Positions 1 to 64,000 of a stretch of DNA of 64,000 nt are shown here, in pieces (the first letter of the stretch is position 1; each line of letters opens with the position of its first letter). The notes beneath the pieces were generated by a model. That model was given only the letters and a program-made list of their open reading frames with translations. It was not told the DNA's origin and made no database searches. Where the stretch lies: NCBI RefSeq assembly GCF_025717605.1, contig NZ_JAJIRQ010000002.1, positions 577,884-641,883 on the forward strand. Reading direction: 5' to 3'. The stretch comes from Paucibacter sp. TC2R-5 (GTDB lineage Bacteria; Pseudomonadota; Gammaproteobacteria; Burkholderiales; Burkholderiaceae_C). The position numbers and the translations under genes were made by a program.

Positions 1-2336
1 AGCGGTCTCCACGCCCTCGGCAATGACCTGGCGACCGAAGGCTTTGGCCAGGCCGATCACGCCGGTGACGATGGCCAGATCGTCAGGGTCGCTCAGCATG
101 TCACGGACAAAAGTCTGGTCGATCTTCAACAGCTCGATCGGCAGGCGGCGCAGGTAAGTCAGCGATGAATAGCCGGTGCCGAAGTCATCGAGCGCGAAAT
201 GCACACCCAGGGTCTGGCAGGCGTGCATCAGTTTGGACATCTGGGCCATGTCTTCCAGGGCGCTCGTCTCTAGCACCTCTAACTGCAGGCCGCATTGCTG
301 CTCCCCCGCAGTGGGGAGCAGCAATGCAGACAGGCGCGACACAAAATTGGCTTGCTGCAATTGCATCGCGCAGACATTGACGCTGACCTGCAAGTCCAGG
401 CCCTCGGCGCGCCAGAGTGCAATTTGCCGCAGGGCCTGCGCAATCACCCATTCCCCCACATCCACGCTGAGCGCTTGATCTTCGATCAGCGGCAGAAAAG
501 CCGCCGGCGGCAGTTCGCCGCGCTCTGGGTGCTGCCAGCGAATCAGCGCCTCGACGCCGACCACGGCGTTGGTTCGCATATTGACCTTGGGCTGGTAGCA
601 CAGCTTGAATTGGCCCAGGGCGAGGGCGTTGCGCATCTCCGCCAAGCCTTCGCGCTGCTGCTTGGCCGCAGCTTCGTGTGCGATATCGAAGAGATGAAAG
701 CGATTCTTGCCGGCTTGCTTGGCCAGATACATGGCTTGGTCGGCATGGCGGATCAGGCGGTCCGCATCGGCGCCGTCTTGAGGATAGATCGTGACGCCAA
801 TGCTGGTGGAAACCTCCAGCAGCAAGTCACCCAGCTGGACTGGCGCGCTGGCCGCTTTCAGCAGGCGCTCCAAGGCCTGTTCGCAATCACGCGGCTGCGC
901 GAGTTCGCTCAAAACCGCCACAAATTCATCGCCGCCAATGCGTGCCAGCACGTCGCCGTCCCGCAGCACCGACTGCATTCGATTGGCCACGGCAATCAAG
1001 AGCTCGTCGCCGGTGGCATGGCCATGGCGGTCGTTGATGCTCTTGAAGCCGTCGAGATCCAGATAGGCCACCGCCAAAGAAAGCTTGCGGCGCCGGCATT
1101 GCGCCATGGCATGCTGCAGCCGCTGGGCCAACAGGACCCGATTGGGCATGCCGGTGAGTGCGTCGAAATGGGCGTTGCGTTCAAGTTGGCGCAGATGGTG
1201 TTTAGTCTGCGTGATGTCGGTGAACAGCGCGACAAAATTCTGCGTTTCACCCTTTTTGCCCTTGACCTCGCTGATGGTGAGCATGATTGCAACGATATCG
1301 CCCGCGCTGCGCCGAATCCACATCTCACCGCTCCAATAGCCGCCGGCGTGCAGATCGCGCCATAGCTGGGTGTAGAAGCCGGGCGCTTGCGCCGACGAAC
1401 GCAACATCAGGGCGGCTCGACCCAACACGGCTTCGCGCGGGTAAGCGGTGATCTGACTGAAGGTTTCGTTGACATCGATGATGTTGCCCGCGGCGTCGGT
1501 GATGACGATGCCTTCGCGGGCATGCTTGAACACATTGGCGGCCAACAGCAATTGCTCTTCGGCGAGCTTGCGGGCGGTGATGTCGGTGCTGGTGCCCGTC
1601 ATGCGTAGGGCTTGACCCTCGGCGTCGCGGCTTGCGACCATGCCGCGGGCCAGCAGCCAGCGCCATTTGCCGTCTTTGTGCATGCGGCGGTGCTCGCTGA
1701 CATAGCCGGGCGTTTTCCCTGCCAGATGGGCATGTACGGCGGCCCAGGCCGCGTCGAAGTCATCGGGGTGAATCCTGGGCGGTTCGCGGTAGCAGATATC
1801 ACTGTCCAGATCGGCCCCTGAAAACCCCATCATCTCCTTCCAGCGTCGCGAATACTGGGTGATGTTGGCCCTAACATCCCAATCCCAGACACCGTCGCCA
1901 GCCCCTTCGAGGGCGAAGCGCAGCACCACCTCGCTGGCGCTCTTGGCCTCCAATTCCGCGGCCAGAGCGCTGACGTCGCAGTAGCTTCTCAGCCAGCCGC
2001 CGCTGGGCAGCATCTGGGTCGTGAACTGAAGCGTTTTGCCCGCTGCGGTGCGGCGCGTGCGGCTCGAATTCTGCGCAGGGGCAAAGTCCTCCGCTGGTTC
2101 TCCCCGCGCGCCTTGATGGCTAGCGATTTCTTGGCCCGTGCAGTGCTCGGTGACCCAACGCGCCAGCAGCTCAGTGGGCAGATCCAGCAAGCTTGCGCAG
2201 GCAGGGTTGCCAAAGATCAGCCGGTGTTGGGCATCGAACACCAGCAGCGCTTGGGGCAAATGGGCCAAGGCCATAGCCATGTCGCTGGCGGGCAGTGCCG
2301 CTGCGGTGGGTTCGGGTTGCAAGATCTGCTGATTCA
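1..2336 (-). CDS. PAS-PAS-PAS-GGDEF-EAL c-di-GMP signalling protein (partial, C-terminus outside window)
   Basis: This large reading frame runs off the left window edge after about 778 codons. The protein probably makes and/or degrades cyclic di-GMP in response to a PAS-sensed signal. Three PAS-like segments (about residues 10-120, 140-260 and 265-385) precede a GGDEF domain with an intact RIGGDEF active site near residue 467. The sequence RDGD lies five residues before that motif and matches the inhibitory I-site. An EAL domain follows, with EALIRW near residue 592 and DDFGTGYSSL further on, so both catalytic signatures look intact. No transmembrane helix is visible, so it is probably cytoplasmic. 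The ATG at 2336 is the first in frame. The balance between cyclase and phosphodiesterase activity cannot be read from sequence. Confidence 0.9.
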
Positions 2337-2674
2337 TCGTGGCGGCAGTTTATCGGCGCAGGATCGAGTGAGGGCGGCATGACTCAATTCGGCCCAAACT
2401 TTCAAGGGCCGAGATAGTCGCCGTCCAACCGCTTCGGCGAGTTCGAAAAAAAAAGCGCAAGGCAGCGAGACACAAGCAGCTCCGGCAACATCCATCAGCC
2501 CATGCGGGCCGGTATCAAAGTGAGACGCCGTGCACGGGCCAAAACGTTTGTTCAGGCGGGGTTCGGTTTCACGCAATGAGTTTGAAGTGGAGCCAAAAAA
2601 AACACGCGCGAGCAAGTTCATGTTTTCATTGAAAACCATGACTTGGCAGGCAGTTTTGTTTTAAAAATCTGCCA

Positions 2675-2690
2675 TATTGATTTATCAATA
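2675..2690. promoter_or_regulatory. Operator-like palindrome upstream of mdtJ promoter
   Basis: TATTGAT and ATCAATA are perfect 7-base inverted arms separated by two bases. They lie 11 bases upstream of the candidate -35 box of mdtJ. The position suits a regulator-binding site. The regulator is unknown. Confidence 0.4.
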
Positions 2691-2701
2691 AAATCACTGA
2701 T

Positions 2702-2730
2702 TTTACAAAGTTAATGCCATGTGATAGAAT
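2702..2730 (+). promoter_or_regulatory. Sigma70-type promoter of mdtJI
   Basis: The -35 box is TTTACA (2702-2707) and the -10 box is TAGAAT (2725-2730), with an ideal 17-base spacer. TGA just before the -10 box gives an extended -10 element. Transcription would start near 2737, about 36 bases before the mdtJ ATG. Confidence 0.65.
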
Positions 2731-2772
2731 GACTTTATATTTTATCAAAAGGAATATACTATAGGTGAATTT

Positions 2773-3123
2773 ATGTTTAGTTTTAATAGTAGGAATTTGG
2801 TTGTTGCTTGGTTGTTTCTTTTTTCAGCCATTGCTGCCGAAGTGGCCGGCACCACTTTCATGGCGAATGCGTCGCGCGGTGACAGTTTTCAAGGCTATTT
2901 GTTGATGGCCGCGGCCTTGGCGGCGTCCTATTACTTGCTCTCGCAAGCGATTGGACAAATCTCGATCGGCATTGCTTATGCGGTGTGGGAAGGTGTCGGA
3001 CTCGCCTCGCTTTCGCTGGTGAGTGTGTTGGTGTTCAAGGAAGAGTTGTCGCACAGCGAGATGCTTGGACTTGGGCTGGTCATGATGGGCATCGTGTGCG
3101 TAGCACTCGGCGAGGAGTCTTGA
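2773..3123 (+). CDS. mdtJ: SMR-family efflux subunit, MdtJ-like
   Basis: This is a 116-residue small multidrug resistance protein with four hydrophobic helices. The membrane-embedded Glu of the SMR proton/substrate site is in the first helix (AAEVAGT). The segment GIAYAVWEGVG matches the MdtJ signature rather than that of homodimeric EmrE or SugE. In Escherichia coli, MdtJ and MdtI form a heterodimer that exports spermidine across the inner membrane. The AGGTG at 2763-2767 sits five bases before the ATG. A two-base gap to the next SMR gene makes this a co-translated pair. The 5' portion is unusually AT-rich. The polyamine substrate is inferred from the family only. Confidence 0.85.
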   Translation: MFSFNSRNLVVAWLFLFSAIAAEVAGTTFMANASRGDSFQGYLLMAAALAASYYLLSQAIGQISIGIAYAVWEGVGLASLSLVSVLVFKEELSHSEMLGLGLVMMGIVCVALGEES

Positions 3124-3125
3124 AC

Positions 3126-3449
3126 ATGCAGACGATGCCAATTATTTTCATTATGGGTTCGGCCTGCAGTGATATTGCCGCCAATATGATGTTGGAGAAA
3201 TCCAATGGTTTCAAAAACCGTGCTTGGGGTTTCGGCGCCATTGCCATGCTTTGGTTGGCGTTCTTGATGCTGAGCCAAGCCATCAAGAGCATCGACCTCG
3301 CTGTGGCCTATGCGATGTGGGGCTCTGTCGGCATTCTGGGTACGGCCATCTGCGGGCGGCTGCTTTTTGGCCACCGACTCAAGCCAATTGCTTGGCTGGG
3401 CATTGCGCTCGTCATTGCGGCGGTGCTGATTTTGACCTTGGTCGAATAA
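3126..3449 (+). CDS. mdtI: SMR-family efflux subunit, MdtI-like
   Basis: This is the partner of the preceding SMR gene: 107 residues with four predicted transmembrane helices. It carries SQAIKSIDLAVAYAMWG, the MdtI-type second and third helix signature. Its first helix has Asp (SDIAAN) where most SMR proteins have the proton-coupled Glu. An acidic group is therefore kept but not the usual one. The ATG at 3126 follows the mdtJ stop by two bases, so a longer upstream in-frame extension overlapping mdtJ was rejected. It likely acts with MdtJ as an inner-membrane heterodimer exporting polyamines or cationic compounds. Confidence 0.85.
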   Translation: MQTMPIIFIMGSACSDIAANMMLEKSNGFKNRAWGFGAIAMLWLAFLMLSQAIKSIDLAVAYAMWGSVGILGTAICGRLLFGHRLKPIAWLGIALVIAAVLILTLVE

Positions 3450-3669
3450 GCCGGCTTCACCCAATGCGCCGGCAAGCTGCCGTCCAGATAAATGGTCATA
3501 CCACCGGGCTGGTGGGGGCCATGTGGGCAAGGCAGAGACGCAGGCTGATGTGGGGTGCCGAATGGGACTTGCGGGGGATGGGCCCAACTTGGCAAGATGC
3601 CGCCGAAGCGTTTGAGCAGGCTGCGGCTCTCCCCGACCCCGTTCCATTTCCCCTCCCTCTGCGCAATAT

Positions 3670-5064
3670 ATGAAACTGCTTGCTTCCTGGCTTGCCGCGC
3701 TTTTTCTGAGCGCCCCCTCGGGCGCATCATGGGCCCAAGCGAGCTCGGACGCGCCTGCCATGGCGGCCGCAAGCGCCATCGAACAATTCATCGCCCGTTA
3801 CAGCAAGACCTATACCGAGCTGGGCTTGGGCGGTGAGATGGCGCTGTCCTACGTCAAGAACATCCAGCACATGGTGCAGAGCAGTGATGTACCGCGCCAG
3901 CAAGCGCTGTTCGATGAATTGAGCCATCAGCTGCAAGCCCTTGATCCGGCCGCCGGCAGCAGCTGCCAGCGTTTGCAGCTGCGCCAGATTGCTTTTGAGC
4001 TGGCCTTGCAGCAGCAAAAGCTGGCGCTTCTGCGGTCCTATCTGGCGCTGGGCGAGCGGGCGGTTCTCTCCGATCAGGGCCTGGCCAAGACCAGCTTGGG
4101 CAAGGACTGGTATGCCTTCTTGCGCCAAGCCTGGCTGACCATGGACAGCTCGCCCGAGGCGCTGATGGCGATGGGTCGCAGCGAGCTGGAACGGGCTTTG
4201 GGACGCTACCGGGCACTGCAAGCGCGGATGGGCTATGCCGGCCGCGACCAGGCTTTTGCGGACTACTTGGGCGGCCCCGCGTTCAGCTACCCGCCGGACC
4301 AGACGCCGCAGGCCGACTATGAGGCGCGGCAAGCCATCGTCTATCAACATATGCACAAACTCTTTGTGCCGACCGCGATTGCGCCGCCGCAAATCCGCCG
4401 CTCTGATTTGGGCAGCGCTTTGCCGGTGGACGGCTATTACGAGCCGGATGAGAGCACCTTCTATTTCAATCGCGCGCAGGCCACATACGGGCGCCGCAAT
4501 ATCGACTGGTTGCTCTTGCATGAGAGTACGCCCGGCCACCACTATCAAAGCTGTTATGCGCTGGAGCAGCGTGGCTGCCCAACGGGTTTACCGCATGGCT
4601 TCTATTCGGCCTATGCCGAGGGCTGGGGCGCTTATGTCGAAGAGTTCGGCCGCGAGCTGGGCCTGTATCAGCAGGACTCAGACGCCCTGGGTGCAGTCGA
4701 GTGGGACCTGGTGCGCTCAATCCGGGTGGTGTTGGATGCGGGCATCAACTACTTCGATTGGAGCGAGGCGCAGGCGCATGAGTTTTGGCAAAGCCAGCTG
4801 CCGATGTTGCCCGCTTTGGCCGAGCGCGAGATCTCAAGGGTGCGCAACTGGCCGGTGCAGGCCATCACCTACAAGCAAGGTGCGGTGATGCTGCGCCAGC
4901 TGCGCGAAGCCGCCCGTTTGCGCGAAGGGCCGGCATTCGACATCCGCGTCTTCCACGACAAGGTGCTCAAGCATGGCCCGCTGCCGCTGGCGCTGCTGGC
5001 TGAGATGGTGGAGGGCGCCGCGCAAACCGCCGGGCCCAAGCCGGCACCAAGCTTGGCGCCATGA
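3670..5064 (+). CDS. DUF885 family secreted metallopeptidase-like protein
   Basis: This 464-residue protein has a Sec signal peptide (residues 1-23, ending SWAQA), so a periplasmic location is expected. It matches the DUF885 family, which is related to zinc carboxypeptidases. The metal-binding motif HESTPGHH is at residues 284-291, and the second conserved block YAEGWGAYVEE at 315-325 supplies a further Glu ligand. The length is shorter than many 550-600 residue members, mostly in the N-terminal half. The substrate is unknown. The gene stands alone: 220 bases separate it from mdtI, and the next gene is convergent. Peptidase activity is a family-level inference. Confidence 0.8.
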   Translation: MKLLASWLAALFLSAPSGASWAQASSDAPAMAAASAIEQFIARYSKTYTELGLGGEMALSYVKNIQHMVQSSDVPRQQALFDELSHQLQALDPAAGSSCQRLQLRQIAFELALQQQKLALLRSYLALGERAVLSDQGLAKTSLGKDWYAFLRQAWLTMDSSPEALMAMGRSELERALGRYRALQARMGYAGRDQAFADYLGGPAFSYPPDQTPQADYEARQAIVYQHMHKLFVPTAIAPPQIRRSDLGSALPVDGYYEPDESTFYFNRAQATYGRRNIDWLLLHESTPGHHYQSCYALEQRGCPTGLPHGFYSAYAEGWGAYVEEFGRELGLYQQDSDALGAVEWDLVRSIRVVLDAGINYFDWSEAQAHEFWQSQLPMLPALAEREISRVRNWPVQAITYKQGAVMLRQLREAARLREGPAFDIRVFHDKVLKHGPLPLALLAEMVEGAAQTAGPKPAPSLAP

Positions 5065-5085
5065 ACACGCAGCGCCTGCGCCGAA

Positions 5086-6024
5086 TCAAGCCGGCGGGAC
5101 GGTCTGAGTCTGTTGCTCGATCGCCAGCACAATCTGCTCGCACAGCCGGTGCGTCAGCAGCGCGTCTTCTGCCCAGCGGTGATCCACTTCGGGTGCCCGC
5201 ACGGCCGCTAAAAACTGCTCGATGATGGCCTCGAAACCGCGTCGCCTCAGCACCGGCGTCCAGTCCTCAAAGCCATGCCGCTGCTCGCGGCCTTGGCGGT
5301 GCTCGCTGGCTTGATTCAGGTTCTCGACCCGCCATTTGCTGCCCGCAGCCATCAGCTCCAGGCATTCTTCGCTGGCACCGCTGTCGCGGTTCATCAGGCC
5401 CAGGCCGGTGAAGCTGCCGGCTTTGAACTGCACGCTGACATGCGCCAGCAAACCCGCCCTACTACCCGGCTCAACGCGCGCAGCGACAGCCAGCGCCGTG
5501 GGCTCTGACGGTGCCAGCCAACGCAAGGTGTCGACGACATGGATGAAGTCATCAAAGACGAACTCGCGAATGCCGGCGGGCTGGCCGACGCGGTGTTTTT
5601 GCAGCAGCGCCACATGCGGATCGGGCTGCTCGGCCAAGGTCTGGTAAAGCGGCGCGCAGCGCCGGTTGAAGCCCAGCATCAAGAGCCGTCCGCGCGCTCG
5701 CGCCAATGCCACCAGGCGCTCGGCGGCGGCCAGCTCATAGGCGATCGGCTTGTCCAGATAGACATCCAAACCCATCTCTAGCAGCGCGCTCGCCACCTCG
5801 ACATGGGCAGCAGTAGCGGTGTGTACAAAGGCGGCCTGAGGTGCCAAGCCTGCCAAGTCTTCAAGGCTGCTGGCCAGATGCTCGATCCGGTATTGCTGAC
5901 CCAGCGACCGCAGCGTCTGTGCGTTACGTGAGCACAAAATCAGCTCGATATCGCTTCGCCGGCTCAGCAGTGGCAGGTAGGCTTTTTGGGCAATATCGCC
6001 CAGGCCGATCACGGCAATTCGCAT
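5086..6024 (-). CDS. Gfo/Idh/MocA family NAD(P)-dependent oxidoreductase
   Basis: The 312-residue protein begins with a Rossmann dinucleotide-binding segment (IAVIGLGDIAQKAYLP). It also has the family motif DKPIAYEL around residue 93, whose Lys belongs to the catalytic region. The C-terminal half fits the Gfo/Idh/MocA substrate domain, and the subgroup resembles MviM-like proteins. The substrate, probably a sugar or polyol derivative, cannot be assigned. The ATG at 6024 with GGAG eight bases upstream was chosen; a GTG one codon earlier is possible. It lies downstream of the BASS gene on the same strand but is separated from it by a perfect hairpin. Confidence 0.8.
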   Translation of the reverse strand: MRIAVIGLGDIAQKAYLPLLSRRSDIELILCSRNAQTLRSLGQQYRIEHLASSLEDLAGLAPQAAFVHTATAAHVEVASALLEMGLDVYLDKPIAYELAAAERLVALARARGRLLMLGFNRRCAPLYQTLAEQPDPHVALLQKHRVGQPAGIREFVFDDFIHVVDTLRWLAPSEPTALAVAARVEPGSRAGLLAHVSVQFKAGSFTGLGLMNRDSGASEECLELMAAGSKWRVENLNQASEHRQGREQRHGFEDWTPVLRRRGFEAIIEQFLAAVRAPEVDHRWAEDALLTHRLCEQIVLAIEQQTQTVPPA

Positions 6025-6044
6025 CACTTGCGCTCCATCTTTTT

Positions 6045-6098
6045 ATTGGGGTCAGGTTCATTTTCTCCACGGGCAAGATAAATGAACCTGACCCCAAT
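6045..6098. repeat. REP/REPIN-like perfect inverted repeat
   Basis: Two perfect 19-base arms (6045-6063 and 6080-6098) flank a 16-base loop. The arm core is GGGGTCAGGTTCATTT. Extragenic palindromes with a GGGGTCAG core are common in proteobacterial genomes and often belong to RAYT-mobilised REP families. It sits between two co-directional genes, where it could also stabilise or end the upstream transcript. There is no T-run after the stem. Confidence 0.7.
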
Positions 6099-6121
6099 TT
6101 CTGCTCCCCGCTGCCGCTGAT

Positions 6122-7027
6122 TCAAGCTGCTGTCACAGCGCCAATCTTGGCATTGTCGCGGGCCTCCTCCTCGCGCAGCGTGATGCGGCGAAACCAGATT
6201 GTGACCATGGAGCTGGTCAGCACGATGAAGAGCGAGTACAGCACCGGGATCAGCAGCACCTCTTGCTGGCGCGTGCCCTCGAAGGTGAGCAGCACGATCA
6301 GCACGCCCAAAGGTCCGTTCTGGATGCCGGTTTCCAAGGCAATCGTGCGGCTGCGGCGCTTGTCTTGGCGCACAAGGCGGGCAAAGGCATAGCCAACCAG
6401 AAAGCCGACCAGCCCCAGGCCGATGGCGCCGATATAGACCTCGGCCGGCGTCGTGGCCAGCAGGCCGAAATTGCGCGGCACCCAACTGACGATCAAAAAC
6501 ACAATCACCACGATACCCAGCAGCCCGCCGAGCATCTCAAGGACAGCGCCCACATTGGCATTCCATTTGCGCAAGAGCATGCCGATCACGGTCGGCACCA
6601 GCAGCACCACCAGCACCTGCGCCACATTGCCCGGCGGAATCTGCCATTCGCCCTCGATGCCGGATGAAAACAGCTTCAGCGCCAAGGGCACCAGCAGCAC
6701 CGCAAACAGCGTGGAGACGATGGTCATCAGGATCGACAAGCTCAACACGCCCTTGCTGAAGTAATTGAAGATATTGCTGGTGGTGCCGCCCGGCAGACAG
6801 GCCATCAGAATCAGGCCCACGGCATAGGCGGGCGGCAACTTCAGCGCGGTCGCCAGCAAGTAGCCGACCATCGGTGTCAGCACATAGGTGGTGATCAGGC
6901 CAATGCCCACGCCCGCCGGTTTGCGCAGCGCAATGGCGAAGTCTTTGAAGGTCAGGCTGGCGCCCATGCCCAGCATGATGACCATCATCATCACGCCCAA
7001 GAGGCGGGTTTCGGTGTCGGTCAACAT
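6122..7027 (-). CDS. Bile acid:sodium symporter (BASS) family transporter
   Basis: The 301-residue, strongly hydrophobic protein has about nine to ten transmembrane segments. It carries BASS-family motifs: LMACLPGGTTSNIF for the first sodium-site crossover region and ETGIQNGPLG for the second. Family members import bile acids, pantoate, pyruvate or other organic anions with sodium. The cargo here is unknown. Its start lies three bases after the stop of the fadD-like gene, so the two are almost certainly one operon. This suggests the cargo could be a carboxylate that the ligase activates, but that is inference. Confidence 0.85.
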   Translation of the reverse strand: MLTDTETRLLGVMMMVIMLGMGASLTFKDFAIALRKPAGVGIGLITTYVLTPMVGYLLATALKLPPAYAVGLILMACLPGGTTSNIFNYFSKGVLSLSILMTIVSTLFAVLLVPLALKLFSSGIEGEWQIPPGNVAQVLVVLLVPTVIGMLLRKWNANVGAVLEMLGGLLGIVVIVFLIVSWVPRNFGLLATTPAEVYIGAIGLGLVGFLVGYAFARLVRQDKRRSRTIALETGIQNGPLGVLIVLLTFEGTRQQEVLLIPVLYSLFIVLTSSMVTIWFRRITLREEEARDNAKIGAVTAA

Positions 7028-7030
7028 GGC

Positions 7031-8782
7031 TCAGATTCCTGATTGGGTGGACGTTGGGGCAGATGGTGCGGGCGCGGCGACGGGGCGCAGTTCGCGCCGC
7101 AAGATCTTGCCGACCGCCGTCTTGGGTAACTCGCGCCTGAACTCGACCCGCGCCGGCAGTTTGTAGGCCGTCAGCAAGCTGCGGCAATGGGCCAGCACGG
7201 CTTGCTCGCTCAGGCTCTCGTCCAAGCGCACGACGACGGCCAGGACGGCTTCACCGGTTTTCGCATCCGGCACGCCGATCACCGCCGCCTCCAGTATCTG
7301 CGGGTGGGCCGACAAGGCCTCTTCGATCTCATTCGGGTAGACATTGAAGCCGTTGACCAAGATCATGTCTTTCTTGCGGTCGACGATCTTGAAGGTGCCC
7401 TGCGCGTCCATCACCGCCACATCGCCGGTACGCAGCCAGCCATCTCGCAAGACGGCCGCCGTCTCCGCCGGCTGCTGCCAATAGCCTTGCATGACTTGCG
7501 GGCCCCGCAGCCACAGCTCACCGGGCGCCCCGGTCGCGACCTCGGCGCCCTCGTCATCGAGCAAACGCAGCTCGGTCATCGGGGCCGGCACGCCAATGCT
7601 GTCGCGCTGGCGCTGCGCGCTGAGCAGTTGGAAGCAGACCACCGGGCTGGCTTCCGTCAGGCCGTAGCCTTCCACCAGCGGCGCGCCGGTCACTTGCTCA
7701 AAGCGCGTCACCACCGCATGGTGCATGGCCGCGCCGCCGCCGCCGGCCGCTTTCAAATGCTTGGGTGGGTAGGCGGTGAACCATTCTTCGTTCAGCAAGG
7801 CGTTGTAGAGCGTGTTCACGCCCGTCATCCAGGTGATGGGGTAGTTCTCGAACGCGCGCTGCAGGTTCTGCACCGGGCGCGGGTTGGGCACCAGGATGTT
7901 GCGGGCGCCGGCCTCGAACATGCACAGGAAGTTCACCGTGAAAGCGAAGATGTGATACAGCGGCAGGGCGGTCAAAACGACCTCGCGGCCGTCTTCGAGA
8001 TGGCTGGCGCACATCGCCCGCATCTGCGCCATATTCCAGAGCAAATTGCCATGGCTGAGCATCGCGCCCTTGGCCAGCCCGGTGGTGCCGCCGGTGTACT
8101 GCAGCAGCGCCAGGCTGTCGTGGTTCAAGCCGCTGGCATAACTCGGTATATCGACTGTCTTGGCGCGGCCCAGATCCAGGGCCTCGGGCAGGCGGGTCAC
8201 GCTCAAGCTGTGCGCCGGGATCAGCTTGTTCCAGTGCTTCATCACCGCATGCACGATGCCACCCACCAAGGCCGGGAAGAACTCGCTGACGCGCGTCAAC
8301 ACCACGCTCTTGATGGCGGGGCACAGCGGCAGCACTTGCTCCAGCTTGTCGGCGAACATGTCGACGATGACCACCGCCTTGACCCCGCTGTCCTTGAACT
8401 GATGGGCCATCTCATGCGGGGTGTAGAGCGGATTGGTGTTCACCGCCACACAGCCGGCCTTCAAGATGCCCAGCAGCACGACCGGGTAGGCCAGGCCATT
8501 GGGCAGTTGCACCGCGACGCGGTCGCCGGCATCGAGCTTGAGTGTGGCGCGCAGATAGGCCGCGAAGGCGTCGCTCATCTCGTCCACCTGGGCATAGCTG
8601 AGCGAGCCAAACATGCCATTGGGCATGACCGTGGTGAAGGCGGTCTGGTCGGCAAAGCGCCGCGCAACCGCCCGGGCCAAAGCCGCCAGGCTTTTGTGTT
8701 CGGGCGTCGGCAAGATCGCCGGCACTGCCGTGCCGTACTGTGCCAACCAAGGCCTTGAGGCTTCTGTGCTCGCCTGATCCAT
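7031..8782 (-). CDS. fadD: Long-chain fatty acid-CoA ligase (FadD type)
   Basis: The 583-residue adenylate-forming enzyme converts a fatty acid, ATP and CoA to acyl-CoA in the cytoplasm or at the inner membrane. The AMP-binding P-loop YTGGTTGLAKG is near residue 229. The A8 hinge region (WLRTGDVAVMD, then DRKKDMI) and the C-terminal catalytic Lys region (PKTAVGKILRREL) are all present. The length is normal for FadD. It is the first gene of a two-gene unit with the BASS transporter. Exact chain-length preference cannot be read from sequence, so a branched or aromatic acid ligase remains possible. Confidence 0.85.
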   Translation of the reverse strand: MDQASTEASRPWLAQYGTAVPAILPTPEHKSLAALARAVARRFADQTAFTTVMPNGMFGSLSYAQVDEMSDAFAAYLRATLKLDAGDRVAVQLPNGLAYPVVLLGILKAGCVAVNTNPLYTPHEMAHQFKDSGVKAVVIVDMFADKLEQVLPLCPAIKSVVLTRVSEFFPALVGGIVHAVMKHWNKLIPAHSLSVTRLPEALDLGRAKTVDIPSYASGLNHDSLALLQYTGGTTGLAKGAMLSHGNLLWNMAQMRAMCASHLEDGREVVLTALPLYHIFAFTVNFLCMFEAGARNILVPNPRPVQNLQRAFENYPITWMTGVNTLYNALLNEEWFTAYPPKHLKAAGGGGAAMHHAVVTRFEQVTGAPLVEGYGLTEASPVVCFQLLSAQRQRDSIGVPAPMTELRLLDDEGAEVATGAPGELWLRGPQVMQGYWQQPAETAAVLRDGWLRTGDVAVMDAQGTFKIVDRKKDMILVNGFNVYPNEIEEALSAHPQILEAAVIGVPDAKTGEAVLAVVVRLDESLSEQAVLAHCRSLLTAYKLPARVEFRRELPKTAVGKILRRELRPVAAPAPSAPTSTQSGI

Positions 8783-8921
8783 TCGATGTCATCCTTTGCG
8801 CAGCGAGGCTGCAAGCCGGCGGCTCACGCTGAGCGCCAAGTTTGCAACCGTAGCGCCCGAGGATCACCGGATACAGGCCGCTCGGCCTGAGGATGGCTTC
8901 GAGAAATAAGGACCTTTAAGA

Positions 8922-8955
8922 GCTTTAGCTCCTAAAAATCAATCAGAGCTAAAGC
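8922..8955. repeat. Extragenic inverted repeat
   Basis: GCTTTAGCTC (8922-8931) and GAGCTAAAGC (8946-8955) form perfect 10-base arms around a 14-base AT-rich loop, just after the stop of the minus-strand sulfurtransferase-like gene. It may act as a 3' stabiliser or attenuator. There is no T-run to make it a classical terminator. Confidence 0.5.
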
Positions 8956-8957
8956 GC

Positions 8958-9302
8958 TCAGCCGTGCTGCTGCGCCAGAATGAACAACTGCGTTGAGCGC
9001 GCGCCGGAGCGGCAAAAGGCCAAGATCGGCGGTTGTGCGGCGTCGAGCGTCTGCTTCATGCTGGCCGCTTGCTCTGCGGTAATGGCGCCGCCGACCACTG
9101 GCAGATAGACGTAGCTGAGGCCGGCGGCTTGCGCGGCGGCTTGCATGCTGGTGCTGAGCGGCTGCTCGGCGCCGCCTTCCAGATCCGGGCGGTTGTTGAT
9201 GACGGTCTTGAAGCCCATGGCGGCGGCCGCGGCCATGTCGGTCGGTGCCAGCTGGGCCGCAACATAAAACTCGGGCGTGACGGAACGAACGGGGATGCTC
9301 AT
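8958..9302 (-). CDS. TIGR01244/DUF442 sulfur-transferase-like phosphatase-fold protein
   Basis: The 114-residue protein belongs to the Blh-type (DUF442, TIGR01244) family, with a rhodanese/dual-specificity-phosphatase-like fold. The active-site loop is FCRSGARST, with Cys and Arg of the CX5R type near residue 93. The ATG at 9302 gives the canonical MSIPVRSVTPEFYVAAQL start. It is encoded directly downstream of two YeeE/YedE genes, the usual context for this family. This points to handling of persulfide, thiosulfate or sulfide. The biochemical reaction is not certain. Confidence 0.8.
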   Translation of the reverse strand: MSIPVRSVTPEFYVAAQLAPTDMAAAAAMGFKTVINNRPDLEGGAEQPLSTSMQAAAQAAGLSYVYLPVVGGAITAEQAASMKQTLDAAQPPILAFCRSGARSTQLFILAQQHG

Positions 9303-9315
9303 GGTGGTGGTGTTG

Positions 9316-9783
9316 TTAACTCTGTTTGATGGGGCTTGTCTTGGCGCGATTTTCGGCGATCTCGAAAACGGCCATGCCCGCCAGCATAGCCAACACAAAG
9401 ACGATGGCCTTGGGGTTGCCGGTGGCGACCGACACGATGGCCGGCCCCGGGCAAAAGCCGGCCAAGCCCCAGCCGGCGCCGAACAAGAGGCTGCCGGCGA
9501 TGAGGCGGCGGTCAATGTCACGGCTGGTCGGCAGATGCATGGCGCCGCCGAGAAAGCTTTGACTGCGTTTCTTCGCGAGCGCAAACGCGCCCAGGCTGAC
9601 CAAGATCGCGCCGCCCATCACGAAGGCGAGCGAGGGGTCCCACAGGCCGGCCAAGTCCAGAAAGCCCAGCACCTTGCTGGGGTCGGTCATGCCCGCCAAG
9701 ATCAGGCCCAGGCCGAAAAGCAGGCCGACGCCAAATTCGGACAGGCGATGATGGTGAAACGCCGGGTGGCTTTGCTTGTTCAT
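9316..9783 (-). CDS. YeeE/YedE (DUF6691) sulfur-transport half protein, second subunit
   Basis: The 155-residue inner-membrane protein has four to five helices and the conserved FCPGPAIVSVATGNP motif. The Cys in this motif corresponds to those that relay thiosulfate in YeeE/TsuA transporters. Short split halves such as this one pair with a second half encoded just upstream (9798-10229). The ATG at 9783 has a clear GGAG before it, and a longer open frame into the neighbouring gene was rejected. The operon order is half 1, half 2, sulfurtransferase-like protein. It probably imports thiosulfate or another reduced sulfur species. Confidence 0.82.
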   Translation of the reverse strand: MNKQSHPAFHHHRLSEFGVGLLFGLGLILAGMTDPSKVLGFLDLAGLWDPSLAFVMGGAILVSLGAFALAKKRSQSFLGGAMHLPTSRDIDRRLIAGSLLFGAGWGLAGFCPGPAIVSVATGNPKAIVFVLAMLAGMAVFEIAENRAKTSPIKQS

Positions 9784-9797
9784 GCGCTGCTCCTTGT

Positions 9798-10229
9798 TCA
9801 AGCCAAGATGTGGCGAACGAAAAACACGACGGCGAAGCCCGCGCTCATAAAGGCCAAGGTGGCTATCAGCGAGCGCGGTGACAGGCTCGACAGACCGCAC
9901 ACGCCGTGGCCGCTGGTGCAGCCCGAGCCGTAGCGGGTGCCTACGCCAACCAACAAGCCAGCCGCAATCACCGTGCCCCAGCCCGCGTCGACCGTGGCCA
10001 GCATCGGGCCGCCCACCAGGTAGTACAACGCCGGCGCGGCCAATATGCCCAGCAAGAAGGCGATGCGCCAAGCGGCGTCGCCGCTGCGCGGGCGCAGCAG
10101 GCCGCCGAGGATGCCGCTGATGCCAAGAATGCGCCCGTTGATCAAAATGAAGGCGCTGGCCGCCAGGCCCAGCAGAACGCCACCGGCCAGCGAGGCCCAG
10201 GGCGTGAAATGTGTCCAGTCGATTTGCAT
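9798..10229 (-). CDS. YeeE/YedE sulfur-transport half protein, first subunit
   Basis: The 143-residue membrane protein has four predicted helices and the family signature GSGCTSGHGVCGLSSLSPRS near residue 102, with two conserved Cys. It complements the downstream half, and together they make a full YeeE-like channel for thiosulfate or related sulfur compounds. The gap to the next gene is 14 bases. In related bacteria this operon is preceded by an ArsR-family sulfide/persulfide sensor. Here only a broken copy of that regulator is present upstream, so expression may be unregulated. Confidence 0.82.
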   Translation of the reverse strand: MQIDWTHFTPWASLAGGVLLGLAASAFILINGRILGISGILGGLLRPRSGDAAWRIAFLLGILAAPALYYLVGGPMLATVDAGWGTVIAAGLLVGVGTRYGSGCTSGHGVCGLSSLSPRSLIATLAFMSAGFAVVFFVRHILA

Positions 10230-10258
10230 GATGTGGCTGACTCCTCAATGCTTGCTAA

Positions 10259-10448
10259 TTATTTGCCGCAGTACCTGGGGTACACAACGCCCATCACGGC
10301 CATGATCTGCGGGCTGTTCATGCCGCAATAGATATTTTTGCCTGCGCGCGCCGGGTGCTGACCAACTCTTCCAACTTGCCAAGGCGTTTTTTGCCCTGGC
10401 TGAGCTGGCACAGCGCAACAAACGGTCTGGATTGGACCGCATTTTCAT
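10259..10448 (-). pseudogene. Relic of an ArsR-family (BigR/SqrR-like) sulfur-responsive regulator
   Basis: Three reading frames each carry a piece of an ArsR-family protein of about 95 residues. MRSNPDRLL in one frame is continued by LCQLSQGKKRLGKLEEL in another. The C-terminal piece KNIYCGMNSPQIMAVMGVVY is in a third frame and ends at the TAA at 10259. The stretch that normally holds the DNA-recognition helix (roughly 22-25 residues between LEEL and TRR) is missing. The gene therefore has at least two frameshifts plus an internal deletion and cannot make a working repressor. Its place upstream of YeeE/YedE genes and its sequence point to a BigR/SqrR-type persulfide sensor. Confidence 0.75.
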
Positions 10449-10532
10449 CAACCGGCAAGCTTCGGTGGCCGGCCCCGGCTTGGGTCTTGCGCTGTTGATC
10501 GGGGTTGCTGCTCATGGAAGGTTGAGCCGCCC

Positions 10533-11429
10533 TCAGCGCCGCGCCAGCCAAACGCCGAACACCGCCAAGCCCATGCCCAGCAGCGCAAGGCCGGTCAGCG
10601 TTTCACCGAATATCGCCCAGGCGAGAAGCGCCGTGGTGGGCGGCACCAGGTAGAAAAGGCTGGCCACATTGACAGCGCTGCCGCGCCGGATCAGCAGATT
10701 CAGCAGGCTCACCGCACCCAAGGACAAGACCAGCACCAGCCAGCCCAGCGCAAACGCGAATTGCCCCGTCCAGCGCACCTGCATGGTTTCGCTCAGGCTG
10801 GCGGCGAGCAGGGTCAGCGCCAGACAGGGCAAAAACTGGATCACCGAGCCGCTGCGCAAATCAAAAGCGGGGCAATAGCGCTTCTGATAGAGCGTGCCGG
10901 CGGTGATGCCCAGCAGGGCCAACAGCGCCGGCGCCAATTGCCCAAGCAGCAATCCGCCGCCGGTGCCAGCGGCCAGCTTGTGCGCCACCACCAGGCTGAC
11001 GCCGACAAAGCCGAAGGCCAAACCCAGCCATTGCCCGGCGCGGACCCGCTCGCCCAGCAAGACGCCCGCGCCCAGCGCGGTCAACACCGGCTGCAAGCCC
11101 ACCACCAGCGCGGTGACGCCGGCGGGCAAGCCGTGGCCGATGGCGGTGAACACGCCGCCCAGATACAGGCCGTGCACCAGCAAGCCGGATACGCCGATGT
11201 GCAGATAGTCCCGCGCGCGCTTCGGCCAAGCCGCTTTGCTGAGCAAGGCGACCGCGCCCATCAAGGCCAGCACGATGGCGTAGCGCAGGCTCAGGAAGGT
11301 CAGCGGCTCGGCATCCGGCAGGCCGTATTTGGCACCGATAAAGCCGGTGCTCCAGAGCCCGACAAAGAGCAGGGGGTAGAGCTGTTGGAGCTGTGGATGC
11401 GCAGGCTGCTGCGAGTGGGTCGAATGCAT
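10533..11429 (-). CDS. DMT superfamily (EamA domain) exporter
   Basis: The 298-residue membrane protein has about ten helices arranged as two EamA repeats. Family features include WSTGFIGAKYGL in the first helix and LFYLVPPTTALLAWAIFGE in the ninth and tenth. DMT proteins of this size export amino acids or other metabolites across the inner membrane. The substrate here is unknown. The ATG at 11429 is preferred to one nine codons upstream because it gives the usual short polar N-terminus. The neighbours give no functional hint. Confidence 0.82.
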   Translation of the reverse strand: MHSTHSQQPAHPQLQQLYPLLFVGLWSTGFIGAKYGLPDAEPLTFLSLRYAIVLALMGAVALLSKAAWPKRARDYLHIGVSGLLVHGLYLGGVFTAIGHGLPAGVTALVVGLQPVLTALGAGVLLGERVRAGQWLGLAFGFVGVSLVVAHKLAAGTGGGLLLGQLAPALLALLGITAGTLYQKRYCPAFDLRSGSVIQFLPCLALTLLAASLSETMQVRWTGQFAFALGWLVLVLSLGAVSLLNLLIRRGSAVNVASLFYLVPPTTALLAWAIFGETLTGLALLGMGLAVFGVWLARR

Positions 11430-11483
11430 GGCCTGCAGTATGGCCCGAGACCGCACAGGCCCCGGCCAGCGGGTCAGAAGCGC

Positions 11484-13049
11484 CTACTCGGCCAGCTTGA
11501 AGCCCTGCACGGTCTGAAACAGCTCTTGCGCCTTGGCCCTCAAGGTACTGGCCGAGGCCGCCATCTCTTCGACCATGGCGACGTTTTGCTGCGTCACGTT
11601 CTCCATATGGTGGATAGCAGCGGTCATTTGCGCGACGCTGCCGCTTTGCTCGGCGCTGGCGCTGTTGATATTGGTCATGATGCTGGACACCGCCTGGATG
11701 CTGTGCACCACTTCACTCATCGTGGCGGCGGCCTGATCGACCAGGGACGAGCCCTGCTCCACCCGCTCGACACTGGTGTTGATCAGCGCCTTGATTTCGC
11801 GCGCGGCCTCGGCCGAGCGGCCCGCCAAGCTGCGCACCTCGCTGGCCACGACGGCAAAGCCGCGCCCCTGCTCGCCGGCCCGGGCCGCCTCGACGGCGGC
11901 ATTCAGTGCCAGGATATTGGTCTGAAAGGCGATGCTGTCGATGACGCCGATGATGTCGCCGATCTTGCGTGAGGCTTCATTGATGCCCTGCATGGTGCCG
12001 ACGAACTGCGACACCAGTTCACCCCCGCGCTGGGCCACCTGGGAGGCGGAGGATGCCAGCGCTTGCGCCTCGCGGGCGCCGTCGACGTTTTGCTTGACGG
12101 TGACGTTCAGCTGATCCATCGAAGCGGCTGCTTCTTCCAAGGCATTGGCATGGCTGACCGTGCGGTCCGACATTTCGTTATTGCCGTCCGAAATCTCGGC
12201 GCTGGCCTCGGCCACGCCTGCCGACTCGCGCCGCACCGTTGCAACGACCGAGACCAGGCCGGTCTGCATATGCTTGAGCTGAGCCAGCAGGCTGCTGCTG
12301 TCGCCGGCCTCGACGATGATCTTGCTGCACAAATCACCCGAGCCCACGCGTTGAGCCAATCGCACCGCGATGCGCGGCTCGCCACCCAGTTGGCGCAACA
12401 GCAAGCGCACGATCAGCGAGCTGATCACGACGGCCGCGATGGCGGCCGCCAGCCCGCCGAAGAGCAGCAGCATGCGAATCTTTTTGCTGAGCTGGTCGGC
12501 CTCCTTGGCGCTGGCCTTGGCCGCTTCGACCTCGGCCGCACGGAATTTCTCCAGCCGCTCACCCAGCGTTTCGCTGAGCTTGTCGAAGCCGGGTTTGTCG
12601 GGCGAGCCCTTCATCAACAGATTGCCGGCCTCCATGCCTTGGCTGAGATAGGCCTGCGCCATCAGCTTGCCGCCGCTGGCAAAGGTCTCGAAGCTGGCGC
12701 TCAAGGCCTCCAACTCCTGCAGCTTGGCGACATCCTTCTCGGCCTGGAATTGACGACGAAACTCGGCCACGTTGTTGCGAAACAGCTGCGCCGAGTTCTC
12801 CGCGTCCTTGTAGCCGGCCTCGTCATGGGTGGCGGCCACATCGGTCAAGAACTGCTGCACATCCGAGCGGGCGAGATTCATCTCGTCCACCATCAGGGCG
12901 CGCGGCAGCGACTTCTCGCTGATGGCATGAACGCCGTCCGACAGCGTGGCCACCATCAGCCCCACGCCCAGCAGGGCCGCCACAAACAGGCCCACGACCA
13001 AGCCAAAGCCCAAGCTCAGTTGGGCCTTCACATCGAGTTGCTTGAACAT
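11484..13049 (-). CDS. Methyl-accepting chemotaxis protein
   Basis: The 521-residue chemoreceptor starts with a short cytoplasmic tail and a transmembrane helix (about residues 12-34). A periplasmic helical ligand domain of about 150 residues and a second helix near 190-210 follow, then HAMP and the signalling coiled coil. The highly conserved hairpin tip contains [20 protein letters not shown]. The ATG at 13049 follows GGGGA; an upstream extension was rejected because it lacks membrane-protein character. The ligand is unknown. No che genes are in the window, so it must signal to a kinase encoded elsewhere. Confidence 0.9.
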
Positions 13050-13302
13050 CAAAAAATCCCCGGGGCAAGTCCAAAAGCCGACGTCAAACCCGAGCCGCAG
13101 CAATGCGGCGCGGCCGCGCCTGGATGCGCGAGCGTCAAAGTCTTCGAGTATGAGTCGTGACCGGCCCGACGTCGCCGGCAAAGAGGCGGTGCTTTGCCAT
13201 GCTTTTCCCGCCCCAAACGGGGCTGCTTGGGCCTTGGCTTGGGCTTGGGCGCGGGTCGAGTAGAGTCTGGCCTTCGATCACCTCACCCCTTTTCAGCGCC
13301 CC

Positions 13303-14016
13303 ATGCCCCGACTCCAATCCGAGCTGCAACGACTTTATGCTGCGCCGACGGCCCAGTCTGCGGGCCAGGGCCTGGCGGCGCATGGCGCGCCTGTGCGCGT
13401 TGTCGTGCTGTCCTTGGCGAGTCCGGCCGACTGGACGCTGATCGCCCGGGTTTGGCGCGGCGTGCAGGCCGATCTGGACCTGCCGGCGCCGGCCATCGCC
13501 GTGTCGGGTGTCGATGGCTATCAGCTGTACTTCTCCCTGGCCGAGCCGCTGGCGCAGCCGCAGGCATTGGGCTTTGCGCAGGCCTTGCAGGGGCGCTACC
13601 TGAGCGATGTGGCCCAGGACCGCGTCGGGATTGCTACGCCCGCTTTTTCCAACTTGCCGCCCCGGCCGACCGACGAGCAAGAGGATCATTGGTCTGCCTT
13701 CGTGGCTCCCGACCTCGCGCCTGTGTTCACCGCCGAGCCCTGGCTGGACATCCCGCCCAGCCGTGAGGGCCAGGCGGATCTGCTGTGCCGTCTGCAGAGC
13801 ATCCAGACCAAAGACCTGGCCACCGCGCTGGCCAAGCTTGGCGTGGCAAGGCTCACCCCGATCAGCCCAGTCACCCCGATGGCCGCCAGCGCTGCCTCAA
13901 ACGACGCTGCCAATATGGCCCCCGAGCGCTTCTTGGCCCAGGTCATGAACGACACCTCGGTCGCGATGGCGCTGCGCATCGAAGCGGCGAAGGCCTTGTT
14001 GCAGGCAAAAAAATAG
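13303..14016 (+). CDS. Conserved hypothetical protein
   Basis: The 237-residue soluble protein has no signal peptide, no membrane segment and no motif I can name. It is Ala/Leu/Pro rich with strong coding bias matching the neighbours, so it is a real gene. The central segment (GYQLYFSLAEPLAQP, about residue 73) has an alternating strand-then-helix pattern. It slightly recalls primase-like folds, but I do not assign this. Its last codons and stop overlap the hairpin that forms the HU terminator on the other strand. HU is convergent. Confidence 0.6.
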   Translation: MPRLQSELQRLYAAPTAQSAGQGLAAHGAPVRVVVLSLASPADWTLIARVWRGVQADLDLPAPAIAVSGVDGYQLYFSLAEPLAQPQALGFAQALQGRYLSDVAQDRVGIATPAFSNLPPRPTDEQEDHWSAFVAPDLAPVFTAEPWLDIPPSREGQADLLCRLQSIQTKDLATALAKLGVARLTPISPVTPMAASAASNDAANMAPERFLAQVMNDTSVAMALRIEAAKALLQAKK

Positions 14017-14043
14017 GCGCTCGTCACGCGGACGGCGCCTATT
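14007..14043 (-). terminator. Intrinsic terminator of the HU gene
   Basis: Read on the minus strand, AATAGGCGC and GCGCCTATT form a 9-base perfect stem with a 14-base loop, followed by a run of seven T. It lies 30 bases after the HU stop and overlaps the 3' end of the convergent gene. Confidence 0.75.
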
Positions 14044-14072
14044 CTTGACGGCAGCCCGAAGGCTTGCTGCTT

Positions 14073-14354
14073 TTACTTCTTGGCGTTCACGGCATCCTTG
14101 AGGGCCTTGCCGGGTGTGAACTTGGCAACGGTTGCGGCGGCGATTTCCAGCGCCTCGCCGGTGGCGGGGTTCTTGCCGGTGCGGGCAGCGCGCTCGCTGA
14201 CCTTGAAGTTGCCGAAGCCGAGGATGGCAACCGAATCACCAGCGGCCAGCGCTTCGGTGATAGCGCTCAGCGCAGCGTCCAAACTGGCCGTTGCGGCAGC
14301 ACGGGTGGCGCCAGTCTTGGTGGCAATGCTTTCGATCAGTTCGCTTTTGTTCAT
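14073..14354 (-). CDS. HU family DNA-binding protein
   Basis: The 93-residue histone-like protein compacts and bends DNA as a dimer. It starts MNKSELIESIATKTG, with the usual dimerisation helices. It continues with GFGNFKVSERAARTGKNP, the beta-arm whose Arg-x-Gly-x-Asn-Pro tip intercalates into the minor groove. The ATG at 14354 was chosen as the canonical HU start, and an in-frame upstream extension has no family similarity. It is probably monocistronic, ending at an intrinsic terminator. HU and IHF are close relatives; the NKSELIE start and the tip favour HU. Confidence 0.92.
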   Translation of the reverse strand: MNKSELIESIATKTGATRAAATASLDAALSAITEALAAGDSVAILGFGNFKVSERAARTGKNPATGEALEIAAATVAKFTPGKALKDAVNAKK

Positions 14355-14526
14355 CAGATATCCAGTGGGTGCAAATAAGAAAATCCCGGTGACGGGGCCG
14401 CGATTATCAGCCTTCTGGCCGGAGCGCTCGAAAATCAAGCCGCGGGGCCGGGCCGATTTTTGAAAAGTCGGTCGAATTTGACTTCAAATTCAGCTAACAA
14501 CTTTATCAGCCGCCGATCGCCCAGCA

Positions 14527-15774
14527 TTATTCGCTCATGCCGACCACCCCCTCGGCCAGCAGCGCAGCGATTTCATCTTCGCCATAGCCCAGCTGCCGCA
14601 GCAATTGATGGTTATGCTCGCCAAGCCTCGGCGGGCTCAGACGCAGATCCAGGCGCTCGCCGTTCAAACTCAAGGGCAGCAGTGGCACGCGGGTTTCGCG
14701 GCCGTCCGGTAGCGTCATCGGTGCCAAGCCGCCGGTCGCCAGCAAATGCGGGTCGTCCATCAGTTGCTCTGGCTTGGTGATGGGCGCAAAGGGCAGGCCG
14801 GCGGCCTCGAAGACGCCGGCAATTTCGGCCGCTGTGTGGGCCTGCAGGCGCCGACGTAGCTCGGGCATCATCCATGCGCGGGCCTGCACGCGCAGATTGT
14901 TGCTGGCCAGGCGTGCGTCGGATTGCAGGTCGCTCATGCCGAAGGCTTGGCAGAAGATGGCCCATTGCGTGTCGCTGACCACGGCCAGGAAAATCTGCTC
15001 ACCCCCGGCCACCGCGAAGACGTCGTAAATGCCCCAGGGCGAGATGCGCTCGGGCATCGGTGCCGGCGGTTTGCCGGTGACGGCGAACTGCATCATGTGC
15101 TGCGCGACCAGAAAGATATTGTTCTCGAACAAGCTGGCCTGCACCAGCTGGCCGCGCCCCGTGCTGTGGCGCTGCTGCAGCGCCGCCAGCACGCCGATGG
15201 CGCCGAACATACCGCCCATGATGTCGTTGACGCTGCTGCCGGCGCGCAGCGGGTCGCCGGGGCGGCCTGTCATATAGGCCAGGCCACCCATCATCTGCAC
15301 CACCTCGTCGAGTGCGGTGCGGTGCTCATAGGGGCCGGGCAAAAAGCCCTTGTGCGAGACATAGATCAGCCGCTCGTTGAGCCGGCTCAAGGCCTCAAAG
15401 CCAAGGCCCAGCCGGTCCATCGCGCCGCTCTTGAAGTTCTCGCTGAAGACATCGGCGCCGTGCAGCAGCTTGAGCACGATCTCAAGCCCGCGTGGGTTCT
15501 TGACATCCAGGCTGAGGCTGAGCTTGTTGCGGTTGAAGAGCGGGTAGAAGCCGGCCCCTGCACCTAGTAGGCGGCGTGTGCTGTCGCCCTCCAGCGGCTC
15601 GATCTTGATCACCTCGGCGCCCAGATCGGCCAGCACCATGCCGCAGGTCGGGCCCATCACCATATGGGTGAACTCGATCACGCGCAGGCCGGCGAGGGGC
15701 AGGGCGGTCGGTTGGCCGGGGGTCAGGTCTTGCCCTTGAATATCAATCTGCGCTGGAGTGAGGGTTGGGTTCAT
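14527..15774 (-). CDS. CaiB/BaiF family CoA-transferase
   Basis: The 415-residue enzyme belongs to class III CoA-transferases, which move CoA between carboxylic acids through an aspartyl-CoA intermediate. Characteristic segments are [16 protein letters not shown] near residue 29, [12 protein letters not shown], and [12 protein letters not shown] near residue 160, whose Asp fits the catalytic position. The acid pair cannot be determined. The ATG at 15774 places the family core at the usual distance from the N-terminus. It is divergent from the sensor kinase gene, with about 70 bases between starts. Confidence 0.85.
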
Positions 15775-15844
15775 CGAGGGCTCGTCTATTGTTGGCAGCC
15801 GGTTCAGGCGCACAGTTGCAAGCTTAGCGGCTATCCTTACCGAT

Positions 15845-17917
15845 ATGGGCAATATCACCTCAACGTCCGCAGCCGCCGCGCTATCAGCCGATGAGATCGC
15901 CGCGCGGATTGAGCAGGCGCGTGAAGCCCTGTTGAAAGGCAAATTCGAGCAGGTTTACGAGCAGATCGAAACGCTTTCAGCCCAGGCCGCCGGCGCGCCC
16001 GGGGCGCTTTTGCGCTTGCGGACCTTGCATCTGCAGGCCGATTTGCGGCGGGCCGTGCGCCCGCAGCTTGAAATTCTGGCCGAACTGCGCTTGCTGGAGT
16101 CGCAGACGCGCGAGCTGGGGGATCCCGTCGCGCTGGTCGACATGCACCTGTTTCAGGCCAATATCAAATTTGCCCGCGGCATGTATGTGTCGGCGCTGGA
16201 GGAGGTGGTGGCAGCGGTTGAGTTGTGCATTAACCATGGTTTGGCGGCGGCCTTGATGCGGGCGGTAGAAACTCAGGCCAGGATGTTTGTTGGCGCCGGC
16301 ATGTACCCGGAAGGCCTGCTTTACGCGAAAAAGTGGCTCGCGCATCGGCCGATGGTGCCGACCAAGACGCAGATTTCGATGTGGAGCGTGCTCGGCACGG
16401 CGGCCTTTTACGAGGCCGAGGAAAGCGGCAGCCCACAGGCAAGGGCTACGTCGGTGCATGCCCATAGCCAGGCGCTGGCCTTGAGTCGTGACGAATTCCC
16501 GGCCGAGCAATCGGCGGCCTTGATCAACCTGACCATAGGCTGCGCCGCTCAGGGTGAGCTGGGCCAAGCCGAACAGCATTTGGCCGAGCTGAAGCAGATG
16601 ATCCAGGGGCCGCCCGAGTCCTTCAACTTCCTTCCCGTGCATTGGGCCTGGCTGGCCTATTGCGAGGGGCTGGTATTGCTGGGGCGCGGGCAGCAGCCGG
16701 CCGGCTTGGCGGCTTTGGTGGCTGGCCGGGAGGCGGCGCAAACGCAGCGCATGGGTTGCCTGGCCCCCTTGATCAAGATTCAGGAACTGCTGCTGATGCA
16801 CCCGGACCCGGCTTGGAGCCCGATGCAGCTGCAAGCAGCGGTGCGTGAGTTGGCGCGCCTGCATCAGGCCCAGGCCAAGCAGCAACAGGAGTTGTCGGCC
16901 AAGGGTTTTGAAGAGATGGTGCGCGCGGCCGAACTGGGCGGCGAGAACCGCATCCTGCGCCAGCATGGTGACGACTTGACGCGCGAGTTGGCGCAGCGCA
17001 ATCAAGCGCTGGTTGAAACGGTTGCGGAGCTGCGCGCTCAGGTGCAGCGGCGTGAAAGCGCCGAGGCCGCTCTGCAGCAGACGCTCGACCAGCTTGAGCT
17101 GCGCGTGATCGAGCGTACCGAGCAATTGCAAGCCGCCGGCCTGGCTTTGGCTCAGCATGAGCGCTTGGCCGCACTGGCACGTTTGGTGGCGGGCGTCGCG
17201 CACAGGCTCAACACGCCGCTGGGCAATGCCCGCATGGCGGTAAGCAGTCTGAGTGACGCCGTCGGCGGCTTTGCCGCAAAATTGACCGGCCCGCTGACTC
17301 GCCAGGAGTTGAGCGAGTTTGTCGATCTCAGCCGCAACGCTTCGGACCTAGCCGAACATGCTTTGACCCAGGCCAGCGACTTGATGAAGGTGTTCAAGCA
17401 GGTCTCCACCCTGGAGCATGCAGAAACCGCACGCGAATTTGATGCCGTCGACATCACGCGTCAGGTGGCGCATCTGACGGCCGTCAGCCTCGGCGTCACC
17501 GATCTGCCCTTGCGACTTGAGCTGCCGGACCTTGCGCCCTGCTTTGGCTATCCGCAAGTCTTCGCACAGGTGCTCAAGCAGCTGCTGGCGAATGCATACC
17601 TGCATGGACAACCCCAGACGAAGCCGGGCAACGCTTCGGCGGCGACGGTCGAAGCGGGTGTGTGGGTGCGCCTGACCTTGTTGGAGAGCGAGCTGCATTT
17701 GTTGGTGCGTGATCAGGGCCCCGGCCTGTCGGCGGCACAGCTGGAGCGCATTTTTGACCCGTTCAACACGAATTTGAACGACAGCGGTTTGGGTCTGGGC
17801 TTGCATATTGCCCGCAATCTGAGCACCGATCTGCTGCGCGGCCAGCTGCGGGCCAGCAGCACTTTGGGCGCGGGTTGTAGCTTCAGCCTGCAGATGCCCA
17901 GGCACATCAACTCTTAG
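15845..17917 (+). CDS. Sensor histidine kinase with helical repeat N-terminal region
   Basis: The 690-residue cytosolic protein has an all-helical N-terminal half (about residues 15-380) resembling TPR arrays. A coiled coil (about 395-440) follows, then an HTPLG-type dimerisation domain and an HATPase domain. The phospho-acceptor His is residue 453 in [13 protein letters not shown]. The residue after His is Arg, where most kinases of this group have Glu. That Glu normally assists catalysis, so phosphotransfer or phosphatase behaviour may be altered. The ATP lid motifs DQGPGLS and GLGLGLHIA are intact. No response regulator is adjacent. The ATG at 15845 avoids overlap with the divergent CoA-transferase. 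Confidence 0.82.
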
Positions 17918-17926
17918 CGGCGCCTT

Positions 17927-19594
17927 ATGAAAAAGACATCAAATCGGCTGCTGCAAAAACTCGCCGCAAGTTTCAGTTGCTGCTTGCTGGCGTTCAGTCT
18001 GCACGGCATGGCGATTGCGCAAGCTCCGGCCGCCGGCCCCCTGCCCAGCTTTGCGGAGTTGGAAGCCGCCGGCGCCACCATCGGCGAAATCCGCGTGTTG
18101 GCCGAGGACATCTTCGACACGCGTGACCCGGATGAAGACAAGCTGCTGTTCCGCTGGGCCAATGCGCTGCATATCCAGACCCGGCCCGAGGTCATCCGGC
18201 GCTCGCTGCTGTTCAAAACGGGTGAGCGGGTGTCGCTGCGCTTGATCGACGAGACCGAGCGGCTGCTGCGCAGCAAGCGCTATCTCTACGATGTGCAAAT
18301 GCGCCCTGTGGCTTATCACGACGGCGTGGTTGACATCGAGGTGGTGACGCGCGACACCTGGTCGCTCGACCCCGGGATCAGCGTGGGCCGCTCGGGCGGC
18401 GCCAATTCCGCCGGCATACAGCTCAAGGAATACAACCTGCTGGGCAGTGGCACGGCGCTGTCGTTTGGGCATTCCCGCAATGTGGACCGCAGCAGCAATG
18501 AGCTGCAATTCTCCAGCGACCGCACCTTTGGCAGCTGGACGGCCGTGTCGCTCAGCCTGGCGTCCAATAGCGACGGCCGGCGCCAGGCGGCCTCTATCGT
18601 TCAGCCCTTTTATGCCTTGGACTCGCGCTGGGCGGGGGGCCTGTGGGCGATCAAGGATGACCGCATCGACGCTTTCTACAATGCCGGCGAAATCGCCAGC
18701 CAGTATCGCCACAAGCAAGATCTGGCCGAGGTCTTTGCGGGCTGGTCCAAAGGCCTGGAGAACGGTTGGGTACAGCGTTACTCGCTGGGCATCAACTACC
18801 GCGATGACGGCTACGCCAAAGAGGCCGGTTTGCTCGCGCCGACGCCGCTGCCCAGCAATGAAAAATTGGTCACACCCTTTCTGCGCTACAGCTTGATCGA
18901 GGACCGCTATGACCGCGAGCTCAATCGGAACCTGATCGGCCGGCCCGAGTTCTTCGCCCTGGGGCTGGCTTCCACGGTCCAGCTCGGCTACGCCGCAACC
19001 GGCCTGGGCTCCAGCCACTCGGCGCTGATTTATGCGGCGACGCTGAGCCGGGGCTTCGAGCCCGCGCCCAAACAAACGCTGATCGCCTCGGGCTCGCTCT
19101 CCGGGCGATATGCTGACGGCAAGATTCGGCGTCAGCAGCTCGCGGGCCAAGCGCAGTATTACCTGCCGCAGTCGCCGCGCTGGCTGTTTTATGCGGCGGC
19201 GTCGGGCGCCGTGCAGACGAACCCGGAGCCGGTCGATGCCTTGCTGCTGGGCGGCGACAACGGCCTGCGCGGCTACCCGCTGCGCTACCAAAGCGGCAGC
19301 CGCAGCGCGCTGTTCACCGTCGAAGAACGCTTCTACACCGACCTCTATATCTGGCGGCTGTTTCGCGTCGGCGGCGCGGCCTTCTTTGACACCGGCAGGG
19401 CGTGGGGTGGCAACACCGGCTTTGGCAATACCCTCAATCCGGGCTGGCTCTCTGACGTCGGCTTTGGTGCCCGCATCGTCAGCGCACGCGCCGCCTTCAG
19501 CAATGTGCTGCATGTGGACCTCGCCTTCCCGTTGAACGCGTCGGCCGACATCAAGAAGGTGCAAGTCCTCGTCAAGACCAAGGCCAGTTTCTGA
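17927..19594 (+). CDS. BamA/TamA-like outer-membrane beta-barrel protein with POTRA region
   Basis: The 555-residue protein has a signal peptide (residues 1-31, ending AIAQA). A POTRA-like periplasmic segment follows (about 75-150, including RPEVIRRSLLFKTGERV), then a C-terminal beta-barrel of alternating hydrophobic residues ending in Phe. The motif GGDNGLRGYPLRYQSG near residue 440 corresponds to the conserved loop-6 RGY/RGF motif of Omp85 proteins. It is smaller than BamA (about 800 residues) because it has one or two POTRA units. Its client is unknown. It follows the kinase gene by nine bases and may be co-transcribed with it. Confidence 0.82.
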   Translation: MKKTSNRLLQKLAASFSCCLLAFSLHGMAIAQAPAAGPLPSFAELEAAGATIGEIRVLAEDIFDTRDPDEDKLLFRWANALHIQTRPEVIRRSLLFKTGERVSLRLIDETERLLRSKRYLYDVQMRPVAYHDGVVDIEVVTRDTWSLDPGISVGRSGGANSAGIQLKEYNLLGSGTALSFGHSRNVDRSSNELQFSSDRTFGSWTAVSLSLASNSDGRRQAASIVQPFYALDSRWAGGLWAIKDDRIDAFYNAGEIASQYRHKQDLAEVFAGWSKGLENGWVQRYSLGINYRDDGYAKEAGLLAPTPLPSNEKLVTPFLRYSLIEDRYDRELNRNLIGRPEFFALGLASTVQLGYAATGLGSSHSALIYAATLSRGFEPAPKQTLIASGSLSGRYADGKIRRQQLAGQAQYYLPQSPRWLFYAAASGAVQTNPEPVDALLLGGDNGLRGYPLRYQSGSRSALFTVEERFYTDLYIWRLFRVGGAAFFDTGRAWGGNTGFGNTLNPGWLSDVGFGARIVSARAAFSNVLHVDLAFPLNASADIKKVQVLVKTKASF

Positions 19595-19715
19595 AGGCCG
19601 CGCCAGCGTGCTGGCGATTCGTCGTCGCGGCTGTTGATTCGTCGCCAAGACCGGGCTTGAGCGGGATGGCGGCGGCAAGATTCGCTCCATTGCAAGCCAC
19701 CAATGGAGCCTACTC

Positions 19716-20345
19716 ATGAACCAGCCCTCCCTTGCCCACAGTGCCCCGCGCTCACTTGAGCAGCAGCGCGATGAATTCACCCGCCGGCGCTTCCTCGCTA
19801 TGCCGCTGGCCGGCACCTTGGCCTGGGCCTTGATTGGTTTGGTTGGCTGGCTGGGCACGCCCTTTCAGGCGGTGATGACGCTGTACTTCGGCACCGGGTC
19901 CATCTTCTATCTGGGGGTATTTTTATCCCGTTTCACTGGCGAAAACCTGCTGTCCAGGAACAAGGCCAAGAACGAATTTGACCGGCTGTTTTTGAGCGCC
20001 ATGTTGATGAGTCTGGCGGTGTTCGCCATCGCGCTGCCCTGGGCCAGCCAAGACCATCAATCGCTGCCCTTGACCGTAGGCATCTTGGCCGGTCTGATGT
20101 GGCTGCCCTTCAGCTGGATCATCCAGCATTGGATAGGAGCCTTCCACGCGATTGCACGCACGCTGCTGCTCGTGGCGGCTTGGTACGCTTTCCCCGCGCA
20201 GCGCTTTGTGCTGATACCCGCTCTCATCGTCGGCCTGTACATCATCACCATCGTGGTGCTGGAGCGGCGTTGGAGGCGGCTCAATGGTATCGGGGCTGTT
20301 GTGCAGCACCCCTCGCCGCAGGGTAAGCCTTCGGTGCAGCATTGA
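19716..20345 (+). CDS. Integral membrane protein, DUF7010-like
   Basis: The 209-residue protein has about six predicted transmembrane helices and a short basic N-terminus (DEFTRRRFLAMPLAG). The layout resembles the DUF7010 family of uncharacterised membrane proteins, but I cannot confirm membership. The ATG at 19716 was chosen because it opens the hydrophobic region at a normal distance. It follows the Omp85-like gene by 121 bases and is convergent with the PEP-CTERM gene. No function is proposed. Confidence 0.6.
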   Translation: MNQPSLAHSAPRSLEQQRDEFTRRRFLAMPLAGTLAWALIGLVGWLGTPFQAVMTLYFGTGSIFYLGVFLSRFTGENLLSRNKAKNEFDRLFLSAMLMSLAVFAIALPWASQDHQSLPLTVGILAGLMWLPFSWIIQHWIGAFHAIARTLLLVAAWYAFPAQRFVLIPALIVGLYIITIVVLERRWRRLNGIGAVVQHPSPQGKPSVQH

Positions 20346-20391
20346 GAGAGCGATCGCAGTGGGGCGCTTGAGTACCGGGCGCTCTGAAAGC

Positions 20392-20418
20392 AAAAAAGGG
20401 CGGTCAATCTGACCACCC
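20392..20418 (-). terminator. Intrinsic terminator of the PEP-CTERM gene at 20459
   Basis: On the minus strand GGGTGGTC pairs with GACCGCCC through one G-U pair around a five-base loop, and six T follow. It lies 41 bases beyond the stop of the upstream minus-strand gene. Confidence 0.7.
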
Positions 20419-20458
20419 TCTTCTCGCTTCAGGCGCCAATTGCGCGCCTATTTGTCCT

Positions 20459-20971
20459 TCAGCCTTGGCGCTGACGGCGGGTCATGAAGCCCACGCCACA
20501 CAGACCTGCCAGCAGCAGAGCGTAGGTCTGTGGTTCTGGGACGGGAGCAGTTGCAGCTACCAAAGAACCAGAGAAATTAGCTACTTGATAGTTATACGTT
20601 TTCTTGGCAACAGTTGTCCATCCGGAGTCAACTACACCCTCGACCGTCAAAGTCAATGGAGCTGCCCCTGTGTATTCAATCACTGTGCCACCACGCAATT
20701 TCCCGTCGAGACCTGCAGTCAAATCAAAGTTGTGTCCATCGACCGCCACGCTGGTAAACACTAACTTTGAACCGCTGATGTCGCCGTTGACCACATAGGA
20801 ACCTGCGCTCAAACCTGAGAAAGTCACGGTTTGGGAAAAGATGCCGTCTATGCCAAACTTTGTACTGGAAAAGGTAGCAAGGCCGTCCACGTCAAACACG
20901 GAAGTTGAGGCAAAGGCGCCGACAGTAGAAAGGGCCAAGGCAGCAGCGATAGCGGTAGTTCTGAAGTTCAT
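20459..20971 (-). CDS. PEP-CTERM sorted FxDxA-type secreted protein
   Basis: The 170-residue protein has a signal peptide (about 1-22, ending AFAST) and a Thr/Val/Gly-rich beta domain. Its C-terminus is a complete PEP-CTERM sorting signal: VPEPQTYALLLAGL, a short hydrophobic helix, then RRQRQ. Such proteins are cleaved by an exosortase (EpsH/XrtA) and linked to exopolysaccharide production. The early segment VFDVDGLATF fits the FxDxA subfamily. The ATG at 20971 follows AGGGA; an upstream ATG six codons away is less likely. The exosortase is not in the window. Confidence 0.85.
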   Translation of the reverse strand: MNFRTTAIAAALALSTVGAFASTSVFDVDGLATFSSTKFGIDGIFSQTVTFSGLSAGSYVVNGDISGSKLVFTSVAVDGHNFDLTAGLDGKLRGGTVIEYTGAAPLTLTVEGVVDSGWTTVAKKTYNYQVANFSGSLVAATAPVPEPQTYALLLAGLCGVGFMTRRQRQG

Positions 20972-21247
20972 GGTGATCCCTAATTTCAATTGAGTGGTTG
21001 AAGAGTCAAACCACCGAATTCACTTCTCGATGGCATGGGTTGAACTTTAGGTGGGGGCGTACCAGTTGCGTACCCCTTGGCCCGGGGGGTGGGAGACTTG
21101 CCGTGTGAACTGGGTCACGCAAAAGGCTCCTGTTGCAGGCGCATCACCAACGATTGATGTGCCTGCAACGGACATAGCGCGGCGTTTTTTGGCTAAGGCG
21201 ATATGCGAGACTCGTCAGGCGCAGTCCGCGCCTATGGAAGTTCAGAA

Positions 21248-22237
21248 ATGATGAAAATTTGCATCGTCGGCGCAGGCGCCATCGGCGGCTGGTTTGCCGC
21301 CCACCTTGGGCACAAACTCGGTCAGGAAGTGCAGCTCAGCGCGCTGGCCCGTGGCGCCACGCTGGCCGCCTTGCGCCAGCATGGCTTGCGCATGGATTCG
21401 GCCGGCGGCGAGCGCATCGCGGTGCCGATTTTCGCCAGCGACAAGCCCGCAGACCTGGGTCAGCCCGATCTGATCGTCATCGCCGTCAAAGGCCCGGCGC
21501 TGGCTGCCGTGGCGCCTGCGGTCAAAGCCATGCTGGGCCCGCAGACGAAGGTCTTGGTGGCCATGAACGGCGTGCCTTGGTGGTTCTTCAATGGCCTGGA
21601 AGGCCCTTGCCTTGGGTTGCAACTGCAGTCGGTCGACCCGGGCGGCGTGATCGCGGCGGCGATTCCGGCCGAGCGCGTGATCGGCAGCGTCGTCCATGCG
21701 AGTTGCTCAAGCCCAGAGCCCGGCCTTGTCAAACATGTGATGGGCATGGGCCTGATCCTCGGTGACCCGGCCGGTGGCCGCCCCGCGCATATCACCGAGC
21801 TGGTCGAGCTGCTGAGCCGCGCCGGCTTCAACGCGACGGTTTCCGAGCGCATCCAAAAAGACATTTGGTACAAGCTCTGGGGCAATATGACCATGAACCC
21901 GATCTCTGCGCTGACGGGCGCCACCTGTGACCGGATTCTGGATGACGAGCTGGTGCGCGGCTTCGTCACCGCCGTGATGCTTGAAGCCAGCGCCATCGGT
22001 GAGCGCATTGGCTGCGCGGTTGGCCAGACGCCGCAAGAGCGCCATGCAGTAACGCGCAAACTCGGCGCATTCAAAACCTCGATGCTGCAGGACGTCGAGG
22101 CCGGCCGGCCGTTAGAGTTGGATGCGCTGGTCGCTTCGGTGCGCGAGATCGGCCAGCACATTGGCTTGGCCACGCCCTATACCGATGCGATGCTTGGCCT
22201 GACGCGCTTGATGGCGCAGACGCGGGGGCTGGTGTGA
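21248..22237 (+). CDS. 2-dehydropantoate 2-reductase family protein (PanE/ApbA)
   Basis: The 329-residue oxidoreductase has an N-terminal NADPH-binding Rossmann motif (KICIVGAGAIGGWFAAHL). The C-terminal helical domain contains KDIWYKLWGNMTMNP, which holds the catalytic Lys and Asn of the ketopantoate reductase family. The reaction would be ketopantoate plus NADPH to pantoate, in CoA biosynthesis. Burkholderiales often carry several paralogues acting on other 2-keto acids, so no gene symbol is given. The ATG pair at 21248/21251 opens the Rossmann fold directly, and an upstream in-frame extension was rejected. Confidence 0.82.
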   Translation: MMKICIVGAGAIGGWFAAHLGHKLGQEVQLSALARGATLAALRQHGLRMDSAGGERIAVPIFASDKPADLGQPDLIVIAVKGPALAAVAPAVKAMLGPQTKVLVAMNGVPWWFFNGLEGPCLGLQLQSVDPGGVIAAAIPAERVIGSVVHASCSSPEPGLVKHVMGMGLILGDPAGGRPAHITELVELLSRAGFNATVSERIQKDIWYKLWGNMTMNPISALTGATCDRILDDELVRGFVTAVMLEASAIGERIGCAVGQTPQERHAVTRKLGAFKTSMLQDVEAGRPLELDALVASVREIGQHIGLATPYTDAMLGLTRLMAQTRGLV

Positions 22238-22239
22238 CC

Positions 22240-22403
22240 TATCCCCTTGATTCTTGGCTAAATAGCGGCTCTGCCCTCACCAAAAAGCCGCCGATTGATT
22301 CTGCTCGTGGCAACGCCCCAAAATGGCGAGCACGCGACCCGGAGCCTTGAACCAGGATGAAGGGGATAAAAGGTTTGGGTCAGGATTGACTGAGAACCAA
22401 ACC
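22240..22403. repeat. Nested inverted repeats between convergent genes
   Basis: TATCCCCTT (22240-22248) pairs perfectly with AAGGGGATA (22360-22368). Inside, TGCTCG pairs with CGAGCA. Immediately right, GGTTTGG (22372-22378) pairs with CCAAACC (22397-22403). It fills the gap between convergent genes and may be a bidirectional terminator or a folded extragenic element. Confidence 0.5.
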
Positions 22404-22408
22404 CACGC

Positions 22409-22633
22409 CTACTTACGTTCGTAAGTGATTTTGTTGCTGCCACCATCGCAGCTGCCTACGACCTTCGCCTCTCCAACCTTGTCATTGGCAACGATCTCAA
22501 GCGTGTACGCCTTCACGCCTTTGGCGTCGAGCTTGGCGGCAATCTCGGACTTGAGTTCCTCGCAGGGCTTGGCCGCTTGGGCAGCGCCGATACCGAACAG
22601 CAGGGACAGAGCCAGGGCGTAAGACTTATTCAT
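22409..22633 (-). CDS. DUF1161 family small periplasmic protein
   Basis: The 74-residue protein has a signal peptide (residues 1-20, ending AQA) and a mature DUF1161 domain. Recognisable parts are KPCEELKSEIAAKLDAKGVK, then GEAKVVGSCDGGSNKI. The two Cys (in PCEEL and GSCDG) probably form a disulfide. The function of this family is unknown, and E. coli homologues are periplasmic. The ATG at 22633 follows a GGAG at good spacing. It stands alone between convergent and co-directional neighbours. Confidence 0.82.
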   Translation of the reverse strand: MNKSYALALSLLFGIGAAQAAKPCEELKSEIAAKLDAKGVKAYTLEIVANDKVGEAKVVGSCDGGSNKITYERK

Positions 22634-22754
22634 GCACATCTCCAAGACAAGGTCGAAACGTTGCGTTCGAGTGCCGTCCTTGAAGTGCGGCCACCCTACA
22701 GTTTTGGCATTATGTTCCCGTCATGCAGACATCGCGCACGGGTATGCCCTGGGT

Positions 22755-23717
22755 TCAATTGGGCCCCGGACCGACAAATGCCGCCCGTTTGTCCTTGAAG
22801 AACTCCCACCCTAGCTCGGCCGTCTCGAAATCGGCATTCTGCGCGCCGGTCAGCCAGTTGATCCAGCGCGGGTACCGCCTCGTTGGGCTGGGTTCGGCGT
22901 GCCCGCCTCGGTCAATCCGGATCAGGCTAACTTGCAATTGTTGCGGATCTTTACCCCAAATCCAGCGAGTTGCACGCGTCTTGTCCTTGGCTTGGCGATG
23001 CGGGAACTCATGTGACACTGCATCGCCCGTGAGCCCGGCCAGCTGACGCCACACCAAGGCCGAGGCTTCGATGCCCAGCATGGCGCCGGCCTGACGCCGG
23101 TTTTTCAAAAAATTGCCTCCGCCATAACGCACCAGCGGATCGGTGCTGCTGGCGATCAACAGGGCGGAGATCGGCGTTTGCGGCGGCGCACATTGGCTGT
23201 TCAGCGGCATCGAGGCCAGCACGGCCGAAAACGCCGCCAGCTTGGGCGCCAACTCCGTTGCCACGCGAAACGCCATCATGCCGCCCTTGGACACGCCCAT
23301 TACATAGACCCGCGCCGCGTCGACGCCATGGGCTGCAATCAGCTCGTCAATTAGGGCGCCGATGAAGCCACAGTCGTCGGTCTTGGCGTTGACGCGCGCG
23401 TCGGCAAAGGCGTCGTTCCAACTGTGTCCGCTGCCCTCGGGCGCCGCCACCAGGCATTGCTCACGCTCGGCAATCTCCAGCCAATGCGCCAGCGGCGAGG
23501 GTGGGAAGCTTTGGCCCAGCAACTGCGCGGCCGAGGCGCCGAAGCCGTGCAAGAGGATCACCAAGGGACGCGGGCCAGTCGGGCCTTGGCTGGGTCGGGC
23601 GAGCAGGAATTTGCGCGGGCCTTCGGGGCGCTGCAACTGGTGTTTGCTGATCGCGGCCACCGGACCATGGACGACGCTGCTGCCCAGAAAGAACCTGCGT
23701 AGTGATGCGAATGACAT
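22755..23717 (-). CDS. Alpha/beta hydrolase, PHB depolymerase/LpqC-like
   Basis: The 320-residue hydrolase contains an oxyanion region (PLVILLHGFGASAAQL) and a nucleophile elbow GVSKGGMM with Ser near residue 144. The late His in RGGHAEPSP fits the catalytic triad. The subgroup resembles esterase D/PHB-depolymerase-like proteins of the LpqC type. The substrate is unknown. The start codon overlaps the stop of the ABC exporter gene (TGATG), so the two are translationally coupled. The N-terminus has a weakly hydrophobic segment but no clear cleavage site, so cellular location is uncertain. Confidence 0.75.
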   Translation of the reverse strand: MSFASLRRFFLGSSVVHGPVAAISKHQLQRPEGPRKFLLARPSQGPTGPRPLVILLHGFGASAAQLLGQSFPPSPLAHWLEIAEREQCLVAAPEGSGHSWNDAFADARVNAKTDDCGFIGALIDELIAAHGVDAARVYVMGVSKGGMMAFRVATELAPKLAAFSAVLASMPLNSQCAPPQTPISALLIASSTDPLVRYGGGNFLKNRRQAGAMLGIEASALVWRQLAGLTGDAVSHEFPHRQAKDKTRATRWIWGKDPQQLQVSLIRIDRGGHAEPSPTRRYPRWINWLTGAQNADFETAELGWEFFKDKRAAFVGPGPN

Positions 23718-25489
23718 CAAATCATCTCACCCGTCTGCAGCCGCCACAGTGCCGCATAGGCCCCACCCTGCGCAACTAACTCGTCATGCGTGCCACTCTC
23801 GACGATCTGTCCATGCTCCAAGAGGTGGATGCAATGAGCTTGGCGCACCGTCGACAAGCGATGCGCGATCACCAGCGTCGTGCGACCTTGGCTGACGATG
23901 TTCAGCGAACGTTGAATGGCCGCCTCGGTTTCGTTGTCGACCGCGCTGGTTGCTTCGTCCAGGATCAAGAGCGGCGGGTTCTTCAAGATAGCGCGGGCCA
24001 GCGCCAAGCGCTGACGCTGGCCGCCGCTGAGCTTTTGCCCGCGCTCGCCAACGCGGGTGGCAAAGCCCAAGGGCAGGCGCTCAATGAACTCCAGGCTCTC
24101 TGACAGGCGCGCTGCCTCATGGATCTGTGCATCGCTGGCCTGGGCCATGCCGTAGGCGATGTTCTCGGCGATCGTGCCATCGGTCAAAAAGCTGTCCTGC
24201 GCGACATAGCCGATCGCGCGCCGCAGATCCTGCAGGTTCAACTCGCCAATTGGCCGACCGTCGAACAGAATGCGGCCCTGCTGCGGCTCGTAAAAACGCA
24301 AGAGCAGCTTGACCAAGGTGGACTTGCCCGAACCGGTGCTGCCGACGAAGGCAACCGTCTGACCCGCCGGAATGCCGAGATTCAGGGTTTGCAGCGTCGG
24401 CTGCTCTGCATAGGCAAAGCTGACGTTCTCGAAGCTCAAGCCACCACGCGCCTGTTCGACCGGGAAATGTTCGCCTTCGTAAGCAATCTTGATCGGTGTG
24501 GCCAGCAGGTCGAGCGCGCGTTGGGCGGCTGCCATCGAGCGCTGGTACATATCGGCCACCTCGGCCAGGCGCGTCATTGGCCAGAGCAGGCGCTGGGTCA
24601 GGAAGACCAGCACTGAGTAGGCGCCAACGGCCAAATCGCCATGAATGGTGAGCCAGCCGCCGTAAAGCAAGGTGGCGGTGAAGCCGGCCAGAATGCCCAT
24701 GCGTATGACCGGCGTGATCGCCGAGCTGAGCCGGATCGCGCTGGCATTGGCGACGCGGTAGGCATCGCTGGCCTGGCCGATATGTGCGGCTTCCAGCGTC
24801 TCGGTCGCGAAGGCCTTGATGGTGGCCAGGCCGAGCAGGTTGTTGTTCAAGCGCGCCGACACATCGCCGGCCGCTTCGCGCACCACCGCGTAACGCGGCG
24901 CCAGGCGCTTCTGGAACCAGAAAGTACCGAACAGAATCAGCGGCACCGGCAGCAGCGCCACCACTGCCAGGCCCGGCTGCAAGGCAAAGAACACCGCGCT
25001 GACCATGACGGAGGAACACACCACCTGGATGATCTGGTTGGCGCCGCCGTTCAGGAAGCGCTCCAGCTGATTGATGTCGTCGTTCAAGACCGACATCAGC
25101 GCGCCGGTGCGCTGATTTTCGAAGTAACTCAGCTCAAGCTTTTGCACATGGCTATAGGTGTCCAGGCGCAGCTCATGCTGGATGTTCTGCGCCAAGCCGC
25201 GCCATTTCAGCTCCAGCAAATATTCGAAACCCGACTCGCCTATCCACACCGCGATGTTCAAACCTCCCAGGAACAGCAGCTGCTGCCAGGTGTCGGTGAT
25301 GCCGAAGTTGACGAGGATGTTCTTGGCCAAAAAGCTCTGCTCGCCGCGCACCACCACGTCCACCGCCGCGCCAATCAGCACCTCGGGCAGGATGTCGAAG
25401 AATTTGTTGAGGATGGAGTACAGCGTGGCCAGGCGGATATCGCGCCGGTGGCCTTGGGCGTAAGCCAGCAGTTTTTTGAAGGGGTGCAT
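23717..25489 (-). CDS. ABC exporter half-transporter (permease-ATPase fusion, MsbA-like)
   Basis: The 590-residue protein joins a six-helix type IV ABC transmembrane domain (about residues 15-310) to a nucleotide-binding domain. The latter has Walker A GSTGSGKST, signature LSGGQRQRLALARAIL, Walker B LLILDEATSAVD and the switch His in VIAHRLST. It would work as a homodimer exporting a lipid, peptide or drug across the inner membrane. All catalytic motifs are intact. The downstream hydrolase is translationally coupled to it, hinting that the cargo may be a hydrolysable ester or lipid, which is inference only. Confidence 0.88.
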   Translation of the reverse strand: MHPFKKLLAYAQGHRRDIRLATLYSILNKFFDILPEVLIGAAVDVVVRGEQSFLAKNILVNFGITDTWQQLLFLGGLNIAVWIGESGFEYLLELKWRGLAQNIQHELRLDTYSHVQKLELSYFENQRTGALMSVLNDDINQLERFLNGGANQIIQVVCSSVMVSAVFFALQPGLAVVALLPVPLILFGTFWFQKRLAPRYAVVREAAGDVSARLNNNLLGLATIKAFATETLEAAHIGQASDAYRVANASAIRLSSAITPVIRMGILAGFTATLLYGGWLTIHGDLAVGAYSVLVFLTQRLLWPMTRLAEVADMYQRSMAAAQRALDLLATPIKIAYEGEHFPVEQARGGLSFENVSFAYAEQPTLQTLNLGIPAGQTVAFVGSTGSGKSTLVKLLLRFYEPQQGRILFDGRPIGELNLQDLRRAIGYVAQDSFLTDGTIAENIAYGMAQASDAQIHEAARLSESLEFIERLPLGFATRVGERGQKLSGGQRQRLALARAILKNPPLLILDEATSAVDNETEAAIQRSLNIVSQGRTTLVIAHRLSTVRQAHCIHLLEHGQIVESGTHDELVAQGGAYAALWRLQTGEMI

Positions 25490-25588
25490 TTGTGGGGGTC
25501 AGAAGGACATTGCGACACAGCGTAACTGAGTTTTCCCGCTTGACTTACCATCTGCTGCCTCGCCTTCATTGCAACTCAGGACAGCACC

Positions 25589-26209
25589 ATGAGCCAACTC
25601 AAACTCACCTATTTCGACTTCCACGGCGGCCGCGCCGAGCCCGCACGGCTGGCCTTTCATATCGGCGGCGTGCCATTTGAGGATTACCGCTTCAGCTTCC
25701 CGGAGTTCGAGGAGGTGCGCAAGACCACACCGCTGAGCCAGGTGCCCACCTTGCATGTGGACGGCGTGCAGGTCACGCAGTGCGACGCGATCATCCGTTA
25801 TGCGGGCAAGCTGGCGAATCTGTATCCGAGCGACCCTTTCCAGGCGCTGCTCTGCGATGAGGTGATGTGCGTGGTCGAAGAGGCCTCGGTCAAGCTGGGC
25901 CCCAGCTTTCGCATGACGGGTGAAGAGCAAAAGCAAGCACGGCTCGCTTTGGTCAACGGCTCGATGCCGGTCTATCTGCGCTGGCTGGAAAAGCAGCTCT
26001 TGGCTCACGGCGGTGAGTACTTTGCCGACCATCGATTGACGGTGGCGGATCTCAAGGTGTTTATCGATGTGCGAGGCCTGAACTCGGGTCGCCTCGACCA
26101 TGTGCCCCGCGATCTGGTCGAGCAGGTCGCACCGGCCCTTAACGCGCATATGCAGCGGATTGCGGCCACGCCGGCAGTCGCGGCGTATTACGCCAAGTTC
26201 GGCATGTAA
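25589..26209 (+). CDS. Glutathione S-transferase, sigma-like class
   Basis: The 206-residue GST starts with LKLTYFDFHGGRAEPARLAF, the hallmark of alpha/mu/pi/sigma-type enzymes that use an N-terminal Tyr (here Tyr8) to activate glutathione. The cis-Pro segment SQVPTLHVDG and the TQCDAIIRY glutathione-binding turn are present, and the C-terminal all-helical domain contains LTVADLKVF. It conjugates glutathione to electrophiles, or acts as an isomerase, in the cytoplasm. It is divergent from the ABC exporter gene. A hairpin follows the stop. The substrate is unknown. Confidence 0.87.
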   Translation: MSQLKLTYFDFHGGRAEPARLAFHIGGVPFEDYRFSFPEFEEVRKTTPLSQVPTLHVDGVQVTQCDAIIRYAGKLANLYPSDPFQALLCDEVMCVVEEASVKLGPSFRMTGEEQKQARLALVNGSMPVYLRWLEKQLLAHGGEYFADHRLTVADLKVFIDVRGLNSGRLDHVPRDLVEQVAPALNAHMQRIAATPAVAAYYAKFGM

Positions 26210-26217
26210 GAGCCTCC

Positions 26218-26249
26218 AGGCGCCCGCATCCGAACGGATGTTGGCGCTT
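26218..26249 (+). terminator. Probable terminator hairpin after the GST gene
   Basis: CATCCG and CGGATG close on a two-base loop, and a second stem of seven pairs continues outside an internal bulge (AGGCGCC with GGCGCTT). Only AATT follows, so termination may be weak or Rho-aided. Confidence 0.45.
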
Positions 26250-26311
26250 AATTGGCGTGTCATGTGGCTGGGCGATGCTGATGCGACCCTTTCCTCCAAA
26301 CAGGACTCCAC

Positions 26312-27595
26312 ATGAATATGCACGCTATCTCCGTCGCGCTATGCGCCTTGGCTGCCACCGCTGCCGCCACATCCGCTCAGGCTCTTCCTGCAATTGACCC
26401 CAGCCCGCTGCCGGCCAAGGTCTGGAACACACTCAGCGGTGCTGCTCCCCTCGTCATCGGCCATCGCGGCGCCTCTGGCTATCGCCCCGAGCACACGCTG
26501 GAAGGCTATGCCCTGGCTATTGCCCAAGGCGCCAACTACATCGAGCCCGATCTGGTGATGACCAAAGACGGCGAGTTGATCGCCCGCCACGAGCCCCTCT
26601 TGGCCCGCGTCGAACTGAATGCAAATGGCACCATCAAGATGGTGAACGGCGCACCGGTGCTGAACCGTACCGACAGCAGCACCAACGTCTGGCAACTGGC
26701 CAAGTATGCGGACCGCCTGACTGTCAAGAATGTTGACGGCGTGAAAACGGCCGGCTGGTTCGCCGAAGATTTCACCGCCGCCGAGATCCGCAACGACATC
26801 CGCGCCCAAGAGCGCCTGCGCGATCTGCGCCTGGGCAATAACGCCTATAACAACCAGTTCGTGATCCCGACGCTGCAAGAGGTGATCAATCTGGCCAAGG
26901 CCAAGACCTTGGAAACCGGCCGCGTCATCGGCATCTACCCCGAGACAAAGCACCCGAGCTATTTCAAGAACTTCACCGACGCCAACGGCCTGCAGCGCAT
27001 GGAGGACAAGTTGATCGCCACGCTGCACGCCAACTACGGCAATGACCACAACGCGCCGGTGTTCATCCAGTCCTTCGAGGTGCACAACCTCGAGTACATC
27101 AACAGCAAGACCGACATCAAGATCATTCAGTTGCTCAACGGCAGCGGCAACCCTTTTGATGATGGTCGCAGCTATGCCGAGTTGGCCTCGGCGGCCGGTT
27201 TGGACAGCATCAAGACCTATGCCGATGGCGTAGGCTCCAACACCAATTTGATGATTCCGCTGGTGGGCGGCAAGTTGGGCTCGCCGACGCAGCTGATCGC
27301 CAACGCGCATCAGCGCGGCCTGGCCGTGCATGGCTGGACCTTCCGCGCGGAGAACGTGTTCTTGCCGAATGAGTTCGACAGCAGTGCCGACCCGGCCGCC
27401 TATGGCGATCTGACCGGCCAGATCAAGGCCTTTGTCGATCTGGGCATGGACGGCTTCTTCACCGATCAACCCCTGTTAGGCGTCGCTGCCGTGGCCACGC
27501 TGTCGGCCGTGCCGGAGCCGCAGACCTATGCGCTGATGTTGGGCGGCTTGGTGGGGGTGTTGAGTTTGGCGCGGCGGCAAAAACGCGCCAATTGA
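26312..27595 (+). CDS. Secreted glycerophosphodiester phosphodiesterase with PEP-CTERM anchor
   Basis: The 427-residue protein has a signal peptide (1-24) and a GDPD TIM-barrel. Catalytic features include HRGASGYRPEHT starting at His51, the metal ligands Glu78 and Asp80 in YIEPDLVM, and His93 in ARHEP. It would hydrolyse glycerophosphodiesters to glycerol-3-phosphate and an alcohol outside the inner membrane. The C-terminus is a full PEP-CTERM sorting signal (VPEPQTYALMLGGLVG, then ARRQKR), so an exosortase should process it. The sorting core is almost identical to that of the protein at 20459. Enzymes with this tail are less common than structural proteins. Confidence 0.88.
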   Translation: MNMHAISVALCALAATAAATSAQALPAIDPSPLPAKVWNTLSGAAPLVIGHRGASGYRPEHTLEGYALAIAQGANYIEPDLVMTKDGELIARHEPLLARVELNANGTIKMVNGAPVLNRTDSSTNVWQLAKYADRLTVKNVDGVKTAGWFAEDFTAAEIRNDIRAQERLRDLRLGNNAYNNQFVIPTLQEVINLAKAKTLETGRVIGIYPETKHPSYFKNFTDANGLQRMEDKLIATLHANYGNDHNAPVFIQSFEVHNLEYINSKTDIKIIQLLNGSGNPFDDGRSYAELASAAGLDSIKTYADGVGSNTNLMIPLVGGKLGSPTQLIANAHQRGLAVHGWTFRAENVFLPNEFDSSADPAAYGDLTGQIKAFVDLGMDGFFTDQPLLGVAAVATLSAVPEPQTYALMLGGLVGVLSLARRQKRAN

Positions 27596-27618
27596 CTCAG
27601 CGAAAAGTGTCGGCCTGA

Positions 27619-28485
27619 TCAGGGCATCGGGGTGAGGCTGCGCAGATAGGCGATCATGGCCGCCATATCCTCGTCCTTGATCGACCGATAGAAGCCGTAG
27701 GCCATCGGCGGCTTGTAGGGTTTGCCTTGGCGGTCCACACCCTCGCGGACGGCCTTGGCGATTTGGGCGTCGCTCCAGTCTTTCAGTCCGTTGGCGTGAG
27801 AAGTTAGATTGCGGGCGACACTCTCGCCCCAAGGTCCTTTGAAGGTCTGGCCGCCCGCGCCCAGCTTGTCCATTTCCAGGCGACCCTGCTGACTGCGAGG
27901 CGTGTGGCACTCCATGCAATGCCCCATCCGCACCAAGTACTCGCCGGTCTTCAGTTTGTCATTGCTGGAGGGCGCGGCCACGGAGACCAGCGCAGGCCCA
28001 TAGTTCGGAGGCAGGGGAATAGCGTAAGTCGATTTGGCGACCGCGTTGCGGATCGGTGGCTGCTCTCTCATGTAAGCAATCAGCGCGGCCAGATCCCGGT
28101 CTGAAATATGCCGGTACATCTCGATCGGCATCGGCGGGCCGATGATGCTTTTGTCGGGGCGCACACCCTCGCGGATGGCCTTGGCCAATTGCGCGTCGGT
28201 CCATTTGCCGATGCCGGTTTCCGGGTCGGGGGTGATGTTGGGCGCCATCGCCTTGAACACCTGCTCATCAAACACCATGCCGCCCGACAAACCCTTCTCG
28301 AACAAGGGCTGGCCCTGCTCGCCTCGGGCCATATGGCAGTTGCCGCAGGCGACAACACCATTCATCAGGTATTTGCCTCGCTCCAGTAGCGCGGCGTCGC
28401 GCGCCTGCGCCGCTGGGGCGCCCAGCCCGAGCCCAAGGCCCAGCAGCAAAATCGCCCGGAACAGGCTAGTTGACCTTCTTTGCAT
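27619..28485 (-). CDS. Dihaem c-type cytochrome
   Basis: The 288-residue periplasmic protein has a signal peptide (about 1-28, ending AAQA) and two cytochrome c domains. Each has a CxxCH haem site (CGNCH near residue 47 and CMECH near 190). Each also has a later Met that could be the sixth ligand, in repeated segments of the [11 protein letters not shown] and [12 protein letters not shown] type. Such proteins carry electrons between dehydrogenases and terminal oxidases. No partner dehydrogenase is adjacent, so the electron donor is unknown. It is divergent from proA. Confidence 0.87.
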
Positions 28486-28621
28486 AGAGCACTCCTGTCG
28501 CAGCCCGAGCGGGCGAGGATTGAAGAATGAATTCGCCGGCGGCGATTATTGCGGCGGCTTTGCCGTCTGTCGAGCGTCGCCGTTTCGGGCCAGGGCTGCG
28601 CCATCGGTGAAAATGCCAAAC

Positions 28622-29917
28622 ATGAACACACCCCGCACCGATCTGAATGCCCTGACCCGCTATATGGACGGCGTCGGCAGCGCCGCCCGCAGCGCCGCCG
28701 CCTTGATGGCCGCTGCCCCCACCGCCGCCAAGAACCAGGCGCTGCTGTCGCTGGCTCGCCGCTTGCGCGCTAGCGGCCCGGCGCTGAAGGCCGCCAACGC
28801 CAAGGATCTGGCCGCCGCAAAAGCCGCCGGCCTCAAAGGCCCGCTGCTGGACCGGCTGAAGCTCACGCCGGCGGCAATCGCCACGGTCGCCGAGGGCTGC
28901 GAACAGATCGCCGCGATGCCCGATCCGGTCGGCGAAATCAGCGGCTTGAAGCGCCGGCCTAGCGGTATCAGCGTCGGTCAGATGCGCGTGCCGCTGGGCG
29001 TGTTCGGCATGATTTACGAGAGCCGGCCCAACGTCACCATCGAGGCCGCCTCGCTGGCCATCAAGAGCGGCAACGCCTGCATTCTGCGTGGCGGCTCGGA
29101 GGCCTTGCACTCGAACCTCGCCTTGGCCGAGTTGGTGTCCGCCGCCTTGAAAGAGGCCGGCCTGCCCCCCTCCGGCGTGCAGCTGATCAACACCACCGAC
29201 CGCGCGGCGGTTGGCCTCCTGATCACGGCGCCTCAGCATGTCGATGTGATCATTCCGCGCGGCGGCAAAAGCCTGATCGAGCGCATCAGCGCCGAAGCCA
29301 AGGTGCCGGTCATCAAGCACTTGGACGGCAACTGCCACACTTACGTCGACGCCGAGGTCGACTTCGGCCTGGCGCTGACGGTGGTGATCAATGCCAAGAC
29401 GCAGAAGTACAGCCCCTGCAATGCGACCGAGTCGCTGCTGGTGCATGCCGAAAGCGCGCCGGACTTTCTGCCCCATATCGGCGCCGTCTTGGCCGAAAAG
29501 GGCGTGGAGCTGCGCGGCTGTGCGCGCACCTTGGCCTTGCTGGGCCCTCTGCCGGGCGCCAAGGTGACCGCCGCGACCGAGGCCGATTGGAGCGAGGAAT
29601 ATCTGGCGCCCATCATCAGCATCAAGGTCGTCGACAGCCTAAACGAGGCGATTGCGCATATCAACCACTATGGCTCGCACCACACCGATGCGATCCTGAC
29701 GACCAACCACGCCCACGCGATGCGCTTTTTGCGTGAGGTCGATTCGGCCAGCGTGATGGTCAACACCAGCACCCGCTTTGCCGATGGATTCGAGTACGGC
29801 CTGGGTGCAGAAATCGGCATTTCGACCGACAAGCTGCATGCGCGCGGCCCCGTCGGTTTGGAGGGTTTGACCTCGCTGAAATGGGTGGTGCTGGGTCAGG
29901 GCGAGGTGCGGGTTTGA
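28622..29917 (+). CDS. proA: Gamma-glutamyl phosphate reductase
   Basis: The 431-residue NADPH-dependent enzyme reduces gamma-glutamyl phosphate to glutamate-5-semialdehyde, the second step of proline synthesis. The catalytic Cys lies in [10 protein letters not shown] near residue 266, and the cofactor region includes [14 protein letters not shown]. The length is normal for ProA. The ATG at 28622 is the conservative choice; an ATG three codons upstream at 28613 is also plausible and slightly better spaced from GGTGA. Reading frames extending much further upstream overlap the divergent cytochrome gene and were rejected. proB is not nearby. Confidence 0.93.
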
Positions 29918-29930
29918 GGGTATTGAATCG

Positions 29931-30305
29931 ATGAAGATCAAACCCGTCCTGCTTGCCGCCAGTTTGGCATTGAGCCTGTTCGCGCACGCGCCCTCGGCCT
30001 GGGCCTTTCGCTGCAACTCCTACGTCATCGACCCCGGCCTGCACAAGGCCGAGGTGTTGAAGAAATGCGGGCCGCCCAGCACGCGGGACGCGCGCCTGGA
30101 GCGGCGCATCATCCGGGTACGCGAATACCAGCGAGCGACAACCAGGCAGGCGGGCGCGATCGGCAACTCGGTGGAAGTCGAGCGCGAGATCCAGGTCAGC
30201 ATCGAAGAATGGGTCTACAACTTCGGCCCTCAGCAATTCATGCAATTGCTGATCTTTGAGGACGGCCGCCTGAAGTCCGTGCAGGATCTTGATTACGGCA
30301 ATTGA
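29931..30305 (+). CDS. DUF2845 family secreted small protein
   Basis: The 124-residue protein has a signal peptide (1-25, ending AWA). The mature part fits DUF2845, with FRCNSYVIDPGLHKAEVLKK and a nearby CGPPS, then EEWVYNFGPQQFMQLLIFEDG. The two Cys likely form a disulfide in the periplasm. The family has no known function. It follows proA by 13 bases and is probably co-transcribed with it, although nothing links it to proline synthesis. Confidence 0.78.
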   Translation: MKIKPVLLAASLALSLFAHAPSAWAFRCNSYVIDPGLHKAEVLKKCGPPSTRDARLERRIIRVREYQRATTRQAGAIGNSVEVEREIQVSIEEWVYNFGPQQFMQLLIFEDGRLKSVQDLDYGN

Positions 30306-30688
30306 TTTGGTCTGCGCCGGCAGCATCCTTGCTGCTGGGCGCGAGCGGTGCCACCGAGGCCACCGAGCTTGGCCATTCCGCACCCCATTGCTGGCGAAAG
30401 CATTGTCAAGTGCATAACTTAGACCTTGGCTGCCGCTGCGCTGGCCTCGGCCGCTTCGGCGCGGCCGCCGCAGATGCCTAAGAATCACCCACTTGATGCC
30501 GTACAGCGCTATCTGGAGCTGCTTGTGCAAGGGGGCAACGATGCCTCCGTGCACAGGGCTCGCCTCGGCGTGGAGCGGGCCTATGGGCGGACCTCAGCCA
30601 AGCTTCCGGCGCGGCTGGGCGGTGCTTTCTAAGCGATCGAGGCCTGCTCGGCGCCGGGCAAGCTCAGGCCTTGAACGCGGAACATCTA
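30306..30688. other. Gene-poor stretch, nothing assigned
   Basis: Open frames on both strands here (for example about 30426-30632) show no family resemblance, no good ribosome-binding site and no clear codon signal. I see no RNA gene or mobile element. Confidence 0.5.
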
Positions 30689-30991
30689 CTAGGCGACAAG
30701 CCAGGCCAGCGAACACATAAGCATGATGCCGCACAGGAGCTGGAACATCTGTATCAGCAGCGCGGCGCCTTGCTGTTCCTGCTGGTCTGCAAGGCTCTCC
30801 GCTCTTGCGTTCTCGCAATAGATGTTCGAACTCAGCGTGCAATTGCAGCGCCGACCTTGATCGCAATTGCCCGAGCAGACAGTTTGTCCGGCCGCCAGTA
30901 TGGGCAATGTCCAGGCGGGGGTTTCACCGCTTTGTGGATGCGGCGTGCCATCTGCAGGGCTGACCATCGGTGCGTAAATCAAGCTGTTCAT
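30689..30991 (-). CDS. Small Cys-rich protein with C-terminal membrane helix
   Basis: The 100-residue protein has a Cys cluster, CSGNCDQGRRCNC near residue 39, of the CxxxCxQGRxCxC type. I associate this pattern with small proteins of Comamonadaceae-like bacteria. A C-terminal hydrophobic helix follows (QMFQLLCGIMLMCSLAWLV). GGAG lies seven bases before the ATG, supporting translation. It may be a tail-anchored membrane protein with a metal- or disulfide-bearing soluble part. Function is unknown. The flanking 200-400 bases on each side are empty of recognisable genes. Confidence 0.6.
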   Translation of the reverse strand: MNSLIYAPMVSPADGTPHPQSGETPAWTLPILAAGQTVCSGNCDQGRRCNCTLSSNIYCENARAESLADQQEQQGAALLIQMFQLLCGIMLMCSLAWLVA

Positions 30992-31098
30992 GGCGGGGCT
31001 CCAAAGGCTTCAGTAAACGCGGTGCCGGAGAGGAATCGATGCGATCTATCTACCCAAGCACCGAGACGTGACGGCACTTGAAATATAGGGTTGAAGCA

Positions 31099-31122
31099 GG
31101 GTTCGCGTGACCCCGCGAACCC
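31099..31122. repeat. Perfect GC-rich hairpin
   Basis: GGGTTCGCG and CGCGAACCC form a 9-base stem with a six-base loop between the small Cys-rich gene and the C69 dipeptidase gene. No T-run follows, so it may be an extragenic palindrome or Rho-type signal. Confidence 0.45.
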
Positions 31123-31231
31123 GGGGGATCAAGTGGTCAAATCAGCGCCGTCCGTGATTGGCATCACGGTTTTTCAGGCCCTGAAGGAGCGTCGCTTTTC
31201 TAGACCTAATGTGGCTTGCCGCCGGCCGGCT

Positions 31232-32806
31232 TCAGCCCTGCCGTTTGTGCGTTAGCTGTGTGATCAACAGGTCGCGCAGCGCGGTGTAGAAGACCGGCAC
31301 GCTGGCCATGCTGGCCTGGGCGAAGGCGGTAGCCAAGGCGCGCCGCTGTGTTTCGCTGGGTTCATTCTGCAAGCGCAAGTCCAGCGCCTGCCAGCCTGCC
31401 ATCAGCTCAGCCTCGAAGCCGGCGCGCCGCTCCAGCAGAAACGGCAGCGCTTTTTGGTAGGCCAGCTGCATCAGGTTGTCAACGAAGTCTATGCACCAGC
31501 GCGCCGACGTCGCGCTGAACTGCTCGGGGTCGTAATCGCTGAAGCAGGGATGTAACGCGTCTATGCCCACATGCATGGGGATCCAGCTGCTGACATGGGG
31601 GTTGTCGAGCGCCAGCCAATAGACGCCGGCGATGTCAGCGGGCAGGCCCCGGCGCAGCTGGCAAATCATGCTGAGGTGACCGAAATGCCGGGCCACCGGG
31701 CGGCGATGCGTCAGGCGCAGCAGCCGGCGAAGATCTGGGTTAGGAAAGGGTGTGGCCAGCGCGCTTTTGGACACATGCCCGCTCGCGTCGGCGACCTGCC
31801 ATTGCGGCTGCTCGGTGATGTCGTAGATCGTGCCTTCAAAGGTCGAGCGGTGAAACGCCATCACATCGTCCAGGCCGAGCTTGCGTTCGGGTGCGACCGA
31901 GAAGGGGTAGATGTCCAGCGGTTCCACGACCTGGTGGTAGGCATCGAGCGTCGCATAACGGTCAGTGTCCAGCCGGCGCGCCGGCCAGGGTCGCAGCGTC
32001 GGCGCCACATCGGCATAAAACAACCACAGCCTGGACGTCGCCCATTCATGCGGCAGCGGGATATAGGCCTGCTGCCAATCAAAAGGTCGGCCGGCTTCGG
32101 GTCGGTACCAGCCGCGCTCGATCGCATAACTCTGCACATGAGCGCAGGCCAAGAATCGCTCGCTGTCGGCCAGATCCAGCTCGCGCAAGATGCTCCAGTT
32201 GGCGACCACCAACGCATGGTCAGCGTCCATGCGGCGGGCCGCCCAGATAGCGCCTGGTGCGCCGCTGCCGGCGCGCCAGCCCTGGCCGACGCCGACGATC
32301 TCCAGCACCCAGATCTCGTCCGGGTCGGCGATGCAGAGCAACTCGCTGCCGTCGCCGCAACTGCTCAGAAAACCATGGCACTCCATCAGCTCGCCGACAG
32401 CCAAGACCGCCTCGCGAGCGCGTCGGCAGCGCTGCAGGGCGAACACCATCGCCTGCTCTACCGTCATGATCTGCTCGCCTTCGCCGCGCGCGCATTTCAG
32501 CTCGGGGCGCTGCGAGGTGGTGCTTTCGGCGATGGCGAGCTGATGCTCGTTGAGGTGCGAATAGGCCGAGTGGAAGTAGGCGTAGGTGTGCGGTACTTGG
32601 GCGATCTCGCCTATCACTTCGCCGAAATAGTCGAGCTCGGGCTTGACGATGTTTTGCAGGCCCCAATGCACCGGCGCCATCGCGCCGGGCGGGTGATCCT
32701 GGGCGGCCACTTTGCGCACGCGCGAGTCCTGGCCGCTGTCGGAATGGCTGAGCAGGGTCGAGCCATCAACGCTGGCGCGCGGCCCAATGGCGATCACGGT
32801 GCACAT
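31232..32806 (-). CDS. Family C69 dipeptidase (PepD-like)
   Basis: The 524-residue protein starts MCTVIAIGPRASVDGSTLLS. Cys2 would be the N-terminal nucleophile exposed after removal of Met, as in C69 (Ntn-hydrolase) dipeptidases. The segment with SHSDSGQDSRVRKV fits family positions for substrate binding. It probably hydrolyses dipeptides in the cytoplasm, since there is no signal peptide before Cys2. The length is typical for C69. No neighbouring transporter is present. The ATG at 32806 is required to place Cys at position 2. Confidence 0.85.
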   Translation of the reverse strand: MCTVIAIGPRASVDGSTLLSHSDSGQDSRVRKVAAQDHPPGAMAPVHWGLQNIVKPELDYFGEVIGEIAQVPHTYAYFHSAYSHLNEHQLAIAESTTSQRPELKCARGEGEQIMTVEQAMVFALQRCRRAREAVLAVGELMECHGFLSSCGDGSELLCIADPDEIWVLEIVGVGQGWRAGSGAPGAIWAARRMDADHALVVANWSILRELDLADSERFLACAHVQSYAIERGWYRPEAGRPFDWQQAYIPLPHEWATSRLWLFYADVAPTLRPWPARRLDTDRYATLDAYHQVVEPLDIYPFSVAPERKLGLDDVMAFHRSTFEGTIYDITEQPQWQVADASGHVSKSALATPFPNPDLRRLLRLTHRRPVARHFGHLSMICQLRRGLPADIAGVYWLALDNPHVSSWIPMHVGIDALHPCFSDYDPEQFSATSARWCIDFVDNLMQLAYQKALPFLLERRAGFEAELMAGWQALDLRLQNEPSETQRRALATAFAQASMASVPVFYTALRDLLITQLTHKRQG

Positions 32807-33092
32807 CTGAGAGTCCTTGTTTTTCTAACTGTTTTGCTGGATCAAACAACGCTCACTGGCAGCAAACCGCAGGCGCCGCCAAGAAGTTTTGGGCGACGGG
32901 CCATCAGTGGCTTGTCCCCCCAAGTGAGGATAGCCCAAGCACCAGGGGCTTCATAGAATGGCGCCGGCTCAAAGCCTTCGCAGGCTTCCGGTGAGGCTTC
33001 CAAGCCCCGGCGATGCGCAAAGCGCTCAGCAAGAAGCGAAGCTCTGCCAATCATCATCCAACACATATTCATCGATAGTTCGAGGGAAACTC

Positions 33093-33830
33093 ATGTCCGA
33101 ACAACTGAAATCGAGCGCGCGGCTCGTCGCTGCGGCCTCCTTGGCCGCAATCGTTTTGGCCCTGCAAGCCTGCGGTGGCGGTGGCAGTGACGCCCCGCCG
33201 GAGCCGGTCAAGCCGACGACCTACGACCTGCAAGCGGCGATGACACAGTACTACACCAAAGCAAATACCTGGAGCCTCAGCGGCACCGTGTCGGGTGGAG
33301 GCCTGCCGGCCGGCACGCCGGTGTCGATGGTGCTGACGACCTCGCCAATGACCGGCATGGGCACACACCCTGTGTCGGGCAGGCTGTCCAGTCACATGAG
33401 CCAAAGCATGACGCTGAACTTTCTCGGCACATCGCACAGCTCGACCTATGAGTCTTTCTTTGACGCGGGCACGGTTCAGTCCGAGGGGCAGGCGTCTTTG
33501 GCCGATGACAGCTGCGAAGCGTCGGTGACCAAGGGTAGCCTGTCCAAGACGGCCAAGGTCGGCGACACCGGCTCCAACGGCAGCGGCATTGAATACCTCA
33601 GCTGCAAGGCCGGTAGCGGCGCCGAGGCCAATTACGTGGATACCTGGGCGGTCAAGCAAGATGGTGCGCGGGTGCTACTTTGCCTGGAACGCAGTGCCAA
33701 GGTCGTGGCCACCGGCTTCACACGCACTGGCAGCCAATGCCATCAGTTGAACGCCGACAGCAGCCTTGGCAGTTATGTGAGCTTCAGCGAAAAACTTGAA
33801 GATACCAGCTTCGAGTTGAAAACGCCCTGA
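33093..33830 (+). CDS. Hypothetical lipoprotein
   Basis: The 245-residue protein has a lipoprotein signal with lipobox LALQAC around residue 27, followed by GGGGSD. This gives an acylated Cys, probably anchoring it in the outer membrane. The mature part is Ser/Thr/Gly rich with a beta-strand pattern and four further Cys that could pair. I recognise no domain. AGGGA precedes the ATG at 33093. A perfect stem-loop separates it from the convergent DUF4139 gene. Confidence 0.7.
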   Translation: MSEQLKSSARLVAAASLAAIVLALQACGGGGSDAPPEPVKPTTYDLQAAMTQYYTKANTWSLSGTVSGGGLPAGTPVSMVLTTSPMTGMGTHPVSGRLSSHMSQSMTLNFLGTSHSSTYESFFDAGTVQSEGQASLADDSCEASVTKGSLSKTAKVGDTGSNGSGIEYLSCKAGSGAEANYVDTWAVKQDGARVLLCLERSAKVVATGFTRTGSQCHQLNADSSLGSYVSFSEKLEDTSFELKTP

Positions 33831-33860
33831 AACGCGGCAGACCTTGATGTGCTCAAGCCT

Positions 33861-33883
33861 CCCCGGATGTGAAGCGTCCGGGG
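33861..33883. terminator. Bidirectional terminator-like hairpin
   Basis: CCCCGGA and TCCGGGG form a 7-base stem around a nine-base loop between two convergent genes. AAGCC and GGCTT outside it could extend the structure. There is no strong T-run on either side. Confidence 0.45.
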
Positions 33884-33901
33884 AACAAGTCAGGCTTGGC
33901 T

Positions 33902-35479
33902 TCAGCGCATCCCGCTGATCCGTGCATCCTTGGGGTAAGTGATCAGATAGTCCGCCGTGATGCGCAGCGTCTTGCCGGCTTCCAGCGGCAGCTCCCAGGC
34001 CACCACGCCGGGCTGCTTCTTCCAGGCCTCAAGGCTGGGTTTGGGATTGAAGACGGTTTGCACGCGGATGTCTTCATGCCGCCCGACCGGCGAGGCCTCC
34101 AGCACTTGCAACTGCACCGGCTTTTTGTGCAGGTTTTCCAGCACAAAGGCGCGGCCGATTTTCTGCTCGGCGCGTGCGCCGATGAAGCCGGCGTTGGCGC
34201 CGCCGCGCTGCTCGGGTTCGACCTTCACCCGCAGCATCTCGTCGCGGCCAAAGAACAGCTCCAGCCGCTCCTCGCTGGCCAGATTCAAATGGCTGTTGCC
34301 GACGAAATCGCCATCTCGAAACAGTTGCAGCGCGCCGCTTGGCCAGGAGCCGGCCGGCCGAGCCAGCTCGGCCATCAAAAAGGCTTGCGCCTCTTGCTGC
34401 GGCTGCACGCGCCGCAATACGCGTGCATCCAGCAGCTCGCTGCCCAGCGTGTAGCCCACGCGTTGGCCATCGCTGGCCACATTGACTAGACCGGGCACGC
34501 CAAACTCGGCGGCGAACTCGCCCTGGAAGACGCTGACGTCAAAACGTGGCTCAGGGGCGGCGGCCTTGAATTCGGGTGGGGGCATGAATGCGGGAGGCGG
34601 GGCGGCTGCGGGCGCCGCACGCGCATATTGCATTTCTTGTTGCACCTGAATTGGGGGCAGGATGTCCAGCGTCCAAGGATAGGGCGGCGCGATGCCGGTG
34701 TTTTGGCGCGGCTGCACGGTCGACAGACGCAGCTTCACGCCGCTCCAGTCCTCGCCACTGTTTTGTGCCACTTGGGCCTGGCGCTCCAGGCGCAGTTGTG
34801 CCTTGGCCGTGTCGAGATAGGCGCGGTAGACCGGCGTCCAGCCTGCTTGGCTGAGACGGTAGCTCAGCCGCAGTTCGCCTGACTGCGCGGCAGCCAGGCG
34901 GATCTGCAAACTGCGCACCTGCGGGTTGGCCTTGATCAAGCGATCGCGCTCGGCCAGCAGCGGGCTCAGGTCTTGTTCGATCATCTGCTTTTTGCGCAAG
35001 AGCTGGTGCTGGCGCTGCATCGCCTCCAGGCCGCTACGGCGCAAGGACTCGGCGGTGCTGCCGATGGTGGCTTGATTGCTCGCGCCGGTGCCCGTGCCGA
35101 AGTTTTTCAGAAAGCCAAGCACCAGCTCTTGCGCATCGATCTCGGCCTTCAGGCCGGCCTGCTTGTCTTCCAACTCGCGGATGCTGGCGTCGAGCGGGCT
35201 GGCCGCGCATTCGGGCGCTTGCTCGCGCGCCACGGTCTGCACGCTGACATCACCGATTTGTATGCCTGTATCGCCTTGCAGCTGCAGCGAATCGAGGTCG
35301 AAGCGGGCCGGCAGGCAGCTGAGTTTGAGCGTTTGGGCGCCGGCCGCGACTTTGGCGACCCGCTCCACTGTGGCGCCACCCGGGTAGACCAGGACCTGAC
35401 TGATCTTGCTGCTCTGGGCGGCAGCGAGGCCGGCTTGTGTGAACAACAGAGGCAGCAGAACGAGAAAGCGTGTTGCCAT
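33902..35479 (-). CDS. DUF4139 (MuiA-like) secreted protein
   Basis: The 525-residue protein has a signal peptide (1-21, ending GLAAA). A DUF4140-like N-terminal domain starts with SKISQVLVYPGGATVERV, then a coiled coil spans about residues 90-180. The C-terminal DUF4139 beta domain includes YRAYLDTAKAQLRLERQAQV. This layout matches the mucoidy inhibitor MuiA family, which has no established biochemical role. A Pro/Ala-rich linker lies near residue 295. The ATG at 35479 begins the signal peptide; a long upstream in-frame extension overlaps the divergent queC gene and was rejected. Confidence 0.82.
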   Translation of the reverse strand: MATRFLVLLPLLFTQAGLAAAQSSKISQVLVYPGGATVERVAKVAAGAQTLKLSCLPARFDLDSLQLQGDTGIQIGDVSVQTVAREQAPECAASPLDASIRELEDKQAGLKAEIDAQELVLGFLKNFGTGTGASNQATIGSTAESLRRSGLEAMQRQHQLLRKKQMIEQDLSPLLAERDRLIKANPQVRSLQIRLAAAQSGELRLSYRLSQAGWTPVYRAYLDTAKAQLRLERQAQVAQNSGEDWSGVKLRLSTVQPRQNTGIAPPYPWTLDILPPIQVQQEMQYARAAPAAAPPPAFMPPPEFKAAAPEPRFDVSVFQGEFAAEFGVPGLVNVASDGQRVGYTLGSELLDARVLRRVQPQQEAQAFLMAELARPAGSWPSGALQLFRDGDFVGNSHLNLASEERLELFFGRDEMLRVKVEPEQRGGANAGFIGARAEQKIGRAFVLENLHKKPVQLQVLEASPVGRHEDIRVQTVFNPKPSLEAWKKQPGVVAWELPLEAGKTLRITADYLITYPKDARISGMR

Positions 35480-35554
35480 GCGCGGGCTCCATGAGTTGCA
35501 GGCGCGAACATAGCATGGCAGCGGCTTGGTCGGGCGCTCTGGCACACTGGCGGC

Positions 35555-36280
35555 ATGAGCGAAACACCACAAGCCAACTCCGCCCGCAAAGCCCTGGTGC
35601 TGTTTTCCGGCGGCCAGGACTCGACCGCCTGCCTGGCCTGGGCGCTGGAACGTTACGCCGAGGTCGAAACCATAGGTTTTGATTACGGCCAACGCCACCG
35701 CGTCGAGCTGGATTGCCGGCAAACCGTGCGCGCCGAGCTGATCGCGCGCTTCCCGGCTTGGGCGCCCAAGTTGGGCGAAGATCATCTGTTGGATCTCGCC
35801 CTGCTTGGCCAGATATCGAGCACTGCGCTGACCGAGCACCGCGCCATCGAGATGCTAGCGAATGGTCTGCCCAATACCTTTGTGCCGGGGCGTAACCTGT
35901 TATTTTTGACGTTCGCTGCCACTTTGGCCTACCGGCGCGGGGCCTCGGTGCTGGTGGGCGGCATGTGCGAGACCGATTTTTCGGGCTACCCGGATTGCCG
36001 CGACAACACGCTCAAGGCGCTGCAAGTGGCGCTGAGCTTGGGGCTGGATGCGCCGATGACGGTGGAAACCCCGCTGATGTTCATCACCAAGGCGCAGACC
36101 TGGGCGCTGACCGAAAGCCTGGGCGGCGCGGCCTTGAACGAGCTGATCATCGAGCATACCCACACCTGCTATCTGGGTGAGCGCACGCAGCGCCACGCCT
36201 GGGGCTATGGCTGCGGCAGCTGCCCGGCCTGTGAGTTGCGCGCGCGGGGGTTTCAGGAGTTCAGCGAGACGGCGTCATGA
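35555..36280 (+). CDS. queC: 7-cyano-7-deazaguanine synthase
   Basis: The 241-residue enzyme makes preQ0 from 7-carboxy-7-deazaguanine, ammonia and ATP, on the route to queuosine in tRNA. The PP-loop ATP site SGGQDST is at residues 18-24. [14 protein letters not shown] and the four Cys zinc site near the C-terminus (CYLGERTQ, then [13 protein letters not shown]) are present. The length is normal. Its stop overlaps the ATG of the LemA-family gene. queD and queE are not in the window, but folE, whose product supplies the first step of the pathway, lies 2.3 kb downstream. Confidence 0.95.
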
Positions 36281-36822
36281 GCAACTTGAATTGGGCGCTG
36301 TGGACGGTGGCGGCGTTGCTGCTGTTCTGGGGCATTGGCGCATACAACCGCTTGATGCGGCTGCGCAATGCCATTGCCGCCGCGTTTGTGCAGCTCGATG
36401 AGCATCTGACGACGCGAGCGCAGCTGTGCAGCAAGCTGCTGGTCTTGTTGCAGCCCTTGCTTAGCAATGAGCGCGCTACCTTTGAAGCCTTGGAGCAGGC
36501 GCAGGCCGAAGTGAGCGCAGCGGCGCAGGCCGCGCGGCCCAGGCCCTATATGGCCGAACCGGTCGGCATGCTGGGGGTGGCGAGCGCCGTGCACGCGGCA
36601 GCCTTGACCCGGCTGATGTCGATGTTGGAGCACCATGCGGAGCTGCGCGAGCATGCCGATTTGTATGCCTTGGTCGATGAACTGAAAATGGTGGAGCGCC
36701 AGCGCTCCTTTGCGCGCCAGCTCTTCAATCAAGCGGTGGGTCAGTTCAATGAAGCGATCACCCAGTTCCCGACGCGCATCCTGGCCAGCATGTATGGCTT
36801 TCGTGAAGCTCGCTCGCTGTGA
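36277..36822 (+). CDS. LemA family membrane protein
   Basis: The 181-residue protein has one N-terminal transmembrane helix and then a long helical domain. LemA hallmarks are [22 protein letters not shown] near the start, and [16 protein letters not shown] with a Phe/Tyr-rich end (YGF). LemA proteins are of unknown function, generally anchored in the inner membrane with the helical part outside. The ATG overlaps the queC stop by four bases, so they are translationally coupled, though no functional link is known. A small GCGTGA hairpin follows at 36847-36865. Confidence 0.8.
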
Positions 36823-36941
36823 AGTGACTACCCCTGATCGGGCCTGGCGTGAGAAAAATTCACGCTCTTGAAGGCTGAGCCGGCGCCGGTCTGCGCGCTT
36901 GGCTGCGTTTGACGACGATGCTAGAGGACTGCTGGATATAC

Positions 36942-36956
36942 AGGAGACCGATCTTG
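36942..36956 (+). promoter_or_regulatory. Ribosome binding site that selects a TTG start
   Basis: AGGAGA at 36942-36947 lies six bases before TTG at 36954. This argues for a TTG start of the binding-protein gene rather than the in-frame ATGs at 36909 and 36918, which lack a comparable site and would place charged residues ahead of the signal peptide. Confidence 0.65.
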
Positions 36957-38078
36957 CTTCGTCGACATGTCTTGGGCGCGATGGCTGCGCTGTCTCTGCC
37001 TGCCGGGGCGCGTGCACAGGCCGGCGGGCGCAAGCGCATCGTGCTGGGCCAGTCCGCGCCTTTGACCGGGCCTGCAGCGCAATTGGGCCTGCAGATGCGG
37101 GCCGGCGCCAAGCTCTACTTCGACGCGGTCAATGCCAGCGGTGGCGTGGCCGGCAGCCTGATCGAGCTGCAAACGCTGGATGACGGCTACGAGCCCCAGC
37201 GCTGCGAGGCCAACACGGCCAAATTCATCGAAGACGATGTACTGGCCCTGTTCGGCTATGTCGGCACGCCGACTTCGCTGGCGGCGCTGCCGCTGATCAA
37301 CCAGCATCACATTCCACTGTTCGGCCCCTTTACCGGCGCCGAGGCGCTGCGTGCGCCCGTGAGCCGCTGGGTCTTTCATCTGCGTGCGTCCTATTACGAC
37401 GAGACCGCGCTCATCGTCAATCAGATGACCAATCTGGGGTTGAAGAAGATCTCGGTCTTTTACCAAAATGACGCCTATGGCAAGGCCGGTTTGGCCGGCG
37501 TCAACCGCGCCCTGACGAGCCAGTCACTCGCAACCGTTGCCACCGCCACGGTCGAGCGCAATACGGTCGACGTGGCACGCGCGGTGAGTGAGTTAGTGCC
37601 GGGCCGCCCCGAGGCCATCGTGATGGTCAGCGCCTACAAGAGCTGTGCGGCCTTTATCCGCGAAGCGCGCAAGGCCGGCTATGGCGGCGTGTTTTACAAC
37701 GTTTCATTTGTGGGCACCCAGGCGCTGTCCGATGAGCTGGGCAAGGAAGCGCTGGGCGTGGTGGTCAGCCAAGTGATGCCCTATCCCTTTGGCGTCGCCC
37801 ATGGTGTGGTGGCCGACTACCAAGCAGCGGTGCAAAAAGCGGGCGGCGAGCTGCGCCCGAATTACACCGGCATGGAGGGATTTTTGGCCGCCAAGGTTTT
37901 CACCGAAGGGCTGCGCCGCGCCAAGAGCTTGACGCGTGAAGGTTTGATCGCAGGACTGGAAAGCCTGAGCAACTACAACGCCGGCGGCTTCACAGTCAAT
38001 TTCGGGCCGGGCCGGCGTGTCGCGTCGAGCTTTGTCGAGCTGTCAATGCTGACCGGCGACGGCCGCGTTAGGCGCTGA
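36954..38078 (+). CDS. Periplasmic ABC substrate-binding protein (LivJ/Peripla_BP_6 type)
   Basis: The 374-residue protein has a signal peptide MLRRHVLGAMAALSLPAGARAQ, with an RR pair that could be Sec or Tat, then a type I periplasmic binding fold. Family features are IVLGQSAPLTGPAAQLG, AKLYFDAVNASGGVAG, and VSVFYQNDAYGKAG-like segments in the hinge region. Such proteins bind branched-chain amino acids, amides or aromatic acids. No permease or ATPase genes are adjacent, so it is an orphan and its cargo is unknown. It might serve a transporter elsewhere or act as a sensor. Confidence 0.82.
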   Translation: MLRRHVLGAMAALSLPAGARAQAGGRKRIVLGQSAPLTGPAAQLGLQMRAGAKLYFDAVNASGGVAGSLIELQTLDDGYEPQRCEANTAKFIEDDVLALFGYVGTPTSLAALPLINQHHIPLFGPFTGAEALRAPVSRWVFHLRASYYDETALIVNQMTNLGLKKISVFYQNDAYGKAGLAGVNRALTSQSLATVATATVERNTVDVARAVSELVPGRPEAIVMVSAYKSCAAFIREARKAGYGGVFYNVSFVGTQALSDELGKEALGVVVSQVMPYPFGVAHGVVADYQAAVQKAGGELRPNYTGMEGFLAAKVFTEGLRRAKSLTREGLIAGLESLSNYNAGGFTVNFGPGRRVASSFVELSMLTGDGRVRR

Positions 38079-38095
38079 CCGAGCTCAGGCCGGAT

Positions 38096-38518
38096 TCAAG
38101 AGCATTCGATCGCGCCCGAGCTCACCAACTCGCGGAACAGCGACAGCATCGCGCGCCCGCTCATGCTGTAAGGGTTGAGCTGGCTGGTGGCGCTGTACTT
38201 CAGCACCAGCCCCGGGTTGAGGCGGTGCAGATTGACCTGCCCCATGGTCCAACCGGCGAATTCGCGCTCGGCGATTTCGGTGTAGCTGAGCAGGATCACA
38301 TCCTTGTGGCGCGGGTCGCTGGCGATGCGCTGGTAGCGCGCGTTGACGGCGTCGCGGCCGCCTTCGAGCAACTGCATAAAGACGCCGTCGCTATGACAGA
38401 GCAGGCCGGTGATGCCTTCGCCGGCATTGTGCTCGCGCGACTGCTTGAGGATGGCGACGAGGTCTTGGCCGCTCATCGCATGGGCGGCGCGGCTGGCGTA
38501 CAGAAGGTGAACAAGCAT
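38096..38518 (-). CDS. BLUF-domain blue-light photoreceptor
   Basis: The 140-residue protein is a single BLUF domain with a short C-terminal extension. The flavin-switch residues are all visible: Tyr7 (LLYASR), Asn31 (EHNAGEGITGLL), Gln49 (FMQLLEG), and Trp90 with Met92 (FAGWTMG). It would bind FAD and respond to blue light. No output domain is fused, so it must act on a partner. The adjacent gene downstream of its start, on the same strand, is folE at 38560. FolE lies upstream in transcription order, leaving the two possibly co-transcribed. Confidence 0.9.
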   Translation of the reverse strand: MLVHLLYASRAAHAMSGQDLVAILKQSREHNAGEGITGLLCHSDGVFMQLLEGGRDAVNARYQRIASDPRHKDVILLSYTEIAEREFAGWTMGQVNLHRLNPGLVLKYSATSQLNPYSMSGRAMLSLFRELVSSGAIECS

Positions 38519-38559
38519 GGGGTTTCCTTGAGAGGGCCGAGCGATGGTCGAGTGGATGT

Positions 38560-39279
38560 CTAACGAATCAAGGACAGGAATTCGCGGCGCAGATTGGGAT
38601 CCTTCATAAAGGATCCGCGCATCACGCTATTGGTCATCTTGGACTCGCTGTCCTTGACGCCGCGCCAATGCATGCAGAAATGGTCGGCCTCCATCACGAT
38701 GGCCAGGCCGTCGGGCTGCACGCGCTCTTGCAGCTCGTTGGCCAGCATGGTGACGGCTTCTTCCTGAATCTGCGGGCGGCTCATGATCCAGTCACAAATC
38801 CGCGCGTACTTGGACAGTCCAATCAGATTGGAATGCTCGTTAGGCAGCAGGCCGATCCAGACCTTGCCCATGATGGGGCAAAGATGGTGCGAGCAGGCGC
38901 TGCGCACGGTGATGGGGCCGACGATCATCAGCTCATTGAGCCGCGTCACATTCGGGAACTCGGTCACCGCCGGCATCGGCTGGTAACGGCCTTTGAAGAT
39001 CTCCTGCATGAACATCTTGGCCACGCGTTTGGCGGTGTCTTGCGTGTTGTGGTCGCTGTCGGTATCTATCACCAGCGCGCGCAAAACGCCTTGCATCTGC
39101 GCCTGCACCTCGGCCTGCAACTGCTCCAGCTCGCCGGCTTCGATGTAGTCCGAGATATTGTCATTCGCATGGTGGCGGCAGCCGGCGCTGACCAAACGCA
39201 TGCGCACCCGCTCAGACGCGGGCAGGGCCGCCAGTTGCTGGGCGTCTAGGCTTATTTTTTTGGATGAATCGCCGCTCAT
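38560..39279 (-). CDS. folE: GTP cyclohydrolase I
   Basis: The 239-residue enzyme converts GTP to 7,8-dihydroneopterin triphosphate, the entry to folate, tetrahydrobiopterin and queuosine. The zinc site SACSHHLCP is at residues 127-135 (Cys129, His132 and a later Cys). ITVRSACSHH and MHWRGVKDSESKMTNS are typical of this family. It has an N-terminal extension of about 45 residues compared with the shortest bacterial FolE. It is co-directional with the downstream BLUF gene, 41 bases away. Confidence 0.95.
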   Translation of the reverse strand: MSGDSSKKISLDAQQLAALPASERVRMRLVSAGCRHHANDNISDYIEAGELEQLQAEVQAQMQGVLRALVIDTDSDHNTQDTAKRVAKMFMQEIFKGRYQPMPAVTEFPNVTRLNELMIVGPITVRSACSHHLCPIMGKVWIGLLPNEHSNLIGLSKYARICDWIMSRPQIQEEAVTMLANELQERVQPDGLAIVMEADHFCMHWRGVKDSESKMTNSVMRGSFMKDPNLRREFLSLIR

Positions 39280-39385
39280 AAAACTTCTCGCTTAGGCTGA
39301 AGCGCCTGATTGTGGCCGCAATCCAAAACCCGCGCAGGGTCGGGTCTTGCCTGCCGTCCGTGCAGGGCTGACCTACACTGAAGGC

Positions 39386-40753
39386 GTGACTGAGAAACCC
39401 AATCCGCAACTTTCCCCGCCGCTGCAGCGCTTGCTGCTGCAGGTGGCCGATGCCCTGCAGGCCGTGCGCTCTGGGCGCTCGCTGACCGATGTTCTGGCCC
39501 GATGCCCCGCCGAGCTGCGGCCGGCCACCCAGGCGCTGAGCTTTTATGTGCTGCGTTTGCTCGGCAGTGCCGAAGCCGCGCGTGCGCTGCTGGCGCCCAA
39601 AGCCCCGCCGCCCAAGGTCGACGCCTTGCTGGTCAGTGCCTTGGCGCTGCTGTGGCCTTGCGCGCCGGGCGCGGCCCCGCTCTATAACGATCACACGGTG
39701 GTTGACCAAGCGGTCAGTGCGGTGCGCAAGCGCGCGCCGGCCAGTGCCGGCTTCGTCAATGCGGTGCTGCGGCGCTTTTTGCGCGAGCGCAGCGCCATCG
39801 TGCTGGCCGCGCAGGCCGCTGAGCCGGCTGCCTATAACCACCCGCAATGGTGGATTGATCGCGTGCGCGCCGACTGGCCGCAGCAATGGCAGGCGATTCT
39901 GCAGGCCAATAACCAGCATCCGCCGATGACCTTGCGCGTCAATGCGCGGCGCGGCAGTACCGAAAGCTATCTGGCTCGCTTGGCCGCTGCCGGCATCAAG
40001 GCGGCGCCGGTCGGGCCGCTGGCGCCCCAGGCCTTGCTCTTGGAGCGGGCGCTGCCGGTGACGGCCTTGCCGGGTTTTGCGGATGGCGATGTGTCGGTGC
40101 AGGACGCAGCGGCGCAGCTGGCGGCGCCTTTGACAGTGGGCGCGCTTGCATCGCTGCCGGCGCTCGCCCCAGGCGCGCGCGTGCTGGACGCCTGCTCGGC
40201 GCCCGGCGGCAAGACCGCGCATTTGCTGGAGCTGGCCGATTTGGATCTGCTGGCCTTGGACAGCGATGCCGGGCGCCTGACCCGTGTGCAAGACAATTTG
40301 CAACGCCTGCGGCTGAAGGCTCAAACAAAGCCAGCCGATGCCCGTCAAAGCCATGGCGACGGGGCTTGGTGGGACGGCCAGCTCTTCGATGCGATCTTGC
40401 TGGACGCGCCCTGCAGCGCCTCCGGCATCGTGCGCCGCCATCCGGATGTGCGCTGGCTGCGCCGGCCGACGGATATAGCTAATCTGGCCGCCATCCAGGC
40501 CGAATTGCTGGACGCCTTGTGGCCGACGCTCAAGCCCGGCGGGCGACTGGTCTATGCGACCTGCTCAATCTTCAAAGCCGAGGGCGAGCACCAAGTCGAT
40601 GCATTTTTGCAACGCGAAAGTGATGCAAAACACATCGATGTGGCCGGCATGAGCGGGCATCTGCTCCCGCTCACTCACAATGGCGAGGCAGCGGGTGGTC
40701 TGCCATCGGTTTTGGATGGTTTCTATTACGCGCTGCTGATCAAGAAGCTCTGA
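39386..40753 (+). CDS. rsmB: 16S rRNA m5C967 methyltransferase (RsmB-like)
   Basis: The 455-residue protein has an N-terminal NusB-like RNA-binding domain and a C-terminal SAM-dependent methyltransferase. The SAM-binding segment is VLDACSAPGGKTAHLLEL. The two catalytic Cys are in DAPCSASGIVRRHPD (motif IV) and YATCSIFKAEGE (motif VI). It would methylate C967 of 16S rRNA. A GTG start at 39386 with GAAGG just before it was chosen; a TTG 13 codons upstream is the alternative. It heads the rsmB-DUF4390-ntrYX block that is common in Burkholderiales. Confidence 0.9.
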   Translation: MTEKPNPQLSPPLQRLLLQVADALQAVRSGRSLTDVLARCPAELRPATQALSFYVLRLLGSAEAARALLAPKAPPPKVDALLVSALALLWPCAPGAAPLYNDHTVVDQAVSAVRKRAPASAGFVNAVLRRFLRERSAIVLAAQAAEPAAYNHPQWWIDRVRADWPQQWQAILQANNQHPPMTLRVNARRGSTESYLARLAAAGIKAAPVGPLAPQALLLERALPVTALPGFADGDVSVQDAAAQLAAPLTVGALASLPALAPGARVLDACSAPGGKTAHLLELADLDLLALDSDAGRLTRVQDNLQRLRLKAQTKPADARQSHGDGAWWDGQLFDAILLDAPCSASGIVRRHPDVRWLRRPTDIANLAAIQAELLDALWPTLKPGGRLVYATCSIFKAEGEHQVDAFLQRESDAKHIDVAGMSGHLLPLTHNGEAAGGLPSVLDGFYYALLIKKL

Positions 40754-40817
40754 ACTCATGACGCGGCGCAAGCAGGCTTTTGCCTGAGGCGCTTCGCAGC
40801 AAAAGTACCTACCGACC

Positions 40818-41474
40818 TTGACCTCGCCAGCCGTCACCGCCGCAACACCTGCCTTTTTGAGCCACGTCAGCCGGGACACCCACCCGCTGGCGCGCCGCAT
40901 CTGGCGTTGGCTGGCAGCGGCAGGGCTGGTGTTGCTGTTGGCTCTATTGGCCCGGCCCGCTTTGGCACAAGGGGTGGAGCTCGTTCAACTGAGCACCCAG
41001 CGAACCGAAGAAGGCCTGGAGCTGAGCTTCAGCACCCGCTTCGAGCTGACCCGCGCGGCCGAAGACGCCTTGATGAAGGGTGTGCCGATCTATTTTGTGG
41101 CTGAGGCCGAGATTTTGCGTAACCGTTGGTATTGGCGGGATGCCCGGACGGCGCGCGCCAGCCGAACTTGGCGTTTGGCCTGGCAGCCGCTGACGCGGCA
41201 ATTCAAGGTCAGCACCGGCGGGCTCAGTCAAAGTTATGCCAGCTTGCCCGAGGCCTTGGCATCGCTGCGCGGTGCGGCCGGCTGGCGCATCGCCGAAAAC
41301 CGCGATTTGGAAGACGGCGGGCGCTATTACCTGGAGTTCAGCTACCGGCTCGATACCAGTCAGTTGCCCAAGCCCATGCAGATCGGTTTGGGGTCGCCCC
41401 AAGGCTGGGGTTTGAATATCGAGCGCACGCAGAACTTGGCGGCCGACTTCAGCAGCAGCCTCGTCGTGCCATGA
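40818..41474 (+). CDS. DUF4390 family protein
   Basis: The 218-residue protein has an N-terminal hydrophobic helix (about 28-50, ending ARPALA) that may be a signal peptide or anchor. A beta-rich DUF4390 domain follows (GVELVQLSTQRTEEGLELSF to the end). The family is regularly encoded between rsmB and ntrY in betaproteobacteria. Its role is unknown, and periplasmic exposure is likely. No ATG is available in the first 80 codons. A TTG at 40818 is used, with a second TTG at 40856 that would give a shorter leader. Confidence 0.78.
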   Translation: MTSPAVTAATPAFLSHVSRDTHPLARRIWRWLAAAGLVLLLALLARPALAQGVELVQLSTQRTEEGLELSFSTRFELTRAAEDALMKGVPIYFVAEAEILRNRWYWRDARTARASRTWRLAWQPLTRQFKVSTGGLSQSYASLPEALASLRGAAGWRIAENRDLEDGGRYYLEFSYRLDTSQLPKPMQIGLGSPQGWGLNIERTQNLAADFSSSLVVP

Positions 41475-41520
41475 TTTTTGCGGTCGGGGTCAGGGCTGAG
41501 CAAGCCAAGCGGGCGGCGCC

Positions 41521-43812
41521 TTGAGCAGACGAGCACGATTAACCTGGGTCATCTCGACGGTGATCGTGACGGGTGTCTGCGGGGTCTTGGCCTTTTTGCT
41601 GCTGATTGGCGTCAGTTCACAACGCGGATTTTTCGAGCGCCACTACGTCTGGCTGTTCTGGCTCAATGCGGCCGTGGCCAGCTTGCTGGTGTTGGTCATC
41701 GGCGTGGCCGCAGTACGCCTGGTGCTGCGCGTGCGTTCGGGAAAATTCGGCAGCCGCCTGCTGCTCAAACTGGCCGGCATCTTCGCCTTGGTCGGCGTGG
41801 TGCCGGGCGTGATGATTTACGGCGTGTCCTACCAGTTCGTCAACCGCAGCATCGAAAGCTGGTTCGATGTGCGCTTGGCCGGCGCGCTGGAGGCCGGCTT
41901 GAACCTGGGCCGCGCCACCTTGGACGGGCTGGTCAGCGACCTCTCGGACAAGACCCTGAGCGCGGCTGGGCGCTTGTCGGAATCGGGCGGCATGCCGCAG
42001 CCCTTGGCGCTGGAGCGCCTGCGCGTGCAACTCGGCGCCCGCAGCGTAGACCTGGTCAACGGGCATGGGCAAATTTTGATGTCGTCCGGTGGCGACACCA
42101 GCTCGCTGACGGCGGAGCGGCCCTCGGAAGGCATGCTGCGCCTGGCCCGCGTGGCCAAGGTGGCGAGCCAGCTCGAAGGTCTGGAAGACGAGACCTTGGC
42201 AATGCAAGGCCAGGCGCGTATTCGGGCGCTGGCGCTGATGCCCAACGCCGACTATCGCCTCAGCAGCAGCAGCTCCGGAGAGCGCTTTTTGATGGTGGTC
42301 CAGCGCGTGCCGGCCTCGGTGGTCGCCAATGCCCTGGCGGTGCAGGCGGCCAGCGGCGAGTATCAGCAGCGGGCGCTGGAGCGCGACGGCTTGCGGCGCA
42401 TGTATATCGGCACGCTGACGCTGGTGCTGATTCTGGCGGTGTTCGCGGCGCTGCTGCTGGCGGTCACCTTGGGGAATCAGTTAGCGCGGCCGCTGCTGCT
42501 GCTGGCCGATGGCGTGCGGCAGGTGGCGCAAGGTGACTTGAGCCGCAAGCCCATGCTGGCCTCGCGCGATGAGCTCGGCGGCCTCACGCGCTCGTTCGCG
42601 GACATGACGGCGCAGCTCTCCGATGCTCGCGCCATGGTGGGCCGCAGCGTGGCCGAACTGGAGAGTGCGCGCACACATTTGCAGACCATTCTGGATAATT
42701 TGACTGCCGGCGTGATCGTCTTTGATGCCCAGGCACGCATCGAAACCGTCAACCCCGGCGCGGTGCGCATCTTGCGTCTGCCCCCAGAAGATCTGCGCGG
42801 CCGCAAGCTTGACGAGTTGCCGCAGCTGCAGCCTTTTGCCGCAGAAATCATGCAGCGCTTCGAGCAGGACCGGCCGCTGCGCCCGAGCGTTGCGGAAGCC
42901 TCGCTTGGCTTGGGGACCGAACATTGGCAGGATGCTTTTGAGCTGCAGCTCGAAGCGGGTCAGGACGTGCTAACGCTGTTGGTACGCGGAGCGAAGTTGC
43001 CGCAAGACGCGCGGCTGATGGTGTTCGATGACATCACCGAGGTGGTCTCTGCTCAGCGTTCCGCCGCCTGGAGCGAGGTGGCCCGGCGCTTGGCGCATGA
43101 GATCAAGAATCCGCTCACGCCGATCCAGCTCTCGGCCGAACGCCTGCAACACAAGCTCGAAGCCAAGCTCGAGGGCGCTGATCAGGCGATGCTGGTCAGG
43201 TCGGTGGCCACCATCGTCAACCAAGTGCAGTCGATGAAGCAGTTGGTCAACGAGTTCCGCGACTACGCCCGCCTGCCCTCGGCACAGCTCAAGGTGCTGG
43301 ACCTCAATGCACTGGTCAGCGAGGTACTGACCTTGTATGCCGAGGCCCAGGAAAGCGGTCTTTTGCGCGCCGAATTGGCCCCGGACGCCTGCGCCATCAA
43401 GGGCGACGCGACGCAGTTGCGCCAAGTCATTCACAACCTGGTGCAGAACGCGCTGGACGCGGTCCAGGAGCGCCCGGACGGGCAGGTGCTGGTGCGCACG
43501 GTGCAAGTTTTCACAGAAAGTGGCGAAGTGCGTGTGTTGCGCCTAAACATCACCGACAATGGGCCTGGATTCGCCGAGAAAGTGCTCAAGAGGGCTTTCG
43601 AGCCTTACGTCACCACCAAGACCAAAGGCACGGGCTTGGGTCTGGCGGTGGTCAAGAAAATCGCCGATGAACATGGCGCGCGTATCCGGCTGAGCAATGT
43701 TCATGTGGCCGGCGATGATGCCTTGGCCGTAGTGGGTGCGCAAGTTTCGTTATCATTTTCAAAGTTTTCAACTGCAGCGGTCGATGCTGGCCCTGCGGAC
43801 AAGCCGGCGTGA
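41521..43812 (+). CDS. ntrY: NtrY-like sensor histidine kinase
   Basis: The 763-residue membrane kinase has N-terminal helices, a large periplasmic sensing loop and a further helix near residue 300. HAMP (about 320-375), PAS (about 385-490) and HisKA-HATPase domains follow. The phosphorylated His is near residue 526 in RRLAHEIKNPLTPIQLSAERL-type sequence. The ATP-binding motifs DNGPGF and GTGLGLAVVKK are intact. It would phosphorylate the NtrX-like regulator encoded 11 bases downstream. The family links nitrogen metabolism, redox or envelope state to transcription. The start is a TTG at 41521. Confidence 0.88.
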   Translation: MSRRARLTWVISTVIVTGVCGVLAFLLLIGVSSQRGFFERHYVWLFWLNAAVASLLVLVIGVAAVRLVLRVRSGKFGSRLLLKLAGIFALVGVVPGVMIYGVSYQFVNRSIESWFDVRLAGALEAGLNLGRATLDGLVSDLSDKTLSAAGRLSESGGMPQPLALERLRVQLGARSVDLVNGHGQILMSSGGDTSSLTAERPSEGMLRLARVAKVASQLEGLEDETLAMQGQARIRALALMPNADYRLSSSSSGERFLMVVQRVPASVVANALAVQAASGEYQQRALERDGLRRMYIGTLTLVLILAVFAALLLAVTLGNQLARPLLLLADGVRQVAQGDLSRKPMLASRDELGGLTRSFADMTAQLSDARAMVGRSVAELESARTHLQTILDNLTAGVIVFDAQARIETVNPGAVRILRLPPEDLRGRKLDELPQLQPFAAEIMQRFEQDRPLRPSVAEASLGLGTEHWQDAFELQLEAGQDVLTLLVRGAKLPQDARLMVFDDITEVVSAQRSAAWSEVARRLAHEIKNPLTPIQLSAERLQHKLEAKLEGADQAMLVRSVATIVNQVQSMKQLVNEFRDYARLPSAQLKVLDLNALVSEVLTLYAEAQESGLLRAELAPDACAIKGDATQLRQVIHNLVQNALDAVQERPDGQVLVRTVQVFTESGEVRVLRLNITDNGPGFAEKVLKRAFEPYVTTKTKGTGLGLAVVKKIADEHGARIRLSNVHVAGDDALAVVGAQVSLSFSKFSTAAVDAGPADKPA

Positions 43813-43823
43813 ACTAGGACTCC

Positions 43824-44516
43824 ATGGCAACAATTCTTGTAGTTGACGACGAATTGGGCATCCGTGCCCTGTTGTCAGAAATCCTCAGCGATGAGGGGCA
43901 CACCATTGAAATGGCTGAGAACGCCGCGCAGGCTCGCGCCGTGCGTGAGCGCATGCGGCCCGACTTGGTGTTGCTAGACATCTGGATGCCCGATGTAGAC
44001 GGCATCACCTTGTTGAAGGAATGGGGCGGCGCTGGGCTGCTGACCATGCCCGTCATCATGATGAGCGGCCACGGCACCATCGATACGGCGGTTGAGGCGA
44101 CCAAGTTCGGCGCCATTGCCTTCCTTGAAAAGCCCATCACTTTGCAAAAGCTGTTGCGTGCGGTTGAGCAGTCACTGGTCAAGGTAGCACCACGTCCGGC
44201 GCCGCCGGTCGGTGTGTCAACCTATATGCGCAGCGAAATGCCGCCCCAGTACACCGCGCCCAGCCTGGGTCTGATGCCGCAAATGGCGCAGCCGGCGCTG
44301 GGCCTGGCCTCGGAGCAAAGCTTCGAGCTTGATCGCCCATTGCGCGAGGCGCGTGACGCCTTCGAGAAGAGCTATTTCGAATTCCACCTCTCGAAAGAGA
44401 ACGGCTCGATGACCCGCGTGGCCGAAAAGACGGGCTTGGAGCGCACCCATCTGTATCGAAAACTCAAGCAATTGGGTGTCGATCTGAGTCGAAATAAGCG
44501 CGGCGGCGGAATTTGA
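43824..44516 (+). CDS. ntrX: NtrX-like response regulator lacking the AAA+ domain
   Basis: The 230-residue regulator has an N-terminal receiver domain with phosphoacceptor Asp52 (LLDIWMPDVDG), acidic residues Asp8/Asp9 and Lys102 in EKPIT. The C-terminus is a Fis-type helix-turn-helix (MTRVAEKTGLERTHLYRKLK). The sigma54-interacting AAA+ ATPase domain of classical NtrX (about 450 residues) is absent and replaced by a Pro/Met-rich linker of about 50 residues. It therefore cannot activate sigma54 promoters by ATP hydrolysis and should act as a repressor or sigma70 regulator. It pairs with the upstream kinase. Confidence 0.88.
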   Translation: MATILVVDDELGIRALLSEILSDEGHTIEMAENAAQARAVRERMRPDLVLLDIWMPDVDGITLLKEWGGAGLLTMPVIMMSGHGTIDTAVEATKFGAIAFLEKPITLQKLLRAVEQSLVKVAPRPAPPVGVSTYMRSEMPPQYTAPSLGLMPQMAQPALGLASEQSFELDRPLREARDAFEKSYFEFHLSKENGSMTRVAEKTGLERTHLYRKLKQLGVDLSRNKRGGGI

Positions 44517-44525
44517 TGCTATAGT
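44517..44525 (+). promoter_or_regulatory. Candidate extended -10 promoter of tRNA-Phe
   Basis: TGCTATAGT combines a TGn extension with the -10 hexamer TATAGT and lies 59 bases upstream of the mature tRNA. No good -35 hexamer is seen at the usual distance, so the extended -10 would have to carry it. Confidence 0.4.
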
Positions 44526-44583
44526 CGCGGTCTTCGCTGATTTGAAGCAGGCAGCTGCGACGAAGAAGTGATGAAAAGAATAA

Positions 44584-44659
44584 GGCCTGGTAGCTCAGTC
44601 GGTAGAGCAGCGGATTGAAAATCCGCGTGTCGGTGGTTCGATTCCGCCCCAGGCCACCA
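44584..44659 (+). tRNA. tRNA-Phe(GAA)
   Basis: The 76-base sequence folds as a full cloverleaf: 7-base acceptor stem GGCCTGG/CCAGGCC, D-arm GCTC/GAGC, and anticodon stem GCGGA/TCCGC with loop TTGAAAA (anticodon GAA). The T-arm is GGTGG/CCGCC with loop TTCGATT. CCA is encoded. Its 3' end serves as the attachment site for the downstream integrase-bearing island. Confidence 0.97.
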
Positions 44660-44688
44660 AATAAGCGTCCGCTGAGGTTCGCGGAAGT

Positions 44689-44726
44689 AAAAAAGCCCTT
44701 GAGAATCAACGCTCTAGGGCTTTTTT
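44689..44726. terminator. Terminator after tRNA-Phe (island-side copy)
   Basis: AAAAAAGCCC and GGGCTTTTTT form a strong stem with GAG/CTC continuing inward. The T-run on the plus strand ends the tRNA transcript, and the symmetric A-run lets it work in both directions. It lies just inside the island, so it was probably brought by the element. Confidence 0.8.
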
Positions 44727-44739
44727 GTTGTTCGGCGGT

Positions 44740-44822
44740 GTGCGGGTAAGTGCGGCAGCATCCGGCTTGAAGTGCGGGTAGCTGTACGGGTAGCTGAGTT
44801 ACCCTGTTGGCCTGTTACCCGC
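44740..44822. repeat. GGGTA repeats, candidate integrase arm-type sites (left)
   Basis: GTGCGGGTA occurs at 44740-44748 and 44772-44780. The 12-base units GTGCGGGTAGCT and GTACGGGTAGCT are in direct tandem (44772-44795). Inverted TTACCC copies lie at 44799-44804 and 44815-44822. This clustering between the att core and the int gene is where arm-binding sites of tyrosine integrases usually lie. Confidence 0.55.
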
Positions 44823-44835
44823 AAATAGGCCCGTC

Positions 44836-46128
44836 ATGCCACTTCCCGACGCAGCAGATAGCAACGCCAAGCCCAACAAGAAATCCAGCAAGCTGACCGA
44901 TGCGGCAGTTCGCAACGTCAAGCCCGGCGAAAAAACCCGCAAGCTGACCGATTCTGCGGGGCTCTACCTGGAGGTGCGTCCCGAGGGCGGCAAGTGGTGG
45001 CGCTTGCGCTATCGCTTTGAGGGGCGGGAACAGCTACTTTCGCTTGGCACTTATCCCGGCGTGAGCTTGGGCGAGGCCCGAAGCAAGCGAGACGAAACGC
45101 GCAAGCTCTTGGCTGCTGGTGCTGATCCGTCCTTGGCCCGCAAGGCGGCCAAGTCGGCCAGAGCCGGTGAAGTTGCCAACAACTTCGAGGCCATCGCGCG
45201 GGAGTGGTACGCAGTCAAACGAGACGACTGGTCGGCCAGCTATGGCGAAAAGATCATCGCCCGGTTTGATGCTGACGTGTTCCCATACATCGGGCGACGG
45301 CCAGTGTCAGAGGTGACGCCTCCTGAATTGCTGGACATGCTTCGACGCATCGAACGGCGGGGGGTGATCGAAACGGCCCATCGAGCCCGTGAGAATTGCT
45401 CCCAGGTCTTCCGTTATGCGGTGGCCACCGGCCGGGCCATCAGCGATCCCGCCCGCGATTTGAAGGACGCCTTGAAGACCCCGGTGGTGAAGCACTTCCC
45501 CGCTATCACCAAGCCCGAGCGGCTGGCCGATCTGTTGCGGGCCTGCGCTGGCTATGCGGGAACGCCCGTAGTGCGTACCGCCTTGCTGTTGGCTCCTATG
45601 TTGCTGCTGCGCCCTGGAGAGTTGCGGCACGCGCAGTGGGCCGAGTTCGATCTAGACGCGGCGACGTGGATGGTGCCGGCCGCTCGCATGAAGCGAGAGA
45701 AGGCCGGCAAGCTCCAAGGTGCGCCTCACGTGGTGCCCCTTCCAGCGCAAGCGGTAGAGGCTCTTCGCGAACTGGAGCCGCTGACCGGTCGCAATGCCTA
45801 TGTGTTCCGAGGCGAGCGCCATCATGATCGGCCGATGAGTGAGAACACGGTAAACGCGGCGTTACGGGCGATGGGCTTTGCGGCCGAGGAAGTGACCGGC
45901 CACGGCTTTAGAGCCACGGCCCGAACCATGATGGTGGAGCGGCTGGGCGTGGATGAGTCGGTGATTGAGGCGCAGCTAGCGCACAGTGTCAAGGACAGCC
46001 TAGGCCGGGCCTACAACCGGACGGAGTTCATAGAGCAGCGCCGCGCCATGATGCAAACTTGGGCCGACTACTTGGACAAGCTGCGGCAGGGTGCGGAAGT
46101 CGTGTCCATTGCCGGGCGGGCAGCATGA
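44836..46128 (+). CDS. P4-type tyrosine integrase
   Basis: The 430-residue site-specific recombinase has an N-terminal DUF4102 arm-binding domain (about 15-110), a core-binding domain, and a catalytic domain. The complete active site is visible: Arg259 (LLRPGELRHAQW), His356 and Arg359 (GHGFRATAR), His383 (LAHSVKDSLG) and Tyr393 (RAYNRTEF). It would insert and excise the island at the tRNA-Phe 3' end. It lies immediately downstream of the tRNA in the same direction, the normal layout. Its stop overlaps the next ATG (ATGA). Confidence 0.95.
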   Translation: MPLPDAADSNAKPNKKSSKLTDAAVRNVKPGEKTRKLTDSAGLYLEVRPEGGKWWRLRYRFEGREQLLSLGTYPGVSLGEARSKRDETRKLLAAGADPSLARKAAKSARAGEVANNFEAIAREWYAVKRDDWSASYGEKIIARFDADVFPYIGRRPVSEVTPPELLDMLRRIERRGVIETAHRARENCSQVFRYAVATGRAISDPARDLKDALKTPVVKHFPAITKPERLADLLRACAGYAGTPVVRTALLLAPMLLLRPGELRHAQWAEFDLDAATWMVPAARMKREKAGKLQGAPHVVPLPAQAVEALRELEPLTGRNAYVFRGERHHDRPMSENTVNAALRAMGFAAEEVTGHGFRATARTMMVERLGVDESVIEAQLAHSVKDSLGRAYNRTEFIEQRRAMMQTWADYLDKLRQGAEVVSIAGRAA

Positions 46129-46715
46129 AAAACAAAAAGAAGCCAAAGCGGCGTGTTGCCCCTGTGCTGAATACGCGTGACGGAGAAGAACTAGGCATAC
46201 GTCTGGAATACGGAATCGCCTGTCTTGAGCGCGGCCTACCCTTCAGTCCGTTCCCCACTGATCAAGAAGACCAAATCGAAGCTGTTCGAGAATTAGTCTT
46301 GCGTCTGCTCCGTTCAGGGATGGCAAGTGCGGCCCTTCAAGCAAGATTGGCCGACTTGATCGAGCAGACCCCCGCCCCGGATTTGCCTGCGACTCTTTCT
46401 TTTCGATTGCCGAAACGGCGCAAGGACTTCGCGAAAAGGTTGGCAACGTTCGAAGCTTACTTTTATTGCTATGAAAAGACGGGCGATATGAAACGTTCAG
46501 TGATCGCGGCGTATGAAAAGCACTTCGGTGCCGGATCGTTTCAGGCCGACAGTCGCATTGAGGATTCCGAGAACGATAAGTGGAGTTACAAAGACATTGC
46601 TTGCACGACCGCATCTAAAAGAACGCTGCACACGATCAAGCCGCTGCTCAAGGGTTCGCCTCATCCATTACCTCGGCCTGAACGTCTATTGCGACTGCTA
46701 GGCTTTGCTGTTTAA
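46125..46715 (+). CDS. Hypothetical island protein
   Basis: The 196-residue basic protein has an unusually Lys/Arg-rich first 15 residues (MKNKKKPKRRVAP), no signal peptide and no recognised domain. Helical segments with a RLPKRRKDFAKRL patch suggest nucleic-acid contact, but that is speculation. Its ATG overlaps the integrase stop, so it is translationally coupled to int. This could make it an excision or replication accessory factor. Composition is less GC-rich than the host backbone. I do not recognise it. Confidence 0.6.
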   Translation: MKNKKKPKRRVAPVLNTRDGEELGIRLEYGIACLERGLPFSPFPTDQEDQIEAVRELVLRLLRSGMASAALQARLADLIEQTPAPDLPATLSFRLPKRRKDFAKRLATFEAYFYCYEKTGDMKRSVIAAYEKHFGAGSFQADSRIEDSENDKWSYKDIACTTASKRTLHTIKPLLKGSPHPLPRPERLLRLLGFAV

Positions 46716-46805
46716 GAGCGATTAGACGGCCGCAATCGCTCTCAAGCAGTTCAAGACCTATTCGGCGACAGTGGGACTTCAGCAACCACTAAAGGACCCG
46801 AAAAA

Positions 46806-47000
46806 ATGAACGAAGCAGAAACGCTTCTCAGAATCACTGAGGTGATGGCAAGGATCCGGATCGGAAAAACGACGCTTTATGCGCTCCAGCGTGAGGGACG
46901 TTTTCCAAGAAGTTTGGTTTTATCGCGACGCTGCGTGGCATGGCGAGCAAGTGAAGTTCAAGCCTGGATTGCATCCCGTGTTCATAGCAGCAATGAATGA
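46806..47000 (+). CDS. AlpA family regulatory protein/excisionase
   Basis: The 64-residue MerR-like winged-helix protein has the AlpA pattern: LLRITEVMARIRIGKTTLYA (recognition helix), FPRSLVLSRRCVAWRASEV, then WIASR. In P4-like satellites and islands, AlpA activates integrase expression or assists excision. It lies 677 bases downstream of the integrase. The size and motifs are typical. The start at 46806 begins the conserved domain. Confidence 0.85.
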   Translation: MNEAETLLRITEVMARIRIGKTTLYALQREGRFPRSLVLSRRCVAWRASEVQAWIASRVHSSNE

Positions 47001-47010
47001 GGGCACAGAG

Positions 47011-47313
47011 ATGAGCATAAACGCACCCTCTACCAGTCGTGCTGGCGCTGGTGTCCAGCAGCCAGATTTGGCCATCACCGACGCCAACGCACTCGCCAAT
47101 CTTCTTGAGGCCGCGCAACATTTCGACTTTCGACATATGGGCGGCGTCACGTTTTACACGGGGGTGGACGGTCTTGGGCCGTTCTTGGCGACGCTCGAAA
47201 ATGACGGCCATCAAGCCGCAGTCTTCCGCCGACACAGCTTTGACGACTTCGAGCGAGTAACTTCCGCAGACGGTCAGCAGCGCAAAAATTGGGAAGGCCA
47301 CGGCCATGACTGA
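47011..47313 (+). CDS. Hypothetical island protein
   Basis: The 100-residue soluble protein has no recognised domain. It starts MSINAPSTSRAGAG and has a compact middle part (TDANALANLLEAAQHFDFR) and an acidic/aromatic end. The ATG at 47011 follows GAGGG and starts 10 bases after AlpA. A longer in-frame version overlapping AlpA was rejected. Its end overlaps the next gene by eight bases, consistent with an operon. The function is unknown. Confidence 0.55.
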   Translation: MSINAPSTSRAGAGVQQPDLAITDANALANLLEAAQHFDFRHMGGVTFYTGVDGLGPFLATLENDGHQAAVFRRHSFDDFERVTSADGQQRKNWEGHGHD

Positions 47314-47593
47314 GACAAGCCGAACAAAAGTGAAGCGCGACCATATGAAGTGGATTGAGCAATACACCCAGCAAGCCCGGGATCGTGTGCAGGGCCTTCG
47401 TGATGACCCAAAGACCGACCCAAAGCACCAGGAGGGGGTAGAGGCCCTGCTGAAGATCATTGACCCCGATTTCTTCGCTGTACCGGCCGAATCGCCGCTA
47501 GAACGTGAAGACCCGGGGTACGTAATCGAAGGCGACTACCAATACCCGCCCTTCATCCCAGATGACGAAGTATTAGAGGACGAACGCGGCTAG
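47306..47593 (+). CDS. Hypothetical island protein
   Basis: The 95-residue protein has a basic N-terminal helix (KVKRDHMKWIEQYTQQARDR) and an acidic C-terminal half (EDPGYVIEGDYQYPPFIPDD). No known domain is seen. It overlaps the preceding gene by eight bases, so it is probably co-translated. The charge split resembles small phage/satellite adaptor or inhibitor proteins, but this is only a resemblance. The function is unknown. Confidence 0.55.
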   Translation: MTETSRTKVKRDHMKWIEQYTQQARDRVQGLRDDPKTDPKHQEGVEALLKIIDPDFFAVPAESPLEREDPGYVIEGDYQYPPFIPDDEVLEDERG

Positions 47594-47669
47594 TACCGCT
47601 CAAGTACCAGAGTATTTGAGCGGCATATTGCAACAGCGCCAGCAGGCGAACCACAACCAAAAGACCCAA

Positions 47670-47948
47670 ATGCAAGTTCACCAAATCGACAAACAGCAAC
47701 TCTCCGACACGCTCCAACAGTCGGAAATTCTTTCCCAGCTCGAAGGCATCGGCTCCACTACCTACTTACTGCGCTATCAAGGGCAAGATATTTTGATTCA
47801 CCATGAGCACGGTGAGGAGCAGGCTGGTTTGATCTATCAAGACAGCAGCCAACTTCCCGAGGGTGGCTCCCTGCATGATCAGGCCAGAGCGGCAAGAGCG
47901 GCAAGAGCGGCCATGCGTGAAGACCGTGTTGTCGTCTGCGCACCCTGA
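47670..47948 (+). CDS. Hypothetical Gln-rich small island protein
   Basis: The 92-residue protein starts MQVHQIDKQQLSDTL and has a short beta-like centre (STTYLLRYQGQDILIHH). The C-terminus contains an Ala/Arg repeat (RAARAARAAMR) encoded by a 9-base tandem repeat. An upstream TTG at 47616 could extend it by 18 codons. It overlaps the start of the next gene by 74 bases in another frame, so one of the two starts may be wrong. Function unknown and coding status only moderate. Confidence 0.45.
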   Translation: MQVHQIDKQQLSDTLQQSEILSQLEGIGSTTYLLRYQGQDILIHHEHGEEQAGLIYQDSSQLPEGGSLHDQARAARAARAAMREDRVVVCAP

Positions 47949-48759
47949 CAAGACGGCCGCCACAGAAGGCCCTGCCAGCCCGGCAGGGCCTGACGCGCCA
48001 AAGGTGCTATCAGTCCCTCAGTTGAAAGCGATACGGGGCAGCAGCAGCGCCAGTGCTACGGCCGACTTCAAGCGCCGCACCGACACACTTGCGACGGATG
48101 CAACACAAACCCTAGTGGTGAGGGTAGAGACGGCAGCAGACCCGCTGGTGCTATGGGCACTACACCTTGAGCTTGATAAACGCGACGTGCCGCCGTGCGT
48201 TCGCTGGCCAGCCAATGAAGGCGATGGCGGGCAACTTGAATTCATCACGTTCTTGGCCGATCTACTTTGGATATGCAAACGCAACCCCGGACACATTACC
48301 AACTTCAGGGGCTGGCGGGGCGCCTTCAAGCATTCACCCGACAGCGAAGCATGGCATGCCATCGCCCATCGCCAATACATATGGCTCATAAAGCGCGGCA
48401 GCCTGTCGCATCAATGTGCAAAAGGGCTGGCGCTGGTTGACGGTCAGCGGCTGGATTTGATGGTTCTGCAAACCAACTCAATGCAGGCCGAGCGCCGGAA
48501 GCTTCAGACAAGAGAGTTTGAAGTCATTCGGGTGGCATTGCAGAGGCATGCCCTTCTGAAGCCAGACAGGTCCAAGCGCATGACACCAACGAAAAGCGCC
48601 GAACGCCGCGCCAAGGTGTGGCGCGTGTACTTGCTTTCAGGGCGCCGCCAAACCGCTATGGCGGCGAATTGGCGACTCCTGACCGGCGAGACTGTGAGTA
48701 GGCAGGCGCTCATGAAGACGGTGGTAACTGTCGCCAGCGTCTTGCGCGTCAAAGTGTGA
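47875..48759 (+). CDS. Hypothetical island protein, 294 residues
   Basis: This protein has a disordered, Arg/Glu-rich first 40 residues, then a folded middle part (VRVETAADPLVLWALHLELDK, LEFITFLADLLWICKRNP). The basic C-terminus (AERRAKVWRVYLLSGRRQTA) could contain a helix-turn-helix: it resembles an Mu/Tn-style DNA-binding region only loosely. No catalytic motif is visible. GAGGGTGG lies eight bases before the ATG at 47875; a GTG at 47863 is the alternative. It is the last gene before the 0.7 kb gene-free block. I do not recognise it. Confidence 0.55.
   Translation: MIRPERQERQERPCVKTVLSSAHPDKTAATEGPASPAGPDAPKVLSVPQLKAIRGSSSASATADFKRRTDTLATDATQTLVVRVETAADPLVLWALHLELDKRDVPPCVRWPANEGDGGQLEFITFLADLLWICKRNPGHITNFRGWRGAFKHSPDSEAWHAIAHRQYIWLIKRGSLSHQCAKGLALVDGQRLDLMVLQTNSMQAERRKLQTREFEVIRVALQRHALLKPDRSKRMTPTKSAERRAKVWRVYLLSGRRQTAMAANWRLLTGETVSRQALMKTVVTVASVLRVKV
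47883..47911. repeat. Three-copy 9-base tandem repeat inside overlapping genes
   Basis: The unit AGAGCGGCA is repeated three times (the last copy partial). It is read as Arg-Ala-Ala repeats in one gene and as Glu-Arg-Gln repeats in the overlapping gene. Because the unit is a multiple of three, copy-number change would keep both frames. Confidence 0.6.
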
Positions 48760-48801
48760 GCCCCGGCACGAACTGTGTCTTCCTGCTCTATGGATGGTGC
48801 C

Positions 48802-48820
48802 TGCTGACCATAGGTCAGCA
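48802..48820. promoter_or_regulatory. Perfect 8-base inverted repeat
   Basis: TGCTGACC and GGTCAGCA are separated by ATA. There is no T-run, so an operator or origin element is more likely than a terminator. Confidence 0.45.
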
Positions 48821-48825
48821 TGAAC

Positions 48826-48921
48826 ATTGCAACCTCTTGGATCTAGCAGCCATGCGGGGTTTAGAGGTTGCAATTTTCAGCAAGCGATCAGGTTGCAAGA
48901 CAGTTGACCAATTGCAACCTC
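48826..48921. repeat. Iteron-like AGGTTGCAA repeats
   Basis: ATTGCAACCTC occurs at 48826-48836 and 48911-48921. Its exact reverse complement is at 48864-48874, and a shorter inverted copy AGGTTGCAA is at 48890-48898. The shared 9-base core appears four times in 96 bases. Confidence 0.65.
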
Positions 48922-49059
48922 ACCGCGTCACATTGAAGGGGCCGATCTGACCCCCTTAATTTGACCACCGGCAAACCCCGCACCTTGCACCCCTTAGCCA
49001 AATATTCATAACTCTCAAGCCCTTCGATAGTAATTTTTTGGGCAATCCAGCGAAACGAC

Positions 49060-49077
49060 CTTATAGCGCCCTATAAG
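49060..49077. repeat. AT-rich hairpin
   Basis: CTTATAG and CTATAAG are perfect 7-base arms with the loop CGCC. ACTTTT follows on the plus strand, which could make a weak terminator for the upstream unit. Confidence 0.4.
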
Positions 49078-49445
49078 ACTTTTGACCCCGGCATGCCCAT
49101 CGTGCTGTCTTAAATGACTATTCAGCCGAAAATTGCCAAACACTATGGGCAGACTTGCAGTTTGGCCCCGAAGCCACGGCACTGTATGGAAAAGCGGCTC
49201 TATGGGGGGGCTTTTTTAGGATCGTTTCGCGCAACAGAATGTCAGTGGATATTCAGCGTAACCGCATGAAAATGTCTCGAAAATTGGGTGAAGACTACAC
49301 AACTTGTGCAGAGATGCGCTGTTTTTCGTCTTCCCCGATACCTTGTTATGAAAGGGCTTCGCGGTCATGTACGATCCAGAACAAATTTGGGGGCCATTGC
49401 AGCCCTACTGCGGGAACAGCCGGCAGATAACGGGAGAGTACAAGA

Positions 49446-50819
49446 ATGGCGAGTAAGCAGGGGAAAAGCGTCTCTGTTGTGGCAGGGAGTGGGTATGCAC
49501 TTGTTTCGTCAAACTTTGTGCATCTTGATGGTGAGAACCCCCGGCATAAATCGCTAGAGCGGGATGCTGAGATGATTGCAGCCCTTTGCGACGCGCAGCT
49601 CGTCGCACTGGCTACAGATATTGCCAAGCTAGGCGCCCTCAGTCCGCTTGAAGTTTTGGGGGTTGTCGCGTTGGAGGGCCAACCGGGGCACTTTGTCGCC
49701 GTAGAAGGGAATCGGCGAACTTGCTCGGTTTTGCTGCTGTCAGATCCGAACCGCGCGCCAACCCCGGAGTTTCGCGAGGTCTTTAAGAAGTTGGCCCGCG
49801 CGGCAAACATCCCAAGGGAGCTTCAAGTTTATGTTTTTCCCAATCGTCAAGCGGCGCAGCCGTGGATCGATCGCCGTCACCTAGGAGGGCAAGGGGGCGT
49901 TGGCACTCGTGAATGGGACAACACCGCTAAGGCCCGTGTTGCTGCTCGCTCATCGGCAAACACAACTGCGAAAGCCGACGTGCTTGCCTTTGCAGTTGTT
50001 GAGCGTCTCTTTGCTCTTGGGCTGCTAAGCCCTGAACAGCATGGACAGGTGAGTCTCACGACTCTATCTCGCTACTTAAACAATGCGAGCCGGCGCGCCA
50101 TCCTTGGGCTTAAGGGTCTTGATAGCGAAAACCAGCTTGTCTACACCCATGACGAAGCCGAGGTTGATTCCGTGCTGCGCAAGTTGGTTTTGGACAGCCT
50201 GCCACGCAGCGACGACAAAGTTCCCTTGGTCAATTCGCGCTCAAAGGCTGCAGACAGTGATAACTACGTGCAGGGCCTTGCCGCGCAGGGCTTGGTGCCA
50301 TCTACCCGTCTACCTGAACCCGCTCCAGCGAAAGTCCCGGCTGCCTCTCCATTAGCGACCAAAACCGCCCCAAAGGCGCGTAGTTCGATAAACCAAGCCA
50401 ATCGAAACAAGCTAATGTTGCCGAGTTTTACCGTACAGAGTACTGACAGCGCACTGATGCGGCTTAGATCGGAGATGCTAGCGTTGCAGATTGAAGGTTA
50501 TGAATATGCAGCGAATTACTTATTGCGTGCGTTCATTGAGCGCGTATTGATTCTCTATTTTCGCCGCCAAGATCCCCAACGCAAGTACGTTTCCGACTTG
50601 GAACTTTGCCGCCTCTGCGCAGCCGACGCTTTACAAGCAAAGGCGCCTCGGAAAGTTCAGCAGGTGCTGGATCAAGCGATCGCTCCCAGTCCGGTGGCTC
50701 ATAGTCTTCACACGCTTGGAACTGCGGTGCATTTGGGCACGGTGCCGGTACGTCGGCAACTCGTTGCAGTTTTTGATACTTGGGAGAGTGCTTTGAGGTA
50801 CATGCTTGACGCACACTGA
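49446..50819 (+). CDS. ParB-like nuclease-fold protein of the island
   Basis: The 457-residue protein has an N-terminal ParB/Srx-type domain. GENPRHKS at about residues 29-36 and AVEGNRRTCSVLLL, with the EGNRR motif at residues 87-91, match the nucleotide-binding G-x-RR box of ParB-like proteins. A helical middle region (about 150-260) and a Pro/Ala-rich linker (about 290-320) follow. The C-terminal helical domain (ALMRLRSEMLALQIEGYEYA, then LLRAFIERVLILYF) I do not recognise. There is no partner ParA, so plasmid partition is unlikely. GGAGAG lies nine bases before the ATG. It sits 66 bases upstream of a Dam-like methyltransferase, suggesting a joint DNA-targeting role. Confidence 0.75.
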   Translation: MASKQGKSVSVVAGSGYALVSSNFVHLDGENPRHKSLERDAEMIAALCDAQLVALATDIAKLGALSPLEVLGVVALEGQPGHFVAVEGNRRTCSVLLLSDPNRAPTPEFREVFKKLARAANIPRELQVYVFPNRQAAQPWIDRRHLGGQGGVGTREWDNTAKARVAARSSANTTAKADVLAFAVVERLFALGLLSPEQHGQVSLTTLSRYLNNASRRAILGLKGLDSENQLVYTHDEAEVDSVLRKLVLDSLPRSDDKVPLVNSRSKAADSDNYVQGLAAQGLVPSTRLPEPAPAKVPAASPLATKTAPKARSSINQANRNKLMLPSFTVQSTDSALMRLRSEMLALQIEGYEYAANYLLRAFIERVLILYFRRQDPQRKYVSDLELCRLCAADALQAKAPRKVQQVLDQAIAPSPVAHSLHTLGTAVHLGTVPVRRQLVAVFDTWESALRYMLDAH

Positions 50820-50885
50820 TACGAATACCAGCTACATCTCTCTGATGTCGTTAGGCCTAAAGCGACCGCGTTACATTGATTCGAC

Positions 50886-51743
50886 ATGCCGATAACCGAC
50901 TCCCCGCTCCGCTACCCTGGCGGTAAGACCCAGCTAGCCCCATTTGTCCTTGACTTGGCTCGCGCAAATGGAGTTTTGCGAGGTGTGTACGCTGAACCAT
51001 TCGCAGGAGGGGCCGGCATAGCATGGCGGCTTCTACTGAACGGTGATATGACGGAAGTTTGGCTCAACGATATTGACCCGGCAATCTCAGCTTTCTGGCA
51101 AGCTGTTGTACGCGAGCCTGACCCACTCTGCGAGCGCATAGTTAAGGTCGAAATCACCATGGAGGAATGGACGCGACAGCGTGTAATCCTTCTTGATAAG
51201 CACGCGAGTATTCAAGACAAGGCGTTTGCCACTTTATTTTTGAACCGCACAAATAGGTCGGGAATTTTGAAGGGCGGGGTCATAGGCGGGAAGGATCAAA
51301 CTGGCAACTACAAGCTGGATTGTCGATTCAATCGTGATGAGTTGATTCAAAAAATACGCCGAATTCATGCGTATCGGGATGTGATTCAACTAAGTCAACT
51401 TGACGCAGAGGAATGCCTGCGCGATTGGAACCACAGGCTTCCGAAACGTGCCTTGTTGAATATTGACCCACCGTATTTCGCACAGGGGCGCGACCTGTAC
51501 CTGAGTTTTTACGAGCCAGACGACCATGCTCGGCTGGCCAAACTCGTCCGAAAGTTGAAGTGCCCATGGATGCTGACCTACGACGACGTTCCAGAGATTG
51601 AACGGCTGTATTCAGGTATGCCAACTTATCGCAAAGGCTTGACGTACTACGCCCAAGTTAAGCGCAAAGCTTCAGAATTGTTAGTGCTTTCAAGGGGGCT
51701 GGTCGCCCCAGTTGAACTTAACGAATGCGAAGCGAGAGCGTAA
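50886..51743 (+). CDS. D12-class DNA adenine N6-methyltransferase (Dam-like)
   Basis: The 285-residue enzyme transfers methyl from SAM to adenine N6. It has all D12/Dam motifs: motif X SPLRYPGGKTQ at residues 6-16, motif I AEPFAGGAG near residue 36, and the catalytic motif IV NIDPPYF with DPPY at residues 195-198. The length is normal for Dam-type enzymes. The target-recognition part (about 100-180) cannot be read to a sequence, although GATC is common for this class. No restriction endonuclease is adjacent. Its only close partner is the ParB-like gene, so it may protect self DNA in a defence module or be an orphan phage-type methylase. Confidence 0.92.
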   Translation: MPITDSPLRYPGGKTQLAPFVLDLARANGVLRGVYAEPFAGGAGIAWRLLLNGDMTEVWLNDIDPAISAFWQAVVREPDPLCERIVKVEITMEEWTRQRVILLDKHASIQDKAFATLFLNRTNRSGILKGGVIGGKDQTGNYKLDCRFNRDELIQKIRRIHAYRDVIQLSQLDAEECLRDWNHRLPKRALLNIDPPYFAQGRDLYLSFYEPDDHARLAKLVRKLKCPWMLTYDDVPEIERLYSGMPTYRKGLTYYAQVKRKASELLVLSRGLVAPVELNECEARA

Positions 51744-51843
51744 ATCCAAAGCGAGGACGCTACTTAGGCATTTTCTGGAGGGTGGATTCGGGTTTTTTTG
51801 CAAAAATATTGCGGCCGAGCACTCACAGGGGTATTCACCCCAA

Positions 51844-51865
51844 TTTGAGGGTAACTTTGAGGGTA
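51844..51865. repeat. TTTGAGGGTA tandem repeat, candidate arm sites (right)
   Basis: TTTGAGGGTA is repeated at 51844-51853 and 51856-51865 with a 12-base period, the same period and GGGTA core as the repeats beside the integrase gene. It lies about 55 bases inside the putative right attachment site. Confidence 0.5.
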
Positions 51866-51919
51866 GTTTTTTTTTTATGAATGCTGGATGCTATTGTTCA
51901 TCGATGTTGTCAGTCATCT

Positions 51920-51941
51920 TTCGATAGAGCCCCAGCCACCA
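51920..51941 (+). repeat. Degenerate tRNA 3' end, putative attR
   Basis: TTCGAT, four diverged bases, then CCCCAG and CCACCA reproduce the T-loop, acceptor strand and CCA end of tRNA-Phe, with four substitutions and one deletion. The following AATAA and the CCCTTG-AATCAACG pattern also recur after the intact tRNA. Confidence 0.55.
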
Positions 51942-51986
51942 GAATAAATCCCTTGCTAATCAACGAGTTAGCGAAGCGGAACACAG

Positions 51987-52015
51987 AAAGCGGCCCCTCA
52001 AAAGGTCGCTTTTTT
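51987..52015 (+). terminator. Terminator downstream of the tRNA-like remnant
   Basis: AAAGCGGCC and GGTCGCTTT pair through one G-U around an eight-base loop, and three further T complete a run of six. No gene upstream needs it except a former tRNA, so it is likely the native tRNA-Phe terminator displaced by the island. Confidence 0.7.
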
Positions 52016-52289
52016 GCTTTCCGGGGATGATTTGTGTCACTTTTTGTGGCGCTGAGGTTGGAGAGGCGCTGCGGCTCACTGCGCTTGATTGCGCAGGACT
52101 GCGGACCAGCAAGGGTTGCAGCTTCTAGGCTCGACCTCTGTCTGGGACCGTGATTGGCTCGCCGCAACGCTTCTTTGTTCGATCCTTGGCTGGTGAATTT
52201 CCGTTTTTCGGCGCAATAGGTGCAGAAAACGGATAAAAGTCTTGGCGGAGTTTTCTACACGCATCTTGTTCAACTACTGGATGTGTGTC

Positions 52290-52640
52290 ATGAATAAACC
52301 TTACAAGCGTGGAAAAACTTGGTCGATCCGATCCCGAGCCAAAGGCGTCGATGTAAACCTCAAAGGCTACAGTACCGCTAAGGAAGCCGAAGGTGCGATG
52401 CGAAAGCATCTTGACAAGCTCGACGACCTCGGCAGGCCGCAGAAGCGCGGACCTACCCTCACCACAATGGCCCAAGGGCTGCAGGACTACGGCCTGGAGA
52501 AGCTTCGCCTTCTCAAGGGAGCGCCGCAAGAGGCCAACCGCATCAACAAATACTTGCGTGCTGCGGGACTTGAAACCCTGGTGCTCGAAAAGGTCCTGCC
52601 AGAAGCCGCACGTGACGCTGACGGTGGCGACACCCCAGTG
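52290..52640 (+). pseudogene. N-terminal fragment of a second tyrosine integrase
   Basis: The frame starting at ATG 52290 encodes MNKPYKRGKTWSIRSRAKG and then STAKEAEGAMRKHLDKLDDL. This is a strand-rich arm-type domain like those opening phage integrases, followed by part of a core-binding domain (about to residue 105). After about 52610 the resemblance stops, and the frame continues antisense through the MocR-type gene, so no catalytic domain exists. It lies in the same direction as the tRNA remnant, as an integrase beside its att site would. Deletion of the rest of an older element is the likely cause. Confidence 0.6.
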
Positions 52641-52748
52641 AGCCTGGGCTCAAATGGGGACTCACGGAGGATGATTGATCGGCCTGAGCCGAGCAGGCAC
52701 ATTCCGCCCGAAAATACGGGCGCGAGCGGGAATCGTGCAGTTCAGCCC

Positions 52749-54107
52749 TTACACCCCATACGGATCAATCTCCCCAATCACCTCAGCCACTTTGGCCAGC
52801 GCGCTGTGCAGCCTAGGCAGCTCCACCGAGCCCAAGGCCAGGCGGATCGCATGCGGGACCTGCGCCGAGGTGGCATAAGGCTCGGCGGTGGAGACCGAGA
52901 TCCTTTCGCGCAGCAAGGCCATCGCGACTTGCTCGGCGCGTATGTCTTCCCCCAGCGGCAGCCACAGGAAGTAGGAGGCTGGGTGGCAGACTCGCTTGAG
53001 TTTGCCCAAGAGCCGGGCGGCGACTTGCTGGCGCGCGCGCGCATCCTGGCGCTTGGCGGCCTCCAGGCGGGCGACGGTGCCGTCGGCCAGCCAGCCGCAG
53101 GCGATGGCGGTCATCAGGCCCGGCGTGTTCCAGGTCGTGGCCCTGATCGCGCGCTCGAGCTGGGCCACCGAGGCGGGCGGTGCGACAACATACCCGACCC
53201 GCAGCCCCGTGGCCACGCTCTTGGAGAAGCCGGACACGTAGACCGTTATGTCCGGTGCCAAGGCCGCCAAGGGCGCGGGCGCGTCTTCGATCAAGAAAGC
53301 ATAGGCTGCGTCTTCGATGATGAGCAGGCCGTGCCGGCGCGCTACCGCCACCAAGTCCTGCCGGCGGCTGCTGCTCATCACCCAGCCCAAGGGGTTGTGC
53401 AGCGTCGGCATGGTGTAGATCGCCTTGACCTTGCGGCGCTTGCACAGCGCGTCCAGCGCATCCGGGTCGGGGCCTTGACCCGCCGCCGGCAGCGCCACCA
53501 ACTCCAGGCGATGCGCGTCGGCCAGCAGCTTGAAGCCGGGATAACTCAAAGCATCAACGGCGACCACATCGCCGGCTTGCAGCAAGGCCATCACGGTGAT
53601 TGCCAGGCCATGCTGCGCCCCATCGACCAGCAGCACCTGTTCGCCCGCCGCGTTCAGGCCGCTGGCGGCAAGATGCCGCGCCACCGCTGCGCGCTCATGC
53701 GGGCGCCCGCCATGCGGTTGGTAGCGCAGCAAAGCCTCCAGGTCGCCGCCCGAGGCGATTTCGCGCAAGGAGGCCCGCAGCAATTCGGCCTGACCGGGCA
53801 GTGACGGGTAGTTGAAGCTCAAGTCCACCATGTCGGTGGCCGCCGCGTGCTGGTAGGCCTGTGGATCGATCAGACCATGGCCGCGCGGCAGCGCGGTTTC
53901 GCGCACAAAAGTTCCGCGGCCGGTTTCCCCGCTGACCAGACCCATCGCCCCTAACTCCGCATACACGCGGCTTGCGGTCATCAAGGCCAACCCTTCGCTG
54001 GCGGCGAGCCGCCGGTGCGTGGGCAAACGCGTGCCGGGCGGCATGCGGCCGGCGCGAATATCGGCGGCGAAGCGATCGACCACCTGCTTGTACCGGGCTT
54101 GAACCAT
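52749..54107 (-). CDS. MocR-type GntR/aminotransferase transcription regulator
   Basis: The 452-residue regulator joins an N-terminal GntR winged helix (RYKQVVDRFAADIRAGRMPPG, LMTASRVYAELGAMGLV) to a fold-type I PLP aminotransferase domain. The PLP-binding Lys is in YVSGFSKSVATGLRVGY near residue 285. The Asp and Asn pairing sites lie in TMPTLHNPLGWV and IIEDAAYAFL. MocR proteins usually regulate a divergent gene using PLP or an amine/amino acid as effector. Here the divergent gene is an EamA exporter 110 bases away. The ATG at 54107 places the HTH at the N-terminus. Confidence 0.88.
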   Translation of the reverse strand: MVQARYKQVVDRFAADIRAGRMPPGTRLPTHRRLAASEGLALMTASRVYAELGAMGLVSGETGRGTFVRETALPRGHGLIDPQAYQHAAATDMVDLSFNYPSLPGQAELLRASLREIASGGDLEALLRYQPHGGRPHERAAVARHLAASGLNAAGEQVLLVDGAQHGLAITVMALLQAGDVVAVDALSYPGFKLLADAHRLELVALPAAGQGPDPDALDALCKRRKVKAIYTMPTLHNPLGWVMSSSRRQDLVAVARRHGLLIIEDAAYAFLIEDAPAPLAALAPDITVYVSGFSKSVATGLRVGYVVAPPASVAQLERAIRATTWNTPGLMTAIACGWLADGTVARLEAAKRQDARARQQVAARLLGKLKRVCHPASYFLWLPLGEDIRAEQVAMALLRERISVSTAEPYATSAQVPHAIRLALGSVELPRLHSALAKVAEVIGEIDPYGV

Positions 54108-54122
54108 AGGCAATGTATCTAT

Positions 54123-54148
54123 GACAATTATTTGATTGTCCTGATTGT
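54123..54148. promoter_or_regulatory. Operator candidate for the MocR-type regulator
   Basis: GACAAT (54123-54128) and ATTGTC (54135-54140) are inverted. TGATTGT is directly repeated at 54133-54139 and 54142-54148. The site lies in the divergent promoter gap. MocR regulators commonly bind direct repeats. Confidence 0.5.
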
Positions 54149-54216
54149 GATGCCTAGACTGGCGGCTTACAAGCGCTACCGCAGACCTGGGCGCTGGCAC
54201 TGAATGGAGAAGTCAA

Positions 54217-55104
54217 TTGACGCTGCCGCAAACCCCAACAACAAAATCTTCCAGCAGCGGCTGGCTCAACGGCTTTATCGGCGTACTGATCTTCAGCGCT
54301 TCCTTGCCGGCGACCCGGCTGGCGGTGCAGGAGTTTTCGCCCTTCTTTCTGACCGCAGCCCGCGCCAGCATCGCCGGCCTGCTGGCGCTGTGCTTGCTGC
54401 TGCTCTTCAAGGAAAAGCGGCCGGCCAGGCATCAGCTGGGGCCTTTGGCCATCGTCGCGGCCGGCGTTGTGCTGGGCTTTCCGTTGCTGACGGCCTTGGC
54501 GCTGCAATATGTGACTTCCGCGCATTCCATCGTCTTCCTGGGCCTGTTGCCGCTCGCTACCGCCAGCTTTGGGGTGTGGCGCGGGGGTGAGCGTCCGCGC
54601 CCGGCTTTTTGGGTTTTCTCGGTCTTGGGCAGCTTGCTGGTGGTGGGTTTTGCCTTGTCGCAAGGGCTGACGGCCTCTCCGGCGGGAGACCTGTTGATGT
54701 TGCTGGCCATACTCGTGTGCGGACTTGGCTACGCAGAAGGCGCCAAGCTGTCGCGCACGCTGGGCGGCTGGCAGGTGATTTCTTGGGCCTTGGTGCTGGC
54801 GCTGCCGCTGATGGCGCTGTTGAGCTGGTTCAAAGCGCCGCCCGACTTCACCGGCATCACCACTCCTGCCTGGCTCAGCCTGGCCTATGTCTCGGTCTTC
54901 AGCATGTTGATCGGCTTTGTGTTCTGGTATCGCGGCCTGGCGCAAGGCGGCATTGCCGCCGTCGGCCAGCTGCAACTGCTGCAGCCCTTCTTTGGGCTGG
55001 CGCTGGCAGCCACGCTGCTGGACGAGCAGGTCAGCCCGTTGATGCTGGGCGTCACGGTGGCGGTGATTCTTTGCGTGGCGGGATCGAGAAAGTTTGGCCG
55101 CTAG
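54217..55104 (+). CDS. EamA/DMT family exporter
   Basis: The 295-residue protein has ten predicted helices in two EamA repeats (GVLIFSASLPATRLAV, and YVSVFSMLIGFVFWYRGL in the second half). It probably exports a small metabolite or amino acid, under control of the divergent MocR-type regulator. The start is TTG at 54217 with GGAGAAG just upstream. The TAG stop at 55102-55104 is formed at the edge of an inserted palindromic element. The natural C-terminus may therefore have been longer or different. Confidence 0.82.
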   Translation: MTLPQTPTTKSSSSGWLNGFIGVLIFSASLPATRLAVQEFSPFFLTAARASIAGLLALCLLLLFKEKRPARHQLGPLAIVAAGVVLGFPLLTALALQYVTSAHSIVFLGLLPLATASFGVWRGGERPRPAFWVFSVLGSLLVVGFALSQGLTASPAGDLLMLLAILVCGLGYAEGAKLSRTLGGWQVISWALVLALPLMALLSWFKAPPDFTGITTPAWLSLAYVSVFSMLIGFVFWYRGLAQGGIAAVGQLQLLQPFFGLALAATLLDEQVSPLMLGVTVAVILCVAGSRKFGR

Positions 55105-55268
55105 GAGCCTGTCGGACTTGGGGCGGCGAAAGCGAGAATCGGCCCCAGCCAGGACAGTTGGTGCCGGATTTGCGGCCCCATAGCCCGGCTATGGGGCAAA
55201 AAGACGGTGCCGAATGGACGGCTGCGGTCGGTTCGCAGCCGCCGCTCCCCAAGTCCGACAGGCTCCTA
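55102..55268. mobile_element. MITE-like element with TA duplication
   Basis: Perfect inverted terminal repeats of 20 bases start GGAGCCTGTCGGACTTGGGG (55104-55123) and end at 55266. TA on each side (55102-55103 and 55267-55268) fits a target duplication of the IS630/mariner type. A second palindrome inside (GCCCCATAGCC with GGCTATGGGGC) makes the whole 163 bases foldable. It has no coding capacity. Its left edge supplies the stop codon of the exporter gene. Confidence 0.75.
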
Positions 55269-55346
55269 TGGCGGCGAGCTGGGCCGGGTTTGCGTGCGCG
55301 CCCCTGGCTTTTTATCGTCTAGGCTTGCGTGCTGCGAAATTTTGCT

Positions 55347-55380
55347 TAAAATACTGACCTATTGGTTGGTTTGTATTTTA
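55347..55380. promoter_or_regulatory. Large dyad upstream of the SDR gene
   Basis: TAAAATAC (55347-55354) and GTATTTTA (55373-55380) are perfect 8-base arms. The centre contains ACCTATTGGTTGGT (55357-55370), which recurs with one change as ACCTATTGCTTGGT at 57048-57061 just before the TetR gene. It is a good candidate for the TetR-family operator. Confidence 0.55.
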
Positions 55381-55472
55381 ATGGCTGGCAACATAGCGAG
55401 TGCCATCAAGCAAAGACCAAATAGCTGGCAGGCAATTCCTGCGGAATTTGCTTGCTGTTTTTTTGAAGCAAC

Positions 55473-55492
55473 TACCTACCAAGTAGTAGGTA
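55473..55492. promoter_or_regulatory. Palindrome next to the SDR start
   Basis: TACCTAC and GTAGGTA are perfect 7-base arms spaced by six bases, 18 bases before the SDR start codon. A bound regulator here would block initiation or translation. Confidence 0.5.
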
Positions 55493-55510
55493 CATTTTCT
55501 GGAGGATGCA

Positions 55511-56290
55511 ATGACTACAACATTCACTGGCAAAAAGCTCTTGGTCGTCGGCGGCAGCAGCGGCATCGGCTTGGAAACCGCACGCCTGGTGCTGGAGCAG
55601 GGCGGCCGGGTGCTCATTGTTGGCCATCGGGCGGACAAGCTCGAAGCAGCGCACCGCATGCTCGCCGAGCTGGGCGAGGTAACGTCGCTGAGTGCCGACC
55701 TGAGCACAGCCGCTGGTGTGGATCGCCTGCTTCAAACCCTGGATGCCGAGCACCGGGACATTGATCTGCTCGTCAATGCCGCCGGCGTGTTCTTCCCCAA
55801 GCCCTTCCTGGAACATAGCCACGCCGACTACGACCAGTACATGAACCTGAACCGCGCCTTCTTCTTTCTGACGCAAAAAGTCGTGCAGAACATGGTGGCG
55901 TCCGGCCGCAAGGGCGCCATCGTCAACATCGGTTCGATGTGGGGCAAGCAGGCGATCCAGGCGACGCCGTCGAGCGCCTATTCGATGGCCAAGGCCGGCC
56001 TGCATTCGCTCACCCAGCATTTGGCTATGGAGCTGGCCTCGCATGGCATCCGCGTCAACGCGGTGTCGCCGGCGGTGGTGCAGACGCCGATCTATGAGGG
56101 CTTCATTCCCAAGGCCGAGGTGCATGCGGCGCTGCAAGGCTTCAACAGCTTCCACCCAATCGGCCGCGTGGGCACGCCGCGCGAGGTAGCTGAGGCGATC
56201 GGCTTTTTGCTGTCAGACAAGGCCGGCTGGGTGACCGGGGCGGTCTGGGATGTGGACGGCGGCGTGATGGCCGGACGCAATGTGGCCTGA
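55511..56290 (+). CDS. Short-chain dehydrogenase/reductase (SDR)
   Basis: The 259-residue classical SDR has the cofactor motif [13 protein letters not shown] near residue 13, NAAG, and the catalytic Ser-Tyr-Lys set (IGSMW, then SAYSMAKAG). The C-terminus [11 protein letters not shown] is typical. It oxidises or reduces an alcohol/carbonyl with NAD(P). The substrate is unknown. GGAGG precedes the ATG. It leads a cluster with a cupin and a TetR regulator, suggesting a response to a reactive carbonyl or similar compound. Confidence 0.87.
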
Positions 56291-56327
56291 GGCCTTCTTG
56301 GCAATCGCTTGGAAGGATACTGGCCGG

Positions 56328-57023
56328 ATGAATCATCTGAAGTTGCACAGCGACCTGACACAAGCCGTCGTGATCGACACGCAAACGCTGCCTTGGCTGC
56401 CCTCGCCGGCAGCCGGGGTGATGCGCAAACTGTTGCACCGCGATGGCGACGAGGTGGCGGTCGCCACCTCTTTGGTGCGTTATGCGCCGGGCTCCAAGTT
56501 TGATCGGCACACGCACGATAGGGGCGAGGAGTTCTTCGTGCTGGAGGGTGAGTTTGCCGATGAATATGGCCGTTATCCGGCGGGCTGCGCTGTGCGCAAC
56601 CCCTGGGGTTCGTCCCATGCGCCGTTTACCGACGGCGGTTGCACCATCTTCGTCAAACTCAGGCAATTGCAGGCCGAGGACCAGCAGCGCCGGGTGATAG
56701 ACACCCGCGCTGCGGCCTGGGAGCCGGGTCCGGCGGCCGGTATCGAGCTGATGCCACTCGGCGGCTTCGGCTTGGAGCAGACCAGCTTGGTGAAAATGGC
56801 CCAGGCGGCCAGCTTGCCTTGCGACGGCCATCAAGGAAGCCAGGGCGGCGCAGAGATCTTTGTCATCAGCGGTGAGCTCCAGCATGAGCAGCGCCACTAC
56901 GGACCCGGCAACTGGTTGCGCCTGCCCGATGGCCATCAGCACCAGCCCCTATCAAGCGCACAAGGCTGTACCTACTGGCTCAAGACCGGTCATCTGCCGC
57001 CGACTTCCGTCGCTAGGCCTTGA
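56328..57023 (+). CDS. Cupin-fold protein, ChrR-like
   Basis: The 231-residue protein has two cupin-like halves. The first has metal-ligand residues in FDRHTHDRGEEFFVLEGEF (two His and Glu), and the second includes EIFVISGELQHEQ. It resembles the cupin domain of ChrR-like anti-sigma proteins but lacks the zinc-binding N-terminal anti-sigma domain. It is more likely a dioxygenase-like or sensor protein. It lies 37 bases after the SDR gene. The function is unknown. Confidence 0.72.
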   Translation: MNHLKLHSDLTQAVVIDTQTLPWLPSPAAGVMRKLLHRDGDEVAVATSLVRYAPGSKFDRHTHDRGEEFFVLEGEFADEYGRYPAGCAVRNPWGSSHAPFTDGGCTIFVKLRQLQAEDQQRRVIDTRAAAWEPGPAAGIELMPLGGFGLEQTSLVKMAQAASLPCDGHQGSQGGAEIFVISGELQHEQRHYGPGNWLRLPDGHQHQPLSSAQGCTYWLKTGHLPPTSVARP

Positions 57024-57047
57024 AGCTCAGTTCCCTAGAATTCGTCT

Positions 57048-57061
57048 ACCTATTGCTTGGT
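57048..57061. promoter_or_regulatory. Second copy of the operator-like motif, before tetR
   Basis: ACCTATTGCTTGGT differs by one base from the core of the dyad at 55347-55380 and lies 17 bases before the TetR ATG. The repeated motif supports autoregulation. Confidence 0.5.
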
Positions 57062-57078
57062 CAAGAACGCCAGATCCC

Positions 57079-57663
57079 ATGAAACATTTCTCCGAACTGA
57101 CGGCCTCGGCCGAGCGCATTGTGGATGCCGGCGAGGCGTTGATACAGCGCGTCGGCTACAACGGCTTCTCCTATGAAGACGTGGCGCAAATGGTCGGCAT
57201 TCGCAAGCCCAGCATCCATCACCATTTCCCAACCAAGATCGAATTGGGCGTGGTGGTAGCGCAGCGCTACACCCACCGCTTTCGCCAGGCCTTGCTGCAT
57301 ATCGAAGGCACGCAGGCGCGCGCGCCGGAGCGCCTTTGCGCCTATGCCCAGTTGTTCGAGACGACCTATGCCGAAAACCGCCGCCTGTGCGTGTGCGGCA
57401 TGTTGGGTGCCGAGTCCGACTCCTTGCCGGCCGAGATCAATGCCGAGGTGCGGCGGTTTTTTGAGGTCAATGTGACCTGGCTCGAGAGCGTGATTGCCCA
57501 AGGCCAGCAGGCCGGGACGGTGAATGTTGCTATCTCCGCGCCGGAATGGGCGCTGACCCTCTTGGGCGCGCTGGAGGGCGCGATGCTGGTGGGTCGCGGC
57601 CTGCAGTCGGGCCGGGGGCCGCGCCAAGTGATGGACACCTTATTGGTATCGATAGCGGCATGA
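57079..57663 (+). CDS. TetR/AcrR family regulator
   Basis: The 194-residue repressor has an N-terminal HTH (YEDVAQMVGIRKPSIHHHFP). The ligand-binding helical domain carries a CVCG motif (ENRRLCVCGML near residue 112), which recalls redox-sensing NemR-like proteins. It probably controls the SDR-cupin-TetR-amine oxidase cluster through the repeated ACCTATTG motif. The stop overlaps the next ATG (ATGA), so it is coupled to the amine oxidase. Electrophile sensing is inferred from the Cys pair. Confidence 0.85.
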   Translation: MKHFSELTASAERIVDAGEALIQRVGYNGFSYEDVAQMVGIRKPSIHHHFPTKIELGVVVAQRYTHRFRQALLHIEGTQARAPERLCAYAQLFETTYAENRRLCVCGMLGAESDSLPAEINAEVRRFFEVNVTWLESVIAQGQQAGTVNVAISAPEWALTLLGALEGAMLVGRGLQSGRGPRQVMDTLLVSIAA

Positions 57664-58757
57664 GCGTGAGCGAGCACCTGAGCGTCGTCATCGGCGCCGG
57701 CCTGAGCGGCCTGCACGCTGCATGGCGGCTGCAAGTGGCGGGGCATGCGGTGATGCTGGTCGAGGCGCGGGAGCGCGTGGGCGGGCGCGTGCTCAGTGTG
57801 CCCGCGTCTAACGGCGCCGCACACCGGCTGGATCTGGGTCCGTCCTGGTACTGGCCCGAGATCAACCCGCTGATGAGTGCCTGGGTGCAGCGCTTGGGGC
57901 TAACAAGTTACCCGCAGCACACAGAAGGAGCCAGCTTGCTCGAAGGACCGGACGGGGCCGTGCGGCGCCTGGGCCACAGCTGGGAGCAGCAGCCGCGCTC
58001 GATGCGCATTGCCGGCGGCATGGCCGCATTGGTGGAAGGTATTCAAGGCTTGTTGACGCGGGTGCAGTGGCTGCCGGGGACGCAGGTCGAGGCCTTGCGG
58101 CTGCGGCCCGAAGGCGGCGTCGATCTGCATTTGAGCCAGGGCGAGCGCCGCTGGCTGCAGCGTGCCGCGCGCGTCATCAGCAGCTTGCCGCCGCGCTTGC
58201 TGGCCGAGCTGTCGGCCGAGCCCGCTTGGCCGCTGACAACAGCGCAGGGCTGGCGCCTTACGCCGACCTGGATGGCCGGCCAGGCCAAGTTTGTCGCGGT
58301 CTATGAACAGGCCTTTTGGCGCGAAGCCGGCCTCTCGGGCGCGGCCGGCAGCCAACGCGGGCCTATGGTGGAGATCCATGACGCCTCTGACGGCGCCGGC
58401 CAGCAGGCCGCGCTATTTGGCTTTCTGGGTGTGCCGCCGTCTTACCGGCAAGGCATGGGCGAGGCAGAGCTGCGCCAGCAATCCCTGGCCCAGCTCGCCC
58501 GTCTGTTCGGCCCGCAGGCCGAAACGCCCTTGTGGTCGGCCGTGCAGGATTGGGCGCAAGAGCCGTTCACGGCTGATGCGCTGGACCACAGGCCGCTCAG
58601 CCAACATCCGGTTTACAGCGCGCCGAATGTGCCGGCCGAATGGCGCGGGCGCCTCTGGCTGGCCGGCACCGAGTTCGCACCGCAGTCGGGCGGGTTCTTG
58701 GAAGGCGCGCTGGAAGCGGCGGAGCAGGTGGCCGCTGACCTGCTCCGCGGGTCCTGA
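57660..58757 (+). CDS. FAD-dependent amine oxidase/NAD(P)-binding flavoprotein
   Basis: The 365-residue protein has an N-terminal FAD-binding motif (VVIGAGLSGLHAAWRLQ, then EARERVGGRV). The C-terminal GTEFAPQSGGFLEGALEAAEQ holds the second FAD contact of monoamine oxidase/phytoene desaturase-like enzymes. It is smaller than typical monoamine oxidases (about 450-500). It may oxidise an amine or other substrate. It is translationally coupled to the TetR gene and ends one base before the convergent katG, so the two 3' ends nearly abut. Confidence 0.8.
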   Translation: MSVSEHLSVVIGAGLSGLHAAWRLQVAGHAVMLVEARERVGGRVLSVPASNGAAHRLDLGPSWYWPEINPLMSAWVQRLGLTSYPQHTEGASLLEGPDGAVRRLGHSWEQQPRSMRIAGGMAALVEGIQGLLTRVQWLPGTQVEALRLRPEGGVDLHLSQGERRWLQRAARVISSLPPRLLAELSAEPAWPLTTAQGWRLTPTWMAGQAKFVAVYEQAFWREAGLSGAAGSQRGPMVEIHDASDGAGQQAALFGFLGVPPSYRQGMGEAELRQQSLAQLARLFGPQAETPLWSAVQDWAQEPFTADALDHRPLSQHPVYSAPNVPAEWRGRLWLAGTEFAPQSGGFLEGALEAAEQVAADLLRGS

Positions 58758-58758
58758 A

Positions 58759-61200
<2,442 letters not shown>

Positions 61201-61291
61201 TGCTAGCGTCTTGTATTCAAATTCACCCCATGAAGTGCTTATAAATTCACGAATTTAGCTGTCGCGTCACCGGGATTACACCAACTTCCAT

Positions 61292-61306
61292 ATGTAGTTT
61301 TACTTC
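61292..61306. promoter_or_regulatory. Operator-like site 2 upstream of pulA
   Basis: ATGTAGTTTTACTTC mirrors the copy at 61186-61200 and lies 33 bases before the pullulanase ATG. Two copies 106 bases apart could allow looping repression. Confidence 0.55.
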
Positions 61307-61339
61307 AGTACCATCCGCCAAACTTTTGGAGACACAGGC

Positions 61340-64000
61340 ATGAATGCATGGCTAGGTGGTCGAGCGCGGCTGGCGCGGCGGGTGATTGGAGCGATGGCGA
61401 TCGGCCTCAGTGGGCTGTTGGCCGGCTGCGGCGGAGGCAGTGCTGCGCAAGAGGCGCAGTCGGAGCCGATGAGCAGCGTCAGCGTCGCCGCTGTCCCAGA
61501 GAGCGGCGTCGAATTGCTGGCCGGTTTGCCGCAAACGGGGCAGACGACTGCGCGGGCCAAGATCGCCGCCGTGGCGACGACTGCCGCGCCCGCCACTTCG
61601 CTGCGCGTGCATTACCGCCGCGCCGACGGCAACCATGCTGGCTGGCAGCTCCACAGCTGGGGCGCCGCGCAAAGCCCGAACTGGAGCGCAGGCTGGAATG
61701 CTGCGGGCAGCGACGACTTCGGTGTCTATTACGACGTGCCACTGGCTGCGGCCACGGGTACGGTCGGCTTCTTGCTGCACAACGGCGACAACAAGGACAA
61801 CGGTGGCGCCGATCAGAGTTATGTGCTGCAAGCCGGCGCCAACGAGATCTGGCGTCTGCAGGGCGACAGCAGCAACTACGCCAGCAATCCGTTGCTGCTG
61901 CCGGTGCCCGACATCAAGACCGTGCGCGTGCACTACAAGCGTTTTGATGGCGCCTACAACGCCTGGGGCTTGCATTTGTGGGGCAGCAATGGGATGAACC
62001 CGGCCGCCATGCCCGCCGGCGTCAACATCGACATCTGGAACCAGCCAGTGGCCTTGAGCGCGATGCCCGGCTACACGGCCGGCGACGGCGAAGTGGTGTT
62101 CGACATACCGGTGCTGAACCCGCAGGGTGATGTGAACCGCAAGGCCTTGGAATTCATCATCCACGGCATGCCGCCCAACGAGAACGACAAGGACGGCCGC
62201 GACAACAATATCCGCGTTGAATACGCCGCGCTGACCGTCAAAAACCAGATCGGCCATGTCTGGCTGCTTGAGCGTGACGCCATGGTTTACACCGCCCCGC
62301 CCGATCTGCGCCAGGTCTCTAGTACCGATGCGCGTGCCGTCTGGCTGAACAAGAGTTTGGTGAAATGGCCACGCGTGGCGGCCGCCGGCGTCGTGCGGCT
62401 CTACCACTCGGCAAGTGGCCAGATTGTGGTGGCTGCCGACAAGCCGGTCCAGGGCGCCGACGGCTTCATCACGCTGGATGCCTTCACCGGCAGCGTGCCC
62501 GCTGCCGATGCGCTGCGTTTCAAATATGTAGCCAACGGCGCGGTCTTCAATGTCCGCACGGCCGACTTGGCTCGCCTGCCTGAGCTGCACCAAAAGCAGC
62601 TCGTGCTGGTGCAAGAAGATGCCGAAGGCCGCGTGCAGAACGCCACCACCGCGCAGGTTGCAGGCGCCTTGGATGAGCTGTACGCGGCGGCCAGCCAGGT
62701 GCCCGACCTGGGTGCTGTGATCACCAACGGCAGCACCAGCTTCAAGCTTTGGGCGCCGACCGCGCAGGCGGTCTCCTTGGTGCTCACCTCGCCCGTCAAC
62801 GGCTCGGCGCTGCTGAGCCGCACCAGCACCGAGCCAATGAGCCGCGACGCCGCCACCGGCGTGTGGCGCCTGGCCAAGCCTGGCCGCTTGCAAGGCGCCA
62901 GCTACCGCTACCAGGTGCAGGTGTTTGTGCGCGGTGTTGGCTTGGTGCGCAACCTCGTCACCGACCCCTACTCGCTCGGCCTCACGCTCGGCAGCCAGCA
63001 AAGCGTCGTGATGGACTTGGACGCCGCCACCACCAAGCCAGTCGGCTGGGATGCCGGCGCGCCGCCTGCGACCGTGGCCGCACCCTCGGACCTCAGCATC
63101 TACGAGTTGCATGTGCGTGACTTCTCGATCAACGACAGCAGCGTGCCTGCGGCCAAGCGGGGCAAATACCTCGCCTTCACCGAAGCCAATTCCAATGGCA
63201 TGCGCCACCTCAGTGCCTTGGCCGCTGCGGGCCTGACCGATGTGCATCTGCTGCCGGTGTTCGACATTGCCAGCGTCAATGAAAAGAGCTGCCTAACGCC
63301 GATGCCAGCCGGAGCGCCGGACAGCGATGCGCAGCAGGCGACGGTGGCGGCCACGGCCGGCAGCGACTGCTTCAACTGGGGCTATGACCCCTTGCAGTTC
63401 AGCACGCCCGAGGGCAGCTACGCCAGCTCGGCCAGCGACCCGGTCGCCCGCGTCGTCGAGTTCCGCCGCATGGTGCAAGCGCTCAACTCCGCCGGCCTGC
63501 GCGTGGGCATGGACATGGTCTACAACCACACCAGCTCGTCCGGCCAGAACGCGAACTCGGTGCTCGACAAGGTCGTGCCCGGCTATTACTACCGACTCAA
63601 TGCCAGCGGCGGCATCGAACGCTCGACCTGCTGCGAAAACACCGCCTCCGAGAATCTGATGATGGCCAAGCTGATGACCGACTCGGCCGTCACCTGGACG
63701 CGTGACTACCGCATCAGCTCGCTTCGCTTCGACATCATGGGCCACCATCCGCGCGCTGTCATCGAGGCGCTGAAGGCGCGCGTCAAGGTCGCCACGGGTC
63801 GCGAGGTGCAGATCCTCGGCGAAGGCTGGAACTTTGGCGAAGTGGCCAATGGTGCGCGCTTTGTGCAGGCCGAGATGCTGTCGCTCAACGGCTCCGGCAT
63901 CGGCAGCTTCAACCCGCTGATCCGCGACGCGGTGCGCGGCGGCGGTTGCTGCGATTCGGGCGCGGGCCTGGTCGCCAACCAGGGCTATGTGAACGGCTTC
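61340..64000 (+). CDS. pulA: Pullulanase-type alpha-1,6-glucosidase lipoprotein (partial, C-terminus outside window)
   Basis: The first 887 codons of a large GH13 debranching enzyme are present. A lipoprotein signal with LLAGCGGG puts acylated Cys near residue 29. Two PUD/CBM41-like starch-binding modules follow (LRVHYRRADGNHAGWQLHSW near 92, VRVHYKRFDGAYNAWGLHLW near 195), then a CBM48-like domain (TSFKLWAPTAQAVSLV). The GH13 core has NWGYDP, GMDMVYNHT, the nucleophile Asp in LRFDIMGHH and the acid/base Glu in ILGEGW. It would hydrolyse alpha-1,6 branches of pullulan or glycogen at the cell surface. GGAG precedes the ATG. Confidence 0.92.
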   Translation, partial: MNAWLGGRARLARRVIGAMAIGLSGLLAGCGGGSAAQEAQSEPMSSVSVAAVPESGVELLAGLPQTGQTTARAKIAAVATTAAPATSLRVHYRRADGNHAGWQLHSWGAAQSPNWSAGWNAAGSDDFGVYYDVPLAAATGTVGFLLHNGDNKDNGGADQSYVLQAGANEIWRLQGDSSNYASNPLLLPVPDIKTVRVHYKRFDGAYNAWGLHLWGSNGMNPAAMPAGVNIDIWNQPVALSAMPGYTAGDGEVVFDIPVLNPQGDVNRKALEFIIHGMPPNENDKDGRDNNIRVEYAALTVKNQIGHVWLLERDAMVYTAPPDLRQVSSTDARAVWLNKSLVKWPRVAAAGVVRLYHSASGQIVVAADKPVQGADGFITLDAFTGSVPAADALRFKYVANGAVFNVRTADLARLPELHQKQLVLVQEDAEGRVQNATTAQVAGALDELYAAASQVPDLGAVITNGSTSFKLWAPTAQAVSLVLTSPVNGSALLSRTSTEPMSRDAATGVWRLAKPGRLQGASYRYQVQVFVRGVGLVRNLVTDPYSLGLTLGSQQSVVMDLDAATTKPVGWDAGAPPATVAAPSDLSIYELHVRDFSINDSSVPAAKRGKYLAFTEANSNGMRHLSALAAAGLTDVHLLPVFDIASVNEKSCLTPMPAGAPDSDAQQATVAATAGSDCFNWGYDPLQFSTPEGSYASSASDPVARVVEFRRMVQALNSAGLRVGMDMVYNHTSSSGQNANSVLDKVVPGYYYRLNASGGIERSTCCENTASENLMMAKLMTDSAVTWTRDYRISSLRFDIMGHHPRAVIEALKARVKVATGREVQILGEGWNFGEVANGARFVQAEMLSLNGSGIGSFNPLIRDAVRGGGCCDSGAGLVANQGYVNGF

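Follow-up and report, generated by a model that had tools for sequence, protein, structure and literature searches.

The window analysed here, a stretch of 64,000 nucleotides from Paucibacter sp. TC2R-5 (contig NZ_JAJIRQ010000002.1, positions 577,884 to 641,883), harbors an island that begins at a tRNA-Phe gene and carries a tyrosine integrase, an AlpA-type regulator and a cassette of two genes, which we call A and B. An earlier note, made from the letters of the DNA, had described these as encoding a 457-residue protein with a ParB/Srx-type domain and an EGNRR box and an intact D12 adenine methyltransferase, and had placed them as the cargo of an island; both genes are confirmed, intact and on the same strand, at 49446-50819 and 50886-51743, and the tRNA-Phe gene and integrase bear out the setting. 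The features are, by position, strand and identity:

44584..44659, + strand: tRNA-Phe (GAA), the island insertion site (ARAGORN; Rfam tRNA, 71.3 bits)
44836..46128, + strand: tyrosine integrase (Pfam Phage_int_M 1.5e-36, Arm-DNA-bind_3 3.5e-26, Phage_integrase 3.4e-15)
46806..47000, + strand: AlpA-type regulator (Pfam Phage_AlpA 2.1e-14)
49446..50819, + strand: gene A, PD-Lambda-5_A, 457 aa (PADLOC PDLC04013; AlphaFold2 model; VIA-align)
49704..49718, + strand: EGNRR box, residues 87-91 of A, counterpart of the ParB P-motif (conserved residues)
50388..50816, + strand: HEPN-like C-terminal domain of A, with conserved E343, R361, E365 and H429 (predicted model)
50886..51743, + strand: gene B, PD-Lambda-5_B, D12 adenine-N6 methyltransferase, 285 aa (PADLOC, Pfam)
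51920..51947, + strand: candidate right attachment site, an imperfect copy of the tRNA-Phe 3' end (gapped alignment)
52663..52672, no strand: restart of the host backbone common to relatives (homology from 52663 in genome G005 and from 52672 in G004)

Boundaries of the island

On the left, homology to related genomes ends at 44670 (G004), 44661 (G009) or 44747 (G005), and GC content across 46001-52000 (three 2-kb bins) is 0.52-0.55, versus 0.61-0.64 in the two flanking bins on each side. On the right, 51920-51947, which lies 176 nt past B, aligns with the tRNA-Phe 3' end at 24 of 29 alignment columns with a score of 29; when the region was shuffled 100 times, one shuffle scored as high, which makes the alignment modest evidence by itself. 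Because the stretch 51920-52020 is also similar to G004 at the end of its tRNA-Phe gene and just beyond (71%, E 1.9e-6), we consider 51920-51947 a likely decayed attachment site. When the tRNA 3' end was looked for without gaps, allowing up to three mismatches, the tRNA itself was the sole match, and the repeat finder gave no tRNA-end pair among the 20 of 25 repeat families listed. G004 carries an exact 45-base copy of the tRNA end (C1:111614-111658) downstream of its own tRNA-Phe, which suggests that this gene has repeatedly served as an insertion site.

The segment between the candidate attachment site and the common backbone (51948-52662) is mostly without match in G004 and G005; an impression that the open reading frame starting at 52290 is an integrase remnant found no Pfam match to confirm it. 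Within the island, 47863-48759 encodes a 298-residue protein without match in Pfam, PADLOC, NCBIfam or PHROG. An Rfam scan of 44400-53000 returned the tRNA only, and a sigma-70 promoter scan of 48700-52300 predicted no promoters (mean in shuffles, 2.2).

Identity of the cassette and anatomy of its proteins

Protein A matches PADLOC model PDLC04013 over residues 18-456 (profile 6-438 of 440; E 3.6e-139, 462.8 bits) and B matches PDLC04018 over residues 1-279 (profile 1-280 of 291; E 1.2e-114, 380.5 bits). Because both match PD-Lambda-5 models nearly end to end, we firmly assign the cassette, on sequence grounds, to the PD-Lambda-5 phage-defence system, here riding on a tRNA-Phe integrative island. 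The same matches uphold the earlier view that this is a defence-type pair. They also remove its mistaken claim to novelty: the supposed candidate for an undescribed module is a system that, in the part of the report covered here, was recovered by functional selection in E. coli, published with phage assays and active against phages, using a host that lacked the mrr region for PD-Lambda-5 (Vassallo et al. 2022, PMC9519451), and the arrangement thought to be new has a precedent in a ParB-HEPN fusion tabulated in 2013 (in the portion covered of PMC3710099). The cassette is an ordinary, intact-looking member of a known defence system.

Like PD-Lambda-5, it consists of these two genes, both with profile matches over nearly their full length, and lies on a mobile element, whereas the E. 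coli original sits on a P2-like prophage (PMC10482375, portion covered); the likeness to the tested E. coli system is drawn through PADLOC profiles rather than pairwise identity. A search of E. coli for the tested system gave short matches in 85 genomes, and in no case was 80% of the query covered. The matches listed, 20 of these 85, each cover 9% and all fall on a DNA adenine methylase, which adjoins an ATPase in the two records opened among them. In the text of openly licensed PMC papers, as far as this was covered, we found no mechanism for PD-Lambda-5; no such paper was found that names PDC-M38.

The AlphaFold2 model of A (pLDDT 87.4, pTM 0.51), compared with known structures by VIA-align, divides into a ParB/Srx-like N-domain (residues ~15-153), a KorB/Noc-like middle reaching to ~282 and a HEPN-like C-domain (~331-457). 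The predicted N-domain has the ParB/Srx fold, and KorB, a repressor by its entry title, aligns over residues 16-282. In the EGNRR box, G88, N89, R90 and R91 are conserved in all 53 sequences compared and E87 in 51. A has no family in Pfam or NCBIfam, and a PDB sequence search with it returned no match.

The C-domain, previously called unrecognised, models as a HEPN fold. The histidine of the HEPN motif is present in 48 of 48 relatives, and R361 and H429 are both invariant in this set. The Rx4-6H motif itself is absent from the window protein, and an arginine stands at the allowed spacing in two of the 48 relatives (L031 and L050). Foldseek with the C-domain alone gave no E below 1, and a PDB search with the C-domain profile gave four unrelated matches (best E 0.18). 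Pfam scans of the 48 C-domains matched 32 families, the commonest in three members; one member matched Csx1_HEPN (E 0.011) and one DUF4145 (E 0.018), which we put down to chance given 48 scans. On the model, the sensor protein A probably has at its C-terminus an RNase-like domain with which it could shut down an infected cell.

B belongs to the D12 class (Pfam PF02086, 5.6e-15), with its D12 methylase motif set intact and DPPY present in 53 of 53 sequences. Its score against the Dam model TIGR00571 (47.7 bits) falls below the curated cut-off of 114.85, which rules out a Dam housekeeping enzyme. Neither a ParA nor a restriction endonuclease family was found by Pfam among the nine island open reading frames, as the earlier note had stated; the lack of the former rules out a partition system, and the lack of the latter speaks against a Type II restriction-modification system.

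Conserved pairing and exchangeable partners

A and B lie on the same strand 66 nt apart, as in an operon. A scan of 84,980 species, each represented by a single genome, gave 139 relatives of A, of which the best 80, representing 78 distinct loci, were kept; long A was defined by a cut of 430 codons on the open frame. Within this best-80 set, B occurs within 200 nt in 52 of the 53 long-A loci (50 downstream on the same strand, two downstream on the other); the lone exception, L063, clusters with the short sisters described below and has a C5 methylase nearby. Among the loci under the 430-codon cut, B lies within 200 nt in 1 of 25, four of which run into a contig edge; L035 has the A frame broken in two, with B after the second part, and in L076 a D12 gene is 1,011 nt away. 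Across the window and the 52 loci, the distance matrices of A and B correlate at r 0.874, against a highest value of 0.24 in 2000 permutations. In viral contigs B adjoins A in 16 of 17 A loci, the remaining one (L150) being a short sister. Co-occurrence of the two genes extends across many bacterial groups and to viral contigs, the adjacency that the earlier note had proposed to check is borne out, and conserved adjacency with distance co-variation rules out chance neighbours.

Most short A-like proteins align to A over its N-terminal part only. Downstream of them lies a conserved gene, C, in 18 of 21 short-A loci (best 80 of 139 relatives; among L053-L086), to which a later profile adds L061. 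An alignment of 17 C proteins has a gD.G.D ... qC/K core that we read as PD-(D/E)XK-like; among those C proteins that were run against Pfam, L080 alone gave a weak Mrr_cat match. A C5-methylase cluster accompanies 14 of the 21 short-A loci in the same best-80 set, five cluster members being Pfam-checked. Phage Wphi (L089, 96-3266) has such a set in gp98, gp96 and mth. Its gp98 shares the ParB-like N-domain of A (PADLOC PD-Lambda-5_A, 3.2e-24 over ~150 residues) but is shorter, the match being confined to the N-terminal part; gp96 is a separate protein, PD-(D/E)XK-like on our reading of the alignment and without Pfam support, whereas the cassette has no such gene and no relative of this family was found in the window; and mth is a C5 methylase, whereas B is D12.

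The B family likewise keeps varied company. A search from B in viral contigs (best 80 of 547 relatives kept) gave 38 loci in which B scores above 150 bits, counts that include near-duplicates (the scores of L157 and L158 are identical) and are therefore not independent. The 36 viral loci above 330 bits (L151-L186; best 80 of 547) comprise 23 with an A-like protein, among them L181 and L182 with the short A form and C, 12 with an ATPase neighbour only (L152, L154-L159, L161, L165, L169, L177, L178) and L176, which ends at a contig end; L180 has both an A-like protein and the ATPase, and the weaker loci L187 and L197 have neither. In two E. coli records (L087, L088) a D12 methylase of the B family also lies near an OLD-like ABC ATPase. 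Walker/ABC motifs together with an E...DxD pattern are present in the ATPase neighbour and in our reading resemble those of OLD-type ABC-TOPRIM proteins.

Some loci combine these elements. L009, L019 and L180 have the order OLD-A-B, all three genes on the same strand, and Walker A and the E...DxD pattern are present in each; L028 would be A-B-OLD, a doubtful case in which neither Walker A nor the E pattern was found. A-B stands together with short A and C in L052 (5899-10280), L034 (5965-10381) and L046 (3766-8222), possibly a restriction plus abortive-infection arrangement. Among all 175 loci, 43 have a D12 methylase only, a count that includes remoter D12 relatives from the viral B search (best 80 of 547); in this set the label "short" means no HEPN-profile match and is wrong or doubtful for L035, L060 and L146, and the label "OLD" was checked singly in L009, L019, L180 and L028. 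Together, the gene neighborhoods suggest that the B methylase family has exchangeable partners (ParB-HEPN, OLD-like ATPase, or a PD-(D/E)XK-like protein with short ParB) and at times has more than one of them. What is indicated is a modular family in which one methylase, or one ParB-like sensor, is joined to different effectors; such partner exchange of the B family was not found in print among openly licensed PMC papers.

Proposed mechanism and competing explanations

We favor, with a probability of about 0.6, a reading in which this PD-Lambda-5 cassette acts by methylase self-marking, ParB-like sensing and HEPN-mediated abortive infection. B would methylate adenines at a fixed site and so mark the host genome as self; A would scan DNA as a ParB-like, probably nucleotide-binding sensor that stays silent on marked DNA; and unmarked phage DNA would cause its HEPN domain to attack RNA, of host or phage, so that the infection is aborted. 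The overall logic would be that of restriction-modification with an RNA-attacking output replacing the DNA cutter. That the methylase marks self and its partner reacts to unmarked DNA is the simplest reading of the partner swapping, and the use of an mrr-region-lacking host in the 2022 study fits a working adenine methylase, given the specificity of Mrr. PD-Lambda-5 thereby gains a testable anatomy of ParB-like sensor, HEPN-like effector and D12 self-marker.

Two systems offer points of comparison. Saro_3948, a ParB-HEPN entry likened to A by its listed domain make-up rather than by homology, likewise has a ParB domain and HEPN in one protein, but is listed under Abi2/Swt1, mostly active, which as the table reads means Rx4-6H (PMC3710099, portion covered), an arginine spacing rare in the A family, as seen above. 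PrrC with its partner restriction-modification system serves as a model of action, coupling methylation-based discrimination to an RNA-attacking HEPN effector (same source and portion). The PrrC system has a DNA-cutting restriction-modification complex, whereas the window has none. PrrC carries an ABC ATPase domain where A has a ParB-like one.

The strongest competitor, which we nonetheless think unlikely, is a toxin-antitoxin pair in which B restrains A by contact or by methylating an operator, phage interference with B frees A, and methylation of phage DNA is not sensed. The tight A-B pairing and distance co-variation would be expected of it, HEPN domains are common toxins (PMC3710099, portion covered), and the alignment of A with a repressor, KorB, suits operator control. 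Against this, the ParB-like domain of A has other companions as well, namely PD-(D/E)XK-like proteins and methylases of the C5 or D12 class, and the B family adjoins an OLD-like ATPase in those 12 of 36 viral loci (best 80 of 547); because both have varied partners, DNA marking fits better than one-to-one antidote contact.

More improbable still is that A is itself a DNA nuclease, nicking through its ParB/Srx part in an unusual two-gene restriction-modification system, with HEPN a mere dimerisation or RNA-binding part. Nicking by a ParB/Srx protein is cited in PMC12839542 (portion covered) and the canonical HEPN arginine is mostly absent, but the invariance of R361 and H429 is more than a scaffold seems to need, and sister loci pair the ParB-like protein with a distinct nuclease-like one, as though ParB did no cutting by itself. 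Of the ParB-like nuclease or CTP switch conjectured in the earlier note, the model supports the ParB-like fold, and HEPN is the likelier effector. Island maintenance or regulation, with A partition-like or regulatory and B an orphan methylase shielding the island from host restriction, would suit the ParB-like fold and the island-edge position but is scarcely credible given the lack of ParA, the co-occurrence of A and B in many bacterial groups and viral contigs and the measured anti-phage activity of the family (PMC9519451, portion covered).

Returning to self-marking and sensing, we put forward tentatively, at less than even odds, a wider form in which a single D12 family marks self for several outputs that can replace one another (ParB-HEPN, OLD-like ABC-TOPRIM, or a PD-(D/E)XK-like nuclease together with short ParB), two of them being combined in some loci that have a single methylase. 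Methylation state would be read by the ParB-like domain, which the ParB-HEPN and ParB plus PD-(D/E)XK-like forms share, acting as a nucleotide-gated sensor with HEPN or PD-(D/E)XK as the output, wired to RNA-based abortive infection or DNA cutting, and HEPN would work through a non-canonical active site of R361, E365 and H429. If true, a ParB-like switch sensing methylation state would be a general defence trigger beyond classical restriction enzymes.

The PADLOC PD-Lambda-5_A models also match short sister proteins, Wphi gp98 among them, and a Vibrio phage record (L092) labelled PD-Lambda-5_A has no methylase in the stretch shown; PD-Lambda-5 assignments made from A alone may be misassigned.
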